Shown: positions 1-64,000 of the stretch, piece by piece
Layout of the letters: the number at the start of each line of letters is the position of its first letter
Position numbering within the stretch: position 1 is the first letter of the stretch
Assembly (NCBI GenBank): GCA_016782865.1
Contig: JADHXR010000009.1
Coordinates: forward strand, 1 to 64,000
Source of the DNA: Phycisphaerae bacterium
GTDB taxonomy: Bacteria; Planctomycetota; Phycisphaerae; Sedimentisphaerales; Anaerobacaceae
Length of the DNA: 64,000 bases
Reading direction: 5' to 3'
Made by a program: the position numbers and the translations under genes
Notes under the pieces: model-generated
Databases searched by the model: none
What the model was told of the DNA's origin: nothing
Seen by the model: only the letters and a program-made list of their open reading frames with translations

Positions 1-520
1 TTGCTCGAATTTGGGTGTTTTCTTTTGCCGCAGATGGATAGGATGGATACAGATATCAGTGACGTTGCCACTGATTTTGGGGCCATATACTGTGACATTG
101 CGCACTAATTGCTATTTTGATGTCTGACCCTGCGAAGCCCCTGCGAAGCCCGTCAAAGGAAAAGCCTGGATAGAAGTTCCCTACACTAAACTAACTTATA
201 CCATATCAGCCACCTCTACGTCAAGGAGAGTCACCGGATGACTCAGGTGCCAGGATATTGTTGTTTTGACCTGCAAGCTTCCCACACAATCTCTCAAAGC
301 AGCCCTCAGAGGCGTTTTGCGCTCGTGGAATCGACGATCTCTACTGGCACGGTATCACAGGCCATATTTCCGGAGATCGCGATCTGAATCGCCCAAAGTA
401 GCCCTCAGAGCAAAACAACCGGGGCCTATACCGAGTCAATCAGTACAGACCCCGAATTCATACTCATCCCACTGACTTTCCCGCGCAAGGGGGAAACGCG
501 GTAATCATCTGAACGTTATG
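1..520. other. Intergenic stretch, no gene recognised
   Basis: I see no convincing coding region here; the short open frames lack ribosome sites and recognisable protein patterns. Positions 106-130 match 38101-38125 with one mismatch, ending in gatgtctgaccc, so this is one copy of a dispersed intergenic repeat. A short duplicated string, ctgcgaagcc, follows at about 129-150. The stretch lies downstream of the LamG gene. Confidence 0.6.
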
Positions 521-3421
521 TTAAAACGGCTTGTCAAACGGCTTTGTCCTGCCCGCAAGCGACGCAACCTCGGCTGGCGACAAGGCGTAGTCGTAGATGT
601 GTACATCGTCGATTTGCCCGTTGAAGTACCTGTCATCGTGAGTGGCACGCCGGCCTATACTGACATCTGTATCACTGCCGAGATTGAAGACATCCGGGTC
701 CTGTACAAAGGGTGTGACATCTATACCGTCCACATAAAGTAAGACATCTTCAATCGGGCTGTTCTCTGCCGCCACTGCTGCCACATGGTGCCACTGGTTG
801 TCACGAAGATCAGGGCCGTGCGTGCCTCTGACATTGCCGGAACCGTGCTCAACGCGAATAACAGTATCAACACGAAAGCTTAATCTCTGAGTGCCGGCGT
901 TGGTGCCCCACGTTATAATCTCACCGTCCGCTCCTGTCTTGATCCAGGCGGCCACGGTAAAGGCCTGCGCACCGGAAATACCCTTGTAGCCGTCAATGTT
1001 GACGTAGTCGTTGATCCCATTGAAGCTAATTGCCTGCCCGGCCTTGCCGGCTACAAAGACAGGACTGCCCATGGCAGTGCCGTTGCGTGCGTTGCCGGAA
1101 CTGTCGTTGGTATTACCTTCAAACTCATAGTGTGCCTGCAACCCAACTGCGCCGAGGTCAACCGGCGTGATCAACTGACGATCGTAGGAATACAGCCTCA
1201 TGCCATCGAGCAACACCATTCCCCGGCCGCCAACCGTTCCAATGCGCTCAAGGCCAACGGCCAATTCAGTGACATTACTGAGATTCACGCCGGTCGAGGC
1301 CAGATCAATATACCACATCTGCCACCCCTTGAGCCTCATGTTCTCAACATCACCATCGTATGTTACCGCGGAGCCATTAATCTTCACATACATCTGCTGT
1401 AAAGCATTGTTTGGGTCGCCGTAGAAGCGCAGCGTCATAGCCTTAACACCGTGGCTGGCCCAATCCTGCCCGATGCCTAAATCGGCGACGTTCGTAGTGA
1501 CCTCGGAATAGGCGACCACGGTGTTGTCATAGAAGAACGGCACCGAACGTTGGCCGTCATAAAAAATAGAAGTCTCCATAGTGGGCTGGAACGGTTCATT
1601 ATAACCTACGGTCGATCCGTTTGCCGGATTCTCATACCCGTCCGCCCATGTCCCGTATACTAAGTTGCTGCCCTCTTCTCCGGCAGGGATGTCATTGTAG
1701 GACTCGAAATCGTCCACAACAAGGTATTCCTGTGTCGAGAAGTTCCAGATGTTACCTCGCCAGGTTGTTGGAATCTCAGCATCATTCACTTCATCAATCC
1801 GCCAGTAGTACGTGCCGGCTAAATCAAGGGAGGGAACATAGCTGGTCTCGGTCATAGTGGCAACAGGAACATTGCCGTCGATAACAGACTGTTCGTCGGT
1901 GCCAAGGTACACATCATGCTTAGCAGACTCTCTTCCCGCTCGGAAGCTGAGAATCGCATCCACGTCTATGTCTGTCGCCCCGGAATCAGGACTGGGCTCT
2001 CCTGCCAAGACAGGTACGTACAGGAAGCGAATCTCGCTAAGACCGCATTGGTTCACGATACCTCCCCAGTTGCTCTTTGCAGTAATCTTGACATATCTTG
2101 CCGCCACACCGCCAAGATCAACGGTGGTATTGGGGGCATAACCAGCCGAACCATGACCCCTGGCAAACTCGTGAGTAGTGCCTAATACGGTCCAGTTGGT
2201 GCCATCGACCGAATACTCAATAGTAGCTTCCCTGACGCTGAAACCTACAATAATCTCAACAGAATTATTATAGTTCCATACCAACATCTGATGCAATTTG
2301 TAGGGTCTTTCGAACTCATACTGGATCCAAGCCACGTTAGGATCTGCGATATTACTGAGCCACATAGACGCATTTTCTGAACAGTGCAGGTCATCGTCAT
2401 CCAATCCGGAACCGTTGACAGTATTTTCAGGCCCCTCATCGGCCTTGTTCGCACTGGACGCCGTGGCTGTAATATTCTCAATAGGATAAGCGATCGGCTC
2501 CACCGTGAAGCTCCAGATATTGCCTTTGAACAGAGTATAGTCGGGAGCAGCACCGACCTCATCAATACGCCAATAATAAGTCTGTCCAAAAGCCAACGTT
2601 TCGGGAACAGCATAGCTGTCGGCGTTCTGACGAGCCCTATAGACGTTCCCCGGCCCCATTGGCTCCAGGTTGGCGGCACTGTTAACATCGTCGAAACTCG
2701 TACCGAAGTACACATCGTGCCGGCTGGCAAGCTCTCCCGGGGTCCAGGTAAGGACGATGTTTCGTGGCACGGCTGTTGCCCCATCAAACGGGTAGGGTCC
2801 ACGGGCCTTTACCGGTTGTTGCCGAGAACTCTCCGGCGGACCCAGGTCCGTAGGGGCGTAATCGGGATTTGTGGTCAGCACTAGCTTGTCCACGCGCACC
2901 CCATCCTCACGGTACCAGATATTCAGGACGTGCAGGCCGGGCGTAGTAATATCGATCTGCGTCCGCTCCGGCATCTGATACCTGCTGTTGCGCCACCCCC
3001 AGGATCCGGGGACTGACATTTGGTTTGCCAGCGGAGCCGCCTCGCCATCCAGGCCGGCATGGCAGGTGTCATCGTTGCCGGAGTCGGCACTGCCACGTAC
3101 CCAGAGATAGTGTGTGCCGGTTTGGGTGAAGTTGATCTCGAAGTCCAGACGGCAACCATTATGCACGTAGTCGGCGCCGGCGCCGCTACTGCTGTTGGGC
3201 AAAGCCGCCATGGCCCCGGTGCCGCTGAAACCGGTCGGCATCGTGATGAATTGCCATTCGTGGCCATCCGGCGCCGTCATTTTGGAATTGAAGTTCTCGG
3301 CCTCCATCGACACGATTCCGTCCGGACCCGTGTCCTGCATGAAAAACTGCCCATAAGCTGTGCCTGTAACCAGACCCAGGACGAAGACAAAAGGCACTAA
3401 GCATATCAGTTTCTTAGACAT
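521..3421 (-). CDS. Secreted multidomain LamG / discoidin carbohydrate-binding protein
   Basis: A 966-residue exported protein without an obvious catalytic domain, probably a cell-surface glycan-binding protein. The chosen ATG at 3421 has a strong AAGGAGG 8 bases upstream and is followed by a signal peptide (MSKKLICLVPF..., cleavage near AYGQ); an open frame extends 20 codons further but adds no signal-like sequence. Approximate order: CBM6/35-like domain 25-185; Ig/Fn3-like repeat with HDVYFGT and YYWRIDEV 205-305; F5/8 type C (discoidin) domain 310-465; a second HDVYLGT/YYWRIDEV repeat 475-565; an all-beta module opening with VVDDFESYND 570-740; LamG/concanavalin-like domain about 765-955 (YEFEGNTNDSSGN... 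AISFNG). These repeats are typical of planctomycete secreted proteins. It stands alone and is divergent from the esterase gene. The domain calls come from motifs only. Confidence 0.85.
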   Translation of the reverse strand: MSKKLICLVPFVFVLGLVTGTAYGQFFMQDTGPDGIVSMEAENFNSKMTAPDGHEWQFITMPTGFSGTGAMAALPNSSSGAGADYVHNGCRLDFEINFTQTGTHYLWVRGSADSGNDDTCHAGLDGEAAPLANQMSVPGSWGWRNSRYQMPERTQIDITTPGLHVLNIWYREDGVRVDKLVLTTNPDYAPTDLGPPESSRQQPVKARGPYPFDGATAVPRNIVLTWTPGELASRHDVYFGTSFDDVNSAANLEPMGPGNVYRARQNADSYAVPETLAFGQTYYWRIDEVGAAPDYTLFKGNIWSFTVEPIAYPIENITATASSANKADEGPENTVNGSGLDDDDLHCSENASMWLSNIADPNVAWIQYEFERPYKLHQMLVWNYNNSVEIIVGFSVREATIEYSVDGTNWTVLGTTHEFARGHGSAGYAPNTTVDLGGVAARYVKITAKSNWGGIVNQCGLSEIRFLYVPVLAGEPSPDSGATDIDVDAILSFRAGRESAKHDVYLGTDEQSVIDGNVPVATMTETSYVPSLDLAGTYYWRIDEVNDAEIPTTWRGNIWNFSTQEYLVVDDFESYNDIPAGEEGSNLVYGTWADGYENPANGSTVGYNEPFQPTMETSIFYDGQRSVPFFYDNTVVAYSEVTTNVADLGIGQDWASHGVKAMTLRFYGDPNNALQQMYVKINGSAVTYDGDVENMRLKGWQMWYIDLASTGVNLSNVTELAVGLERIGTVGGRGMVLLDGMRLYSYDRQLITPVDLGAVGLQAHYEFEGNTNDSSGNARNGTAMGSPVFVAGKAGQAISFNGINDYVNIDGYKGISGAQAFTVAAWIKTGADGEIITWGTNAGTQRLSFRVDTVIRVEHGSGNVRGTHGPDLRDNQWHHVAAVAAENSPIEDVLLYVDGIDVTPFVQDPDVFNLGSDTDVSIGRRATHDDRYFNGQIDDVHIYDYALSPAEVASLAGRTKPFDKPF

Positions 3422-4124
3422 TGCCAATCCTCCTTCAAAAGAAATTGTAGCGGTTATGCTCTGGCGACCCACTAAAGCCACTTATATCTCGACAGAAACG
3501 AACAAGAGCTTGACTTTTCACTAAATTCGCTGCTTACCCAGGAGAATTTCTTATGACTTTCGGCCGCCTCCTTCCTTCAGAAGCCTAAAAAGCACACATG
3601 CCCCCCCGGCTATAACAAGCCTCTCTCCCTATTTTATCGCATACAACCCACCCTGAAGTCAAGAGAAAATTTAGCGACAAGAGCAAAAAAGTGTGTGAGA
3701 GTTTGTTCTCATGTTATGTGACTGCTCGTAAGGGGGCTTGTTGATTTTCTCTGCCTGTTCTTGCCTCTTCTTCTCGGCAATCGCGCGAAAGGCTCTGTCT
3801 TGGAGAGATGTGCAATGAGCGGAGTCTTGAAAAGCAGTTTCCCATGGGTTCTTATTGTAGTGAAATGGCTAATTTGGTATAGGATAGTTCGTACGCTCTG
3901 TTCTTTGATGACAACTACTTTGACCTGATGCCTGGCAGAAGAGAAGAGCGTAAGCATGCTCGGGAAACATCGTCGAGGCCGTGTATCGGCGAGGGGCCCG
4001 GTATTTGTCCCATGTCACCTACGTTCGGTGGCAGCGGTAGCGATTCGGGTGCCGCTTCCTATTGTGTAACTGTTGACGAGAGAAAATGGGCCGTCCGTTT
4101 CCGGCCACTCTGGAGGTAACACAA
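3422..4124. other. Divergent intergenic region between LamG and esterase genes
   Basis: About 700 bases between two divergently transcribed genes, so promoters for both should lie here. An AT-rich stretch around 3560-3720 is the most likely promoter zone for the leftward gene, but I cannot name -35/-10 boxes with confidence. The open frames here show no protein-like features. Confidence 0.45.
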
Positions 4125-5699
4125 ATGCGTTTGATTCACTCCATTAAGGCCGCGGCGCTCTGTCTGCTCGTGGCGTGCAATCTGTCCGTGGTCACAGCCG
4201 AGGTTACCCTGCCAGCCATCGTGGGCGACCACATGGTTCTGCAGCACGGCCGGCCGGTGGCGATCTGGGGTTGGGCCGATCCGGGTGAAACCGTGTCGGT
4301 CACGATCGCCGGGAAGTCAGCTTCGGCGGCAGCTGGCAGCGACCGGCGCTGGCAAGTCACGCTCGGCAAACTCGACCCCTGCGCCGAACCGACTGAGATG
4401 CGTATTCAAGGATCCTCCGGTTCGCAGCGCATCGTGAAAGACGTTTTGGTCGGAGAGGTGTGGTTCTGCACCGGTCCGTCGAACATCTTCTGGCCGGTCA
4501 GTCGCTGTGATAATGCGAAGGAGGAGGTGGCGGCGGCCGATTATCCCACGATAAGGTTTTTCACGGCCAAGCGCAAAGCAGCCGACACACCGCAGATCGA
4601 TTGCGCCGGCGACTGGTTCGCGTGCAGCCCTGGTACCGTGGGCGCGGTCTCGGGGGTGGGTTATTTCTTCAGCCGGAAACTACGCCACGATTTGGACATG
4701 CCCATCGGAATGCTCCAGAGTTTCTGGGGCGGATCGCGGATCGAGGCATGGACCAGTATCGAGGCACTCGAAGCGCAGCCGGAGTTGAAGCCGATCCTCG
4801 ATTGGTGGGCGGCGAGCTTCGCCCAATTCGATCCCGACAAGGCCCAAGTAGAATACGACAAAGAGCTTGATCGCTGGAAGCAAGCGGTCGCCAAAGCCAA
4901 AGCCGAAGGGTTAAAACAGCCGAGCAAACCGAAGCCCCCGAAGGCCCCCCGTGAATCCGTGCATCGGCCTGCCTGCCTTTACAATGGGATGGTCGCGCCC
5001 CTGATCCCTTACGGCATCCGCGGCGTGATCTCATACCAAGGTTTGGGAAATCTCTTCTGGGCCCAATATACTCAACCGTTGCTGAGAACAATGATCAGCG
5101 ACTGGCGGTCGCGATGGGGCCAGGGCCCATTTCCATTTGGGATGGTGCAGCCAGCTCCGTTTCCCTGCGACAGTTGGGCAAAGTCAAGCCCGGACGCCTA
5201 CGCCCTTCAGCGGGAGGCCCAACTGCTGTTACTCGATACGGTTCCGGCCACCGGCGTGGCCCCGACTACGGACATCGGGGACCTCAAGGTTCTCCACTTC
5301 ACCAACAAGCAGGAAGTCGGTCGCCGCATGGCCCTTTGGGCCTTGGCTACCGTTTACGGCCGTGACGTGCCGTACTCCGGTCCGATTTACCGATCAATGA
5401 CAATCGAGGGCAACAAGATTCGTATCCGCTTCACTCACACCGGCACGGGCCTTACCACCAGCGATGGCCGAGCGCCTTCCCATTTCAAGATTGCCGGGCG
5501 CGACAAGAACTTCCAACCGGCTACCGCCACCATCGACGGTGACACCGTCCTGGTTTCCAGCGAGCGAGTACCCAAACCGGTCGCAGTCCGCTTCGCCTTC
5601 AATGAAGTGGACATCCCCAACCTGATCAACCGGGAAGGCTTTCCGGCGTCCCTGTTCCGAACCGACGTGCCGCTCCCGCCCGGCAAACCGGAGCAGTGA
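4125..5699 (+). CDS. Sialate O-acetylesterase-like SGNH hydrolase
   Basis: A 524-residue secreted carbohydrate esterase of the SIAE/SASA family, expected to remove O-acetyl groups from sugars. The ATG at 4125 follows GGAGG by 8 bases and starts a signal peptide (MRLIHSIKAAALCLL...TAE). The family pattern is clear: LPAIVGDHMVLQ at the start, VLVGEVWFCTGPSN (block with the expected nucleophile Ser; the usual form is GQSN), YQGLGN (usually YQGE-N), DWRSRWGQGPFPF and DIGDLKVLHFTNKQEVGRR. The position two residues before the expected catalytic His, usually Asp (DIHP), reads VLHF here, and the YQGE Glu is Leu, so activity may be altered. A Lys/Pro-rich insertion (about residues 250-285) separates the two halves of the SGNH core. 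Its neighbours handle sugars, which suits a role in polysaccharide deacetylation. Confidence 0.85.
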   Translation: MRLIHSIKAAALCLLVACNLSVVTAEVTLPAIVGDHMVLQHGRPVAIWGWADPGETVSVTIAGKSASAAAGSDRRWQVTLGKLDPCAEPTEMRIQGSSGSQRIVKDVLVGEVWFCTGPSNIFWPVSRCDNAKEEVAAADYPTIRFFTAKRKAADTPQIDCAGDWFACSPGTVGAVSGVGYFFSRKLRHDLDMPIGMLQSFWGGSRIEAWTSIEALEAQPELKPILDWWAASFAQFDPDKAQVEYDKELDRWKQAVAKAKAEGLKQPSKPKPPKAPRESVHRPACLYNGMVAPLIPYGIRGVISYQGLGNLFWAQYTQPLLRTMISDWRSRWGQGPFPFGMVQPAPFPCDSWAKSSPDAYALQREAQLLLLDTVPATGVAPTTDIGDLKVLHFTNKQEVGRRMALWALATVYGRDVPYSGPIYRSMTIEGNKIRIRFTHTGTGLTTSDGRAPSHFKIAGRDKNFQPATATIDGDTVLVSSERVPKPVAVRFAFNEVDIPNLINREGFPASLFRTDVPLPPGKPEQ

Positions 5700-5767
5700 G
5701 AGTCGATCTGCCGCGAACGAGTTTGAATGCCGGCCCTTTCTTGTTATGGCGGGCGGTCCTTTTGTGC

Positions 5768-7114
5768 TTATACAAGCTTGTCTCGGTTCTCGTATATTTT
5801 GAAGATGGCATCAGCTATGTCATCCATATCTTTCTTGGTCCCGAGAAGAAGCCTCTGGCTGAATCCGGCCGCTTCTGTGCAGAGTCGGTCGTTGTCGGGG
5901 CAGTGATTCTGTTCCCGGCACCTGTTCAGTCTCTCCTTTGAATACATCTGGCGAAAGTTCCTGGAGTTCAGGGTCTGTTCAAAGAAGGGGTCTCTGTTCA
6001 ATGGGCCATAACCGTCTCCACAAGGTATCCCCTCGGCTCTCAGTGCGGCCAGGAATTTTGCGCGCGGCAGACCGTTGAAGTACTCCGCTTTATATCTGAA
6101 CGGATAAAGATGATACGCCGCTCTGGTTACTCCTTCATACAGTCTGTGGGGAACAATACCGGGGATGTCCTTGATTTTCGATGTCAAATACTCGGCGTTG
6201 CGGCCACGTGTTTTCGTCTGTTCTTCGAGACGCTTCATCTGGGCCAGCAGCATGGCCGCCTGAAATTCGGTCATTCTGCATTTGGTGCCCAGGCGGACAT
6301 ATCCGCCAAGTGTCAACGCTTTCTCCCCGTAAGGCCTTCCAAAGTTGTGGTATGAGTGACATCTGTTCATTACTTCGTCGTCATTTCCGATGACTGCGCC
6401 GCCTTCGCCGCAGGTCAGATGCTTGGAGTTTTGAAAGCTGAAGCAGCCCAGGTCTCCCAGCGTGCCGCACTTCTTACCTCTCCACTCCGCCAGCCATGCC
6501 TGGCACGCATCTTCCACAACCATCAGATTGTGCTTCCTGGCAATGGCGTTGATTTTGTCCATGTTCGCCGGCAGCCCATAGATGTGGACGGGCAGGATGG
6601 CCTTTGTGTTCTCTGTGATTTTCTCCTCCATCTTGTCCGGGTTTACCTGAAACGTCTCTGGGTCCGTATCGACCATGATCGGCAATGCACCGGAGAGCAT
6701 GATCACAGCTATCGATGCGACGAATGTGTAGGGGCCGACAAGAACCTCATCTCCCACCCCGATGTCGAGTACGGCCAGGGAGGTCAGCAGGGCAGTCGTG
6801 CCGTGTGTGGTGGCAAGGCAGCGTTTCGCACCCATCAACTCGGCATATTTGGCCTCAAATTCCGCAACGACCTTGGCTCTCGACCATACTCCGCTGCGCA
6901 GCACGGACAGGACCCGTTCTTCATCTGCATTTTTGTCCCATATCGGCCAGCTCTGAAAAGTGTTAGTCCTGAGAGGCTTGCCACCGAGGACCGCGAGCTT
7001 ACCGGCTCTCTTGCTCACATTTCCGTAGGCGGGAATACTTGAAGCGACCGCGGAAAGAGGGCCTGCTGAGGCTGCTACCATGAATTGTCGTCTTGTTAAA
7101 TCATTCTTACCCAT
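5768..7114 (-). CDS. Tat-signal DegT/DnrJ/EryC1/StrS-family aminotransferase-like protein
   Basis: A 448-residue PLP-fold protein of the sugar aminotransferase family. The N-terminus carries a Tat motif (LTRRQFMVAAS, residues 6-16) and a hydrophobic stretch ending SIPAYG, so it appears to be exported folded, which is unusual for a family normally found in the cytoplasm. The core is well conserved: ATTHGTTALLTSL near 101-113, a VLVGPYTFVAS stretch, VVEDACQA near 199-206, and SFQNSKHLTCGEGG with the expected PLP-binding Lys at 231. AAAGGG lies about 9 bases before the ATG. Planctomycetes carry many Tat-tagged members of such families, and their substrates are mostly unknown. It points the same way as the ceramidase-like gene, 191 bases away. 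Confidence 0.85.
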   Translation of the reverse strand: MGKNDLTRRQFMVAASAGPLSAVASSIPAYGNVSKRAGKLAVLGGKPLRTNTFQSWPIWDKNADEERVLSVLRSGVWSRAKVVAEFEAKYAELMGAKRCLATTHGTTALLTSLAVLDIGVGDEVLVGPYTFVASIAVIMLSGALPIMVDTDPETFQVNPDKMEEKITENTKAILPVHIYGLPANMDKINAIARKHNLMVVEDACQAWLAEWRGKKCGTLGDLGCFSFQNSKHLTCGEGGAVIGNDDEVMNRCHSYHNFGRPYGEKALTLGGYVRLGTKCRMTEFQAAMLLAQMKRLEEQTKTRGRNAEYLTSKIKDIPGIVPHRLYEGVTRAAYHLYPFRYKAEYFNGLPRAKFLAALRAEGIPCGDGYGPLNRDPFFEQTLNSRNFRQMYSKERLNRCREQNHCPDNDRLCTEAAGFSQRLLLGTKKDMDDIADAIFKIYENRDKLV

Positions 7115-7305
7115 TTTTCAAACCCTTTCAATTGGTGTTCTTTTTAAACATGATATAATTTCCTCCAGTCCTGTGGCACGATTCCTGCGGGGCCGGCAGT
7201 ACTGTACTGGGCGCTGCTCTTGTTTTATCTCGATGATAATTGTCTCTGTTGTTTCGGCCGTGCCGAATCCGGGTAAATACCATTTGCGCTGGGTTTCAGC
7301 CGCTG

Positions 7306-8742
7306 CTAAGGTCGAACTCTGTCGACCAATTCGTGCACCTTATCGACGATTAGCTTCTCGACAGAAGGCGCGAACGGTCCCGGCAGAGTAGTGTTTCGCA
7401 TTGCGCCTCCGCCTTCGTAGCCGCCTTCCCGCAAGACACGAAGCGACGGTATGTAACCGAGGACATCATTACAGTAACCGGCCACCCATACCGGCGGGCC
7501 CGCAAGTTCGGCCTTCAGACGCAGCGAGTAGTCAACCACCACTTCGCCGGCCAGCGCCACCATGGTCAAATCGTCGCCGAACTGGACGACTTGAACCAGA
7601 TATGGATAAGTTGTGCATATTTTTCCCGTTTGCTCTAGCTCCTTCAGAAGTTGTTCGGCATGTCTGCGGTCATACTTATCAACGGACTTGGCTTGCTCTG
7701 CGAGCTGCTCGCGTGTCGGTGGCTCGGCGAACTCCAGGGTGACCGTTTCTAGGACCGATCGAATCGGTGCGCGGACGGGCGTTGCTCTCACGGCCAGCGC
7801 GCTCTCAACTCCATTGGCTAGGGCGCGGCCGTGCTCCATGCAATACTCAAGGCTGCGCGATCCTCGTCGCGGGTACGGATTCTGGTCAGCGCCGCAACCG
7901 GCTATGAACATCGCTGTTGTTCCGGGGTGTTCTTGCTCAAGGTATAACTGGGCAAAGCCGGCATAGTCGCCGCAGAACCTGTAAAAGTTGAGTGTGGTAT
8001 TGTGACATGCGTAACCGAACACAACAGCCTGCAACTTGCCTTCCGGACCGTCGACCCGCAAGACGGGGACATCATGATCGACAGGGCCGTCAGGATTGGG
8101 GCTGTTACGAAAGCCTCCTTCGGTTTTCAAACGCCTGTTCATGGCGAAGCCTGCACGAGCATGAGTATATCCGAGCTTTGCCGGGGCCAGGTTATCTATC
8201 GCCCGGCCAACCAGTTCCAGCAGTTGTTCTTGCAGATGTTCCAGGTATTTGTTAGCCTGCCGAATTTCCTCCGAGCTCAGGCCCCACCAGAAAGAGACCC
8301 TCTGTGCTCTCAGCTCCGGACCGTAATGCGTGTGGGAGGCGCTCAACAGCAGGCCCTGGGGCGGGAGCTTGTAGCGTCGATTAACTTCCTTTTCGAGCCA
8401 GTCGCGTAACGGGCGGGGAATGCTAATCAAATCGACCGTGACTATTACCAGTCTGGCCCCCCGGTTATCTTCCAGGGCCAGCGCCTTGGCGTGCAGGTCA
8501 TGGACCTTTCCGTCCGATGGCTTGGTTCTTGCCGCATAGCCGGCCATCCACATCGACTGCTCCGGCGTGATAACATCTGAGGCAACACCGGCTTTGAGGC
8601 TTGTCTGCTGATCATTTGCCCATGCACGATCGGCCGCCGGCAGATTCAGGGCAGTCAAACAGGACACGGCAGCCAGACACAGCAGCATCCAATATGACTT
8701 CGTCGGTTTCCGCCGCAGAACGTCGATCGTCTGTCGGTTCAT
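7306..8742 (-). CDS. Neutral/alkaline non-lysosomal ceramidase-like secreted hydrolase
   Basis: A 478-residue protein matching the N-terminal catalytic domain of neutral ceramidases, widespread in planctomycetes as secreted proteins of unknown substrate. GGAG sits 8 bases before the ATG, and a long signal or anchor segment (YWMLLCLAAVSCLTALNLPAA) follows a basic start. Family marks are GVASDVITPEQSMWMAGYAAR, the metal-site motif SASHTHYGPE, GYACHNTTL and GDYAGFAQLYLEQ followed by FIAGCGADQNPYPRRG. It lacks the C-terminal domain of full ceramidases (usually about 650-750 residues). A true lipid amidase role is not certain; similar short proteins are often annotated only by domain. It lies upstream of the DegT-like gene on the same strand and could share its transcript. 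Confidence 0.8.
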   Translation of the reverse strand: MNRQTIDVLRRKPTKSYWMLLCLAAVSCLTALNLPAADRAWANDQQTSLKAGVASDVITPEQSMWMAGYAARTKPSDGKVHDLHAKALALEDNRGARLVIVTVDLISIPRPLRDWLEKEVNRRYKLPPQGLLLSASHTHYGPELRAQRVSFWWGLSSEEIRQANKYLEHLQEQLLELVGRAIDNLAPAKLGYTHARAGFAMNRRLKTEGGFRNSPNPDGPVDHDVPVLRVDGPEGKLQAVVFGYACHNTTLNFYRFCGDYAGFAQLYLEQEHPGTTAMFIAGCGADQNPYPRRGSRSLEYCMEHGRALANGVESALAVRATPVRAPIRSVLETVTLEFAEPPTREQLAEQAKSVDKYDRRHAEQLLKELEQTGKICTTYPYLVQVVQFGDDLTMVALAGEVVVDYSLRLKAELAGPPVWVAGYCNDVLGYIPSLRVLREGGYEGGGAMRNTTLPGPFAPSVEKLIVDKVHELVDRVRP

Positions 8743-9169
8743 GTTAGTGCTCCTATTTATAATAAGAATTTTGCAAAAGTTCAGTTATAATTTAGATAAA
8801 GGGTAATCATGGACAAAGAACAGCTTTCACTGACAAAAGGGATAGTGAGCCTCCTGTATATATACTAGGGGTACATAGGGGGGTCAACGCTTAAGATAGA
8901 GTTAAGCGACTTCTTTAAGCCAATCGTGACTAAGTGCTAAAATACTCATGATTCCAATTCATTAAAAGGACATTGCAGCGATCGTTTCCATTCATAGTTA
9001 CATGGCAAACCGCCTCTTCATCGGCTATACGCAATGCTTGGGCTATGACAGCAACTACAAAACAATCAGGGGCATCAGACAAGCATTATCTTATAACTGG
9101 AGGGCTAGCCCCTCATGTCCTCGGCCCCTCATGTCCTCCCCTCATGTCCCCCCAATTTAATCTGTGCTT
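8743..9169. other. Intergenic region holding repeat copy A
   Basis: No gene seen. The first ~150 bases are AT-rich and hold the likely promoter of the ceramidase-like gene. The rest is the ~230-base repeat listed separately, followed by short iterations of cccctcatgtcc (9111-9150). Confidence 0.5.
8891..9120 (-). repeat. Repeat copy A: degenerate REP-associated transposase head
   Basis: First of three near-identical direct copies (also 9925-10142 and 12383-12605). On the minus strand the copies read close to LRIADEEAVCHVTMNG.DRCNV, which resembles the conserved start of REP-associated tyrosine transposases (LRIEYEGAVYHVTSRGN...). Nothing of the catalytic part follows. All copies end in the same cccctcatgtcc string. 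The copies bracket gene groups of the island. Confidence 0.75.
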
Positions 9170-9409
9170 CTACTCAAACAGATATTTAAATCCATTCCAG
9201 ATTCTACGCAAACGATTCTTAAATTTGAATTGGCAATTATTACAAAACACCAACATATTGGGCATACCAAGATCTCTTTTTGCCATTTCGATATGTTCGG
9301 ATAGTACTGAGTCAATAAGCACTCCACAATCCATGCAGTTGAGTCTTGTATTATGACGTGATGTTACTTTATTTGATTTCTGTCTTCTCTTTTTTGCCTT
9401 TTTTGTCAT
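9170..9409 (-). CDS. Small zinc-ribbon-like hypothetical protein
   Basis: A 79-residue very basic protein with two CxxC pairs (LNCMDCG and VFCNNCQ) about 27 residues apart, the layout of a zinc ribbon. The N-terminus is rich in Lys/Arg (KKAKKRRQKSNK) and the C-terminus is basic and aromatic. TGGGGA lies shortly before the ATG. It sits between repeat copies A and B on the same strand as the rest of the island. Nucleic-acid binding is plausible from the composition, but I do not recognise the family. Confidence 0.5.
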   Translation of the reverse strand: MTKKAKKRRQKSNKVTSRHNTRLNCMDCGVLIDSVLSEHIEMAKRDLGMPNMLVFCNNCQFKFKNRLRRIWNGFKYLFE

Positions 9410-9552
9410 AATCCCCAGTCATCTTGATAGGGTTTGTTTGTTTTTGTATCGCATAACGCGAAACTCACCGGACGGAAAAAGCGGTAGCTTTATCCGGTCT
9501 GAGTGACATGTTAGGAAAAATGTTACGAATTACGGCACTTTTAGGGCTCCTT

Positions 9553-9840
9553 TTAAGTTTGTTCGTTTCTTCGCATACCATATTCAAGGGCATCGAATGT
9601 TTCATATAGGTTGCTAAGATCTTCTTCGAGTTCAGCGGACGTCGCGTGATTCGCTTCCGCTGCAAGCCAACCGGCAATGTCGTGGATTTCCTGGAAGGTC
9701 ATTTTGACTTTATGGATTCCTTCTCTTTGCGAATGCCTTGTTAAGGTTGCTTTTAGCTTGTCAAAAACTATGCAATGGTTAACGATCAATTCACATTCAT
9801 AGTCGTTGAGTTCTACTGTATATTTTGATTTACTATTCAT
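9553..9840 (-). CDS. Hypothetical protein, 95 residues
   Basis: A small acidic protein, probably helical, with no family that I recognise (MNSKSKYTVELNDYECELIVNHC...). The composition is protein-like, with a C-terminal Glu/Leu-rich helix (SAELEEDLSNLYETFDALEYG). No strong ribosome site is visible. It is separated from the zinc-ribbon gene by 143 bases and from repeat copy B by about 85. Confidence 0.5.
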   Translation of the reverse strand: MNSKSKYTVELNDYECELIVNHCIVFDKLKATLTRHSQREGIHKVKMTFQEIHDIAGWLAAEANHATSAELEEDLSNLYETFDALEYGMRRNEQT

Positions 9841-10276
9841 GCTATTCTCGATTAGGACCTTAACTCGCGGAAACAGGTTGTGTCAATCGGGCGCTTCCCC
9901 GGATGCTGGGCAACCCTGGGGGTCCTTAAAATAGAAGTTAAGCGACTTCTTTAAGCCAATCGTGACTACGTGCTAAAACACTCATGATTCCAATTCATTA
10001 AAAAGACATTGCAGCGATCGTTTCCATTCATAGTTACATGGCAAACCGCCTCTTCATCGGCTATACGCAATGATCGGACTATGACAGCAATTAAAAAACA
10101 ATCAGGGGCATCAGACAAGCTAAGGGCTGGCCCCTCATGTCCCGGTGACCGGGTTTTGCCGGGCATGCCAAACCAGCATCAAGCGCGAAAAGAATAGTCA
10201 TAGGTTGAATGACTTTCAACCCAGGAAGGGAGCGGCAAAACTCCGGTCGATGCGCTTGTTAGGTGCTGGCCCGCGC
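9841..10276. other. Intergenic region holding repeat copy B
   Basis: No gene seen. It contains the second repeat copy and, after it, about 130 bases with no recognisable feature before the end of the SIR2-family gene. Confidence 0.5.
9925..10142 (-). repeat. Repeat copy B: degenerate REP-associated transposase head
   Basis: Second direct copy of the ~220-base repeat. It differs from copy A by scattered substitutions and lacks the short segment gcattatcttataac just before the shared cccctcatgtcc end. The minus-strand reading is again LRIADEEAVCHVTMNGNDRCNV. Confidence 0.75.
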
Positions 10277-12343
10277 CTAGAAGTAGTAGTCGTTGTCGAC
10301 GTAGTCCTCTGGATCCGACATGCCGAGGGCCCGCATTGCCTCCACTGCTCGTCGTCTCGAAGCGGATGATGACTCCACGCCGAGTGCGTTGCGTTCGACG
10401 CGGTATTCGGCGACTCGGAGCCAAGCGATTCCTGGCTTTCGATCCATCAGTGCCTCGTCCAGTCGACGCACTTCGGCGAGGTGCATTTCCGCGGAACCGG
10501 TTTCGTCCAGGTCCGAACAGACGCAAGCCAAATACCAGGACTGTACGGCTACCTCCACGAGGTCCCCGCCTTGTTGCGCACCCGCAAGGGCCGATTGAAG
10601 GTGCCTCATCGCACTTCTGAGGTTTCGCTCCCGGTCGTCGGCAGGACTCGAAGCGGCCAACCTAGCGCAGGACCGGCCGAGCAATGAATCCTCCCAGTAC
10701 TCTCTGTTGCGCTTGGCCAATAGCGACTTGATGACGTCGGGTAGGTTCGCAGGGGTCATGTACCGCAGCTTTGCTTGATAGCTCGATTCACCCTCACCGT
10801 CGGCGCTCGAGTAGCGCTCCAACCAATCGCGGAGTTCATGATGTCGACGAGTCCAGAAAAACACCCACAGGAGACTGCGGAGAAGCGGCCGAAATACGAC
10901 CGAATCATCCGGAGTAGACTGCACGGCGGGCTCCGCGATCGTCACCCAATCTAGCCATTGCGCCTCCTGTTGGAAGTACTTAATGACCCGATGGAGACGT
11001 TGCGGATCGTCTCCTATCAGAACACTCCACCCTTGTGGATATCGCAGGACGGAAACCAGCGTGTTGTGGTACTCGCGAATAATGTCTTTGTGATGCGCCG
11101 TTAGATAGCGTGGCTTTTCGTCAACGGGGATGGTCTCGAGCCGGTACCGGAGCCAAGTGGCCACGCGCTTGTAGTCTTCTGGAGTGGGCTCGGGCTTGGG
11201 GGCTGCGCAGGTCAGCTTCCCACCTATTGCTTGCCCAAGAAGCCGGTAATGTGCCTTTGAGAAACGGAGGTCCTTCTCTGCGCAGAGCGTACTGAAGGCG
11301 TTGAGGTCCACGGGGTCCTCGAATGTGGCCAAGAGACGGGTAGCCTCTTCCAACTCCAGTGGAGGAGCGGAACTCGGCGCCGACGAAGATTTGAACTTGC
11401 CGGAGCGATGCAGTCTCTGGAGAACTAGCGAGGACACCGAACTGGCGGCGGAAGACGAGTCCACCTGATGGACGAGGCAATAGAGGCTCATCAGTAGATA
11501 CCCAAGTTCCTGAAAGTCATTGGCCTCGGAGACGCGAACCAACTGGACATTGTACTTACTGGCGTACACGTTCGCTTCGAGATCACAAGTCTCCTTTTCA
11601 CCAACGACTGCATACATGGTAGGACATCCACGATTATACAGATGATAGCGGTCCTCCAAGAATCGACGGAAATCCTTGTCGTGGAGAGAGAACCCCATGG
11701 CAAGAATGGTATACCTACCGAATAGTTGAGCCAAGAGCCGCGGATATCGCTCGTCGCGCATCAGCGCGTAGTAGTCCGAGGAGGTTACGACCAGATTGGA
11801 GGTGTGTTTTCGGACGCAGCCATGGAGCTTGAGCACGAAGCGTCGTGACGGCTCGGTTCGGAAGCTCGTGCTCGCAACGGCTTCATTGAAGTCGACGACG
11901 CGGGGTTCGTGGCGGTCGAACACCGACACATAGTCCTCTATGGCCGTGTCGTAGTTGGTTGTCCAGAATCCCTGAAACGGCAATGCTGCGAGTAATGCGT
12001 GGGTCAGCGAGACAGGTGGAGTGGGAGTCCAGCGGAAAATCTCGCGGATCCGTGTCGCGAAGACATCTGGTTGTGTGGACCGTAGAACCTCGGCGACCCA
12101 GTCGAGGTGGGAAGACTGGTCCACCCACCTCTCGGTCTGGTCACGGTTTCCCCAGGTACTAGCAACGATTGCGGCTTTGAGTTGCTGGATTAGCGCTGGC
12201 CAGGAGGGCATCCCGAGAGGGATGGACATGCCTGATCCGACTAGGGCGACCACTGCCCTGTCGCGGAGTCTTGAGAGTAGATCAAGGGGAACAGCGGCTT
12301 CTCGAGCGCGGTGTAGGCCTGAATCGATGGGGGTGGATGACAT
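10277..12343 (-). CDS. SIR2-family (SIR2_2) protein with helical C-terminal region, probable defence NADase
   Basis: A 688-residue protein. Residues 30-290 form a SIR2-like domain: GSGMS (36-40) for NAD binding, TTNYD (128-132) with the conserved Asn, KLHG (172-175) with the catalytic-type His, and GFSLHDKDF near 217. The CxxC zinc pairs of protein deacetylases are absent, as in the SIR2 domains of anti-phage proteins such as ThsA and DSR, which break down NAD. A Ser-rich linker (about 293-325) leads to a long region that looks alpha-helical and may hold TPR-like repeats, a possible sensor. No partner gene adjoins it; it lies alone between repeat copies B and C. Its base composition is visibly more GC-rich than the HD gene nearby. 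The NADase role is inferred from the family. Confidence 0.8.
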   Translation of the reverse strand: MSSTPIDSGLHRAREAAVPLDLLSRLRDRAVVALVGSGMSIPLGMPSWPALIQQLKAAIVASTWGNRDQTERWVDQSSHLDWVAEVLRSTQPDVFATRIREIFRWTPTPPVSLTHALLAALPFQGFWTTNYDTAIEDYVSVFDRHEPRVVDFNEAVASTSFRTEPSRRFVLKLHGCVRKHTSNLVVTSSDYYALMRDERYPRLLAQLFGRYTILAMGFSLHDKDFRRFLEDRYHLYNRGCPTMYAVVGEKETCDLEANVYASKYNVQLVRVSEANDFQELGYLLMSLYCLVHQVDSSSAASSVSSLVLQRLHRSGKFKSSSAPSSAPPLELEEATRLLATFEDPVDLNAFSTLCAEKDLRFSKAHYRLLGQAIGGKLTCAAPKPEPTPEDYKRVATWLRYRLETIPVDEKPRYLTAHHKDIIREYHNTLVSVLRYPQGWSVLIGDDPQRLHRVIKYFQQEAQWLDWVTIAEPAVQSTPDDSVVFRPLLRSLLWVFFWTRRHHELRDWLERYSSADGEGESSYQAKLRYMTPANLPDVIKSLLAKRNREYWEDSLLGRSCARLAASSPADDRERNLRSAMRHLQSALAGAQQGGDLVEVAVQSWYLACVCSDLDETGSAEMHLAEVRRLDEALMDRKPGIAWLRVAEYRVERNALGVESSSASRRRAVEAMRALGMSDPEDYVDNDYYF

Positions 12344-12382
12344 GTGGTGTATAGCCTCTTGGGGTGACCTTTGGGGTTACCC

Positions 12383-12605
12383 ATAAGATAGAAGTTAGGC
12401 GACTTCTTTAAGCCAATCGTGTAAGCGCTAATATACTCATGATTCCAATTCATTAAAGAGACATTGCAGCGATCGCTTCCATTCATAGTTACATGGCAAA
12501 CCGCCTCTTCATCGGCTATACGCAATGCTCGGACTATGACAGCAACTACAAAACAATCAGGGGCATCAGACAAGCATTATCTTATAACTCTGGCCCCTCA
12601 TGTCC
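12383..12605 (-). repeat. Repeat copy C: degenerate REP-associated transposase head
   Basis: Third direct copy, between the SIR2-family gene and the radical SAM gene. It is closest to copy A, including the gcattatcttataac segment. Minus-strand reading LRIADEEAVCHVTMNGSDRCNV. Confidence 0.75.
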
Positions 12606-12631
12606 CCCCGGACCTCAGTAAGTCCTTATCG

Positions 12632-13546
12632 CTACGTAGGGCATAGTTGCTTGGCTTCACTAAGTACCAAGCATTTGGCTTCTCTGTCGTGATGATCAAA
12701 AATGGATTTGACTTGAGCGGGCTGTAAGACGGAGCCCATTTTATGCCAAGCCAAAGCCTTAACGCCTGGGCATGGATAGATATCACCGCTGGTTGTAATA
12801 TGAAAAAAGGTTTTTCCGCCCAGGCAATTACCCTCTGCGTCAGAATGCGAACACCAGTTCGCCCCTGACAGCCCCGCAAGCTCAACTGCAATCCTGTGCT
12901 CCGAGGAAAGCTTCTTCGCTTTTGCAATGATGGCTTCTTCACACTCCCTGGAGACCTCCAGGCTGTCCCAGTTCAAAGCTGCACGGCCTTGCCTTGCAAG
13001 ACCTAGTACTCTAACCTTACGGACTCTGTGATCAGCAGCAAAACTAAAAACATCTCCCAAGTGTGCCGCGCTCTGCTTGTTCAAGACATAATTGAGATCG
13101 AGAACAAGGCCGGCCTCATTTATAGCCGTTATAGTCCTTTGTATGGTTGCGAAAGAATACTCTGGCCCAAAAAGATCTCTGCACATGTCTGGCGAAACTC
13201 CGTGCAGGCTCAGGCGTACAGATCTTAACCCACAGGAGGATAGATTGTTCCAGTATTCCTGCCCTGTCTCGACACTGCCGGATGTGCAAAGGATCATTTC
13301 ATCTGCCTTGGAATTCCATATCTCTATTATCTGTGCCAAGTCAGTGCGCAGTAATGGTTCCCCGCCGGATACAACAACTGTCATCATCTGCCTATACGAT
13401 TGCTTAGCGAACTGCATGAAATCCAAACAGGCGTTTGCGATATCGAATGGCATCTGTGCCATAATTGGATTTGCATTTGTAGAGCAAAAAGAGCAATTCA
13501 ACTTGCACTCATAGGTTACATCGACAGTAATTTCGGATTTAGTCAT
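12632..13546 (-). CDS. Radical SAM protein with SPASM-like C-terminal cysteines
   Basis: A 304-residue radical SAM enzyme. The CxxxCxxC cluster motif is CKLNCSFC (residues 14-21 from the chosen ATG), followed by VVSGGEPLLR (SAM-binding GGEP) and a TIM-barrel-like core. The C-terminus has GNCLGGKTFFHITTSGDIYPCPG and two later cysteines (AKCLV, QLCPT), resembling a SPASM or twitch domain that holds further Fe-S clusters. The ATG at 13546 overlaps the stop of the HD-domain gene by 8 bases, so the two are translationally linked; a TTG start 15 bases earlier is possible. The substrate is unknown. Viperin-like enzymes lack this cysteine-rich C-terminus, so it is unlikely to be a plain viperin. Its HD/thymidylate-synthase-like partner suggests a nucleotide substrate, though peptide modification remains possible. 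Confidence 0.85.
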   Translation of the reverse strand: MTKSEITVDVTYECKLNCSFCSTNANPIMAQMPFDIANACLDFMQFAKQSYRQMMTVVVSGGEPLLRTDLAQIIEIWNSKADEMILCTSGSVETGQEYWNNLSSCGLRSVRLSLHGVSPDMCRDLFGPEYSFATIQRTITAINEAGLVLDLNYVLNKQSAAHLGDVFSFAADHRVRKVRVLGLARQGRAALNWDSLEVSRECEEAIIAKAKKLSSEHRIAVELAGLSGANWCSHSDAEGNCLGGKTFFHITTSGDIYPCPGVKALAWHKMGSVLQPAQVKSIFDHHDREAKCLVLSEAKQLCPT

Positions 13547-15455
13547 TGTTCCAGGCCTCAAGCAATTTAATCACTCCCTGAACAGTTTTCTTTTTCTCAG
13601 TAATCATCTTACTGGGGATTGGAAGAGCAGGATGCTCCGAGATTTGCCTCAATGCTCCTTTCATCTCCCCAATCGCCTGCTTTAGGGGGGCACATTTTCC
13701 ATTTGGCAGACTCTTCTTGAGCGTAGAACACCACTTGTACTCCGTCTTAATAAACGTCCTAGATACAACTTCTCTTAGCATGCCCATCAATGCTTCTCTT
13801 TTCCCCATGTTTTCAATGTTCTGGCCAAAGTCGCCGATAGAGAGTTCATCCAGCCGGCAAATTTCAGGCATGTCGAACAATGTTGTATCCTTGTCAAAGT
13901 ACGCAAGGCTTGTGGTCATGATAATTCTACCGTGTTTTAATGAAAGCTTCGCTGCTATCTGTTCAACCAATTTCTTCAATTCAAAGTAGTTTACCAGAAA
14001 AAACGTGCTCATTTCCTGAGAACGGAGGAAAGCGAACGCCGACAATTTGTTATTTGCCTCTATTCGGAAGTGTATAGCAATTAATGCCGGCTGCACAATA
14101 CTCTCGTTGTGGAATGCATCATCCTTGTTGCTGTTGTCAATAATTGGATGGGCAATAACAACGTATGCACGGCGAGCATGTTTCTTGTCCTCACCAAGAA
14201 TTCTTTCGACAGACTTGAATTGTTCTCTCTTACCCGTCCATGTGTAGAAATTCTCGTTTCTCAGGTCATTCGGTATTTTGGGGTACATGTATTTGTGAAT
14301 ACGCTGCCCATGGGTGTAACCAAAATAGAAACGCTTTGCTGCATCGGGCCCATCGTCCAACCAGAATTTTGTATACTCCTTGATCTTGTCGAGGTTAAGC
14401 TCGTGGTTGTTTCTTACAGTAATCTTCTCGGCCTCATCTTGGTCGATGTTCCTAATCTCAACAAGCAATGGGCCGAAGTAGTGTTTGAATTGTGCCTGGC
14501 CTTTAACAAGCTTATTCTGAAAGGCTTCGACGATGCTTTCGTAGGCTTCGTAAAGAGTGTTTGTGGAAATCTGAAGGGGGCACTTTCTGTCTTTGAGATC
14601 AAGTGATAGACCACATCTGCCCAAATCCTCATTGGATAGGGTTGCACGACAACTTGGATTCTTCGCTTCCTTGGTAATCAGTATTTCTGAGGGAAGTCCG
14701 AAAGCCTGCAGAAGTAACTTATGCTTACTTAGGTCTTCGTTCGCAAGGTTTTTGGCCTTCTCAACTTGTTTGTTCTCTTCTCGTACAACCCATTGTATGT
14801 GATCTCGGCGTATGATAGTCTTCTTGATCTGTTCTCTTGCTTCTACTTTTGCTGGACGGTTTTCCTTCCGTACTGTGCCGGGGGCTCTCCCCCTGTCGGG
14901 ATCTGCATCAGAAATGTCAGCAACCCAGAAAAGCAGACAAAGAAAAATGTCACCAGGGCGGACCTGGTTTGCTCTAAAAGGTGAATGGAGTATAGCCGCA
15001 GAGTGGAATGCGATTATATTGCACATCAGCTTAACTCCATCAGTGCGCAGGCCAAAAAACTTCAGCGCGTCCGCCTGTTTCTGCTCTACATAGTGAGCAG
15101 ATCTAACACCATGGTCGCAATTTTGATCTGAGAAGAGCAAATTGCTTTTGCATAAGAGTTCTTCAATTTCTCTAATTATCGCAGGGTCGCTGGATTTAGA
15201 GATATCATGAAGTAAAGACGCATACAAGAGGACGAGGCGGTCTGATTGGGACAGCTTCCGGCCAGTTTTATCTGCTATTGCTTTGCAGTGCTGTACGACT
15301 CTGAAGGAATGATCGATGTCGTTGGCGTCGGTATTTGCCCTGAGAACATCAAAGGCGTAATTCAAGGGAGAATGCGCATCAGACAGGAGTGTCTCGCGCA
15401 TAGTACTTGACAATTTTCCAATTTGGTTTAACATGCTTCGCTTCGTTACAGCCAT
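13539..15455 (-). CDS. HD phosphohydrolase fused to a thymidylate-synthase-like domain
   Basis: A 638-residue protein. Residues 40-190 hold an HD domain with the expected metal ligands: His49, His83-Asp84 (LLHDISK), His115 or His121, His151 and Asp180/Asp183. Residues about 375-525 align by eye to thymidylate synthase: YFGYTHGQRI; a REQF...ILGEDKKHARRAYVV segment matching DQ...LK.DP.SRR; QPALIAIHFRI where ThyA has PC; LRSQE where ThyA has RS.D; an Asn at 489; SLAYF where ThyA has HxY. Arg429, Arg478, Ser479, Asn489 and Tyr519 are kept, but the catalytic Cys is Ala457 and the His is Leu517. This suggests a nucleotide-binding domain that cannot methylate by the normal route. The C-terminal 110 residues are unassigned. 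The stop overlaps the radical SAM start. The combination is not one I recognise as a named system. Confidence 0.75.
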   Translation of the reverse strand: MAVTKRSMLNQIGKLSSTMRETLLSDAHSPLNYAFDVLRANTDANDIDHSFRVVQHCKAIADKTGRKLSQSDRLVLLYASLLHDISKSSDPAIIREIEELLCKSNLLFSDQNCDHGVRSAHYVEQKQADALKFFGLRTDGVKLMCNIIAFHSAAILHSPFRANQVRPGDIFLCLLFWVADISDADPDRGRAPGTVRKENRPAKVEAREQIKKTIIRRDHIQWVVREENKQVEKAKNLANEDLSKHKLLLQAFGLPSEILITKEAKNPSCRATLSNEDLGRCGLSLDLKDRKCPLQISTNTLYEAYESIVEAFQNKLVKGQAQFKHYFGPLLVEIRNIDQDEAEKITVRNNHELNLDKIKEYTKFWLDDGPDAAKRFYFGYTHGQRIHKYMYPKIPNDLRNENFYTWTGKREQFKSVERILGEDKKHARRAYVVIAHPIIDNSNKDDAFHNESIVQPALIAIHFRIEANNKLSAFAFLRSQEMSTFFLVNYFELKKLVEQIAAKLSLKHGRIIMTTSLAYFDKDTTLFDMPEICRLDELSIGDFGQNIENMGKREALMGMLREVVSRTFIKTEYKWCSTLKKSLPNGKCAPLKQAIGEMKGALRQISEHPALPIPSKMITEKKKTVQGVIKLLEAWNND

Positions 15456-16707
15456 TTCAGATTTCCCCTAAAATGGTGGATATCTTGCCTGTCAAGTCGA
15501 ATCAAAAGGATCGGTCCTTTCATCCCAGCGCCATAGTAATGTCACTTGATATGATACTTAAATACGAGGACTCCTCATGCCCCAAGGTTCCTTGCACTCG
15601 CTCGTTAGCATATATCATCCGGGATTTCCCATGTACAGTTCACTAAAACATTCATGCACGCTTGAAGCGGCGTAGTGTCAAAATCTCATTGAGATTGTAA
15701 GCAATTCTCTGGCCGCCCCAACGAGTTGTCTCGCAAAAAACGCCAAAAAGTTGAACACTTATGTTGAGAAGCTACCTTTTTGCCATCGTCGTCTTCCTTT
15801 CATGTTGGTGCAAATGACACCTACGTCGTGGCCCTTGTCTTTAGCAGTGAGGTGAGAACTGTTTACCGCCGACAGCCTTATCAAGGGTGAAGAATCTTGC
15901 TACTACCGTGATACTATCGACCGGATTTGAAGGTCCATTAAGTAAGAAATGGAAAAGAGTCAGGCTCATGTCCGGGAGGGCTCCGCGGGGTCAGGGGAGG
16001 GCTCCGCGGGGTCAGACCTGTCCTTATTCCTTTGGTGCTAGAATACCTTCGATTTCTGATTAAAGTTGCTCAAACTGCTTATCTGTCTGAAGCAATTCAT
16101 GAAGCTGCTTTTAGTCTCTTACATTAATCCGCGAAAATCTGCATCAATCCGTGGCCCTTGTAATTGATTATTGACTATTGATTATTGTCCTCGCTTTTGC
16201 AGCGATCTTCAGGATTATTCTTGCTTTATCTTGTCTATCTTGTTCATCCCGTCCAAAAAATCTGTACTTAGACAGGATTATTTGGATTCAAAATCCGCCT
16301 TACTTTTCGCCCTTCACCTTTCACCATTCACAGTTCACCCTTCATCCTTTCGCGGCCTACGGCCGCGCAAACTCCGTCCCCGTGGGTAGCAGCAAAAAGC
16401 TCGTAGATTTCAGCTTTCAGCCCTCAGCTTTATTGAACAGATTCCCTATCCTTTAGCTGAACGCCGACGGCTGACACTTACTCAAAGGGTAGAATCCATG
16501 CACACCCTAAAGACAGTATATCTCGTTACTAAATTGTACTTCCCCGGGACCTGTAAATCCAACTGGCAATTATCCCAATTAATTTGTATAAGTCAAATCT
16601 CAAATTGTGGGATAGGAGAAAATTGGGCTCTCTTAAAGAATCTGTGGGCCACATCCGTGCTGTTTGAGTTACTATGCCAAAATGACCTGTTCCGCAGAGT
16701 TGAGAGA
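15456..16707. other. Long non-coding stretch with degenerate repeats
   Basis: About 1.25 kb with no supportable gene. It contains a 21-base tandem duplication (15974-16015), a ggtcagacctgtccttattcc string (16011-16031) related to the sequence at 45866-45990, and a segment near 16143-16200 that recurs inverted at about 38135-38180 (caagggccacggatt). A perfect GC-rich hairpin lies at about 16351-16367 (CGCGGCC, 3-base loop). It looks like a decayed spacer rich in repeat debris. Confidence 0.55.
15974..16015. repeat. Perfect 21-base tandem duplication
   Basis: Two identical 21-base units (15974-15994 and 15995-16015), each containing ggctccgcggggtcag. They lie directly before the ggtcagacc dispersed repeat. 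Confidence 0.85.
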
Positions 16708-17244
16708 TCACGGCGAATCTTTCTTTATAATCTCCTTCAGATCCGGATTGAGCAATTCCCATAGATGAGGATGGTTTTCCACCAAACGGGCAATGTCGCC
16801 AAGATCTTTGAGCTTTTTACTCTGTCTTCTATCCGTATCCATCCATGCTTTTGTCTTTCCATGCAAAGTGTCTTCCAGTGATGCGACCCGCATAAGAATG
16901 CCATGAATGTCTGCCGGAATTGAACGATCTGGAAACTCCTTGTAGAAGTCTTCCGTACTCAACTGAATACTGACTTTGGAATGACCACGAAAATTGACTG
17001 ACCATGGAAAACGTTCAGATCTGAATCCTGCTTCCTCCAGTAGTTTTACCGCAAGTTCTATCGATTCTGTTGCCACGACAAAATCAACATCTTGGGTCAC
17101 CATAGGTTCAACGGCCCAATGATTGACAGCCACGCCCCCGATAGCACACCATGCGATATCAGCTCGTTCGAGACAATCAACGAGCCGCATGACATCGTCT
17201 GTGCCACCTGCCGTCTGCCAGTCATAAAAGTGCTTTGGCGTCAT
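16708..17244 (-). CDS. Nucleotidyltransferase-fold protein, AbiEii/DUF6036-like
   Basis: A 178-residue protein with the pattern of minimal nucleotidyltransferases: AIGGVAVNHWAVEPMVTQDVDFVV, matching GG.A...........T.D(I/V)D with the two catalytic-type acids. The rest (LEEAGF, a VASLEDTLHGKTKAW segment with a conserved Lys, and DLGDIARLVENHP) fits the AbiEii/MNT-associated group. The ATG at 17244 has GGAG 7 bases upstream, better than the ATG four codons earlier, which overlaps that GGAG. No antitoxin such as AbiEi or HEPN is adjacent. It may be one half of a former toxin-antitoxin pair or a stand-alone enzyme; the role is inferred from the fold only. Confidence 0.7.
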   Translation of the reverse strand: MTPKHFYDWQTAGGTDDVMRLVDCLERADIAWCAIGGVAVNHWAVEPMVTQDVDFVVATESIELAVKLLEEAGFRSERFPWSVNFRGHSKVSIQLSTEDFYKEFPDRSIPADIHGILMRVASLEDTLHGKTKAWMDTDRRQSKKLKDLGDIARLVENHPHLWELLNPDLKEIIKKDSP

Positions 17245-17702
17245 ACTGTGCTCCATGTAAACATTCTTCTGCTGTCAATACCCGCTATCCTAACTTGAAT
17301 CCTATTCTTGACAACAGAAAACTGCTCAATTGCCGTTCATGTCGTGCAATGTCCTTAGCAGAGATGGCCCCAGGCCAACGATCCTTAATACCGTTGGATT
17401 CCCCCTTTAGGTTTCTTCTCTGACAAAATGCTGGATGAATCAGGGCAGACTAGTTACACTTCGACAAAAGGAAATCCCGGAATGATTCTCTTAGAGGGTG
17501 CTTCAAAAGTTGATCGTCGGCCCGAGCCCCCGCGGCGCTTGAGCGGAGAAGGGCTCGAGCGAAAAGCCCCAGGGCACGAAGGCCGAAGCAGGCGATGTTG
17601 GTTCTATCGTCGATGGAGGCCGACAAAGCCATGGGGCTTTGCAGCCGGGCGAAGCCAGAGCAACTTTTGAAACACCCTCTTACCAAACAGAGGGCAAGGA
17701 AA
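17245..17702. other. Intergenic region with MITE copy 1
   Basis: Divergent spacer between the nucleotidyltransferase gene and the beta-lactamase/DUF5060 gene. About 240 bases without a recognised feature are followed by the small inverted-repeat element, which ends only 23 bases before the ATG at 17703. The element therefore now forms the immediate leader of that gene. Confidence 0.6.
17494..17679. mobile_element. MITE-like element, copy 1 (186 bp)
   Basis: Begins gagggtgcttcaaaagttg and ends caacttttgaaacaccctc, 19-base terminal inverted repeats with one mismatch. It is flanked on both sides by TTA, a 3-base target duplication. The interior matches copy 2 at 37010-37168 almost throughout, apart from a segment of about 27 bases (17527-17553 region) missing in copy 2. 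It encodes nothing. Target duplications of TNA type and such ends are known for IS1031-like members of the IS5 family; assignment of the parent is inference. Confidence 0.85.
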
Positions 17703-20300
17703 ATGCGTTGTATTCGATACGTTACATGTTTGGTCGCGGGATTGATGCTGTTTCCCGTATCTGCCGGTCCCGTCCAAAAACAGAACTCCCGAGCGAGGGG
17801 CATCTATTTCCCGCCGGCGGGCCAGTCGATTGCCAACCAGGACCGCAGGGGCCCCGAGGAGGTGGGCATGCGCCCCCATTTCATCGCCCGGATAAAGGAG
17901 AGAATGAAAGGCAACCGCTGGGCATTGTGGCGCCACGGATACCTCGTCCACGTCGACGGTGACTTCAACAAGAACACCGAGGTTGCATCGCTCCGCAAGA
18001 CCTGGCATGCCCTGACAGTCGGAGCGGCCATCGGACAGGGGCGTATCCCATCGGCGCAGCAGAAGATAAACGTATGGTGCAAAGAATTGACCGGCAAAGA
18101 CGCCAAAGCCACTTGGGCGCACGTGATAACGCAGACGTCGGGGTTCGACTATCCATACGGCGATCACCCGGCCTACGAGCCGGGGCAGATATGGACCTAT
18201 TCCGACAAGAATCCGAGACATTTGTGCAATGCGCTTGCCCGTGTTTACGGTAAGAAGGATTGGACTGACGATTACGACGACGTGGTCCGCAAGGCTTATT
18301 TCGACGCAATAGACCTGCGCGGCTGGACGAGAAGGGTGAACCAGGACGGGATTCGCTTCCAGTTCGATCTTGAGGACATGGGACGTCTCGGCCTGCTCGT
18401 GCTGGCTCGCGGTAGATGGCGGGACAAGCAAGTCATCCCCCAATTTTTCGTAGAGCAGCTCGAAACCAAACAGACCTACGGGGCAAGGGTCAACTACAAC
18501 GGACCCGATGACGGCATCATTGCTCTCGACCCGCAGGAATTTCCCGAGGCGCCTTACGGCTTTATGACATGGGTCAACACCGATGGCGATTACTACCCGG
18601 GCGCAGACAAAGCCTGGGCCTGGGGTGCCGGCGCCGGTGGCTCGCGCGTGTTGTGGAACCACAAGAACGGCATCGTCTTTGCCGGATTCGGTGTCCCCAG
18701 CGGACCGTCCTCGGACGGCATACCTCACATCATCGAGTCCTCCATTGACGGTCTCAATCCCCTGGTTGACCGCGTCAGACGTTTCGCCAAGTGGGCGCCA
18801 ATTGAGATTGCTTTTGCAGGGCCCCCATCCAGGGGGCGCGGCGAACCGAATCCCTTTGCCGTTTCCCTTGACGTCCTCTTCACTGGTCCGGGCGGCACGC
18901 AGTATCGTGTGCCGGGATTCTACGATGGAGACGGTCGAGGCAGTCTCGATGGAGACGTCTGGAAGGTTCGCTTTTCAGCCGATGAAACCGGCCACTGGAA
19001 ATACGTTTCGCAGAGCGACGATGCCCGACTTGATGGGCACTCGGGCAAGTTTACTGTCACCGAACCACCTGAAAATGCGCCGGCGTTCTATCGCTGGGGA
19101 CGACTTGAATACACGGGGACTGCCGAGAACAATATTCGCTACCTGAAGTTCCGCGATGGGCCGTACTGGCTCAAGGCCGGCTGCGACGACCCGGAGAACT
19201 TCCTGGGCGGCTACGACAACTACAACACGCTGGCCAAGCGAAAAGCCGCAATCGATTATCTGGCCGCCCGGGGCATCAACTCGTTCTACATTATGACCCA
19301 CAATGTCGGCGGCGATGACCGAGACGTCTGGCCCTGGCTGGGCGAGACGCCGCGCGAGGCTATGGCCAATGGGGGGAGCGACGCGCACTTCGACGTAGCG
19401 AAGCTGGCCCGGTGGCGTGAGCTGTTCGAGTACATGCAGACCAAGGGCGTGGTGCCTTACCTGGTGCTGGAAGACGACAGCGCCTGGAAAGGCTACGATC
19501 ACGCGAGGTACTACCGCGAGATGATCGCTCGCTTTGGGGATCTGCCGGCGCTTCTCTTCAACTTCGGCGAAGAGCACAACGAGAACTACAAGCTTGCACA
19601 GGCGTTGGAGTTTATGCGCAGGCTCGAGCAGATCGATCCCTACGGTCATCCGCGCGGAATTCACAATGTCAATACCCCCAACGATCAGTACATCGATGCG
19701 GGCCAGGTTGATTTTACCTCGATCCAGACGGGCGCCGCCGGCAAGCTCAGCGGACTCGACAAGGCGCTCGAGCACCATAGATCGACTCTCGATTGGATCG
19801 GGCGATGCCGGCAGCGCGGCAGGCGAACGCTGGTCGTCAACTTCGACGAGGGCAGACCCGAGGAGGATCGTCATGCCTGGTGGAGCGCCTACCTGGCGGG
19901 CGGAGTTTGGGAAGCCCACGTCCGCCAGCCCTATGACCGTCCGATGTCGGCATGGGAGCCGGTTTGGACCCAACTGGGTGGAGCCAGGGCCTTTATGGAA
20001 TCGCTGCCGTTCTGGGAGATGGATTCGCACGGCGAAGTGATAGAGTCGGGGACAGCATTCTGCCTTGCGAAACCGGGTGAGGTTTACGCACTGTATCTTC
20101 CCACCGGAGGCAGTGTCACTGTCAGCTTGCCCGCGAATGGGAATTTCGAAATTGCCTGGTGGGACCCGGCCAACGGTCAAGATGGACGTTTTCAAAACGG
20201 GCACCAAGTCAATGGCGGTCTCCGGCGGTTCACCCCTCCGGGTGATGGAGACTGGGCGTTGCGGATACTGCACCGCCAAGCCCGAAATCCTAACCCCTAA
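17703..20300 (+). CDS. Secreted beta-lactamase-fold / DUF5060 / DUF4038 fusion, paralogue 1
   Basis: An 865-residue exported protein. The ATG at 17703 starts a signal peptide (MRCIRYVTCLVAGLMLFPVSAG); the longer open frame upstream runs through the MITE and is rejected. Residues 30-350 resemble class C beta-lactamase/esterase folds, with SLRK as a possible SxxK and TYSDKN at the YxN position. Residues 365-450 match DUF5060 (NPFAVSLDVLFTGPGG...VRFSADETGHWKY). Residues 460-775 match a DUF4038-type TIM barrel (FYRWGRLEYTG...YLKFRDGPYWLKAG), a fold found in apiosidase-like glycosidases, with NFGEEHNENY as a candidate catalytic segment. A beta-sandwich tail follows. It is a paralogue of 23057-25858 in the same domain order. 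It probably acts on polysaccharide outside the cytoplasm; no beta-lactam activity is implied. Confidence 0.8.
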   Translation: MRCIRYVTCLVAGLMLFPVSAGPVQKQNSRARGIYFPPAGQSIANQDRRGPEEVGMRPHFIARIKERMKGNRWALWRHGYLVHVDGDFNKNTEVASLRKTWHALTVGAAIGQGRIPSAQQKINVWCKELTGKDAKATWAHVITQTSGFDYPYGDHPAYEPGQIWTYSDKNPRHLCNALARVYGKKDWTDDYDDVVRKAYFDAIDLRGWTRRVNQDGIRFQFDLEDMGRLGLLVLARGRWRDKQVIPQFFVEQLETKQTYGARVNYNGPDDGIIALDPQEFPEAPYGFMTWVNTDGDYYPGADKAWAWGAGAGGSRVLWNHKNGIVFAGFGVPSGPSSDGIPHIIESSIDGLNPLVDRVRRFAKWAPIEIAFAGPPSRGRGEPNPFAVSLDVLFTGPGGTQYRVPGFYDGDGRGSLDGDVWKVRFSADETGHWKYVSQSDDARLDGHSGKFTVTEPPENAPAFYRWGRLEYTGTAENNIRYLKFRDGPYWLKAGCDDPENFLGGYDNYNTLAKRKAAIDYLAARGINSFYIMTHNVGGDDRDVWPWLGETPREAMANGGSDAHFDVAKLARWRELFEYMQTKGVVPYLVLEDDSAWKGYDHARYYREMIARFGDLPALLFNFGEEHNENYKLAQALEFMRRLEQIDPYGHPRGIHNVNTPNDQYIDAGQVDFTSIQTGAAGKLSGLDKALEHHRSTLDWIGRCRQRGRRTLVVNFDEGRPEEDRHAWWSAYLAGGVWEAHVRQPYDRPMSAWEPVWTQLGGARAFMESLPFWEMDSHGEVIESGTAFCLAKPGEVYALYLPTGGSVTVSLPANGNFEIAWWDPANGQDGRFQNGHQVNGGLRRFTPPGDGDWALRILHRQARNPNP

Positions 20301-20601
20301 ACTTGTCCTGAGCGAAGTCGAATGGATCCGAAACAATATCGAATGTTAGAAACTCAAATGTTCAAAACAGAGGAGGGAACCTTCTGTTTCGAATTTCGGT
20401 CATTCGGATTTTGAATCCATTCGACGCTGCTCAGAGCCTGCCCTGAGCGAAGCCGAACGGGACAAGCTTGTTTCGGATTTCGATATTAGAATTTCGAGCT
20501 TCTGCCAAAGCAGTCGCAGCAAGCGTTGTCCTGGCGTTCTGCGCCGCTGGCAGGGCCGGACCGTGATGGTGACGATGCGAAGTGAATCGGCGCCGATGAC
20601 A
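20301..20601. repeat. Convergent intergenic region with large imperfect inverted repeat
   Basis: Between two converging genes. A segment at 20302-20344 (cctgagcgaagtcgaatgga...) reappears inverted at about 20400-20432 (...tgaatccattcgacg) and in direct form at 20443-20480 (cctgagcgaagccgaa). The arms could fold into a long hairpin in either transcript and might end transcription, but no T-run follows. Related strings occur at about 38255. Confidence 0.55.
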
Positions 20602-22851
20602 TCATTTGCCGAGCAGCCACTCGACAGCCTGTCCGGTAGCATCCTGAGATGCCCCTGAAAAGGTCGTCAGGTTCTCAGCCTTGCCGGCAGCCGCGAAAGC
20701 TGCTTTGACGATCGGCGGAGCCTCTTTAGCTTCCCCCACAAGCCACAGCCGCGCGGGCGCCGCCAGGGCCAACAAGCCCGGCAGATCGTCATACTTGGCC
20801 GCACCGGGCATGAAGTTGATGTCGTAAACATCTTCAAGATCGGCAAAGCGAAATCCCTCTGTGTCGGTCGCCGCGCGAGCAACGGCTCCTTTCGCCTGTG
20901 CGACGGCAGCAGCCACCAGATGTCCGGCGCCGTCCAGACCCACCACGTTGACCTCGTTCGATGTCGAGTCGCCGCGCTTGACCGAGGCTATCACGGCCAG
21001 AATGTCATGCACACGGCGGGCAAATACGGGCAAATTGTAACAGTACGTCCACCCGCCATATCCCTCTTCGTCGACCAGCCATCGCTGCCGTTCGGGTGGT
21101 TGTTCGTCGGTCAGGAATTCGCCCTGGTACAGCAGGTCAACACCGATCACAGTTACGCCCGCATCGAGCAGACTGCGAATGGGTGACTTTACCGAACCGT
21201 CATTTGTGTAAAGACCGGCTTTTCCTTCTTCGTCTATCCAAATCACGGTTCGCTCACTGGTCTGATTCGGCGCGAGCACAACCATTGGCAGCTTCGCGTG
21301 GTGATCCTCGATAGTCAGGTAAGACAGAAGTCCGACTGTTTCCCGATACTCTCCCCTGTTCACCGAATTCATCTGCTCGAAGCCCACTTGAGGATTGTCC
21401 GGCAGGTTTCTCAGCAGAATGTCCCATGCCCCACCAACGATCCGGCGGTAATCACTGAGAGACTGAGTGTCACGCGGAGCGATGGCGGCGATCTGTTCTC
21501 TGGCATCTTCGGTCAACCATTCGAGAAGCTTGATTTCGAAATCGCGGCCGGCCCCGGGTCGCGGGTGCTGATCGTTCCAGACCGACAGTTCAGCGCGAGT
21601 CAACCGGTTGTACGAGCGTTCGACAACCGGTTCTGCGAGTCCGATGTCGAGATGCCGGTTGAGCCAATTGTACATGGCCGCCCGGCTGACGTAGTTGTAG
21701 TTGTGTGGAAACTGCAGAAGGGCAACGTGCGAAAGGTTTTGTGACGCTCCGAGCAAGCCGTAATGTTGTTTTAGCTCAGGAAATCCTCGCTCAGGCATGG
21801 TCCGCGTGGCGTCATCGGCTGAAATCAAGAGCAGCGGCTTCGGCGCGTGCAGTGCCGTGATTTCGAGGTTGTACGTGCCGATTCGGAATCCGCTTATGTT
21901 CTCGCACGTGCATCCACCCTGTCGCGTTGCCGAAACAATCACTACGGGCACAGAGACAAGAGGCCTATCATCCACGCCACACAACATGAAGGTTTGCGTC
22001 CCTCCCCCGCTGCCTCCGGTCACGGCCATACGCCCGGGATCAACATCCGGCAGGCTGGTCAGGAAATCCAGAGCGCGGACGGAGTTGTAAGTGTGTAGCC
22101 CCATGGGATTGTGCAGGTGCAGCTCGGCAGAGGCACTGTAGAAACCACGGTCGCGCGGCTCCTTGAACCTGATGCGCAACTGCGAAAACCGATGAGCCGC
22201 ATCGAGAGGTATCTGCACACTGTCACCGTAGCCGATCATGTCGTAATGAAACACTACGCAACCCATGCGCGCCAGTTGCACGCAGCGCGACTGCATGAAA
22301 CTGCGCCCGCCGTCCTCGAACCGCTCGGCGCCTTCGGCAATTTTCTGGCGAACCGTCTCAAGTCCTTCATCCTGGAATCGCCCGGCTGGAAAATGCCCGT
22401 GAGGACTCAGCACCGCCGGTAGCCTCCCTTCCTTTCCCTTGGGACGATAGAGATTGCCGGTGACGTAGAAGCCTGGGACCGACTCGAAGCAGACCTTTTC
22501 GATTGTGTAATCCCCCTGGTCTATGGCGCCGTGAATAACGGGATTCAGCGGCGACCTGGTCGGCATGGGCCACAGTCCCAGTGTCACGAGCATGACCCTC
22601 CGGACGTACTCGGCTCGCTGCTTCCACTCTTGTTGCGACTGAGCCGGGACAAAAGAAAAGTCGCCTCGCTCACCCTTCAACGGACCGAGCCGCGTGTCGG
22701 CCGGGATTTCACCGGGCCCCAGAGCACGGGGCGGGCCAGCCCCAAAGCTTGGTTCGATAAGTCCGGTATGCGACGCCGCAGCGATTAGAACAAGCAACCA
22801 CCGACAAGTGAATATCCTGCATTGTGCAGTGGTGACTCCAGGTACGCTCAT
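20602..22851 (-). CDS. Secreted alpha/beta-hydrolase, acetylxylan-esterase-like
   Basis: A 749-residue protein with an N-terminal hydrophobic export segment (CRWLLVLIAAASHTG). The ATG at 22851 has GGAG 7 bases upstream; an ATG four codons earlier overlaps this site. The centre has alpha/beta-hydrolase marks: YVTGNLYRP, AVLSPHGHF (oxyanion region), GCVVFHYDMIGYGDS, RMAVTGGSGGGTQTFML (nucleophile Ser in GGSGGG) and PKPLLLISADDATRTMPE with the expected Asp. A second, weaker hydrolase-like half (about 500-749; VVLAPNQTSERTVIWIDEEGKAG, VTVIGVDLLYQGE, NVVGLDGAGHL) suggests a duplicated fold. It lies between the two beta-lactamase/DUF5060 paralogues on the strand of paralogue 2. Removal of acetyl or other acyl groups from polysaccharide is likely but unproven. 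Confidence 0.75.
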   Translation of the reverse strand: MSVPGVTTAQCRIFTCRWLLVLIAAASHTGLIEPSFGAGPPRALGPGEIPADTRLGPLKGERGDFSFVPAQSQQEWKQRAEYVRRVMLVTLGLWPMPTRSPLNPVIHGAIDQGDYTIEKVCFESVPGFYVTGNLYRPKGKEGRLPAVLSPHGHFPAGRFQDEGLETVRQKIAEGAERFEDGGRSFMQSRCVQLARMGCVVFHYDMIGYGDSVQIPLDAAHRFSQLRIRFKEPRDRGFYSASAELHLHNPMGLHTYNSVRALDFLTSLPDVDPGRMAVTGGSGGGTQTFMLCGVDDRPLVSVPVVIVSATRQGGCTCENISGFRIGTYNLEITALHAPKPLLLISADDATRTMPERGFPELKQHYGLLGASQNLSHVALLQFPHNYNYVSRAAMYNWLNRHLDIGLAEPVVERSYNRLTRAELSVWNDQHPRPGAGRDFEIKLLEWLTEDAREQIAAIAPRDTQSLSDYRRIVGGAWDILLRNLPDNPQVGFEQMNSVNRGEYRETVGLLSYLTIEDHHAKLPMVVLAPNQTSERTVIWIDEEGKAGLYTNDGSVKSPIRSLLDAGVTVIGVDLLYQGEFLTDEQPPERQRWLVDEEGYGGWTYCYNLPVFARRVHDILAVIASVKRGDSTSNEVNVVGLDGAGHLVAAAVAQAKGAVARAATDTEGFRFADLEDVYDINFMPGAAKYDDLPGLLALAAPARLWLVGEAKEAPPIVKAAFAAAGKAENLTTFSGASQDATGQAVEWLLGK

Positions 22852-22919
22852 GGTCTGCTCCATTTCTGAGATTTCCGTAACAGTTTAGCCGTGTGCGGCA
22901 AAAGTGTTGGTTTCGAGTT

Positions 22920-23033
22920 AGAAGGTTCACGGTTCACGGTTGGTGGCTGGTGAAACTATTTTTTTCAATCAACTGTGAACCTGGAACTGTGAACCCTGAA
23001 CCGCTTTAGCGAAATGCTTCACTTCGCTAAAGT
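22920..23033. repeat. Nested inverted repeats between paralogue 2 and the esterase gene
   Basis: Strings ggttcacggttcacggttg (from 22924) and caactgtgaacctgg (from about 22970) face each other as an imperfect stem. A second, perfect 10-base stem CTTTAGCGAA/TTCGCTAAAG spans 23004-23032 with a 9-base loop. Neither stem has a T-run on the minus strand, so a processing or attenuation role is only a possibility. Confidence 0.6.
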
Positions 23034-23056
23034 ATTTCAGATTTCCAGGACCGCTT

Positions 23057-25858
23057 CTATGTCCGCTTCAAAAGCATGGCCCAGTCCTTCTCAGGATCTT
23101 CAGGGGGCGGCCCGATCGCAATCTTGCCGCCGCCTTTAACCTGCGCGGTCGGTCCGGCAAAGCGACCGGTGCGCGGGTTGTACCATCTCTTAGTGAACTC
23201 TCCCCCCTCGGCGGTCAGGTCGAGCGTTCCGGTCTGACGGGCCGAAGGAAAATACAGCGCGTAACATTGCCCCGGCCTGGCGAAGACCTGACCGTCATGA
23301 GTTGATGTTTTGCCCTTGAAAACCGACTCACCTTCAAGCAGATCATCGGCAGGTTCCATCTCCCAGAAAGGCACATTCTCCTGAAGGAATTTGCGAGCAA
23401 ACCAGATGTAGCGCCACAGGTCTTCGTACTTGGCAAAATTCTCCGTCTCCAGCAGGTCGCCCACGATGAATTCCACCTGGCCGCCCGACAGGTACGCGGG
23501 CCACAGCTTCTCTTTGCGCAATGCTGCGATGTCATCTACGGGCAACCAGGGTTTGCTGTGAGGGGTGACTGTGAACTCGTCGATGGCGATGGGTATCGGC
23601 CTGCCCGCCTGGCGGGTCAGTTTGCGAAAGGTCTCCACAACCGGCTCGATGTCCTTGCTGCCGAGCTGCAGCGACGTTATGCTGAAAAGCTCATCGCCCA
23701 GGAATGGTTTCCACATGACGACAGGATCGCTGGAGTGATGGACGGTTATGGGGTGACCATAAGGATCGGTGTCACGAACATAGCGGGCGAATGCTTTGAC
23801 GTTCTGAGCCCCAAAATTGAGATTCAGATTGTACTCCTCACAAAGGTTCCACAGGATCGCGTTATGATGGCCGAAGCGCGCCACAAGCTCCCGGTAGAAA
23901 AGCTTACGCTCTGTCGTGAGGTCGGTTCCCAGTTCGGTCTTGTTTTTGCGCTCGGCTTCATTAAAAACGAAGTGAAGCACGATTTCCTTTCTTTGGGCGT
24001 GACTAAAGACGCTCTCCCACTGGCGCAGCTTGCTGATATCGTAATGAACATTGTCGTTCGAGGGGTGCCCGTCAGGATTGATATTGCCTGCGAAGGGCCA
24101 GACATTCTTGCCGTCTCCGCCGATGTTCATGGGCAGGAAATAGATGAGATTGACGTTTTGCTGCGCCAGATAGTTGATCGCCCCGACGATGCCTTTACCC
24201 TTGCCGTCGCCCCAGTCAGGGTCGCCGTCTCGCCAGTGTTCAACATGGTCAGCGTAGGTCTTCACGTGAAATTGACTGCCCGATCGTGTGTTGTCGAAAC
24301 CTTCATAGGCAAGGAAGTCTTCCGGACTGTCCGTCCCGCCTTTAAGCCAGTACGGGCCGTCATGAAACTTGAGGTAATGGCCTTCGATGTATTCCAGTCG
24401 TCCCCATTTAAGAAAACCGGGCGCATTCTCATCGCGCGGGCCAATGACGAAAGTACCCACACAACCGTCGAACGCTGCGTTTTCCCCTGCGCTCGGATCG
24501 AAACTCACGGCAACATCAGGCCCTTTTCGAAAAGAGGCCCGGAACGACCACTTACCCACTTGGTCGGGTGAAAAAAGCACTCGCCAGATGTTTCCGGAAC
24601 CGCCCCCATTGCCGTCGCCGGCATAATACCCCGGGACATTGTACGTCTTGCCGCCGGGGCTGGTAAACGATACCTGGAGGCGATAGTCCAGGAATGGATT
24701 TGGGTCGGTTGACATTTCGTTGGTATCAGGTCCCTTGAAATCAATCGCGACACGGTGCCATTTCTTCAACTCGCCGCTGATCTTGTATGTCGTTGCGGCG
24801 GCTTCGGCAGCCAGTTTCATCACCTGGTTCATGACAGACTCAGAATCACCGGGCTCTGGGTTTCCCCACCTGGCTTTTGCCGCGACTATCACCATGTCCA
24901 GGCTCGGAATGATAGCTGCGGAATTGCCGCCGGCCCCGACGGTCATGAAGGCATCGGCGGGAGCGTCGGGCCATGTCAGCCGGTCGGGATGATCTCGTCC
25001 GGTGCTATTGAACCAGAAGTTGTAGCCGTAGATGCCGGGGCCTGCCTCGGTGAAGTGGTCCGAGCCGCCGCCGTATGAGCCGATGCCGAGGTAATCGTCC
25101 GTGCCGGCCTTCTGAGTATGAGGCAGATCCCTGGGGACGTGGGGCCTGCAATACTTATCGAAGAACTCTTCGGAAAGTAACTGCCTCTGCTGCCATCTGC
25201 CCTTGTTGAGCCAGAACCAGCACAGCCGAGAGAAATCGCGCACCGAAGCGACGACGTGGGCCTTCTTGCTGAACGACAAACCATCCTCGAACTGCAGGGC
25301 CCCGAGTCTCTGCGGATCATTAGCCACGGCGTCAGGCTCGGCGCCGAACAAGCGATCGAACAGCGTCAGCCGGTATAAATTGATCGCGTAGTCGTTGTAC
25401 GCCCAGGCGGCGCCTGGTTTGTCGGGTCGAGCGTAGCCGCTCATCATATTCGCCAGATGATGAAACGTCATTGTCTCGTCCTTTGGGTTAAGGCCCCAGC
25501 CGAAACGCTTGATCGGGGCATCAACGGAATCCAGCTTGCCTTCCTGAAGAGCGAAAAAGAGCAAAGTGCTGATTACCGGCTTGCTCGATGACATCCAGCC
25601 GCCTTTTTGAGATTGGTCTGCCCACGTCCGGACTACAAAACCGTGGCGTACTATACACCCGCGCCCTCCGAGAAGCCTGGCGATTGCGTCGGTTTTTTGC
25701 GAATCCAAGCCGACCTCTGCAGGCGTTTTTGTCTGCCATACCTCTCTAGGATACGAGCGCGCCTCAGCAGAAGAAGCTGCTGCCGAGACCAGTATTATCA
25801 GCAAAAGACACAGAGTTGCGGCCAAGCGACATAAGTGACGGTAGTTTTCAGGTGTCAT
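23057..25858 (-). CDS. Secreted beta-lactamase-fold / DUF5060 / DUF4038 fusion, paralogue 2
   Basis: A 933-residue paralogue of 17703-20300 in the same order. AAAAGGAG lies about 7 bases before the ATG at 25858, and a signal peptide follows (LCLLLIILVSAAASSAEA). The beta-lactamase-like part (about 40-370) has a clear SSSK (SxxK) motif in GGWMSSSKPVIST and YND at the YxN position; the SSSK is better preserved than in paralogue 1. DUF5060 (NPFLDYRLQVSFTSPGGKTYNVPGYYAGDGNGGG) and the DUF4038-type barrel (LKWGRLEYIEGHYLKFHDGPYWLKGG) follow, with LWNLCEEYNLNLNFG matching the NFGEEHNENY segment. It may be co-transcribed with the esterase gene 205 bases downstream. Both probably act on the same substrate. 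Confidence 0.8.
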   Translation of the reverse strand: MTPENYRHLCRLAATLCLLLIILVSAAASSAEARSYPREVWQTKTPAEVGLDSQKTDAIARLLGGRGCIVRHGFVVRTWADQSQKGGWMSSSKPVISTLLFFALQEGKLDSVDAPIKRFGWGLNPKDETMTFHHLANMMSGYARPDKPGAAWAYNDYAINLYRLTLFDRLFGAEPDAVANDPQRLGALQFEDGLSFSKKAHVVASVRDFSRLCWFWLNKGRWQQRQLLSEEFFDKYCRPHVPRDLPHTQKAGTDDYLGIGSYGGGSDHFTEAGPGIYGYNFWFNSTGRDHPDRLTWPDAPADAFMTVGAGGNSAAIIPSLDMVIVAAKARWGNPEPGDSESVMNQVMKLAAEAAATTYKISGELKKWHRVAIDFKGPDTNEMSTDPNPFLDYRLQVSFTSPGGKTYNVPGYYAGDGNGGGSGNIWRVLFSPDQVGKWSFRASFRKGPDVAVSFDPSAGENAAFDGCVGTFVIGPRDENAPGFLKWGRLEYIEGHYLKFHDGPYWLKGGTDSPEDFLAYEGFDNTRSGSQFHVKTYADHVEHWRDGDPDWGDGKGKGIVGAINYLAQQNVNLIYFLPMNIGGDGKNVWPFAGNINPDGHPSNDNVHYDISKLRQWESVFSHAQRKEIVLHFVFNEAERKNKTELGTDLTTERKLFYRELVARFGHHNAILWNLCEEYNLNLNFGAQNVKAFARYVRDTDPYGHPITVHHSSDPVVMWKPFLGDELFSITSLQLGSKDIEPVVETFRKLTRQAGRPIPIAIDEFTVTPHSKPWLPVDDIAALRKEKLWPAYLSGGQVEFIVGDLLETENFAKYEDLWRYIWFARKFLQENVPFWEMEPADDLLEGESVFKGKTSTHDGQVFARPGQCYALYFPSARQTGTLDLTAEGGEFTKRWYNPRTGRFAGPTAQVKGGGKIAIGPPPEDPEKDWAMLLKRT

Positions 25859-26039
25859 TGCCATGCTCCTTTTCTATTTTTACCGCTATAGGTTGTGGGT
25901 CATCAGGAATCCTACTATTGGCGGGACCGACTGTCAATGTTCGTTCTGAGTCACCGCCCGTCCGGCCGGTGGCTGTACACGCGCTAAATTCCACTATCCT
26001 GACACAAAGGTTGACATGCTAACCTACAGTCGGCATACT

Positions 26040-26060
26040 CGATACCCGATACCCGATACC
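26040..26060. repeat. CGATACC tandem repeat, three units
   Basis: Three perfect 7-base units about 70 bases upstream of the MFS gene, inside a longer low-complexity leader that also holds several gagaatcgag-like strings (26090-26150). The latter run into the first codons of the MFS gene. Confidence 0.8.
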
Positions 26061-26128
26061 CGAATCCTTGTTTGTTACCCGTTGAGACATCAGATATGAG
26101 CGTCGAGATATGAGAAACGAGAATCGAG

Positions 26129-27520
26129 ATGCGAGAATCTAGAATCGAGAAGAGCCGTGGACGCTACTGGCTGATTGGTCTGCTGTTCCTGCACACGATG
26201 AACACTTACATGGACCGCGCCTGTATTTCCTCCGCCGCCGGCGCGATGCAGAATGATCTCAATATTAACGACCAGATGATGGGATACATTTTCGGCGTCT
26301 TTGCGATCGGCTATGCCTTGTTTCAGATTCCATCCGGCTGGTTAGCCGACGTTCTCGGGCCGCGAAGAGTGTTGGCCTGCGTGGTGTCGTTATGGAGCGT
26401 CTTTACAGTGTTGACGGGCGCCGCGTTCAATGCCGTATCGTTGCTGGCGATACGATTCCTCTTCGGTGTCGGTGAAGCCGGCGCTTTTCCTGGTGCGACC
26501 CGGGCTCTGTACGACTGGGTGCCGGCCAAGGAACGCGGGATTGCCCAGGGGCTCTTTCATTCAGGCGCCAGGGTTGGCGCCGCCTTGTCGTTGTTCCTGA
26601 TGCCCTTTCTAATTGCCGTCGTGGGCTGGCGCTTGACATTTGTGATCAACGGGGCCATAGGAGTTGCGTGGGTGACTGTGTGGCTTTATTGGTTCCGCAA
26701 TGATCCCAAAGAGCATCCGCGGGTAAACCCCGCCGAGTTGAACTACATCCGCGAGGGACGGACGGACAAATCCACTCCATCGGCAAAGGTTCCTTTCGCA
26801 GTCATCGTAACCTCGGGCAACATGCTGCTTGCGATGTTCCAGTACATTGCGAGCAATATCACGTTCTTCATCAGCTTCACATGGCTTCAGCCGTACATGA
26901 AAGAACAATGGGGACCCGATGCAGGTTTATTTGCGCCAATTCCGCTGATCTTCGGCATGTTTGCCCACTGGATATCCGGAGCGATCGTTACCCTGTTGTA
27001 TGGCAAAGGTTACCACGTAGGATCGCGCCGGATCCCCGCTGTGACAGGATTCGTCATAGGGGCACTGGGGCTGATCCTGACAACACAGGCCGGCGCCGCC
27101 GGTCCTTTGCAGTTTGTTCTTTGCTTTAGCATCGCCGTGTTCGGTGTCGAACTCACTCTCAGTCCGAGCTGGTCGTTCTGCATGGACATCGGCGGCGACA
27201 GATCCGGCGCAGTATCCGGCGCGATGAACATGCTGGGTAATCTCGGTTCGGCCTTTAGCGCAATTATCTTTCCCTACTTCGTTGCCAACGTCACGCTGCC
27301 GTGGTTCGCCGAGCAGACGGGGACCGCCAACTCGTTCTTTGTCTTCGCGGCGGTTATCAATGTTCTGGCCGCCGTCGCGTGGCTGTTTATGAACCCGAAG
27401 AAGGCTATCTCGGATTCGGTCTCGCCGAGACAAGTCAGGGTCCGGATGGTGCTGTTCATAATCGCCGCCGTCGTACTGGTCGGCGGACTTCTTACATACA
27501 AGATATTCTTTTTGGAATAA
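26129..27520 (+). CDS. MFS transporter, anion:cation symporter (ACS) type
   Basis: A 463-residue inner-membrane carrier with about 12 hydrophobic segments. The first half has the MFS signature GYALFQIPSGWLADVLGPRRVLA and the ACS-type RFLFGVGEAGAFPGATRALYDWVPAKERGIAQGLFHSGARVG; the closest known group carries hexuronates, galactonate and related sugar acids. The second half has FCMDIGGDRSGAVSGAMNMLGNLGSA, also typical. The start is uncertain: no clear ribosome site, and the first codons are made of the surrounding gagaatcgag repeats, but no better internal Met precedes helix 1. It heads a rightward run with the lyxose-isomerase-type cupin and the sugar isomerase, so import of the released sugar or sugar acid is the likely job. 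Confidence 0.85.
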   Translation: MRESRIEKSRGRYWLIGLLFLHTMNTYMDRACISSAAGAMQNDLNINDQMMGYIFGVFAIGYALFQIPSGWLADVLGPRRVLACVVSLWSVFTVLTGAAFNAVSLLAIRFLFGVGEAGAFPGATRALYDWVPAKERGIAQGLFHSGARVGAALSLFLMPFLIAVVGWRLTFVINGAIGVAWVTVWLYWFRNDPKEHPRVNPAELNYIREGRTDKSTPSAKVPFAVIVTSGNMLLAMFQYIASNITFFISFTWLQPYMKEQWGPDAGLFAPIPLIFGMFAHWISGAIVTLLYGKGYHVGSRRIPAVTGFVIGALGLILTTQAGAAGPLQFVLCFSIAVFGVELTLSPSWSFCMDIGGDRSGAVSGAMNMLGNLGSAFSAIIFPYFVANVTLPWFAEQTGTANSFFVFAAVINVLAAVAWLFMNPKKAISDSVSPRQVRVRMVLFIIAAVVLVGGLLTYKIFFLE

Positions 27521-27656
27521 TTCAAAAGCATAGGAATTTGTATTAGACACTGATTAACACTGATGAACACGGATTAAGGAAAAAAGGATGAAAGACCTGT
27601 GTAAATCTGTGTCTGAAAGAAGTTCCGCCGAAGGCGGCTAATTTAAGGAAGTGCAC

Positions 27657-28199
27657 ATGCTGACTAGAGAAGAGTTCGAGGCGGCACAAAGCCGCGCCGT
27701 TGACATGATCCGGGAATCAGGCATCCACATTACCGACGAAGAGGCCGAAAGAATCGAAGTGGCGGACTTCGGATTGAGCCGGCTCGATGTAGAGGGCGCC
27801 CAGATCCTCACACTCGTCGCCGCCGGCAGAATCGCAGTCAAGGTCGTCGCTCTATTCCCGAACCAAACGCTTCCCGAACATTGGCACCCGCCGGTGGGCG
27901 ACGATCCTGGCAAGGAGGAAACAGAAAGGGTGGTTTGGGGCACCGCGCGATTCTACATCCCCGGTGACGATAACATGCGTGCCGGTTTCGTGCCCGCCGG
28001 CAAACAAGATGTCTATACGATGCGGCACGAACTCATCCTCGAACCGGGCGGCCAGATAACCATGGAGCCGGGAACAAAACACTGGTTTCAGGCGGGTGAG
28101 CAAGGCGCAGTCATATACAGTTTTTCCTCCGTCGCGCGCGACGTTTTGGATCGTTTTACAGACCCCGATATACAAAGGGTCACGCAGATTCAGGATTGA
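27657..28199 (+). CDS. D-lyxose isomerase-type cupin
   Basis: A 180-residue cupin. The ATG at 27657 has AAGGA 7 bases upstream; a GTG two codons earlier is too close to it. The metal-binding pattern PEHWHPP...KEETERVVWG and the later His in MEPGTKHWFQAGEQGAVIYSFSS fit the D-lyxose ketol-isomerase group, and the ending RDVLDRFTDPDIQRVTQIQD closely follows that family's C-terminus. The enzyme would interconvert a lyxose- or mannose-like aldose and its ketose in the cytoplasm. It lies between the MFS gene and a second isomerase-type gene, all rightward. The exact sugar is not predictable from the sequence. Confidence 0.7.
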   Translation: MLTREEFEAAQSRAVDMIRESGIHITDEEAERIEVADFGLSRLDVEGAQILTLVAAGRIAVKVVALFPNQTLPEHWHPPVGDDPGKEETERVVWGTARFYIPGDDNMRAGFVPAGKQDVYTMRHELILEPGGQITMEPGTKHWFQAGEQGAVIYSFSSVARDVLDRFTDPDIQRVTQIQD

Positions 28200-28281
28200 A
28201 AATTCGTATTGCGTATTTCGTATCTCGTGTTTCGAGCGATGAGATACGAGGGACGAACGACGAAGAAAGGAGATCGTGACA

Positions 28282-29253
28282 ATGGATGTTCCCAAACATG
28301 CCGTGATAACAAGCTTTCTGAGCACTACAAAGGACAGATTTCATCAATACAATCCGACCAAGACACTCACCGAACGCCTTGAGATGGCCTCGGAAATGGA
28401 TGGAATCAGCGGCGTTGAGATGGTGTTTCCGTACGAAGTATGCGAAGATCCTGACGATATGAAGCAGCTTCTGAGGAAGTTCTCCCTGGACGTCTCAGCC
28501 GTGAATGTCAATGTCAAGGCCGAGCCGGAGTTCCGCGACGGTGGTCTTACCTCGACCGACCCGGATATTCGAGCAAAGGCCGTTCAGTTCATTAAAGACG
28601 CCAAGGATTACGCCAAAGCGGTCGGTGCCGACAAGGTCACCTGCTGTCCCCTCGGAGACGGCTACGAGTTCAACTTCCAGTACGATTACGGCAAGGCCTG
28701 GGCAAACCTCATTGACACACTCGGCGAAGCGGGCGATTACCTTCGTGAGATTCCGCTCTTTATCGAGTACAAGCCAAGCGAGACGCGGGGGCGATGCTTC
28801 GTTGACACCGCGGCCAAAACGCTACTGTTGCTGAATGAAATCGGGATCGATCAGATGGGTGTGACGCTGGACTTCGGCCATTCGATGTACGGCAATGAGA
28901 ACCCCGCCGAGGCGGTCTCGCTCCTGGCGCAAAGCCGGTTCCTCTACTACATCCACATAAACGACAACAACGGCAAATGGGACTGGGATTACATGGTGGG
29001 GACACATCACCTGCTGGACTACCTGGAGTTTCTCTACTATCTCCAGAAATACGATTATGACGACTTTATGACATCCGATACGTCTCCGACCAGGTGGGAT
29101 ATCAAGGGGACATTCGAGATGAACACGCGTCTAACCAACAAACTCTGGGCCCTGCTCAAGCGACAGCAAACCGGCCAGCTTGAGAAAATGATAGCGGATG
29201 GCGATTATCTGAAGACCTGGCGCTGGGTCGAAGAGAATCTCCTGTCGCTCTGA
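28282..29253 (+). CDS. Sugar phosphate isomerase/epimerase (xylose-isomerase-like TIM barrel)
   Basis: A 323-residue TIM-barrel protein. AAAGGAGA stands 8 bases before the ATG at 28282; the GTG two codons earlier lies too close to it. Family pattern: GVEMVFPYEV, DVSAVNVNVKAEPEFRDGGL, KAVGADKVTCCPLGDGYEFNFQYDY, PLFIEYKPSETRGRCFVDTAAKTLLLL with the metal-ligand Glu, VTLDFGHSMYGNENPAEA and YYIHINDNNGKWDWDYMVGTHH. Those Glu, Asp, His and Asp positions are the usual metal site. It is likely co-transcribed with the cupin and MFS genes; a palindromic spacer (28200-28262, gagatacgag/ctcgtatctc) precedes it. The substrate is unknown. Confidence 0.8.
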   Translation: MDVPKHAVITSFLSTTKDRFHQYNPTKTLTERLEMASEMDGISGVEMVFPYEVCEDPDDMKQLLRKFSLDVSAVNVNVKAEPEFRDGGLTSTDPDIRAKAVQFIKDAKDYAKAVGADKVTCCPLGDGYEFNFQYDYGKAWANLIDTLGEAGDYLREIPLFIEYKPSETRGRCFVDTAAKTLLLLNEIGIDQMGVTLDFGHSMYGNENPAEAVSLLAQSRFLYYIHINDNNGKWDWDYMVGTHHLLDYLEFLYYLQKYDYDDFMTSDTSPTRWDIKGTFEMNTRLTNKLWALLKRQQTGQLEKMIADGDYLKTWRWVEENLLSL

Positions 29254-29269
29254 CTCATCGCCGATCCTG

Positions 29270-29407
29270 CTAAGGGCGTCCGGCACCAGGTGTGGCCGGT
29301 CCTCGCCAGACGCTGCCGCCGAATGTAGTGACATATATCCGGGATTCGTCCGATGGATCGAACCGCACACGCTGGACGTTTGAGAACGGCAGATCATCGA
29401 ACGCCTC
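29270..29407 (-). other. In-frame continuation of the Asp-box gene after a premature TAG
   Basis: Past the TAG at 29408-29410 the same frame stays open for 45 codons, reading EAFDDLPFSNVQRVRF, then DPSDESRIYVTTFGG, then SVWRG, and ends at TAG 29270-29272. The pattern (a short turn, DPSD...IYV.TFGG.VWRG) is exactly how such repeat proteins end. The stop stands where the Trp of the final Asp box (SxDxGxxW) belongs, so a TGG to TAG change explains it. Confidence 0.85.
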
Positions 29408-31633
29408 CTAGGTCGCGCCGCTGTCCCGTGTGAGCCACAGGCCTGGCCCCGGGGCACCCTCGGTAAGAGTCATGTAGATCCATCCGTCGCGGCTGGGATG
29501 GAAATAGCCGCCAAAAGTCTGGCGCCCTTGGCGCCCGATGCGCCGCCAGGTTCTGCCGCCGTCTTCAGATTGATACAGGCCGCCTGACTCATCCTGCCGA
29601 TTCGCATCGCACGCTCCAAGGAGGATCACATCACTGTCTTGGGGGTGGACGGTGAAGTCCTTGGGGTAAAGGAAGAGCCGGGAGGCGTTTACCTTTTCCC
29701 ACGTCTCGGCGCCGTTTCCGGACCGGTACAGGCCCACGCCTTCGCTCATCAGCGGCTTGCCGGACGCCGGACGCTTGGCGCACACAATCGCAAAGAGCGT
29801 ACCGTCGGCGTGCAGAATCACCCGATAGACGCGCATGTTCTTGGGGTGGCCCAGGCCGCTGCTTTTCAGCGCCCATGTCCTGCCGTCATCCGTCGATTTG
29901 TATACGCCCGCCATAAACACGCCTGCATACAATGTGCGTCCATTCCGGGGGCTGTGCGGATCGAGCACGACAGACGTCACCGGCCTGGGTCCAATCCCCT
30001 TGGCCTCGTGCTTCCATGAAGCGCAGAAGTCACGCGAGATGCAAAGCCCGCCTGGACCGTCGTGACCGTGACGTTCGGAGATGATGTTATCGTTGGGAAT
30101 GTCGTGAACATTGCTGAATGCGCCCCACATCTTGCCCGGTATTTCGGGATCGAATGCAATCTCGTAGCAGGTGTTCCGCCATGGCGCCCATGAGTTCTTG
30201 TCCCACCAGATCCACGTCCTGCCGCTGTCGATTGACCGCGCCATGCCAATATCGGTGTAGGCAATGTAATGTCGGTTCGCTTCGAATGGATCAATATAGT
30301 AATGCCACGTGGTGGTTACCACCAGGCCGTTGCAGGCCCATGCGCAGCCGGGTTCGGCCTGCCGGCCCCCAGCAGGGTAGGTGTGGCCGTTGAACCACGT
30401 GTTACCACCATCGTGCGTGATGTAGCATTGGCTCCAAACGAGGATCAGCCGGTCGGGATCTGCGTTGCATATTGCCACTGCGAACGGTGTGTCACCACCC
30501 TTGTAGGACTGTCCCGTGGATGCTGTGACATAATTGGGCGCAACGTTGTATCGCGCGAAACGCGGGTCCATGAAATACGTATCGCGCCACGTCCGCCCCC
30601 CGTCATCGCTTCGATAAACCGTCTCATGATGAGGGGGATGGAATCCCGTACTCGTGTTCATGGCGTACACGGTTAGCGGTTTGGCGTCCGTGGTCAGAAG
30701 TTGTCTGTATTGGGCGAGGGCGCCATAGGCCCATTGGTCGGCCTTCTTCGTATCGGTGTTGATGCCTCGTCCCATAGCCGGCCGCCAGCTCTGGCCTCGA
30801 TCATCGGAACGGTATATGCCGCCTGTGAAGGTGCCATTCTCGTCCTTGCTGGCCACCGTGCAGTAAAGCATGATTAAGTTGTCTGCCGCATTGGAGCCGC
30901 CGGCGAATCCCTGTATCTGCCTGGAGGGCAGGCCATCGGCCTTCTCGGCCCAGGTTTGCCCTCTATCATCGGAGCGCCAGATGCCTTTGTCGGTGGCCGC
31001 GAACATGATGCGCCCGTCACTCGTGCGGTCAAAATAACACCCAAGTACCGAACCGTCTGGCCCATTGCATGTGGCCCAGGTGTTACCGGCATCACGAGAT
31101 AGTTGACAGTTGCCGCTGCGCGTACCTACAAGCATCATGTCCGGATCGCACGGGCTTATCGCGATCTGGCCGTAGAGCGACACCTTGAGATTGCCGATGG
31201 GTGAAAAGGTCATACCACGGTCGCGGCTGACTCGCAACCGGCCGCGTGATGACGCATAGATGACATCGGGATCAGACGGATGGAATGCCGGGCTGCATCT
31301 TGTGTCCGATTTAAGCTGAGCGTGGTTGATCATGCGCCAGTTGCGCCCGCCGTCTTGCGAAATATACGCGGCGCTCATATCGCAGTTGAGCATCATCAGA
31401 TTCGGGTCGACCTCAGAGATCGCGGGCGAAAACATGCCGCCTCCCCCGGACAGACCGACGGGCTCCCAGGGAATCTTGCCATCGATCGTCTGTGAGCGGA
31501 CAGACGTTGAGAAAATCAAAATGCAAAATGCAAAACTAAGAATTTCGGAGCTCGCCTCCGGCGGGACTATTTTGAAGAGTATCCGCCTGTGGCGCATTCC
31601 ACTATTTTGATATTTAGTATTTGATCTCTTCAT
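29408..31633 (-). CDS. Asp-box (BNR) beta-propeller protein, GH74/sortilin-like, ends at premature stop
   Basis: A 741-residue exported protein of repeated Asp boxes (SQDGGRNW, SRDAGNTW, SDDRGQTW, STDDGRTW, SEDGGRTW, SRDFCASW and more), the build of GH74-type or VPS10/sortilin-like propellers. It probably binds or cleaves glycans outside the cell; catalytic acids cannot be assigned. The last box reads LTRDSGAT followed by TAG instead of Trp, and the frame continues to 29270 (listed separately). The N-terminus is odd: the export-like stretch ILSFAFCILIFSTSV is encoded by an intergenic repeat family (see 31505-31640), and the ribosome site is weak. It follows the GH2 gene on the same strand after 19 bases, so they are probably one operon. 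Confidence 0.75.
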   Translation of the reverse strand: MKRSNTKYQNSGMRHRRILFKIVPPEASSEILSFAFCILIFSTSVRSQTIDGKIPWEPVGLSGGGGMFSPAISEVDPNLMMLNCDMSAAYISQDGGRNWRMINHAQLKSDTRCSPAFHPSDPDVIYASSRGRLRVSRDRGMTFSPIGNLKVSLYGQIAISPCDPDMMLVGTRSGNCQLSRDAGNTWATCNGPDGSVLGCYFDRTSDGRIMFAATDKGIWRSDDRGQTWAEKADGLPSRQIQGFAGGSNAADNLIMLYCTVASKDENGTFTGGIYRSDDRGQSWRPAMGRGINTDTKKADQWAYGALAQYRQLLTTDAKPLTVYAMNTSTGFHPPHHETVYRSDDGGRTWRDTYFMDPRFARYNVAPNYVTASTGQSYKGGDTPFAVAICNADPDRLILVWSQCYITHDGGNTWFNGHTYPAGGRQAEPGCAWACNGLVVTTTWHYYIDPFEANRHYIAYTDIGMARSIDSGRTWIWWDKNSWAPWRNTCYEIAFDPEIPGKMWGAFSNVHDIPNDNIISERHGHDGPGGLCISRDFCASWKHEAKGIGPRPVTSVVLDPHSPRNGRTLYAGVFMAGVYKSTDDGRTWALKSSGLGHPKNMRVYRVILHADGTLFAIVCAKRPASGKPLMSEGVGLYRSGNGAETWEKVNASRLFLYPKDFTVHPQDSDVILLGACDANRQDESGGLYQSEDGGRTWRRIGRQGRQTFGGYFHPSRDGWIYMTLTEGAPGPGLWLTRDSGAT

Positions 31634-31640
31634 TTTTCAT
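31505..31640. repeat. Dispersed repeat overlapping the start of the Asp-box gene
   Basis: On the plus strand this reads aatcaaaatgcaaaatgc, then a GC-richer hairpin-like centre, then attttgatatttagtatttgatc. The spacer at about 60070-60185 has the same build (caaagtgcaaaatgtaaaa ... ttttgatatttgatatttgatc). The two look like members of one intergenic repeat family; here it supplies the first ~45 codons of the Asp-box gene. Confidence 0.6.
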
Positions 31641-31652
31641 CTTTCATTGTTA

Positions 31653-34600
31653 TCACCACCGAAAGAAGCGATAGGGATCATCCCATTCTTCGGGCTCGTC
31701 AAGGTAAAAACCGTCGAGCCAGCGGCCGGGCTCGTTGCTTTTGATCGGGGCCGAAACTCGGCTCAGCAGTGGCGTCTCACCGGCGGCGCCCAGGTTGCCC
31801 AGGAGCCGCGTCACGAGGACACTGCTGCGCCTAAACGTCCGCTTGAGCCCGAAGTTGGTCTCGTACTCGAACTGCCACGGCGCCAGTTGACAAAAGACCA
31901 CGTTGGCGGCCCGAGCAACGGCAAGCACGCCATTGCCTGCCGTCCTTGCGCCTGATGAGACCAGCGGAATCGTGCGCGGGTCGCGGTTGTGCACATCCGC
32001 CGGTCCGACACCGAGAAGCAGCGAGTTCGCCGGCGGCGGATCGAAGTACGCGTTGATGTGTTCGGCCCGATGCATCGACACGCTGAAAGGCAGCAGGGCG
32101 TCTGCGTCTTTCTGTGTGAGGCCGATGGCAAGCAGGTAGCCGCCCGCATTCAGGAACGCGCCAATGGAATCCCTATGTGCGGCGAGCGCCTTGCTGCCGG
32201 GTCCGACTACCAACACATGGTCTGCCTTTATCTGGCCGCCATCATAGGAGCCGGGTCGAAACCCCGCCGCCCGCAGGTGCGCCTTGCCTTTTGGCTCGCC
32301 CGTGTAAAGCACGTCTCGCCGAGGCGAGGGCTTCCACGCGCTGACGTATTCGAGGATATTAGCGAAAAGCGTCTCTGCCGCCGGGTCTCTCTTCGTGCGT
32401 CCTGTTAGGTCGATCTGGCAGAACAGCACCATCCCTTTGCCCTGGCGGTATTCCAGAAGCGGGCTGTACTGCAGGCTGAATCCGCCATCTACGATGGACA
32501 GAAAGTCGCCGCAGGCGGGCTTCTCGATCAGAACCGAGGCGACGTTACCCCGGCAGCCGCAGCGCCAAACGCGGCTCACCGGTATGCCGCACCAAGTCAC
32601 CGCCGGGGCAGAGTTGAACTTCGGGCTCAGCTCATATTTTAGTCGCGGGGCAAGGATCGTCGCCTCGCCGCGCCAATCTCTCAGGTGCTCGGCGCCGAGT
32701 CCCGCCAGGGCCCGATGATCCGGAACTCTGGGAAAGACGTTCCGAAGACCATACTCGGCGACGCGGAAGCCGAGACGCTTCTCGATCACTTCCGTTGTCT
32801 GCTCGAACACGATCACTTTGAGCCCGTCTCGCACGCGGCCAATGTCGGGCGCCGGTGAGTCCACGGTCAGGGCGGCCTTGCCGAGGATCAGCACTTCGTA
32901 CGTCCCCAAGTCTGCGTCTGCGTCCACTGTGTCATAGCGCACACCCTTGCCTCTGAGAAGCTCTGCCGTCTGGCCCTTGGGGTCGAACAGCGCGATCCTG
33001 GCGGTGACACGCGGGGATGCTCTGCGTGCAAGGACATGGATCATGAACTCATCTTCCTGGATTTCGCCTGTGTCGAATACCACTTTAGCACTCAGCTTGT
33101 ACGCGCCCGGCTCGACCTGTGCCGGCAGAGCGAAGCGCATCGGTATCCGCACCTGGCGGCCTGTCTCGACGGTGATCTTGCTCTGACCGACCACAGGCCG
33201 GTCAAGGGCCAGCGACCATGAGCAATCGCAGCTCACGGGCACGCGCGAATTGTTGATCACGATGATCTGCTTTTCGAGAGTCTCTCCTGCGAAAAAGTTG
33301 TGGCCTTTGCTGGTGAAGCGGCCGCCCTCGCCGGCGATGTAGGCCAACAGAGGCCTGTTGTTTCGGATCAGGGCCCGGGCGCCGGCGGTTGGAATCCAGT
33401 CCGAGCGCTCGTAGGCCAGATCCATCCGTTCATAACGCTGGCCCTCGTAGTCGGGACTCAAGCCGGGCCGCTGGAGGTTCTCCCAGTCAACCTCTAAATC
33501 CTGCCTGCGGTTTCTGTCCATACCGGGACGCAGCTTGAACAGGATGTGGTGTTCCCAGGGAGAATTGGCCGATACGCCCCAGGTGCGAAACGCGCGCCAG
33601 TTTTGCGTGAAGTACATGTCAACCACCGGCTCGCGCTCGGGAAAATCGTTCGATCCGAGCTGGTGGGGATAGTCCCAGCGACGCCAGGTTCTCCCCTCGC
33701 GGAACTGTTTCGCCTCCCAGCGCAGGTTCCTTTTCTCCATTTCGCTGATCCCAAAGGCACGATCTCCGAAGAACTGCGCGTTCCACTCGGCGAGGCAGAA
33801 CTCCCAGTGTACGGCGGCGCTTCCGAACTCCCTCTTGCCCTCGTACCAGCCGCGGTACATCGCCCAGTCCCAGGTGAATGGTGCTCCATACTCGCACATG
33901 AACACCGGCTTTGTCCCTTTGGTCGCCCAGTGCTCGAACCAATCGGACAATTCCTGAACCGGGACGAAGTTAGGATAGAAATTACTCGTGTGCATGGCGC
34001 CGAGATTGCCCGATGAGTGGTGATAGACTATGCGGCTCGGATCCAATCGTTTGATTATCGCCTCAGCCCGGACGGCCCTTTTCATATTGTTCAGCGACCA
34101 CCGGTCCCGCTTATCGTAGAGACCGTCGATCAGGTCCGGGTTCATGTCTTCGCTGTAGCCGGTGGCGTTGTGGCTGGTCGAATACATCACGACCGACGGG
34201 TGACTCTGCGCCACGCGCGCGTAGAACTCGGCCAGTTGCGCATAGCCGTTGCTGCGCTCGGCTTCGGGAGAGCCCCAATCGTATTGGCCGAAATGCGGCA
34301 TCGAAAGAGCGACGAGCATTCCGTGGTCGTCGGCAGCCCTCAGGATCTCTGCGAAACTCAGATGTGTCCCCGGCTCGCATCCGTAGTTGTGAGTGTACAC
34401 AAAATTGACGCCGAAAGTCCCGAGGCGTTCCATACTTTCGCGCGCAGCGGCGTAAGTCGCCGTCGCCGCCCCGACCTGGGCATTATCCAAGGGAACAGCC
34501 GATAGGAAGATCCGACTGCCGTTCAGATAGAAATCCCGCCCGTCAATCCAGAACTCACGGAACCCGAAGCGCACGGGGGCGAGCATATCCAGCACTTTGC

Positions 34601-35570
34601 CGCCGGCGCCCAGCAGCGACAGGTGCAGTTCGTACATATTCTCCGGCTGGTGGATATCCCACAGCTTCTCGGGCTTCCATTTTTCGGTGAACGCAAATAG
34701 GTTCCCGCCGAGATCCTCTGCCTCGAATGCTGCGCTGCCAAACTGTTTGACGTCATGTCCCTTCTCCGTGATGCGCGCGGCCAGTGAATACCGCTCGCCT
34801 GCCTCGAGACCTTGCATGAAGGCATTGAGCTTGACTTGCCATTTTCGAACCGAGGTGTCAACCCTGACATGGGTGAGGCGCGCGCCTGCGGGTGTGCCGG
34901 CCAGGAAGACGTCCCCACAGAGACCGCGTCGCGCAACCGAGCCTCTCATTGTCTTGACCGAGGCCGTGTCGCTGTATGAGAGCATAACACCCTTGAGGGG
35001 CAGTGACACGACGAGCATCGACAGGACGTATTTTCTACCTGGGCGGCATATGTCCGAAACGTCTACCTCTCCGGCCGGGAAAAGGATCTCGCCGGCCTTG
35101 CGGCCGTCAACATACACGGCTGCATACGAGTTCACGTATTCGGCGCAGACCGCAATGCGCCGGCCCGCCCACTCGGCAGGCACGGTGATCTCGCGCTGAT
35201 GCCAGGCCGCGGTGACGTCGCGCAGATTCGTCCCCTTCCACTTCGGATGGGTATGAACGGTCTGGAAATCCTTCTGCATGTAGCTGGTGATCCCGGGCCA
35301 GCATCCGGGCACCTTGAAGTAGCCCCATCCGTCTGCCGGCACCTTATCCACAGCCTCGGAGGCGGGCTGCCAGCGCCAGAGACCGTTGATGCAAATGCGC
35401 TGCCGCGTGGAAGTCGTCTCTCGGTACGCTTTGGACATGTCCCAGATGACATCACGTCCAACGTGCGCGAGCGGGAGGATTTCAGCATCCTTGGCGCTAC
35501 CCGCGAAGGACCGAGAAGTGGAAGACAAGATAAAACAAACAAAAACGATTGTCGGCAGGATGTTTCGCAT
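31653..35570 (-). CDS. Glycoside hydrolase family 2-like protein, 1305 residues
   Basis: A large secreted GH2-type protein, much longer than typical beta-galactosidases or glucuronidases of 600-1000 residues. GAGGAGA precedes the ATG and a signal peptide follows (ILPTIVFVCFILSSTSRSFA). The N-terminal half holds the sugar-binding jelly roll (INGLWRWQP...KVPGCWPGIT...YAAVYVDGRKAGE) and the Ig-like domain ending in VRFGFREFWIDGRDFYLNGSR. The barrel includes GVNFVYTHNYGCEPG, SHPSVVMYSTSHNATGYSEDMNP and PVFMCEYGAPFTWDW with the expected nucleophile Glu. The usual acid/base NE pair reads HN at that site, so the activity may differ from classic GH2. The C-terminal ~450 residues add beta-sandwich and class I amidotransferase-like parts (VLVVGPGSKALAAHRDSIGAFLNAGGYLLAIG). 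It is the first gene of a probable operon with the Asp-box gene. Confidence 0.8.
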   Translation of the reverse strand: MRNILPTIVFVCFILSSTSRSFAGSAKDAEILPLAHVGRDVIWDMSKAYRETTSTRQRICINGLWRWQPASEAVDKVPADGWGYFKVPGCWPGITSYMQKDFQTVHTHPKWKGTNLRDVTAAWHQREITVPAEWAGRRIAVCAEYVNSYAAVYVDGRKAGEILFPAGEVDVSDICRPGRKYVLSMLVVSLPLKGVMLSYSDTASVKTMRGSVARRGLCGDVFLAGTPAGARLTHVRVDTSVRKWQVKLNAFMQGLEAGERYSLAARITEKGHDVKQFGSAAFEAEDLGGNLFAFTEKWKPEKLWDIHQPENMYELHLSLLGAGGKVLDMLAPVRFGFREFWIDGRDFYLNGSRIFLSAVPLDNAQVGAATATYAAARESMERLGTFGVNFVYTHNYGCEPGTHLSFAEILRAADDHGMLVALSMPHFGQYDWGSPEAERSNGYAQLAEFYARVAQSHPSVVMYSTSHNATGYSEDMNPDLIDGLYDKRDRWSLNNMKRAVRAEAIIKRLDPSRIVYHHSSGNLGAMHTSNFYPNFVPVQELSDWFEHWATKGTKPVFMCEYGAPFTWDWAMYRGWYEGKREFGSAAVHWEFCLAEWNAQFFGDRAFGISEMEKRNLRWEAKQFREGRTWRRWDYPHQLGSNDFPEREPVVDMYFTQNWRAFRTWGVSANSPWEHHILFKLRPGMDRNRRQDLEVDWENLQRPGLSPDYEGQRYERMDLAYERSDWIPTAGARALIRNNRPLLAYIAGEGGRFTSKGHNFFAGETLEKQIIVINNSRVPVSCDCSWSLALDRPVVGQSKITVETGRQVRIPMRFALPAQVEPGAYKLSAKVVFDTGEIQEDEFMIHVLARRASPRVTARIALFDPKGQTAELLRGKGVRYDTVDADADLGTYEVLILGKAALTVDSPAPDIGRVRDGLKVIVFEQTTEVIEKRLGFRVAEYGLRNVFPRVPDHRALAGLGAEHLRDWRGEATILAPRLKYELSPKFNSAPAVTWCGIPVSRVWRCGCRGNVASVLIEKPACGDFLSIVDGGFSLQYSPLLEYRQGKGMVLFCQIDLTGRTKRDPAAETLFANILEYVSAWKPSPRRDVLYTGEPKGKAHLRAAGFRPGSYDGGQIKADHVLVVGPGSKALAAHRDSIGAFLNAGGYLLAIGLTQKDADALLPFSVSMHRAEHINAYFDPPPANSLLLGVGPADVHNRDPRTIPLVSSGARTAGNGVLAVARAANVVFCQLAPWQFEYETNFGLKRTFRRSSVLVTRLLGNLGAAGETPLLSRVSAPIKSNEPGRWLDGFYLDEPEEWDDPYRFFRW

Positions 35571-35689
35571 GATCTCCTCTGAAAGAACCGATCAATATTT
35601 CTTCTGGCACATGCCAACAGATTAGCAGAACGCTTCGGTAATTCAAGGATTATTGCGATGACGGCATGTCCCTGCTCAGCCGGACAGAC

Positions 35690-36778
35690 CTAACACTGTA
35701 AGGACTTGCGGATCTGCGCAGCCCTGTCGAAAATCTCTTCTCTGGTGATTCCCGCTTCGTCGTACATGGCAAAGATATTGTCGTCCGGCGTCTCCGGAGG
35801 CACCGCGTGAGAAGCGGCAAGAATATAGCCTCCGCCGTCGGTGGTCATCCCTTCGAGCAGCCTGGCTGTCGCCCTGCGCACCTGGGCCGATGTCCCGTTC
35901 GGCAGAACATCCTGAGTGTCGATCCCGCCCATAAAAGCGAGGTCTTCGCCGAATTGGCTCTTCAGCTCCAAAGGCTCCATGCCGGGACAATTGCACTGAA
36001 TTGGATTCAAAACATCTACGCCAATCTCGATCAGGTCCTCGATAATGGGCCGGATGGCGCCGCAGGAATGGAACGCTACGTAAATGCCGTGCCGCTTGCC
36101 CACGTCAGCGCTGCGCTTCAATAATGGCTTTACCATCTGCCGCCACGTCTGGGGATGCATCAGCATTGACTGCTGACCGGCGGCGTCGTCACCCAGCCAA
36201 AGCCAATCCAGGTCAAATCGTTCACAAGCCTTCTCCGACAGTTCTATGGAGAACTCCGTACAGCGCTTTAGCATTTCTTGCGTCAGGTCCGGAGTGAGTG
36301 CGATTTCCGTCAATGTTCTTTCCATGCCGCGCAGGCGCCAGTACATTTCAAAGACGCAGGGCGAGACATCGCAGCCGATGAAGTAGTCATCCTTCAACTC
36401 CATCAGCGGCTTGATCAAATCCACAAGCGACTCGACGCGATCGAACGGAAACTCGTATTCCAAAAGCCGCCCCTCGCCGGCGTCTTCCAACGGATACTTC
36501 GAGATCTGGTTGAAACCGTTGCTGCAGGTCCATTCTATTTGCCAGTCGTCCACATGGGACTCACCGTCACGCTCGTGCACAATCCCCTCCATCGCGTGAT
36601 TATTACTCACCCACGCCTGGCGGATGTCGTCACCCATTGCGAGCGACACATAACCGGCCGGGATTTCCAGAATATTTCCCAGTCTTTTTGTTGTCTGGGG
36701 ATGGTACCACATGAAAACCGGGACACGGTCCACAGGTTTTCGCTGTAATGTCAAATGCACCCGTTCTTTTGAAGTCAT
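35690..36778 (-). CDS. Uroporphyrinogen-decarboxylase-fold protein (MtaA/CmuA-like)
   Basis: A 362-residue UroD-superfamily protein of the kind abundant in planctomycetes. Start and core: MTSKERVHLTLQRKPVDRVPVFMWY, GCDVSPCVFEMYWRLRG, LDWLWLGDDAAGQQSMLMHPQTWRQMVKPLLKR, IYVAFHSCGAIRPIIEDLIEIGVDVLNPIQ (with the HSCG metal motif found in corrinoid methyltransferases of this fold) and MGGIDTQDVLPNGT. These features point to a methyl-transfer or demethylation role rather than haem synthesis. The ATG at 36778 is preferred over a TTG six codons upstream. The gene stands alone 119 bases before the GH2 gene, so it may take part in handling methylated sugars; this is inference. Confidence 0.8.
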   Translation of the reverse strand: MTSKERVHLTLQRKPVDRVPVFMWYHPQTTKRLGNILEIPAGYVSLAMGDDIRQAWVSNNHAMEGIVHERDGESHVDDWQIEWTCSNGFNQISKYPLEDAGEGRLLEYEFPFDRVESLVDLIKPLMELKDDYFIGCDVSPCVFEMYWRLRGMERTLTEIALTPDLTQEMLKRCTEFSIELSEKACERFDLDWLWLGDDAAGQQSMLMHPQTWRQMVKPLLKRSADVGKRHGIYVAFHSCGAIRPIIEDLIEIGVDVLNPIQCNCPGMEPLELKSQFGEDLAFMGGIDTQDVLPNGTSAQVRRATARLLEGMTTDGGGYILAASHAVPPETPDDNIFAMYDEAGITREEIFDRAAQIRKSLQC

Positions 36779-36955
36779 CTTCAGTCCAAATCGCAATAGT
36801 TCCAGTTCAACAACTGGTTGTTTTTATACCCTTGAAGGGTAGTAAATTCCCGCGAGCCAAACCATAACCTTTTATTGTAAAGCCACTTACCAGCGCAAGA
36901 ACGGGAACTTTCAATCGGGAGCACTATATATCAAAGCGCTCGCACGAGTCAATAT

Positions 36956-37330
36956 GTGATTGGCCGGTTTTTTTCCGGTTGTCGAACACGAGCAACAAGG
37001 CAACGGTAAGAGGGTGTTTCAAAAGTTGATCGTCGGCCCGAGCCCGAGCGAAAAGACCCAGGGCACGAAGGCCGAAGCAGGCGATGTTGGTTCTATCGTC
37101 GATGCAGGCCGACAAAGCCATGGGGCTTTGCAGCCGGGCGAAGCCAGAGCAACTTTTGAGACACCCTCTAAGGCTGAGCATGGCGTGCAGCTTTTAGAAC
37201 GCCTTTCAGAGGATTTGCAGCGCAAGCTGGGCGGTGGTTTCTCCGAAAGAAACCTCTATAGAATGCGACAATGTTACCTGGCTCACAAGATTTGGCCGCC
37301 GGCTGCAAAATTGAGTTGGACTCAACACGT
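36956..37330 (+). pseudogene. DUF1016 (YhcG-type PD-(D/E)XK nuclease) N-terminal relic split by a MITE
   Basis: Left of the element the frame reads VVEHEQQGNG; right of it, KAEHGVQLLERLSEDLQR, then KLGGGFSERNLYRMRQ, then CYLAHK...LSWTQHVELLP. Removing 37010-37168 and one TAA copy joins these as GNGKAEHGVQLL in one frame, giving the standard DUF1016 N-terminal pattern (IVE.EQ.G..RAEYG..LL..LS..L....G.GFS.RNL..MR.FY). After about 37330 the similarity stops, and the nuclease domain is missing. The 5' part (IGR) is also out of frame. The gene was therefore broken by the insertion and by deletion. Confidence 0.8.
37010..37168. mobile_element. MITE-like element, copy 2 (159 bp)
   Basis: Begins gagggtgtttcaaaagttg and ends caacttttgagacaccctc, matching copy 1 at 17494-17679 with about 27 bases fewer inside. 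It is flanked on both sides by TAA (37007-37009 and 37169-37171), again a TNA-type 3-base duplication. It is inserted in a DUF1016 reading frame, which fixes its ends. Confidence 0.9.
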
Positions 37331-38640
37331 CGAGCTATTACCGGCCACAAATAACTATGTTTCACAGGGGAACCTGAGAAGCCTTCAGACTTCGGCCGCA
37401 ACCCACACTTATCACTCTAAAGATCCAACCTGATGTGGATCATTTTGACTTTTCGAAGGGTAAAGACAGAAGGAAAAGAGCGTGCCTTCTTTTATCGATT
37501 TTCTACCATGAAGGGCATGAAGGGCAGTCGCGGTTTCGTGTGGGGCTTGGTTTTTGTTGAGCGGCATTTGCATTTCGAATCTTGATTCTTCGTGGGTTAA
37601 TCAGATTGAAGTTTCTGTTTTCTATGGGCTGAAGCCGCGGGCGTAAGGTTTGACTTGTCTCTCCAAACTGCGTTTGATCGACCAGTCCTTCGCCCACTTT
37701 TAAGAACGGCTATGTGAAACAAGTGTTTGGTTTCACGTTTTAAGTTTTAAGTGGCGAAGCCGGAAGAACTGGAAACTCCATCTGATTATCATCCATACTG
37801 AAAAGGCCTACCAGTTCGCAAAGCCAAGTCGCCACCCAAGTTCAAGGCAGCGATTCCGCACCAGCCCTTCATGCTCTTCATGGTGACAACAGAATAAAAC
37901 AAGCAGCGAAGCGCTTCCTCTAAAGAACAAGTATCTAAAAGGGCTTTGGATGTCGTGGTCGACGATCATCATCCTCTCCAAAAATGGACTTCCGCTCATT
38001 GCCCCGTATGGTTACATGGTGAACCGCGGCTTCGCAAATTATAAGTAATGGTCAAGCCATAGAGTACAATATTGAAGTGAAATCGAGACTTGTCAAGACT
38101 TAATTGTTATTTTGATGTCTGACCCCGATGTCTTCCCCTGCGAAAGCAGGGACAATAATCAATCACAAGGGCCACGGATTCCACGGATTTCGCTGAGGAC
38201 AGGAAGAAGGTAAAAAGTAAAAAGGCAAAAGGAAAAGGAACCGCAGACACCGTCCTGAGCAGAGCCGAAGGATCAACGCTGATGAACGCGGATTCTTGTT
38301 CGCCACGCAGAAAAAAACAATATCGAAGATCCCGATCCATCGGGAATCAATTGCCTGTGGTCTGGACAGGGAAATATTTCCAAGAAAGCATCCACATTCG
38401 GGCTTCAAGTACTCTGTGTTTTATGACGATTATAGGAAGTAGACATTGTTATTCCTTTGTAGACATGGATTTGCAGGCTTTGGCACTTGGAATCCGGTTG
38501 ATTTTGCGTCCCTCGGATGTTAGATTCGGGTGTTTGAGAGGTTTGCGTCGCACATAGATTCTTTAGGAAGTGGCGTAGTGGCGGAAACCCGAATCGCGAG
38601 AGGAAGTAGAAAGAGAAGATAAACTAAAGGGAAAATCACC
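37331..38640. other. Long spacer with dispersed repeats before the restriction operon
   Basis: About 1.3 kb without a supportable gene. It holds the dispersed repeat at 38101-38125 (shared with 106-130), an inverted partner of the 16143-16200 segment at about 38135-38180, and a cctgagc.gagccgaagg string near 38255 of the type seen at 20302-20480. The last 60 bases (38580-38640) include AAAGGGA before the TTG start of hsdM and probably its promoter. It marks the left edge of the second island. Confidence 0.55.
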
Positions 38641-40095
38641 TTGTTTGAGCAAACCTTCAAGAATATAGATGACATCCTCCACAAGGACGCAGGTTGCTCC
38701 AGCGAGCTGGACTATGTGGAACAAACCTCATGGATTCTCTTTCTGAAATATCTGGATGATTTCGAGAAGGACAAGGAAACCGCGGCCCAGTTGGCGGGAA
38801 AGACTTATACAGACATTATAGGCCCGGAGTACCGCTGGGACGTATGGGCTGTCCCCAAAGGCAAAGACGGCAAGCTCGACCACCATAAGGCGCTTACCGG
38901 CGATGACCTGAGAGACTTTGTTGACGGCAAGCTGTTTGGCTACCTGAAAAAATTCAAAACTTCCGCGCAGAGCGCCGACACCATCGAATACAAAATCGGC
39001 GAGATATTCAGCGAACTGAAAAACAAGATTCAGAGCGGCTATAACATGCGGGAAGTGATCGACCGTGTGGATGAACTGCGGTTCCGTTCCAGCGCCGAAA
39101 AACATGAGATGAGCCATCTTTACGAAGACAAGATCAAGAACATGGGCAACGCAGGCAGAAACGGCGGGGAATACTACACACCCCGCCCGCTTATCAAAAC
39201 CATTGTAAAGGTAGTTGCACCATCCATCGGCAATAAGGTCTATGACGGCGCGGTTGGTTCGGCGGGATTCTTGTGCGAATCGTTTGAATACTTAAAAATC
39301 AGCAAAGACCTGACTACCAAGGATGCAAAGGCCCTGCAAAAAGATACCTTCTACGGCAAGGAAAAAAAATCGCTGGCCTATATCATCGGCACGATGAATA
39401 TGATTTTGCACGGCATCGAAGCTCCCAATATCGTGCATACCAATACGTTAGCTGAGAACCTTGCAGACATTCAGGAACGCGACCGCTACGACATTGTTCT
39501 GGCTAATCCCCCGTTTGGCGGCAAAGAACGCAAGGAGGTACAGCAGAACTTTCCAATCAAGACCGGCGAGACGGCTTTTTTGTTTCTCCAGCATTTTATA
39601 AAGATCCTCAAGGCAGGGGGTTGCGGCGGTGTGGTAATCAAAAATACCTTTCTTTCCAATACGGACAACGCCTCGGTATCCCTGCGTAAACTGCTGCTGG
39701 AAAGCTGTAATCTCCATACGGTGCTGGATTTGCCAGGCGGCACATTCGCCGGCGCGGGCGTTAAGACAGTGGTGCTGTTTTTTGAAAAAGGGGCGCCCAC
39801 GCGCAAGGTCTGGTTTTATCAGCTCAATTTAGATCGCAACCTCGGCAAGACAAATCCGCTGAACGAAAACGACCTGGCGGAGTTTGTGAAATTGCAGAAG
39901 AAAAAGGAAGATTCGGAAAACTCCTGGTCGGTAAATGTGGCCGATGTGGATAAAACCACATTCGACCTGTCGGTGAAGAACCCTAATAGAAAAGATGAAA
40001 CGGTTTTAAGAAGCCCCGCCGAGATATTGAACGAGATAAAAGCTCTTGATAAAGAAAACGCAGAAATACTAAAAACCATCAAGGGGCTGGTATGA
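38641..40095 (+). CDS. hsdM: Type I restriction-modification DNA methyltransferase subunit
   Basis: A 484-residue N6-adenine methyltransferase subunit that works with HsdS to methylate target DNA. It uses TTG as start codon; AAAGGGA lies about 11 bases upstream, and no later Met precedes the conserved N-terminal helices (FEQTFKNIDDILHKDAGCSSELDYVEQTSWILFLKYL). The SAM-binding motif region reads VYDGAVGSAGFL (200-211, a variant of D.A.GTGGFL) and the catalytic NPPF is at 289-292. EYYTPRPLIKTIVKVVAP before motif I is typical. The stop overlaps the hsdS start by 4 bases. It is the first of four tightly coupled genes. Confidence 0.95.
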   Translation: MFEQTFKNIDDILHKDAGCSSELDYVEQTSWILFLKYLDDFEKDKETAAQLAGKTYTDIIGPEYRWDVWAVPKGKDGKLDHHKALTGDDLRDFVDGKLFGYLKKFKTSAQSADTIEYKIGEIFSELKNKIQSGYNMREVIDRVDELRFRSSAEKHEMSHLYEDKIKNMGNAGRNGGEYYTPRPLIKTIVKVVAPSIGNKVYDGAVGSAGFLCESFEYLKISKDLTTKDAKALQKDTFYGKEKKSLAYIIGTMNMILHGIEAPNIVHTNTLAENLADIQERDRYDIVLANPPFGGKERKEVQQNFPIKTGETAFLFLQHFIKILKAGGCGGVVIKNTFLSNTDNASVSLRKLLLESCNLHTVLDLPGGTFAGAGVKTVVLFFEKGAPTRKVWFYQLNLDRNLGKTNPLNENDLAEFVKLQKKKEDSENSWSVNVADVDKTTFDLSVKNPNRKDETVLRSPAEILNEIKALDKENAEILKTIKGLV

Positions 40096-41231
40096 AGAAG
40101 GGATGGCAACAAGCAACGCTCAAAGATTTGTGCGTTGTCGATTGGGGTAACACAAGCCTTACGAAAGCTTCTTATGTCGAGAACGGCAAGTTTCTCGCTG
40201 TTTCCGCTGCGGGCTGCGATGGAAGAATCGGGTACAAGGAACATTCCAAGCACACGCCTGTCTTGTCGGCGATCGGCGCACAATGCGGGAAAATGTTTTT
40301 CCCCGATGAGGATTTCACGGCGATCAAGAATACCATCACTCTCACGCCGAGAGATGGGAAATGCACTGGTAGATTTCTCTATTATTTACTCACGTTTGTA
40401 GAACTTCCACAGCGAGGTGCGGGGCAACCGTTCATCTCCAAAGGGGACATCCAGAGTTTTTCCGTTACTTTGCCCTCTCTCCCCCAACAAAAGCGTATCG
40501 TTGGCATTCTGGACGAAGCGTTTGCGGCCATTAGCAAGGCAAAAGCAAACGCCGAAAAGAATCTGCAAAACGCCCGCGAGCTTTTTGAATCGTATTTGCA
40601 GGGCGTCTTTGCCAATCCGGGCGAGGGGTGGGAAGAGAAGAAAATAAAGGAAGTTTGTGAGTTAAAAAGTGGAACAACTATTACTCCTTCACTTGAAAGA
40701 AATGAAGGAGATGTTCTTTACACGAAGGTTGCTGATATGAATCTGCCTGAAAACCTAATTGAAATAAATACCTCAAGTAGATTTGTAAATAGTAATGAGA
40801 TCAAGAAAAATCAGATTATACCAGAAGGAGCGGTTATTTTTCCAAAGAGAGGTGGAGCAATTGCCACGAATAAAAAAAGAAAGATTGTTAAACCTACAAT
40901 TGTCGATTTGAATACGATGGCAATAATACCGGGTAGAAAAATTGACAAAGACTTTTTCTTTCATTGGTTTCAACTAATTGACTTAAGTGATATAAGTAAT
41001 GGAACTTCAATTCCTCAAATAAATAATTACAGCTTTGATGAAGTTCATATTCCTTATCCAAGTTCCCTTTCCGAACAACGCTCCATTGTTGCCAAACTCG
41101 ACGCGCTTTCGGCTGAAACCAAAAAACTCGAAGCGATATACCAGCAAAAAATAGCTGCGCTGGAGGCGTTGAGAAAGTCACTGCTGAACCAGGCGTTCAA
41201 GGGAGAATTAACAAGGGAGAAAAGACAATGA
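40092..41231 (+). CDS. hsdS: Type I restriction-modification specificity subunit
   Basis: A 379-residue specificity subunit with two target-recognition domains (about 1-140 and 180-340), each followed by a helical spacer: LPQQKRIVGILDEAFAAISKAKANAEKNL and LSEQRSIVAKLDALSAETKKLEAIYQQKIAALEALRKSLLNQAFKGEL. These define the two half-sites and the distance between them. The second recognition domain (40640-41060) is clearly more AT-rich than the rest of the operon, as expected if it was exchanged by recombination. ATGA overlaps join it to hsdM and to the following gene. Confidence 0.95.
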   Translation: MKKGWQQATLKDLCVVDWGNTSLTKASYVENGKFLAVSAAGCDGRIGYKEHSKHTPVLSAIGAQCGKMFFPDEDFTAIKNTITLTPRDGKCTGRFLYYLLTFVELPQRGAGQPFISKGDIQSFSVTLPSLPQQKRIVGILDEAFAAISKAKANAEKNLQNARELFESYLQGVFANPGEGWEEKKIKEVCELKSGTTITPSLERNEGDVLYTKVADMNLPENLIEINTSSRFVNSNEIKKNQIIPEGAVIFPKRGGAIATNKKRKIVKPTIVDLNTMAIIPGRKIDKDFFFHWFQLIDLSDISNGTSIPQINNYSFDEVHIPYPSSLSEQRSIVAKLDALSAETKKLEAIYQQKIAALEALRKSLLNQAFKGELTREKRQ

Positions 41232-43345
41232 AAGCAACTGAAGCCAAACTTCTTGATTTCCTGAAGAAGTCGCCGCAGTTCGTCATCCCGATCTACCAGC
41301 GCACCTATTCGTGGGCGGAGAAGGAATGTCGCCAATTATGGGATGACATTGTGCGCACCGGCGCTGACGACCGCATCTCAGTGCATTTCGTCGGCTCGAT
41401 AGTTTACATTGATAAGGCTGATTCTAATGTAACTACCTGGGAGCCGCTGCTGGTGATCGACGGGCAGCAACGCCTGACCACGGTGACATTGCTCATCGCA
41501 GCCCTGGCCAATGCTCTTGGCGAAACCGAGCCTGTGGACGGATTTTCTGCCGAGATGTTACGCGGCTATTACCTGCTCAATCCACTGGAGAAAGGAGAAC
41601 GGAAATTCAAGTTGCTCCTCTCGCAAACCGACAAGAGATCGCTCACCGCCATCGTTGGCAACCAGGAGCAACCTAAAGAGTACTCCCTTCGAGTTACGCA
41701 GAATTTCAGTCTCTTCGAGAGTTTAATAGCCGGTTGTGGTAGTGACTTAGCGGCGGTGTGCAAAGGTCTATTGAAGCTCATGATGGTAGATATCAGGCTC
41801 AAGCGAAAAGAGGATAACCCGCAGCTTATATTCGAGAGCATGAACTCAACTGGCAAAGAGTTGAGTCAGGCCGACCTTATCCGCAATTATGTCCTCATGG
41901 GGTTGGAGACTGACCTGCAAACGCGGCTCTATGAGCAGTTCTGGCGGCCAATGGAGGTGGATTTCGGGCAGGAAGCCTACGGCACGCACTTCGACCCTTT
42001 CATGCGTCATTATCTCACGGTCAAGACCGGTGTGATTCCCCGCTTAGACGAGGTTTATGAGGCATTCAAGACGCACGCCTGCTCACCCGATGCTGCGACT
42101 GCTGGTGTAGAGGCATTGGTGAAGGATATTCGCGATTTTGCACGCTACTTCTGTGCGATAGCGCTGGGAGCGGAGCCTAACCCTGACCTGAAAGTCGCCT
42201 TCCATGATCTGCGCGAATTGAAGGTGGATGTGGCCTATCCGTTCCTGCTGGAGCTGTATCAAGACTACAAAGCCGACAAGTTTTCCACGATCGACCTGCT
42301 GGCTAGTGTGCGACTGGTCGAGGCGTATGTATTCCGCCGTGCCATCTGTGCCATTCCCACCAACTCGATGAACAAGACTTTTGCTACCTTCACTAAGGCG
42401 CTTAAGAAGGACCGTTATTTCGAGAGCATTCAGGCACATTTTCTGGGGCTGCCGTCATATCGCCGATTCCCAACAGACGAAGAGTTTCGCCGTGATTTGC
42501 ACACCCGCGACCTTTACCACTTCCGCAGCCGCGGTTATTGGCTCCGTCGCTTGGAGAATCACGGTCGCAAAGAGCGCGTGGCGGTGGACGAATACACCAT
42601 CGAACATATCCTGCCGCAGAACGAAGACCTCTCGTCCAAGTGGCGCGAATCGCTTGGCTCAGACTGGCAGCGCGTTCATCAAACCTGGTTGCACACACTT
42701 GGCAATCTGACGCTCACTGCCTACAACGCCGATTATAGTGACCGACCCTTTGATGAGAAGCGCGACATGCCAAGTGCTCCGGAGAAAGGGTTGAAGCAAA
42801 GCCCGTTTAAGCTCAATCAGGGTCTTGGCCTGCTTGAAACTTGGAACGAGGATACGATCAAAGCCCGCGCTGGCAAGCTCGCTGACCTCGCCGTCGGCGT
42901 TTGGTCCGCCCCCGTATTGCCCAGCGATATTCTGGCTGCCTACCGACCGAAGGCCAATGCCGTCACGGAATACACCATTGACGACCATACTCATCTGGCA
43001 AGAGGGCGAAGTGCTGTGCGAGATCTTTTCGAGGCTTTCCGCAAGGCGGTGCTTGCGCTCGACCCGTGCGTGAGCGAGGAGTTTCTCAAACTCTATGTTG
43101 CCTACAAGGCCGAGACCAACTTTGTGGATGTGGTCCCCCAAGCCAAGCGGCTTCGCCTGTCGCTGAACATGCGCTTTGCCGATGTGAATGATCCCAAAGG
43201 GCTCTGCATGGATACCACAAACCTGGGGCGGTGGGGGAACGGCGATGTGGAAATACGCCTCTCAAAACTGGAGGATCTGCCATATGTCATTGGACTGGTC
43301 CGCCAATCACTTGAACTGCAACTGGGTAACGGTGGAGATGCATGA
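41228..43345 (+). CDS. GmrSD-like nuclease (DUF262-DUF1524-DUF5655) inside the type I operon
   Basis: A 705-residue protein. DUF262, the ParB-like NTPase/nickase half of GmrS: VIPIYQRTYSW (19-29) and LLVIDGQQRLTTV (74-86). DUF1524, the HNH half of GmrD: YTIEHILPQ (456-464) and LGNLTLTAYNADYSDRPFDEKR (491-512). The last ~110 residues match DUF5655 (AVRDLFEAFRKAVLALDP...GDVEIRLSKLEDLPYVIGLVRQS). GmrSD enzymes cut DNA with modified bases such as glucosylated hydroxymethylcytosine, so this would be a type IV restriction activity. Its start overlaps the hsdS stop by 4 bases and its stop overlaps the hsdR start by 4, so all four proteins should be made together. The substrate is inferred only. Confidence 0.9.
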   Translation: MKATEAKLLDFLKKSPQFVIPIYQRTYSWAEKECRQLWDDIVRTGADDRISVHFVGSIVYIDKADSNVTTWEPLLVIDGQQRLTTVTLLIAALANALGETEPVDGFSAEMLRGYYLLNPLEKGERKFKLLLSQTDKRSLTAIVGNQEQPKEYSLRVTQNFSLFESLIAGCGSDLAAVCKGLLKLMMVDIRLKRKEDNPQLIFESMNSTGKELSQADLIRNYVLMGLETDLQTRLYEQFWRPMEVDFGQEAYGTHFDPFMRHYLTVKTGVIPRLDEVYEAFKTHACSPDAATAGVEALVKDIRDFARYFCAIALGAEPNPDLKVAFHDLRELKVDVAYPFLLELYQDYKADKFSTIDLLASVRLVEAYVFRRAICAIPTNSMNKTFATFTKALKKDRYFESIQAHFLGLPSYRRFPTDEEFRRDLHTRDLYHFRSRGYWLRRLENHGRKERVAVDEYTIEHILPQNEDLSSKWRESLGSDWQRVHQTWLHTLGNLTLTAYNADYSDRPFDEKRDMPSAPEKGLKQSPFKLNQGLGLLETWNEDTIKARAGKLADLAVGVWSAPVLPSDILAAYRPKANAVTEYTIDDHTHLARGRSAVRDLFEAFRKAVLALDPCVSEEFLKLYVAYKAETNFVDVVPQAKRLRLSLNMRFADVNDPKGLCMDTTNLGRWGNGDVEIRLSKLEDLPYVIGLVRQSLELQLGNGGDA

Positions 43346-45636
43346 ACGAAGCTGAAACAAGAGCAGAACTGATTGACCCGAAGCTCAAGGCAAGCGGCTG
43401 GGGCGTCGTGGATGGTTCAAAAGTCCTGCGGGAATACCCGATTACGGCCGGTAAAATCCAGACCGGCGGCGGCCGGGCAAAGCCTCTGATTGCCGATTAT
43501 GTGCTGGTGTATCAGGGACGCAAGCTGGCCGTCATCGAGGCCAAGAGCGATGAGCAAGAAGTGGGCGAAGGGGTAGCTCAAGCCAAGAACTATGCCGAAA
43601 AGCTGAAACTGGATTATACCTATTCCAGCAACGGCAAAGAAATTTATCAGATCTGTATGAAAACCGGCGTCGAAGGTTTGATCGCCGGGTTTCCCACGCC
43701 GGAAGAACTTTGGAACAAGACCTTCGCATCGGAAAACAAGTGGCGGGATAAATTCAGTAATGTGCCGTTTGAAGATATGGGCGGCACGAAGAGCACACGT
43801 TACTATCAGGAAATCGCTGTCAATAATACCATGGCCGCCATTGCCGAAGAGAAGCAGCGTATCCTGCTCACCATGGCGACCGGTACGGGCAAGACATTCA
43901 TCGCCTTTCAGATTGCCTGGAAGCTCTTTCAGACCCGCTGGAACCTGAAACGCGATGGAAGCCGAAGACCCCGCATTTTGTTTCTAGCAGATAGAAATAT
44001 TTTAGCTGATCAGGCGTTCAATGCCTTTTCAGCCTTTCCCGAAGATGCCTTGGTTCGTATCAATCCCAAAGAGATTGCTAAAAAAGGCAAAGTGCCGACC
44101 AACGGTAGTATTTTCTTTACCATTTTCCAGACCTTTATGAGCGGCCCGGAGAACACGCCATATTTTGGCGAATATCCGGCGGATTATTTTGACTTTATTG
44201 TTATTGACGAGTGCCATCGGGGCGGCGCGAACGACGAAGGGAACTGGCGCGGCATTATGGAGTATTTTTCGCCAGCCGTTCAGCTTGGCTTAACCGCAAC
44301 GCCCAAGCACAAAGACAATGTGGATACCTACCGCTATTTCGGCAAGCCGGTGTATATCTACTCCCTCAAGGAGGGTATCAATGACGGCTTTTTGACTCCG
44401 TTCAAAGTGAGGCGGGTCAAGACCACTATTGATGACTATATCTATGTCTCGGATGACAAAATCATTGAAGGCGAAGTTGAAGAAGGCAGAATCTATGAAG
44501 AAGCCGACTTCAATAGAATTATCGAGATCAAAGAGCGCGAAGCCAAGCGGGTACAGATTCTTCTGGATGAAGTTAATCAGAACGAAAAAGCCATTATTTT
44601 CTGCGCCACCCAGGATCATGCCGCGGCAGTGCGGGATTTGATAAATCAGTACAAAAAGTCAAACGAGCCAAATTATTGTGTTCGCGTCACCGCCAACGAT
44701 GCAGCGCTGGGCGAGCAGTATTTGCGCGAGTTTCAGGATAACGAAAAGACGATCCCGACGATTCTGACTACCTCGCAAAAACTGTCCACCGGCGTGGATG
44801 CCCGCAATATCCGCAACATCGTGCTGATGCGTCCGGTAAATTCTATCATTGAATTTAAACAGATTATAGGTCGAGGCACACGCTTGTTTGACGGCAAAGA
44901 GTATTTCACCATCTATGACTTTGTTGATGCGTACCATCATTTTGCCGACCCTGAATGGGACGGCGAGCCGATAGATGAGACAACTGATAAAGAACCAAGA
45001 GAGCCAAAGGAACCGAAAGAGCCGAAGGTCCCGCCAGATGAGCCAAAGAAAAAACTGAAGATTAAGCTGCGCGACGGTAAAGAGCGTGAGATTCAACATA
45101 TGATTTCGACTTCGTTTTGGGGTGCGGACGGTAAGCCGATTTCAGCAGAGGAGTTTTTGCAGAGTCTGTTTGGCGCATTGCCTGAGTTTTTTAAAAGCGA
45201 AGATGAACTTCGCAAAATATGGTCGTATCCAATGACTCGCAAGACATTGCTTAACAAACTCACTGATGCCGGATACGGCAAGGGTGAACTGGCGACTATG
45301 CAAAAGCTGATAGACGCTGAAAAAAGCGACCTGTTCGATGTGCTCGAATATGTTGCTTTTGCGGTGAAGCCGATCACCAGAGAAGCACGGGTAGCAGAGG
45401 CACAGTCAAACATATTTGCCTTGTTGAACAATAAACAGAAAGAGTTTCTGGAATTTGTTCTGTCCAAATATGTTGAAACCGGCGTGGAGGAGCTTGACGA
45501 GGAGAAACTGCCTGACCTTCTGACACTGAAATACCACGCCATCAAAGACGCCTCTGAAATGCTTGGCGGCGTAGAAAATATACGAACTACCTTTTTCAAT
45601 TTTCAGAAATATTTGTATGAGCGGAAACCGGCGTAG
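43342..45636 (+). CDS. hsdR: Type I restriction endonuclease/translocase subunit
   Basis: A 764-residue motor and nuclease subunit. The N-terminal PD-(D/E)XK nuclease is visible as IADYVLVYQGRKLAVIEAKS (Asp52, Glu66, Lys68). The SF2 helicase follows: Walker A MATGTGKTF (178-186), VIDECH (287-292), LGLTATP, and in the second RecA-like half QIIGRGTRL. The C-terminal part (from about 560) matches the EcoEI-type R-subunit tail that contacts the methylase core, after a Lys/Pro/Glu-rich linker (EPREPKEPKEPKVPPDEPKKK). It is somewhat shorter than EcoKI HsdR, as usual for the EcoEI-like group. It is the last gene of the operon and all key residues appear intact. Confidence 0.95.
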   Translation: MNEAETRAELIDPKLKASGWGVVDGSKVLREYPITAGKIQTGGGRAKPLIADYVLVYQGRKLAVIEAKSDEQEVGEGVAQAKNYAEKLKLDYTYSSNGKEIYQICMKTGVEGLIAGFPTPEELWNKTFASENKWRDKFSNVPFEDMGGTKSTRYYQEIAVNNTMAAIAEEKQRILLTMATGTGKTFIAFQIAWKLFQTRWNLKRDGSRRPRILFLADRNILADQAFNAFSAFPEDALVRINPKEIAKKGKVPTNGSIFFTIFQTFMSGPENTPYFGEYPADYFDFIVIDECHRGGANDEGNWRGIMEYFSPAVQLGLTATPKHKDNVDTYRYFGKPVYIYSLKEGINDGFLTPFKVRRVKTTIDDYIYVSDDKIIEGEVEEGRIYEEADFNRIIEIKEREAKRVQILLDEVNQNEKAIIFCATQDHAAAVRDLINQYKKSNEPNYCVRVTANDAALGEQYLREFQDNEKTIPTILTTSQKLSTGVDARNIRNIVLMRPVNSIIEFKQIIGRGTRLFDGKEYFTIYDFVDAYHHFADPEWDGEPIDETTDKEPREPKEPKEPKVPPDEPKKKLKIKLRDGKEREIQHMISTSFWGADGKPISAEEFLQSLFGALPEFFKSEDELRKIWSYPMTRKTLLNKLTDAGYGKGELATMQKLIDAEKSDLFDVLEYVAFAVKPITREARVAEAQSNIFALLNNKQKEFLEFVLSKYVETGVEELDEEKLPDLLTLKYHAIKDASEMLGGVENIRTTFFNFQKYLYERKPA

Positions 45637-45896
45637 ATTTTCTGCCATTTTCGGCGGCTGGCCAGCAAGCTAAACAGGAGAAAAATTATGATAGAAAAGA
45701 ATCCTACGAAGGTTGAATGCGTATGAGATATGCAGGACTTACCGATGAGCCGGAAAGAAAAAAACGGGAACATGGCAACCCTCACGACTTCAGAGTTATG
45801 CAGCAATTCACTTCCGAGACGTCTGCCAGGCAATGGGAAAGGAGTGTTTCAATGTTTCAAGGACCTTGCCTTATTCCTTAGTGCTAAATTATGGTT
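45637..45896 (+). pseudogene. Short ORF remnants after hsdR
   Basis: CAGGAG precedes a 12-codon frame (45688-45726, MIEKNPTKVECV), whose TGA overlaps an ATG at 45723. That second frame gives 52 residues (MRYAGLTDEPERKKRE...HDFRVMQQFTSETSARQWE...) before a stop at 45881. The RYAGLTDEPERKK...TSE..AR.WE pattern looks like a real small protein, but its last codons (FQGPCLIP) are made by the dispersed string ccttattccttag, so the gene is probably truncated there. I do not know the family. Confidence 0.5.
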
Positions 45897-45962
45897 ATGG
45901 CTATACCGATTCGTATCGAATATGAAGGTGCCGTGTACCATGTCAGTATTCGCGGCAATTAG
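45897..45962 (+). pseudogene. REP-associated tyrosine transposase N-terminal relic
   Basis: Reads MAIPIRIEYEGAVYHVSIRGN and then TAG. This is the standard opening of REP-associated (Y1/IS200-like) transposases. The catalytic HUH and Tyr motifs are absent downstream. The relic is closer to a functional sequence than the three island-1 repeats, and it sits next to the ccttattcc/ggtctgaccc strings that recur at 16011-16031. Confidence 0.85.
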
Positions 45963-46518
45963 CGGAGGGAATAAGGAAAAAGGTCTGACCCTGGATGGTT
46001 CTCTAAGCAAGCCCAGTGAATGGATTACCGGGAGCATAGAACGGCTCTTGGGACTTGTAAACGACGACAACAAGCCAAAGAAGTCCATACAGAAGGTGGG
46101 GGCTGAATTGAAGGATAGGCTGGAGACGGCCACATTGAATATTCGGCTATTCCTGGCCACCAAGGCGATCCTCGGCGCCGCCGCGGACGCTGTCGATCTG
46201 GACATTCCAGCCAAAGTCGGCATGCTGGCCGGCCCCAACACACGGCTTGGCGCGTTTATTGCCATTTCCAACATCCGACTGGAGGAACTCCACGAAGAGC
46301 GAAAATCATCGAGGTCAGGCGATACCCGGTTGGAAAAGGCCCTCAAGACGCTGCCGCCCATCGAGCCGGAGAAGCTCAGGCCGAGCACTGACTCCCTGAA
46401 GCAACTCAAGGACAATATCCTGAAAGACGCCAAGGGCGAGGAGTGGCTGCGGATAAAAGTTCGGTCGCTGGAATATGACGATGGCTTCAGTTTTAGGGAA
46501 GTGATACAAGATAGCTAA
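45940..46518 (+). CDS. Hypothetical protein, uncertain 5' end
   Basis: About 192 residues from an ATG at 45940. The part from 45990 onwards looks like true coding sequence: a helical, Lys/Glu/Leu-rich protein (SEWITGSIERLLGLVNDDNK...VGAELKDRLETATLNIRLFLATKAILGAAADAVDLDIP) with no family that I recognise. The 5' 50 bases overlap the transposase relic and the aaggaaaaaggtctgaccc repeat, so the original start has probably been lost or replaced. The open frame extends back to 45730 but through non-coding sequence. It lies 68 bases before the DUF5131 gene. It may be a broken C-terminal fragment. Confidence 0.45.
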   Translation: MSVFAAISGGNKEKGLTLDGSLSKPSEWITGSIERLLGLVNDDNKPKKSIQKVGAELKDRLETATLNIRLFLATKAILGAAADAVDLDIPAKVGMLAGPNTRLGAFIAISNIRLEELHEERKSSRSGDTRLEKALKTLPPIEPEKLRPSTDSLKQLKDNILKDAKGEEWLRIKVRSLEYDDGFSFREVIQDS

Positions 46519-46586
46519 GAAAACACTTTGATCTTGGACTTACCAGGTACTATATTCTTGATGTGTGTTCGTTGATAGGAGATTAG

Positions 46587-47342
46587 ATGGCTCAGGACTC
46601 AAAAATTGAATGGACTCAATCCACTTGGAACCCCGTTACCGGCTGCACGAAGACTAGCACTGGCTGCAAGAATTGTTACGCCGAGCGAATTGCACTGCGG
46701 CTGAAGGCAATGGGCAATCCCAATTACGCCGATGGATTTCGGGTGACCCTGCATCACCAGGCACTGGAGATACCTCTGCGATGGAAACAGCCGCGCACCA
46801 TATTCGTTAACTCTATGAGTGACCTCTTCCACGAAGATGTTCCCTTGGACTTCATCTCGGAGGTCTTTGACATTATGCGCCGGGCGTGTCACCATCGATT
46901 TCAAATATTGACTAAGAGATCCGGGCGTCTGATGGAACTAAGCCCGGAATTGCCGTGGGGGGAGAACATCTGGATGGGTGTTACGGTTGAAAACACCGAC
47001 CACACTTGCCGAATGAATGACCTCAGAGCCACTGACGCGGTAGTCAAGTTTGTGTCGTTCGAGCCACTTCTGGGGCCGATTTCGGATGTTGATCTTGAAG
47101 GTATCGATTGGGTGATAGTCGGTGGCGAATCGGGGCCCAGGGCAAGATTGATGAGAGGCGAATGGGCTGTTGAGATTCGCGATCAATGTCTTGTCGCAGG
47201 CATTCCCTTCTTCTTCAAGCAATGGGGCGGTGTAAACAAGAAGAAAGCCGGGCGCATCCTGGAGGAACGCACTTGGGATGAAATGCCCCACGAATTTGAG
47301 GCGGCGGCGCGAAGGGAAGTAGAAAGTGGAATCTCCGGATAG
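46587..47342 (+). CDS. DUF5131 / phage Gp37-Gp68 family three-Cys-motif protein
   Basis: A 251-residue protein of the family named after phage Gp37/Gp68. The hallmark is NPVTGCTKTSTGCKNCYAERIALRLK, with the three cysteines that define the three-Cys motif; this resembles an Fe-S or metal site, and some authors see a distant radical-SAM-like fold. Other family blocks: RTIFVNSMSDLFHEDVP, FQILTKRSGRL, NIWMGVTVENTD, VKFVSFEPLLGPI, DWVIVGGESGPRARLM and PFFFKQWGG. AGGAG lies 5 bases before the ATG. It overlaps the next gene by 17 bases, and this pair recurs in many mobile and defence regions. Its chemistry is unknown to me. Confidence 0.9.
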   Translation: MAQDSKIEWTQSTWNPVTGCTKTSTGCKNCYAERIALRLKAMGNPNYADGFRVTLHHQALEIPLRWKQPRTIFVNSMSDLFHEDVPLDFISEVFDIMRRACHHRFQILTKRSGRLMELSPELPWGENIWMGVTVENTDHTCRMNDLRATDAVVKFVSFEPLLGPISDVDLEGIDWVIVGGESGPRARLMRGEWAVEIRDQCLVAGIPFFFKQWGGVNKKKAGRILEERTWDEMPHEFEAAARREVESGISG

Positions 47343-48441
47343 TTTCTTTCAGCAGAAAAGACCTTGGTCGAAATACAAGGATCTGATTCTCGACTATTAT
47401 CTTGTCCCCTACCTGCAGAAGGTCAAGCTGCTGCGACGCCCCATTGTCGTTGTCGACTGTTTTGCTGGCCCTGGGAGATTTGATGACGGTCTGCCGGGAA
47501 GTCCCCTCATCATCGCGGAGAAACTGCGACCTTTGTGCGAAGGTGGTGCGAGAGTCTTGGGGCTATACATTGAGAAGAAGGCCCAACGGTACAAGCAGCT
47601 TGTAAGAAACACTGAAGGTTCTCCCATTCCCGTGAAAACACGTCACGGCGAGTTCAGAGATCACGTTGATGAAGTAGCGGATTTGGCAAAAACCTGCACG
47701 GTGTTCATCTACGCGGACCCTTTCAAGCCAAGCGATATTCTCTTTGATGACCTACGAGTTGTTTATGACCGCACGAAGAGTGGTTCCAGCATCGAAACGC
47801 TCATTAACTTCATGAGCTTCGGTTTCGTTCGAGCCGTCTCAGGATTACGGAGTCGCATAGTCACTGATGGTGTGGTCAGAGAAGATCACGAATTGACAGC
47901 CCGATGGGACAATGTTGCCGGTGGTACATATTGGCACAACATAGTCTTCGGGGCCTCTGGATCCGAAGATGACAAGGCCGACCAACTGGCAGCCAGTTAT
48001 TCGGAAAATCTTGCGCGATGGTTCAAATGGCGTCTATGGTGCCCAATCCGTGAGAAATATGCGGATAAGAATCCGAAGTACCATCTGGTCTTTGGCTCGC
48101 CGTCAGAGCACGCGGTTGACCTGATGAATCGTGCTATGGTCAAAGCCCGTCGCAAGTTCATTGAAGACGGATTCATCAAAGGCTTCCTCTTTCCAAATCA
48201 GCCTGAGAAAGAGGTATTCAACCTTGAGGAAGTCATAAAGCTTGTCCTCGCAACTGCAGGAGTAACAAACAAGGTATCTTGGAGGAAACTCCGATTGTGC
48301 ACAACAATGGCAAAGCCAGGGACATACACTGACTCTGAGTTCAATAGAGCCATTAAGGAGGCTATCCGAAGCGGCAGGTTGGGAAGCGATTGCCCGGGAA
48401 AGAAGATTGAGGATAACGCAGCTGTATGGCCGCTCAGATGA
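47326..48441 (+). CDS. tcmP: Three-Cys-motif partner protein TcmP
   Basis: A 371-residue protein that almost always accompanies the DUF5131 three-Cys protein, as it does here with a 17-base overlap. It starts at GTG 47326. Family pattern: RPWSKYKDLILDYYLVPYLQKV, VVVDCFAGPGRFDDGLPGSPLIIAEKL, VLGLYIEKKAQRYKQL and CTVFIYADPFKPSDILFDDL, then a long helical region with WKWRLWCPIREKY and YHLVFGSPSEHAVDLMNRAM. The DCFAGPG segment resembles the SAM-binding loop of class I methyltransferases, and the DPF segment sits where their catalytic motif would be; that comparison is inference. It closes the rightward block that begins with hsdM. Confidence 0.9.
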   Translation: MESPDSFFQQKRPWSKYKDLILDYYLVPYLQKVKLLRRPIVVVDCFAGPGRFDDGLPGSPLIIAEKLRPLCEGGARVLGLYIEKKAQRYKQLVRNTEGSPIPVKTRHGEFRDHVDEVADLAKTCTVFIYADPFKPSDILFDDLRVVYDRTKSGSSIETLINFMSFGFVRAVSGLRSRIVTDGVVREDHELTARWDNVAGGTYWHNIVFGASGSEDDKADQLAASYSENLARWFKWRLWCPIREKYADKNPKYHLVFGSPSEHAVDLMNRAMVKARRKFIEDGFIKGFLFPNQPEKEVFNLEEVIKLVLATAGVTNKVSWRKLRLCTTMAKPGTYTDSEFNRAIKEAIRSGRLGSDCPGKKIEDNAAVWPLR

Positions 48442-48746
48442 GTAGCTATCAAATCAGCGATCAGAGTAGCGCCTGGTCAAGTGTTCAGTAGACGGTATGC
48501 CCCTCACTCTTTTTCGGCAAAGAGTCTGAATCACACGGAGCGCCTGCTTTGTCTGATCATGAGACCCTTAGGTCTCAGCGCATCAAAAAGCCAGAGAGGA
48601 GAGGACACAAATGACGGATAGACTGAGCGCGTATCCAGGCAACTCGGCAACAATGAAAATGCTTCGGAAGCGAGACAGGTGTTCCACTTCTATTTTTCGC
48701 TGAGAGAACTACGTTATGGATCATCGGAACAAATGCTCTTGCTCGA
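48442..48746. other. Convergent spacer, nothing recognised
   Basis: About 300 bases between the end of tcmP and the end of the frameshifted nuclease-like gene. I see no coding pattern, terminator-like hairpin with T-run, or repeat. Confidence 0.5.
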
Positions 48747-49876
48747 TCATATCTGTCTGAAAACCATCACTGTGCCATCGGAAAATACAGAGACAACCGA
48801 TTGGTCAAAATGTTGGTATTTCTCAATTTCTGGCTTGGTGAGCAAAGGTTGGGAGAAAGGCTCTGAAGTCATTCCAGAATCATAAATGTCGCGCCGGAGC
48901 CCTTGGAAAACAAAACGCCTCCCTGAAAAAAGGGGAACACCCAGTTTTTTCTCCTTTCCATAGAGTCTCTTATAACGAATCGATTCCTTAGGCAGCCATG
49001 AATCGAACCATCTTCCGATGAATTCGTCTCCATCAATTGTGATAGTCTCCAGAAGGTTTCGATCACGCTGCTCATCTATGATTGTGCGGGGAATCAAGTG
49101 TTTTCGTGCCAAATATTGATAAGCGTAGAGATTCAGCGCGTAGGCGCTGCGTGGCAATCCAATAAACTGAAGTACTCTGCAGTAGTGTTTGAGTCTGTGG
49201 TATTTTATGTCACCTCGCTCGTAGAGTCTTCTGAATGAGTTCTTGTCGGGATCGGATAGAACAATACGAGGAGGACCTTCGCCGTGCCCAATGAATGTGG
49301 AGACAATCAGCTCTAAGTCGAATTGCTCTCCACGAGCATGATGGGCGTTCTTCTTATCAATGCCCCCACCGATCTGCTTCGATTGATATCCTACATGACT
49401 TGTTCCTTTAGATTCAAAAATACATTCAAGTATGCCGTCTGTTCCTCGATAATCGAAACGCTTACCCCTGCCCGGCAAAGAACCTAATTGGTCCCAAGGG
49501 ATGTTGAAGTGTCTCTGTGCAAGTAGACACATAACTCCGATGCCGATTTCTTCGCTCCGATTTGCCTGCAAATCGGAAAATCGGAACCGTACATGCCTCG
49601 AAAAGACAGGTATGGACCATCAAGATCGAGGATGTGTGTGTAAAGCCACGCGGACTTCAGGCATTCATCTCTCGCCGAAGACGGTATTGCTGCTGTCTTG
49701 CAGCCAATTGCGTGAAGCAGGTCACGGGGAGTAAATGTAAAACCTGTCTGAGGGAGGCCTCGGACGGTATCGTAGATTTGATTCTCTTGAGGCAACGGCC
49801 CTGCCGATGAGATCGAGACGGCCACTGTGTGAGGCCGGTCAAGAAACCTATCCAAATCTGCTTGTGTTGTGGTCAT
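48747..49876 (-). pseudogene. PD-(D/E)XK-like protein split in two frames by an 8-bp duplication
   Basis: Two overlapping minus-strand frames (ATG at 49876 to 49484; ATG at 49571 to 48747) are one gene. At 49570-49585 aaatcgga is duplicated; removing one unit joins SFRGMYGSDL directly to QANRSEEIGIGVMCLLAQ in one frame of about 373 residues. The second half has GKRFDYRGTDGILECIFESKGTSHVGYQSKQI, with D...ESK spacing like a PD-(D/E)XK nuclease, and then helical and basic segments (RDRNLLETITIDGDEFIGRWF). The first half (MTTTQADLDRFLDRPHTVAVS...) is unassigned. A restriction-type role is plausible from the motif and the setting. As it stands the gene makes two fragments; slippage could restore the full protein. 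Confidence 0.7.
49570..49585. repeat. Perfect 8-bp tandem duplication at the frameshift
   Basis: aaatcggaaaatcgga, two copies of aaatcgga. It overlaps a near-perfect palindrome (ccgatttgc/gcaaatcgg, 49556-49577 region), which could promote slippage. Confidence 0.9.
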
Positions 49877-50487
49877 TTCCTTTAGATTGAACAATCGCCT
49901 GAAGCGGACGGCGAGGCAACTGAACTCGGCGTTTTTGAAAAACGACGCTCTTTGACAGCTGTCCCGAGCTAGCTTGGCCCTTGGTTTAGATAATCAGAAT
50001 ATTGCCGGAATAAGAAATCTATACCACGGGGCCGCAATGTGCAAGAGAAGAATCTCGCCGGCGTGCGACGAGACGGTTCGATGAGCAGTACGCGAACGAC
50101 CAAACAAATCGCCCTGCACGTGACCTCCGGCTCACTGAGCCGACACTCAAAACCCTGTAGGTATCGTATGTCGTGGGATTTATGATAAAAGATCTTACCC
50201 ATACATACCACACATACGTACCGGACAGAGCAAATTACGGATAAGTCAATCACGTATTTGGCAGCTAAACTACCTTGAGTAGATATTTATCGCCTTTTCG
50301 CAGATATTGCTACCAAGGTCGCCAAGAATTCGACTTTTAGATTTCAAGAACCGCTGGTCTCTTACAAGAAGAAAGTTTGTATAATTGCGAGTCTAAAGAG
50401 ATTCTGATATTGTCTTGGCGTCGGAAAGCTTGGTTGGGCTATTGAGCGTTTGGTATCGGAAACATCGGATTTTGACGACTATTGGCT
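49877..50487. other. Divergent spacer, no gene recognised
   Basis: Some 600 bases upstream of both the nuclease-like gene and the channel-like gene. The short frames are not protein-like. A cataccacacatacgtacc string (about 50203-50222) resembles cgtaccacgcatacgtac at about 55406, so another low-copy repeat flanks the membrane-protein cluster. The 100 bases before 50488 are AT-rich and probably contain a promoter. Confidence 0.45.
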
Positions 50488-51597
50488 ATGACAGTTGAAA
50501 AAAGAGCGAAGAAAGTAAAACTTCGACGGTTTGGTAGATTCTTTCTCACACAGATTAGAAACAGACCGTTAACATTACTTGTTTGTCTCTTAGGGTTGGT
50601 ATATTCGTCAGCAACTTGCCTAATAGTGATTTGCGATAAGGAAAGCCTTGGCAGCGCTCTCACCAAGATTATACCTGCTTTCTTGGGTGAATTGGGAAAA
50701 GTAGAAGATGGCTCTCCGATCACACAGATCAGCATTCTGGTTGTACTACTAATTAGCGTTATCACTTTGGCAGTTGTTACAGCTAAAATAACGAGCATGT
50801 TTGTAGAATTCTGCAGAAGAGGAGGTAGTGTCGTGAAAAAGGTCGATCTGTCAAATCATATCATCATCTGTGGCTGGAATTTCCAGGGTGACAGAATTGT
50901 TGCTGAACTGATGTGCAGTCAAGTGACACCCCGACGAGAGGTCGTCGTCCTTGCAAATTGCGATACTCGCCCGGTGAAGAACGAGAGCGTAGAGTTCGTT
51001 GAAGGGGATCCAACTCAGGATGAGAGTCTTGTCCGAGCTGGTATAAGTAGGGCTGACAGTGTCATTGTCCTCAGCGATCTCACCAAACCAGCTAATGAAT
51101 CCGATGCAGAAGCACTGATGATAGTATTGGCAGTGGAATCTCTCAATCGAGCTGTTCACAGCTGCGTTCAGGTAGCAAATTCTGCTAATCGGATACACTT
51201 TGAACGCGCACATGCTGATGAGATCATCTGTCTCGATCAAATCGGGGGAAATCTTGTTGTCTCTTCTGCTTTAAATCATGGTACATCACGGATTGTGTCG
51301 GAGTTGTTGACTTTCAACTCTGGCAGCGAGTTTTACCGATACGAAGAGCTTCTGTCCGATGAACTGGTTGGAAAAGAGTTCTGTGGCGCTGTTCAGGTAC
51401 TAGCTCAGAAGCGTATAATACTCTTGGGCATCGAAACAGATGATTCTGAAGTTTTGAGACAAGAGCTATGTGGTGACATAGTACGTTCCTCAGAATTGGG
51501 AAATAGAATCGTAGTTCTCAACCCGCAGCACCCATACAAGATTTGCCAAGGTGACGCACTTTTCCTCATCGCCGAGTCAGCGCCAGTTGGACTCTGA
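50488..51597 (+). CDS. Two-helix channel-like protein with TrkA-N (RCK) domain, no K+ filter seen
   Basis: A 369-residue membrane protein. Helix 1 is about residues 28-50 (LTLLVCLLGLVYSSATCLIVI) and helix 2 about 83-108 (ISILVVLLISVITLAVVTAKITSMF); an RCK-type Rossmann domain begins at NHIIICGWNFQG (123-134), followed by EFVEGDPTQDESLVRAGI and ADSVIVLSD. This is the MthK-like layout, with a late TrkA-C-like region (VQVLAQKRIILLGIETDD). Between the helices, where TVGYGD is expected, the sequence is AFLGELGKVEDGSPIT, so no potassium filter is visible; the closest idea is the divergent CASTOR/POLLUX-type channels. ATG at 50488 is chosen over TTG two codons earlier; no clear ribosome site. It faces two unknown membrane proteins on the other strand. 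Confidence 0.7.
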   Translation: MTVEKRAKKVKLRRFGRFFLTQIRNRPLTLLVCLLGLVYSSATCLIVICDKESLGSALTKIIPAFLGELGKVEDGSPITQISILVVLLISVITLAVVTAKITSMFVEFCRRGGSVVKKVDLSNHIIICGWNFQGDRIVAELMCSQVTPRREVVVLANCDTRPVKNESVEFVEGDPTQDESLVRAGISRADSVIVLSDLTKPANESDAEALMIVLAVESLNRAVHSCVQVANSANRIHFERAHADEIICLDQIGGNLVVSSALNHGTSRIVSELLTFNSGSEFYRYEELLSDELVGKEFCGAVQVLAQKRIILLGIETDDSEVLRQELCGDIVRSSELGNRIVVLNPQHPYKICQGDALFLIAESAPVGL

Positions 51598-52020
51598 AAA
51601 AAAAAGCATCCTGCCCTAATTGACGCGGTATTCTTCCGTTTTTTCTCATAGACTGTGGTCGTGAATATTTGAGTGGCACATGTTTTTCGACCAAACTGCC
51701 ATCGTCGAGTGCAAAAGACGCCGATGCAGTGAATTGTATGGCAGGTAATTTTCTGGCCGTGCGGATACGTTCCAAACGCATTTAGTCTGCTCTCTACTCG
51801 ACACCACCAATGAACCATGTAATTGTCAGGAAGGCCGGGAAATCCCATCAATCATCTGTGTCGAAGACAGACAGCACAGCGGTCGCTTCCATCTTCTCTG
51901 AACGCCTTGATTGGACCCATCTGGTCATTGACAAGCGCATCTACGATCAAGGATATCGGTGTATCAATTATGGACAAATTGCAGTCAGTGCACACAACTT
52001 ACGGATAAGCTCTGAATAAA
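51598..52020. other. Convergent spacer, nothing recognised
   Basis: About 420 bases between the ends of the channel-like gene and the repeat-containing membrane protein gene. An A-run follows the stop of the former. Short frames here lack any family pattern, and I see no clear terminator hairpin. Confidence 0.45.
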
Positions 52021-53442
52021 TCAATGAGCTGCTTCAACGGAAGTAACCTCAAGAACGTCAAACAACCACTTAGACTTTCTTCTGATCCCACTGACATAGA
52101 ATGACATTGGCTCCCTGCGACCCTCATGAAACCAAATCTTGAGGGTGCCAACATTATACATATACCATTCGACAACGTCGTTCGCAGCCTCTACTTTCGC
52201 ATCGTATTTCCGCCTCTGGATTGTCTCACCGTCTTCACCTATTGTCGACTGAATGATCATTTGATTTGGTGTGATTGCCACATAGTGAAACAATCCCCGG
52301 ATATATGAGATCAAAATAGAAGTCAGATAGGCGAGCCCAACACCGAGATACAGTGCGGGGCTGGCAAAAATCGAGATGAGTTTTGCGTACCCATATATAT
52401 CATCGAGCACTCCCCCAAAAACAGTCAAGACAATAAAGAGGAACATGCTGGCACCGATAGCAATTGACACGGCAAAGCTGAAATCATAGTCTTCGATCGT
52501 ATGACAGAAGAGCCACACACAGAACCACGACAGTCCCACGATTTCTGATTTTGCCGGGAAATACCATACGATTAGGGCCGCTGGAAGGGACCACATGATG
52601 GTAGGGACATGCAATATCTTCTTTGTCCAATTGAAGACGACCAGCCAGCTTTCGTGTTCATCGGACAGTCTGATCTCCATCTGCCAACGGGTTGTGGCCC
52701 GTCGCATTAAGAGTATGAACGCAAGGATCGCAAACGCGAGAATTCCCGCCCCGAAATATACGGCAACAGCTTCTGAGCACTTCCAGGAGAAGTCGGGGGA
52801 TTGACGCATTGTCGCAAGAGCAAGCCAAGTCAGCCATGCGAGGACACCCAATACTAAAACACAAAGTGCATAAGTCAATGGCTTCGGATTGAATCTCTTC
52901 CTCTTCTTGCCTTCCCGTCTCTGCTCGCGGATTGAACGACGCATCCACGCGCAAAACGCCACAATCAAGAAACCCGCAATTCCTGCAGAAATGTAAACAG
53001 TGACAGCCTTTGAACTCGTCCAAGCGAAGTCAGTGGATTGCTGCATGCTTCTTATTATCAGCCAGGCCCACATAGCATCCAATAGCAGTAGGACAAGGCC
53101 GAGCCAGTAGGCCAGATATGCTTTGTGTGGCTTCCCATACCTTCTTTGCACGAGAAAAGCAATCACAAAGAGGATCGCAGCTGTGCCAGTAGCGTATATT
53201 GGGATGGCCATGAGAGATGTCCACGTAAAATCTGGATTCGCCTGGAGTCTCAGAATGCCCCACACGACAACAGGAGCAATTAGTAACACAAGCAATGTGG
53301 CCAATGCCACAGCGACAAACCATGTCTTCTTACTGCTAACCTCTTCATGCTGAGGCTTTGTCTCATCCACAGAATCTCTTGCAGGGGAGTTCTCCGCCTG
53401 GCCTTCACTCAATAGGTCATTGTTCTGATTCTCTTCTTCCAT
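52021..53442 (-). CDS. Polytopic membrane protein with three internal repeats and a PH-like tail
   Basis: A 473-residue protein of unknown family. After an acidic soluble start (residues 1-38) come three repeats of about 75-85 residues, each with two hydrophobic helices around a conserved short segment: NPDFTWTSLMAIPIY, STDFAWTSSKAVTVY and SPDFSWKCSEAVAVY, each ending in an A-rich helix and a basic cluster (FLVQRR, AWMRRS, LLMRRA). Further helices follow (about 270-390). The last ~85 residues (HYVAITPNQMIIQSTIGEDGETIQRRKYDAKVEAANDVVEWYMY) resemble a bacterial PH-like domain. GGGGAG precedes the ATG. It is probably co-transcribed with the 539-residue gene 91 bases upstream. The function is unknown. 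Confidence 0.7.
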   Translation of the reverse strand: MEEENQNNDLLSEGQAENSPARDSVDETKPQHEEVSSKKTWFVAVALATLLVLLIAPVVVWGILRLQANPDFTWTSLMAIPIYATGTAAILFVIAFLVQRRYGKPHKAYLAYWLGLVLLLLDAMWAWLIIRSMQQSTDFAWTSSKAVTVYISAGIAGFLIVAFCAWMRRSIREQRREGKKRKRFNPKPLTYALCVLVLGVLAWLTWLALATMRQSPDFSWKCSEAVAVYFGAGILAFAILAFILLMRRATTRWQMEIRLSDEHESWLVVFNWTKKILHVPTIMWSLPAALIVWYFPAKSEIVGLSWFCVWLFCHTIEDYDFSFAVSIAIGASMFLFIVLTVFGGVLDDIYGYAKLISIFASPALYLGVGLAYLTSILISYIRGLFHYVAITPNQMIIQSTIGEDGETIQRRKYDAKVEAANDVVEWYMYNVGTLKIWFHEGRREPMSFYVSGIRRKSKWLFDVLEVTSVEAAH

Positions 53443-53533
53443 TCTTGCTCCCCTTTAAACCCTTTGTTCCTTTGTAGAAATACAATAGAGCATTTTGCAC
53501 GGCCACTCTTCAAACGGATATATTCCTCGATCC

Positions 53534-55153
53534 TTAGCGCAAACGATAAGCCTCTGCCTGCCCGCGGCCACCCTCAGATTCCACGATGAGTTCGTACTGG
53601 GCCAATTCGTCGAGCATCCCAACATATGAGAGAAGCTGCAATCTGGCCAGCTCATAATGCTGTCTGAGCAAGCATATTTGCTTAGTGTATCGTGGCTCTA
53701 ATGGCAAAATCCTATCCCGGAAAATGGACACCGCAGCCTCGGGGCTAGCACGCATTATCTGACGCACGTTGTAATGATTTACCATGGCACCTATTCTTGC
53801 TGTTCTCAATTCCAGCGGATTGTCGAAAACAGCAGGAATATTCCTCTCTATGAATTCATTCACTCCATATAGTACACTGATGGCCTGCTCACTCTTAAGG
53901 TCAACTTTTGCTTCCGGATAAATCGGACAGAGAACGACCTTGGCAAGGTTCTGGATATCCTCGATGGGCGTATGGTCCAGCATTCCGACAGCAAATTCAA
54001 TATCGTAATCCAACCGAAGGTCCATGGCATTGACGAAATCCCTGCCAAACATGCGACAGATTTGTGTGTGAGCAGAAAGTCGATCATTCGAGAATGTGTC
54101 TCTAAACAATCTGCGCCTGGCTTGGCGTACATCTGCGAGTACGTCCTCGCCCCGATCACCGAATCCTTGGAGTATAAGCAGATCGTTCTGCTCGTCATTC
54201 CAGAGAAAGTGTTGCGCATCGAAGAACTCTGGCTCGGTGGGCTTGACGTATTTTCTATTCATCTTCGCCATGAGGGTGCCGACACTCGTGCCAATCTTTT
54301 TCATCGTCAACGCGTGCCATAGGGGCACGGGATGGCCAATCAATGTCTCAGAGAACTTCACCGACAGGGTAATACCGATAGTCTCTCGAATCGCCCGAAT
54401 GGTCTTGTTGGCAACGAACTGCTCTTGGAGTTTACGGTCACTGATGGTGAATACCCCCCCGTCGTACCAATCTTCAACCAGAGAAAGGTCGCAGCCGCTG
54501 AGGGCCTCTTGGAGTTTCTGCGGCAGGGCTTCTGGAATTGCAAAACCAGCAGTGGCAATGAATCCTTCCCTAGTTGCCGGCATCTGCTGTGAGAATGGGC
54601 GGAACCTGGCGACATATTCCACGAACTCATCGACGTCGTCATGAAGGATTCCAAAGTGCTCCTTGCATTCTGAATCGAGGTTCGCAATGGATTCACGAAG
54701 CTTTGCGCGATTGGCCGTAATCCGTTCAGTCTCGTCCGTGTCGATGCCTTGATTTCGAAGGTTCGCCTCGTACTTGAAAACTCTATCCCAGAGGACCTCC
54801 AGGTGGTGGCTCATATCGGCTTTCTTGCGGTCCTCCATCAGATTCATACTATTGGCGCCGGCGAGAAGCATACGCTCGGAGCTGAATATGTTCGATATGC
54901 ACACCAAAACGTTCCCAATGCCGAAGGTGAATATCGCCACAAGTCCTGGTATGGCGGCCATGTTAACGCTGTTCCACGGCAATTTGAAACTGTCGTTGAT
55001 GCGATTGCCGGCAATGTCAACGAGTGTGACACTTGCACAAATTATGACGGCCAGAGTGGTGTATCTGATGCCCTGTCGCTTCAATTTACTGCCTAGCAGA
55101 TACAAGACCTGTGCAAGGCCAATGACACGACGATACTCGCGAAGCCCTACCAT
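53534..55153 (-). CDS. Hypothetical membrane-anchored protein, 539 residues
   Basis: Not recognised. Two hydrophobic segments (about residues 30-48, YTTLAVIICASVTLVDIAG, and 64-88, MAAIPGLVAIFTFGIGNVLVCISNIF) are followed by about 450 soluble residues that look mostly helical (SSERMLLAGANSMNLMEDRKKADMSHHLEVLWDRVFKYEANLRNQG...). There are no nuclease, NTPase or enzyme motifs that I can name. No strong ribosome site precedes the ATG. It lies upstream of the triple-repeat membrane protein on the same strand, and the pair probably forms one transcript. The setting next to restriction and channel-like genes suggests an accessory or defence role, but nothing in the sequence proves it. Confidence 0.6.
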   Translation of the reverse strand: MVGLREYRRVIGLAQVLYLLGSKLKRQGIRYTTLAVIICASVTLVDIAGNRINDSFKLPWNSVNMAAIPGLVAIFTFGIGNVLVCISNIFSSERMLLAGANSMNLMEDRKKADMSHHLEVLWDRVFKYEANLRNQGIDTDETERITANRAKLRESIANLDSECKEHFGILHDDVDEFVEYVARFRPFSQQMPATREGFIATAGFAIPEALPQKLQEALSGCDLSLVEDWYDGGVFTISDRKLQEQFVANKTIRAIRETIGITLSVKFSETLIGHPVPLWHALTMKKIGTSVGTLMAKMNRKYVKPTEPEFFDAQHFLWNDEQNDLLILQGFGDRGEDVLADVRQARRRLFRDTFSNDRLSAHTQICRMFGRDFVNAMDLRLDYDIEFAVGMLDHTPIEDIQNLAKVVLCPIYPEAKVDLKSEQAISVLYGVNEFIERNIPAVFDNPLELRTARIGAMVNHYNVRQIMRASPEAAVSIFRDRILPLEPRYTKQICLLRQHYELARLQLLSYVGMLDELAQYELIVESEGGRGQAEAYRLR

Positions 55154-55698
55154 ACGAGTTACATAACATGGAATCGCCGTGTAAGCAAGAAATAAACTGA
55201 CGACTTGCCCTATAAAACTGGTCCATTCAAAACGAGAGAGATTTGTTAATATCTCACTTTTGGAAGGACTTAGATTTTGAAGAATAGGTCCACGGAGCTG
55301 CGGATTTCAATGTCTTATCTTCTGATGACGTTCGGCCTGCATAGCCGGTGGTCAGGACTATGCAAATGTCCGATGAAGCGAGACTTATGGCCGGCAGTCA
55401 TTCCATACGTACCACGCATACGTACAATGCGGAAGAGAATCACCGCTGCAATCCATGCCAAACTGGCACGGATAGGGCTTATTGTGCATGTGAGTTATTT
55501 GAACTGCCGGTGTGGTGGGGCAGCATGGGTGGAAACTGTCGAGCAGGTTTGAGGGAGCGTTGAGGCAGTTGGGGGACAAGTGTGTGGGGTATAGAAATAC
55601 GAAGTCGGGGTCAGAAGAAGAGGATTTGACGTTGGTGGAGTTGATGGATGCGAGACGAGATTCAGGAGGAGGAAGGAAGCAATTGTTTGCCTTCGGAC
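55154..55698. other. Spacer at the right edge of the second island
   Basis: About 545 bases without a supportable gene. A cgtaccacgcatacgtac string near 55406 resembles one near 50203. The bases next to 55154 should hold the promoter of the 539-residue gene. Confidence 0.45.
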
Positions 55699-56517
55699 TC
55701 ATTTTTCATTTGTTGGCAACCACTTTTTGTGCTCGTCGATGACCTCTGCATATTCAGGCTGCGAGGCAAGGTTGTTCCACTCCCAAGGGTCCTTGGCGTG
55801 ATCATACAGCTCTTGTGATCCGTCTTTGTATAGTATATATCGCCAGCGGTCAGACCGCACTGCGTGGTTGCCTTTTCCCATGGTCATCAGCACCGGTTGC
55901 CATTTCTTGGTCGGATCTGTGAGCAGGGGCACAAGACTCTTGCCGTCCACATCCTGCTTTGGGGGCAGTCCGGCGAGATCGACGAGCGTGGGATAGATGT
56001 CGATGAGGCTGACCGGTCTGTCGCAGCGACTACCTGCTTTTGTGACTCCAGGGGCGACTATGATAAACGGTATGTGATTGGCCTTCTCCCACAGGGTGAA
56101 TTTCACGCACGATTCCTTGTCGCCGAGATGGTAGCCGTGATCGGCCCGCAAGACGATGATCGTGCTCGCAGCCTGTCCGGTCGCGTCGAGCTTGTCCAGA
56201 AGCCGCCCCACCATCTGGTCGGCGAAGTCTGCCGATGCCTGGTAAGACTGTACCATCTTCTTGAGACTGCCGGGATCGTTTTGAGGCTTGGCGGTTGTGT
56301 TCGAAAACATGCCCCGTCTGGCCAGGCACACCAGGTTGGGTGTCTTGATTGGGTTTCTCGGGTCGAACAGCGTCGTCCAGTCGTTCATGTCGTCAATCGC
56401 GATGAACAGCACATCAGGCCTCTTGCCGGCGGATCGGCCCATTACCGTGACACAGCCGGTTGAAACCAGACATCCGACACCTGCAGAGAGACTCTTTAGA
56501 AAGCTACGTCGATTCAT
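55699..56517 (-). CDS. Shrunken sulfatase lacking the formylglycine motif
   Basis: A 272-residue arylsulfatase/iduronate-2-sulfatase-type protein, about 200 residues shorter than the family's usual 450-500. The ATG at 56517 has GAGGAAG upstream and opens a Tat-like signal (MNRRSFLKSLSAG) ending in a possible lipobox (LVSTGC, Cys22). RPDVLFIAIDDMNDW (metal Asp42-Asp43) and LRADHGYHLGDK (Asp126-His127) are intact, but after CLARRGMFSNT the sequence jumps to AKPQNDPGSLKKMVQSYQASADFADQMVG. The segment with CxPSR, whose Cys becomes formylglycine, is gone without loss of frame. It should therefore be unable to cleave sulfate esters in the normal way. The longer open frame upstream of 56517 is not protein-like. 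Confidence 0.85.
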   Translation of the reverse strand: MNRRSFLKSLSAGVGCLVSTGCVTVMGRSAGKRPDVLFIAIDDMNDWTTLFDPRNPIKTPNLVCLARRGMFSNTTAKPQNDPGSLKKMVQSYQASADFADQMVGRLLDKLDATGQAASTIIVLRADHGYHLGDKESCVKFTLWEKANHIPFIIVAPGVTKAGSRCDRPVSLIDIYPTLVDLAGLPPKQDVDGKSLVPLLTDPTKKWQPVLMTMGKGNHAVRSDRWRYILYKDGSQELYDHAKDPWEWNNLASQPEYAEVIDEHKKWLPTNEK

Positions 56518-56768
56518 GCTAATCTTCCTCAGGTTAACGCCGCTAATCAGCCGCGCAGTTTTTTGCGTCGGCTGAATCAGCCTGGTTAGGGTGTGTAAAA
56601 CAATAAGTTGCCGAAGTATCCGCTCAGATTTAGGTTGGATTTGGTCGTGATCGATTGAGCGAAACCGGAAGCGTAGCGGGCCTACGTTGAGGATTTCGCG
56701 ATCGAGGAACGGCCAAAGACAGCCTGAAGATGAGATGGAGAATCGGTAAGTTATTGTTTTGCGCGGCC

Positions 56769-57422
56769 TTAGACCGCATATCTCAGCACGGCGATGAAGT
56801 GACATGCAGTACCCGCGATAACGAACAAGTGCCAAACGAAGTGCGCATACCTAATCCGCTTGGCTGCGTAAAACCCCACCCCCGCGGTGTAGGCCACTCC
56901 TCCTGCCACCAGCCAAAACAGGCCCCGCGATGGCATATTGAGCCACAACGGCTTGACGGCAATTATGATGAGCCAGCCCATGGCAAGATACAAAATCGTT
57001 GAGAGCCTTTGGTACCTTACGCCCCCGATAAACTTGAGGACGACACCCACAACAGCTATACCCCAAACTATTCCAAACAGAGTCCAGCCCCAGGTACCTC
57101 GAAGCACCCCAAGCGTGAACGGCGTATACGTGCCCGCGATCAGCAGGAAGACAGCGCTGTGGTCGAGAATCCGCAATACCCGTTTGGCCTTATTCCTTGC
57201 CAACATGTGGTAAAGCGTGGATGTGAGGTACAGCAGCACCATCGCGAACGCAAAGACGCTCGCGCCCACAATTCCAGCGGAGCTGTCACGCTGAACCGCA
57301 GAGACTATAAGAACTGGGGAGGCAGCGACTGCCGCCAGGAAGCCTACACCGTGGCTGACGCTGTTGGCGATTTCCTCCCCGCTGGACTGCGCACGTCCTT
57401 GTGATGCGAGCGACTTGGTCAT
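56769..57422 (-). CDS. Hemolysin III family (PAQR/YqfA-like) membrane protein
   Basis: A 217-residue inner-membrane protein with seven predicted helices. Family marks: EEIANSVSHGVGFLAA at the start, TSTLYHMLARNKAKRVLRILDHSAVFLLIAGTYTPF with the conserved Ser/His/Asp/His positions of the PAQR metal site, and YAHFVWHLFVIAGTACHFIAVLRYAV with the terminal His pair. Despite the name, bacterial members are linked to membrane-lipid homeostasis rather than proven haemolysis. GAGG lies about 10 bases before the ATG. It stands between the shrunken sulfatase and a Gfo/Idh/MocA gene, with no operon partner that explains its role. Confidence 0.9.
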   Translation of the reverse strand: MTKSLASQGRAQSSGEEIANSVSHGVGFLAAVAASPVLIVSAVQRDSSAGIVGASVFAFAMVLLYLTSTLYHMLARNKAKRVLRILDHSAVFLLIAGTYTPFTLGVLRGTWGWTLFGIVWGIAVVGVVLKFIGGVRYQRLSTILYLAMGWLIIIAVKPLWLNMPSRGLFWLVAGGVAYTAGVGFYAAKRIRYAHFVWHLFVIAGTACHFIAVLRYAV

Positions 57423-57554
57423 GGAAACAAATCCTCTGCGGGATAACGCTGCGGATCAGTGGCCGAGCATCAGCGAGGTCCAACTGAAACCGCTTGTTCG
57501 CAGGTTACTGTGCTGCGATATTCACTACCTCAACAATTGGCCAAGTTAACAATT

Positions 57555-58874
57555 CTAAGTCAATTTAGTCGTACCCGGAACAGCGACTGGGCGCACCGGC
57601 AGATCGCCGAATCCATAATGCGGCGGGCTTAGATCCAGTTTGGAGGCCTTCAGGGCCCAGTCCCACTTCAGGGCCCGGCCGGTATAAGCACTCATTCGAC
57701 CGATGATCGCGGTCAGTGTGCTTTCGGCAATGCGTTTGCCGTGGTTCAGGGGTTGACCCGCACGGATACCTGCAATCATGTCGGCGTGTTCCTGCACCTG
57801 GGGATCGTGAACGGGGCCATCATATTTGTATGATCGGGCCCCTTGGATTTTTGCCGTAGCGCCATCCAGGTAGGCTAATCCTTCAGAACCTACTACCCGA
57901 TCTGATATCCGGTCCGTGCAGGAGTCAATCTGTCGGCACATGGCGGAAATGCGCAGGTCCTCGGGATACTCATACTCAATGGAAAAATGATCATAAATAT
58001 TGCCGTAGTCCGGCCCCTTCCTCACCTCACGACCGCCAACACCGATGCAACTCACCGGATGGCCACCCAGAGCCCAGTTCATGAAATCCAGACTATGGAC
58101 AAATTGCTCAACAATGTGGTCGCCACTGAGCCAGTTGAACCAGTACCAGCAGCGACATTGCCATTCCATGTCAGACCATTCGGGCCGGCGCTGGCGCCTG
58201 TGCTTGCCCAGCCAGGGGGTATTATGAATCAGAAAATAGGTCTGCCCCCCAACGATCCTTCCAATATCGCCCCGGTGAATCCGCTTGATGATTTCCAGAT
58301 AAAGATTGCTGTGTCGACGCTGCGTGCCGGCCACGATGGCCAGATTCTTCTTCTGGGCCAGTGCAGAGGTAGCGATAACTGCGCGCACACCCACCGGATC
58401 CACAGCCACCGGCTTCTCAATGAAACTGTGTTTGCCTGCCTGCACTGCTGCTTGCAGGTGTATTGGTCGAAAATGTGGAGGTGTTGCCATCAAAACCACG
58501 TCTACACCACAGTTAATCACCTTCTTGTAGGCGTCAAATCCTACAAAACAGCGCTGCCCGGTGACATTGATCTTATTGCCCATTTTTGCCATCTGGCTCT
58601 CGGGCCGCGTCTGGGAAAACTGCCGGAAGGCGGCATCCAGGGGCTCCTGAAACAAATCGCCCAAGGCATAAAGCTCTACCCCCGGCGCCGCATCCAAGAT
58701 ATTCGCAGCCGCTCCTCTGCCGCGCCCCCCGCAGCCGATAAGGCCGACGCGCAAGGTATCGGAACCGGCTGCATAGGCCCTGGCCCCAATCAGTCCCATG
58801 GTCCCCAACGACAGGGCCGCCGATGTCTTCACAAAATCGCGCCGCGAAAATTGATTCTGGGTTTTTTCCATCAT
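57555..58874 (-). CDS. Tat-exported Gfo/Idh/MocA-family oxidoreductase 1
   Basis: A 439-residue NAD(P)-dependent sugar dehydrogenase-like protein. The N-terminus is a Tat signal (FSRRDFVKTSAALSLGTMGLIGARAYA), then the Rossmann fold LRVGLIGCGGRGRGAAANIL (about 41-60), the dinucleotide-domain EKPVAVDPVG (with EKP) and the substrate-binding half with LSGDHIVEQFVHSLDFMNWALG and YEYPEDLRISAMCRQ. Secreted members are a planctomycete speciality and may act on sugars or glycans outside the cytoplasm with tightly bound cofactor; this is inference. AAAGG precedes the ATG. It is a paralogue of 60232-61581. Confidence 0.88.
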   Translation of the reverse strand: MMEKTQNQFSRRDFVKTSAALSLGTMGLIGARAYAAGSDTLRVGLIGCGGRGRGAAANILDAAPGVELYALGDLFQEPLDAAFRQFSQTRPESQMAKMGNKINVTGQRCFVGFDAYKKVINCGVDVVLMATPPHFRPIHLQAAVQAGKHSFIEKPVAVDPVGVRAVIATSALAQKKNLAIVAGTQRRHSNLYLEIIKRIHRGDIGRIVGGQTYFLIHNTPWLGKHRRQRRPEWSDMEWQCRCWYWFNWLSGDHIVEQFVHSLDFMNWALGGHPVSCIGVGGREVRKGPDYGNIYDHFSIEYEYPEDLRISAMCRQIDSCTDRISDRVVGSEGLAYLDGATAKIQGARSYKYDGPVHDPQVQEHADMIAGIRAGQPLNHGKRIAESTLTAIIGRMSAYTGRALKWDWALKASKLDLSPPHYGFGDLPVRPVAVPGTTKLT

Positions 58875-59304
58875 AGTCGCCTTTCATATACGAGGTCAAG
58901 TCATCCGAAAATTTCCAAATCATTCGCGTCAATGAATGACAGGAAATTTGACTTCCACTTCCAGGAGTGATTATATCACCACAGGGGATAACGATTCAAT
59001 GGGGAAATTCGCTGTCGATAAACATATCAATCGAACCTCATTCAGACGGCTGTCGTGTCGAGGCAAGGACTGAAGTATTTGTGTAAACGTGCCGTTTGAT
59101 ATTGGAATTGGCAAAAGATCCGAGCACGTTGCTGCCGATATAACTGGTACAGGGAATGGGAAAAGCCTGGCTGGATTGCAGGTTCGGCCAGGGTAGGGCC
59201 TCGCAACGGATTGCACGTTTTATCGCAGAAGAAAACCGCCGATAACCTCGACAGGCTGGGCGGCAGGAATTATCTGCAGAGCACTTTAGAAAAGGAGTCT
59301 TGTT
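58875..59304. other. Divergent spacer between oxidoreductase 1 and the LysM gene
   Basis: About 430 bases with no gene. Promoters for both directions should lie here. The only clear site is AAAGGAG just before the LysM start. Confidence 0.5.
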
Positions 59305-59949
59305 ATGGCTTCAGAAGCAAAAATCGGATTGTTGTTAGGCCTGGCGATCATATTCGTTGTGGCATTCGTTATCAATGGTTTGCCTCGTTTTGGTAGTACC
59401 AACCAGAGCGACGATCTGGCAACGGTCATGGACGGCAATCCTCCCGGCATCGGGCCGGGAGTACCGGCGGGAATTCTCGGTCCCGGGCGAACACCTGACC
59501 CGGTCGGCGACGAGACTGCGCCCGGCCCCGAAGACAATGAGCGTTCTCGCGATTCGCTTGCCGGGACAATTTCGCCGGACGAGGTCGCCCGTCGCCTCGG
59601 ACCGGATGCTCCGGACCGGACAAACGATCCCGGCGCGCCGGGAGAGGTCATGCAGGCCGAGCCCGTGCGGCCAGCCTGGCCGAAAGTCCATGTCGTTCGC
59701 AAGGGCGAGAACCTGGGCGACATAGCCAAAATGTATTACGGCCCCGAAGAAGGCAACAGAAAAGCAAACGTCCTGAAGATATTCGAGTCAAATCGGAATT
59801 TGCTCGAATCGCCCGATAAGATCTTTCCCGGCCAGAAGCTCATCATACCTTCGCTCTGGGTCTCGGGAGCGGACCGGAAAACGATTGAACGGATCTTTCC
59901 GGACTCGATGTTCGAGCGGGTGGAGTCCATCGGCAGGAGGCACCTTTGA
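59305..59949 (+). CDS. Membrane-anchored LysM-domain protein
   Basis: A 214-residue protein. One N-terminal hydrophobic helix (KIGLLLGLAIIFVVAFVINGL) is followed by a Gly/Pro/Asp-rich linker of about 100 residues and a LysM domain near the C-terminus (VRKGENLGDIAKMYYGPEEGNRKANVLKIFESNRNLLESPDKIFPGQKLIIPSLW), which binds peptidoglycan or related glycans. AAAGGAG is 7 bases before the ATG. The layout suits a cell-envelope scaffold in the periplasm. It has no catalytic domain and no obvious functional partner here. Confidence 0.88.
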   Translation: MASEAKIGLLLGLAIIFVVAFVINGLPRFGSTNQSDDLATVMDGNPPGIGPGVPAGILGPGRTPDPVGDETAPGPEDNERSRDSLAGTISPDEVARRLGPDAPDRTNDPGAPGEVMQAEPVRPAWPKVHVVRKGENLGDIAKMYYGPEEGNRKANVLKIFESNRNLLESPDKIFPGQKLIIPSLWVSGADRKTIERIFPDSMFERVESIGRRHL

Positions 59950-60069
59950 TTGGAAGATTTTCGATCTGCAATTTCAGATTGGCTGTTTTACCATAACAAT
60001 TCGACAATATGACCTGCCGGGATTGACCTCACGTCCAAATTGTAGTACATTCTACGCACGTCGGTTTTA

Positions 60070-60185
60070 ACAAATCAAGAATCAAAGTGCAAAATGTAAA
60101 ATTGTGGAATCGCCTTCGGCGATACTCTTTAAGACAGCCCGTGAAGCGGCTCCGCAATTTTGATATTTGATATTTGATCTTTGCA
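60070..60185. repeat. Dispersed repeat upstream of oxidoreductase 2
   Basis: Same build as 31505-31640: a caaaatgtaaaa-type arm, a short GC-rich centre with tcgccttcggcga as a small hairpin, and a ttttgatatttgatatttgatc arm. Here it lies in the leader of the next gene rather than inside it. Confidence 0.6.
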
Positions 60186-60231
60186 TTTTCTATGCGACTG
60201 TCGGTCGCAGCATAAGAGAAAGGAGCGCTTC

Positions 60232-61581
60232 ATGAACGTCAAAGACAACATTCGACAGACTTCCACATCCCGTCGCCAGTTTCTAAAGCAAACCTCCGGC
60301 GCTTTAGCCGGTGGAGCGTTGGCCAGCGCCATCGGAGCCCGCGCTTACGCCGCCGAGCAGAACACGATCAAAATCATCCTTGTCGGCTGCGGCGGGCGCG
60401 GGACCGGTGCGGCGGCCAATGCACTGTCGACCCAGGGGCCGACCCGGCTGGTGGCTATGGCCGATGTGTTTTCCGATCGCCTCGGTGGAAGTCTCAAGAA
60501 TCTGACCAAGCAGTTCCCCGAGCAGGTGGATGTCCCCAAGGACCGCCAGTTCCTGGGGATGGACGCTTACAGAAAAGCCATCGACCTTATCGCGCCCGGC
60601 GGAGTCGTCCTTCTGGCCACACCTCCGGCGTTTCGCCCGATGCACCTGGAGTACGCCGTGGCCAAAGGCTGTCACGTGTTCATGGAGAAATCGTTTGCGG
60701 TCGACGCCCCGGGCATTCATCGTGTGCTCGCAGCCGGCGACGTGGCTCAAAAGAAGAATCTCAAGATCGCCGGCGGGTTGATGAGCCGTCACTATGTGCC
60801 GTTGGAGCAGGCGGTCGAACAATTGCATGACGGCCTGATAGGCGACATCATTACCTGCTGGGCCTATCGCGAGCACGATCCCGTCGGATTCACTCCCAAA
60901 GCCCGCGAGACGAGCGAGTTGGCCCACCAGATTCGCAACTACCACAGCTTCACCTGGGTCAACGGCAGCTTCATTCTGGACTGGCTGATCCACAACCTCG
61001 ACGTTTGCTGTTGGTGCAAGGGGGCCTGGCCCGTATCAGCCCAGGGCCACGGCGGGCGACAGGTCCGGACCAAGCCCGATCAGTTGTTCGATCATTATTC
61101 GGTGGAATACACTTTTGGCGACGGTACGCGAATGCAGGCCCAGGGCAGGCACATGGACAACTGCTGGGGCTTCTTTGGCGATGTGATTCACGGCGCAAAG
61201 GGCTCGGCCGTTCTGGGCGAGGGCATTCCGCATCCGCGCATTTTCAAAGGCCACCTGCAGACATCAGAGAACCAGATATGGCTCTATGAAGGACCACGTC
61301 ACGATGGGTACCAACATGAACACGATCTGCTGTTCGAGGCGATCCGTAAGGACAAACCTTACAACGAGACCGAGCGATCCGCCTACGCCGCGATGACGGG
61401 AATCCTCGGGCGCATGGCGGCCGAGTCGGGCCAGATGATCACGTGGGAACAGGCGATGGCCTCGACGCTCGTCCTGGCCCCGGGTCTGGACGATTACACG
61501 ATGGATTCAGAGCCGCCGGTCATGCCCGACGCTCAGGGCCGTTACCCGGTTGCGATGCCCGGCCGGACCAAGGTGCTGTAG
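60232..61581 (+). CDS. Tat-exported Gfo/Idh/MocA-family oxidoreductase 2
   Basis: A 449-residue paralogue of 57555-58874. The ATG at 60232 has GAAAGGAG 6 bases upstream and begins a Tat signal (TSRRQFLKQTSGALAGGALASAIGARAYAAEQ). Then comes IKIILVGCGGRGTGAAANAL (NAD(P) site), VFMEKSFAVDAPG where most members have EKP (Pro replaced by Ser), a FILDWLIHNLDVCCWCKG segment and YTFGDGTRMQAQGRHMDNCWG. The Pro to Ser change sits next to the catalytic-type Lys and may alter cofactor handling. It converges with the intact sulfatase, whose stop lies 12 bases away. The substrate is unknown. Confidence 0.88.
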   Translation: MNVKDNIRQTSTSRRQFLKQTSGALAGGALASAIGARAYAAEQNTIKIILVGCGGRGTGAAANALSTQGPTRLVAMADVFSDRLGGSLKNLTKQFPEQVDVPKDRQFLGMDAYRKAIDLIAPGGVVLLATPPAFRPMHLEYAVAKGCHVFMEKSFAVDAPGIHRVLAAGDVAQKKNLKIAGGLMSRHYVPLEQAVEQLHDGLIGDIITCWAYREHDPVGFTPKARETSELAHQIRNYHSFTWVNGSFILDWLIHNLDVCCWCKGAWPVSAQGHGGRQVRTKPDQLFDHYSVEYTFGDGTRMQAQGRHMDNCWGFFGDVIHGAKGSAVLGEGIPHPRIFKGHLQTSENQIWLYEGPRHDGYQHEHDLLFEAIRKDKPYNETERSAYAAMTGILGRMAAESGQMITWEQAMASTLVLAPGLDDYTMDSEPPVMPDAQGRYPVAMPGRTKVL

Positions 61582-61593
61582 AGGTAGGGCGCG

Positions 61594-63135
61594 CTACTTG
61601 TTTTTGTTCGGCGCCTTCTTCTTGTTGGTTCGCGGAGCTTTCGGTTGCCTGGCGGCGGCTTTTGTGTAGTTGTCACCGTAGACCTCGGTGAGAGCGGTTT
61701 TGAAGTTTCTCGGTGACTTGCGGTTTTCAAAGGCTCGCAAAAGCGGGTCGCCCGTTCGTCTCATCCAGTCGCAAAGCTGGCTATGTCTCTTTTTGAGTTC
61801 GTTTTCGAAGCCTGGTTTGCCCGCGAGGTTGTCGAGGCAATCGGGATCGTTCTTGAGATCGTAGAGTTCCTCGGCGGCGCGGTAGCGAAACATCCTGACA
61901 CGCTGTGCGATATCGGGGCGCGTCCCGGCCGCTTCGACCATGGCCTTCATAGTAAGCCCTTCGTTGTTGTTTCGATACCAGAACCTGCCGTCGGCCCAGG
62001 GGCTGAAGATGTAGCCGAATCGCTTGTCCTGAACGCATCGCATCGGGACGGCGTCACCGCCTGCCTTCATGTCAATCTGTGTGAAGACCTTGTCGCGCCC
62101 GGATTGTTTGTCGCCTTTGAGCAGAGGCAGAAAGGACAAGCCGTCAAGCCCCTTGGGTACAGGCAGACCCACCGCTTCGAGCACGGTTGGGAAAAAGTCA
62201 ATTCCCGATATAAAGTGTGTCTTCTCAACGGCGCCTCCCCTGGCGATGCCCGGCCACCGAACGATCCAGGGCGTGCGCGTGCTGGCCAGGTATGCATTGC
62301 ATTTTGCGAACGGTATGGCGATGCCGTTATCGGAGAGAAACATTACGAGTGTATTCTTGTCGAAACCGGATTCTTTCAGGGCCTGCATCGTCTTGCCGAA
62401 CGTATCGTCGAGCCGGCGGGTCGAATTCAGGTAGTAGCTCAGTTCTGTGCGGACACCCGGCAGGTCGGGGACAAAGCCCGGGACTGCGACTTCGTCCGGC
62501 CTATATGTCTTCGACGGCTCCTTGGCGCCTTTCGCAGGCTTGCCGGCAATATGATAAGGTCGATGGGGATCGTGAGAGTTGACCATGAAGTAGAACGGTT
62601 TGTCCTGGCGGCGACATTTCGCGAGGAACTCCCGGCAGTAGCTGTAGTATATATCGGGATCGCGGCCGTTGCCGAGTTCTTTCTGGTCATGGGCGAAATC
62701 CCATTTGTAGTCGGCTTTAGGCGTCGAGTGCCCAACCTTGCCGAGGATGCCGGTGAGGTAACCGGCGTCTGAGAGGGTCTGCATGACGGTCGGTATGTCA
62801 CGGTCAGTGTGCATAAAGCCCATGACTCCGCTGTTGTGCCCGTACAGGCCGGTTGCAAGGACGCCTCGGCTTGGCTGACAGATTGCAACCGTGACGTGTG
62901 CGTATTCGAATCGCACGCCTTCGGCGGCAAACGCATCCAGGTTCGGAGTCAGGCCTGGGACCTTGCCGCCGAAACAGCCTACCGAATCGCAATTGAGATC
63001 GTCGGCGGTGAACAGCAATACGTTGAGTCTCTTTCTGTTGGGCTCAAAGGCCTTGGTAAACGGAGCTACGACAAGAGCTGAAGCCCCGCCCAATCCCACC
63101 GTTTTGATAAAATCACGTCTGTTAATTTGTATCAT
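61594..63135 (-). CDS. Tat-exported sulfatase with intact formylglycine motif
   Basis: A 513-residue type I sulfatase. The ATG at 63135 has GAGGAA 6 bases upstream and starts a Tat signal (MIQINRRDFIKTVGLGGASALVV). Active-site marks: LLFTADDLNCDS (Asp45-Asp46), ICQPSRGVLATGLYG with CQPSR at 86-90, where Cys86 would become formylglycine, SHDPHRPYH and FLSDNGIAIPFAK. The C-terminus ends in a very basic tail (RQPKAPRTNKKKAPNKNK). It should remove sulfate from a glycan in the periplasm, provided that a formylglycine-generating enzyme is encoded elsewhere. It is the functional counterpart to the shrunken sulfatase at 55699-56517. Confidence 0.92.
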   Translation of the reverse strand: MIQINRRDFIKTVGLGGASALVVAPFTKAFEPNRKRLNVLLFTADDLNCDSVGCFGGKVPGLTPNLDAFAAEGVRFEYAHVTVAICQPSRGVLATGLYGHNSGVMGFMHTDRDIPTVMQTLSDAGYLTGILGKVGHSTPKADYKWDFAHDQKELGNGRDPDIYYSYCREFLAKCRRQDKPFYFMVNSHDPHRPYHIAGKPAKGAKEPSKTYRPDEVAVPGFVPDLPGVRTELSYYLNSTRRLDDTFGKTMQALKESGFDKNTLVMFLSDNGIAIPFAKCNAYLASTRTPWIVRWPGIARGGAVEKTHFISGIDFFPTVLEAVGLPVPKGLDGLSFLPLLKGDKQSGRDKVFTQIDMKAGGDAVPMRCVQDKRFGYIFSPWADGRFWYRNNNEGLTMKAMVEAAGTRPDIAQRVRMFRYRAAEELYDLKNDPDCLDNLAGKPGFENELKKRHSQLCDWMRRTGDPLLRAFENRKSPRNFKTALTEVYGDNYTKAAARQPKAPRTNKKKAPNKNK

Positions 63136-63319
63136 CGCTATTCCTCGTCGTTTTCTCAATAGGTGTTCCTGATTCCCGTGCTTGCTCAATAGGCCTGGTT
63201 CCAGAGGGTGTCTTCTACGATGTGAGCCACCCATGCATACACCAGTATAACGATAATCCTTGAAATATCAAGCCCTTATGACAATGAACTGCCAGAGAAT
63301 ACATGGGACCGTTTAGTGG

Positions 63320-63982
63320 CTAAAGCTTGAGCGATGAAATGTTTGAGACGGACACTGTTGCCCCCGCGTGCTTTTGCGCCAAATCCTTTTCCAGGTTTGA
63401 CAGAATGTTTGCGAGACAGCGGTCAAGGGCTTCGACCAGGCCTTCAGGGCCTTCGGATTCGATACCGACAGAAGATTTATACGTCTGTCCGAAAACAAGG
63501 ATCGGTTCTTCGGCGGCTTGGGCCTTCAACAGAAAAACACGCATTTCCATCTTCGCCTGGGGTGATGACTTGTCTCTGAGGTCGCCGTAGAGCGCCGTTA
63601 TATTGGCCTCCAGTGTATGAGTCGGGTCAATCTGACTTGCTGTATCCAGGACTCTCTTGAAAAGCCCCGAGCCGGACAACCAATTACGCGTTTTCTCGGT
63701 GATCATAGCGGCCGGTGAGACGAGAAACTCGCTGTAAAAATCGGACTCATATTCGAACTGCCCCGTGCGGTAAACCAGTCCTTTGCCGGCGAACGCAGAA
63801 TCGATTGTAAAACGACGCACCTCCAGGACGAGATCCGTTTGGATTCCGGCCGGCTGCGCCTGACGGGTCGCGCTCAAGAGAAAGTATTTCTTGTTATAAG
63901 CCTGCCGGCTGCCGCAGCCTGAGAGCATCACAGGCCACACGAACATGCTCACACAGAAGCACGAGAACATTTTTCCGGTCAT
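63320..63982 (-). CDS. ABC-type transport auxiliary lipoprotein (PqiC/LptE-like, DUF330)
   Basis: A 220-residue outer-membrane lipoprotein. The signal ends in a lipobox (VMLSGCG), and NKKYFLLSATRQAQ then matches the start of the ABC_trans_aux (DUF330) domain, with LVLEVRRFTIDSAFAGKGLVYRTGQFEYESDFYSEFLVSPAAMITEKTRNWLSGSGLF as the core. Such proteins partner MlaD/PqiB-type lipid transporters. GGAGG lies 7 bases before the ATG. Transcription runs leftward from the edge of the window, so the expected MlaE/MlaF/MlaD-type genes would lie just beyond 64000. Confidence 0.85.
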   Translation of the reverse strand: MTGKMFSCFCVSMFVWPVMLSGCGSRQAYNKKYFLLSATRQAQPAGIQTDLVLEVRRFTIDSAFAGKGLVYRTGQFEYESDFYSEFLVSPAAMITEKTRNWLSGSGLFKRVLDTASQIDPTHTLEANITALYGDLRDKSSPQAKMEMRVFLLKAQAAEEPILVFGQTYKSSVGIESEGPEGLVEALDRCLANILSNLEKDLAQKHAGATVSVSNISSLKL

Positions 63983-64000
63983 TTCAACGCCTCCGATTGT

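Follow-up and report, generated by a model that had tools for sequence, protein, structure and literature searches.

A two-gene locus coding for an HD hydrolase/pseudo-thymidylate synthase fusion and an overlapping radical SAM enzyme: a possible nucleotide-sensing system

Among the described systems that come closest to the locus studied here, the CMP hydroxymethylase MilA is part of a nucleoside-antibiotic pathway, and in nucleoside-antibiotic clusters an enzyme of the MilA type occurs together with a radical SAM enzyme. Thymidylate metabolism, for its part, is often altered by phage enzymes, so that a thymidylate-pool sensor would be a logical trigger of defence. HD enzymes that respond to nucleotides are also known in defence: Clover consists of the HD dNTPase CloA, which is controlled by thymidine nucleotides, and the nucleotidyltransferase CloB (PMC12265719). 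The locus described here lies in a 64,000-nucleotide window (the whole stretch of DNA analysed) from a Phycisphaerae genome of 7.25 Mb in 240 contigs (84% complete), and it brings together an HD domain, a thymidylate synthase (TS)-like domain and a radical SAM enzyme. The initial annotation knew of no named system with this set, and we found no whole match to the combination in Pfam, NCBIfam, PADLOC, PHROGs or the literature searched. The fusion of HD and pseudo-TS is a new domain architecture, each domain kind being already known.

The upstream gene of the pair (13539..15455, minus strand) is an intact open reading frame with an ATG start that codes for 638 amino acids, exactly as first reported; its product is referred to here as HD-TS. 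The sequence of the N-terminal part allows a firm assignment to the HD metal phosphohydrolases, since it passed the PF01966 cut-off (E=1.3e-7; 32.4 bits against 22) and carries the H...HD...D ligands. The core of the domain spans residues 46 to 188 (14892..15320, minus strand, the range also matched by PF24391) and includes H49, H83-D84, H115, H151, D180 and D183. H49, H83, D84, H151 and D180 were invariant in an alignment with six other HD proteins, which upholds the ligands originally proposed (His49, His83-Asp84 and Asp180). A separate structure model of the HD region was weak (mean pLDDT 57), and its best neighbours were HD-superfamily hydrolases at Z scores of about 7 to 8 (YqeK-type proteins, SP1746 with dTMP or GDP, and PPX/GppA), values too weak for the substrate to be named from structure. 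Foldseek with this model gave no match below E 0.5, dGTPase and SAMHD1 appearing only at E above 1, and a PDB sequence search with HD-TS returned nothing useful.

The C-terminal part of the protein is firmly assigned to TS. It matched the profile of the methanogen-type TSs (TIGR03283) over residues 296 to 516 with E=1.3e-15, in agreement with the TS-like domain claimed at the outset, although the domain extends over about residues 293 to 528 (13872..14579, minus strand) and not 360 to 530. The TIGR03283 score was 57.5 bits against a family cut-off of 174.55 bits, and PF00303 matched weakly as well (E 0.11; 12 bits against a cut-off of 24.3). In a 22-row alignment of HD-TS with 21 TSs, including TSs from other planctomycetes, the catalytic cysteine (C146 in Escherichia coli) was present in 21 of the 21 TSs and replaced by Ala457 in HD-TS, just as had been claimed. 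The partner histidine is also gone, but its position is not Leu517, as first proposed; it aligns with Tyr519 when counted ungapped from Gly509, or with Ala518 if one gap is allowed, and thus Tyr519 is probably not the TS tyrosine (Tyr209) that it had been taken for. Depending on that one gap, H207 and Y209, the His/Tyr pair close to the C-terminal strand, correspond to Tyr519/Asp521 or to Ala518/Phe520.

Other TS residues are retained, namely ARR (427-429), R478-S479, N489 and G509, the motif RSxD being changed to RSQE (478-481). A second alignment, of HD-TS with E. coli ThyA, T4 dCMP hydroxymethylase and the RB69 dCMP-hydroxylase homologue, placed Asn489 at the Asn of the uracil-binding TSs and not at the Asp of the dCMP enzymes; Asp occupies the equivalent position in T4 gp42 and in the RB69 enzyme. 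Some of the N-terminal phosphate contacts of TSs (the E. coli Arg21 region) were not evident in the HD-TS alignment. In a tree, the domain fell on the TIGR03283 side, at a position that the tree did not resolve, and its branch was very long, at 4.79 changes per site. A further TS-like protein of 488 amino acids, with a long N-terminal extension, was seen in another planctomycete; it keeps the cysteine, has RAHN for RSxD and has lost the His/Tyr pair (SISIR).

The fold was checked by modelling full-length HD-TS with AlphaFold, with TSs as the input alignment. The central TS blocks were confident (10-residue mean pLDDT of up to 96 within residues 290-520) and much of the remainder was poor. The top-ranking structural neighbours of the modelled TS domain were a phage dCMP hydroxylase (9iqu; Z 21.3, 203 residues at 2.7 A), MilA (Z 19.4) and TS (Z 17-18). 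Because the input alignment was made of TSs, this agreement with the proposed fold is partly circular, and it supports the assignment without independently proving it; at the sequence level, the TIGR03283 match provides the independent evidence.

The downstream gene (12632..13546, minus strand) codes for 304 amino acids from the ATG at 13546, or 309 from an upstream TTG at 13561. The claimed overlap of its start with the HD-TS stop is exact, comprising the 8 bases ATGACTAA (13539..13546, minus strand). Its radical SAM core is intact, with a PF04055 match (1.4e-15), CX3CX2C at C14, C18 and C21, and SGGEP. Thus, the description as a SPASM-like radical SAM enzyme was right about the core and only partly so about SPASM, since PF13186 matched at positions 1 to 43 of 67 and below its cut-off (15.8 against 21.5 bits). 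The only cysteines of that region are C241, C259, C292 and C302, which do not make up a complete auxiliary-cluster motif. The best models for this protein were PqqE (TIGR02109, 1.2e-22), MoaA (6.9e-19) and SPASM maturases, all of them below their cut-offs, and the best database matches were PqqE proteins at 26-30% identity. The PADLOC pVip models also matched (3.7e-12) but were outscored by PqqE and MoaA, and viperin was not adopted as the assignment.

Both genes have a GC3 of 0.49, while the surrounding carbohydrate and SIR2 genes have values of 0.63-0.72, and therefore the pair looks acquired. Other neighbours with low GC3 are orf95 (0.39) and an AbiEii-like gene (0.44). Another contig of the same genome encodes a normal TS (locus L014) that has both the Cys and the His, and ThyX was not found in this 84% complete assembly; HD-TS is therefore not the thymidylate source of the genome, and a housekeeping-TS role was rejected.

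Relatives of either gene were sought widely. Protein searches found the HD-TS fusion in none of 148 relatives, 392 genomes of the phylum, 397 of the class (these three sets overlap) and 237 archaeal genomes, nor in two further archaeal genomes, plasmids, phages, viral contigs or pattern scans of genome contigs. What these searches retrieved were Cys-bearing TSs (loci L002/L042, L040, L041 and L043-L047) and two weak archaeal matches (L075 and L076). Some of the scan alignments had non-motif residues varied to focus the patterns, and others had canonical TSs mixed in; as the pattern scans demand near-exact matches of 7 to 10 residues, distant homologues could be missed. For the radical SAM protein, 246 genomes of the phylum yielded no relative at E 1e-15, and searches elsewhere gave only PqqE-like and other SPASM-type genes. 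By sequence comparison, both genes thus appear as orphans in the sets searched.

We tentatively favour, at less than even confidence, a reading in which the pair is a horizontally acquired operon for an HD hydrolase gated by a pseudo-TS domain that binds pyrimidine nucleotides, with a co-translated radical SAM partner in the same pathway. The HD part would act as a metal phosphohydrolase on a nucleotide, a dNTP or a nucleotide-type phosphoester. The pseudo-TS part, in which the phosphate- and pyrimidine-contacting ARR, RS and Asn489 are present and the chemistry of Cys and His is gone, would bind a nucleotide of the dUMP/dTMP type, as Asn489 in place of the Asp of dCMP enzymes suggests, and would gate or feed the HD active site. 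The radical SAM enzyme would make or alter that same nucleotide, or modify a partner protein.

Several observations point to this gating of the HD hydrolase. The profile match and the Z scores of 17 to 21 indicate a TS fold whose nucleotide contacts were kept despite the loss of Cys and His, the HD ligands are intact, and the best neighbours of the HD model are nucleotide or phosphate hydrolases. The genes overlap, thymidylate can come from the canonical TS elsewhere in a genome in which ThyX was not found, and CloA offers the precedent of an HD dNTPase with thymidine-nucleotide gating. Against this, the reading is weakened by the failure to find a homologue of either gene, by the partial circularity of the TS model and the weakness of the HD model, and by the incomplete SPASM region and the N-terminal phosphate contacts of which some were not evident in the alignment. 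The gene pair may nevertheless be a nucleotide-sensing enzyme system. A bolder version, that this is a new nucleotide-based system, possibly antiviral, in which the dead TS senses the thymidylate pool or a pyrimidine made by the radical SAM enzyme and switches the HD nucleotide hydrolase, is in our judgement unlikely. If the gating reading is right, TS, among the best-studied enzyme folds, would have been reused as a regulatory domain tied to hydrolysis and to radical chemistry, and the single fusion protein would provide a concrete test bed, with ligand and HD activity directly assayable.

The main rival to gating is that the TS-like part is still an enzyme with another chemistry, of the flavin-dependent dCMP-hydroxylase (AfhB) or MilA type, that it modifies the base and together with the radical SAM enzyme produces an altered pyrimidine nucleotide or nucleoside metabolite, and that the HD part is a phosphatase. 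The dCMP hydroxylase (9iqu/9iqc) and MilA do stand slightly ahead of TS in the structural ranking, RSQ is common to HD-TS and the phage hydroxylase, and the pairing of MilA-type and radical SAM enzymes in antibiotic clusters counts in the same direction. However, the RB69 homologue (EYPCTD) and T4 dCMP hydroxymethylase both keep the cysteine that is Ala457 in HD-TS, Asn489 stands in place of Asp, and the operon is devoid of further genes for biosynthesis, transport or resistance. We regard such a base-modifying role as doubtful.

The neighbourhood makes a defence role possible. The next gene after the radical SAM gene, on the same strand, codes for a SIR2_2 protein of 688 amino acids with ThsA1/LmuA model matches (10277-12343, minus strand; GC3 0.66), the AbiEii-like gene (16708-17256) lies 1.25 kb upstream of HD-TS and outside the operon, and 23 kb away from the pair, at 38.6-45.6 kb, there is a type I restriction locus that includes a GmrSD-like gene. 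One could thus envisage an operon in which the HD enzyme depletes dNTPs or cuts nucleic acid or a signal nucleotide upon infection while the pseudo-TS senses the thymidylate pool, with a logic like that of Clover or of the bacterial dGTPases. The foreign base composition of the pair agrees with this, and nucleotide-gated HD defence is known (Clover, PMC12265719). But the SIR2 gene differs from the pair in GC3 and is separated from it by a repeat, the flanking genes belong to carbohydrate metabolism, HD-TS had no PADLOC match, and no homologues were found in other defence islands, which leaves this version with a low probability.

The SIR2_2 protein stands alone and is itself a possible defence effector. 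Directly after the type I restriction locus, in which the GmrSD/DUF5655 gene lies between HsdS and HsdR, a DUF5131 radical SAM mobile-pair-like protein (TIGR04471) adjoins the three-Cys-motif partner TcmP (45730-48441). The remaining genes examined are mostly of carbohydrate metabolism or without assignment, and Rfam gave no match across 8-18 kb of the window.

The repeat mentioned above, of about 220 bp, has three copies in the window (8892-9120, 9918-10142 and 12384-12605), which are 88-92% identical and flank the SIR2 gene and a 95-aa ORF. The rest of the genome adds four matches that are weaker or partial (at loci including L006, L007 and L008). At L008, a related copy accompanies an intact gene for a 333-aa Y1_Tnp (RAYT-like) transposase, whose start the repeat resembles; the repeat thus seems to be a piece of the 5' portion of such a gene. 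It begins 27 bp past the stop of the radical SAM gene, whose product ends in CLVLSEAKQLCPT, so the 3' end of that gene may have been trimmed; the gene could be damaged, because its second auxiliary-cluster motif is incomplete. An alternative is that the locus is decaying or a mere passenger, an old HD-TS with a degenerating TS part beside a trimmed radical SAM gene. The long branch of the TS domain, the incomplete SPASM, the adjacent repeat and the lack of relatives found all agree with it. On the other side, 638 and 304 codons are free of stops, and random decay would not have spared the HD ligands, ARR, RS, N489, CX3CX2C and GGEP, every one of which is intact; decay is thus disfavoured and in our view improbable. 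Least probable of all is a RiPP-type or PqqE-like role for the radical SAM enzyme, in which it would mature a peptide or protein and be an incidental neighbour of HD-TS. Its closest models and database matches would suggest this, but the 8-base overlap and equal GC3 tie it to HD-TS, and neither a precursor peptide nor a gene for a PqqD-like partner was seen in between the pair or next to it.

Traces of an integron were also observed. The genome contains an integron integrase (TIGR02249, 333 bits, over the curated cut-off; contig C172, 7600-8403, locus L077) and also several short fragments of the IntI C-terminus. Immediately past the 95-aa ORF there is an attC-like hairpin (9451-9516, minus strand), and a similar one with the same end, GCGTTATGC, is present on contig C93 (L080, 6239-6306), while ten shuffles of the window gave 0 such hairpins. 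The SIR2 gene and the 95-aa ORF may be integron cassettes, the site after SIR2 (10195-10277) being doubtful. For the HD-TS/radical SAM operon a cassette origin is unsupported, as the radical SAM gene is not followed by any site of the attC kind.

Returning to gating by a pseudo-TS and to the known systems, the radical SAM protein shares with PqqE and the SPASM enzymes the radical SAM core and the beginning of SPASM, and differs from them in its low identity, in its incomplete C-terminal cluster motif and in that PQQ genes were not seen alongside. MilA has the TS fold and aligns with the TS domain at a Z of about 19, but has no HD fusion. The phage dCMP hydroxylases AfhB and RB69 ORF048 (PDB 9iqc and 9iqu) are the best structural match and share RSQ, whereas the RB69 enzyme, at 23% identity, keeps the Cys, has Asp at the base-recognition position and lacks an HD domain. 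With the methanogen-type TSs, HD-TS has in common the fold and the order of its blocks, along with SRR/ARR, RS, Asn and the Gly ahead of the last core strand, and differs by Ala457, the absent His, RSQE, the HD fusion and its score far below the family cut-off. In Clover, an HD enzyme is likewise under thymidine-nucleotide control; it consists of two genes, a dNTPase and an adjacent regulatory Pol-beta nucleotidyltransferase, and has neither a TS-like domain nor a radical SAM partner, while the partner of HD-TS is a radical SAM enzyme and the nearby AbiEii-like gene is not part of the operon. Clover is thus best taken as an analogy and not as a family to which the locus belongs, and CloA as a possible functional analogue of HD-TS.
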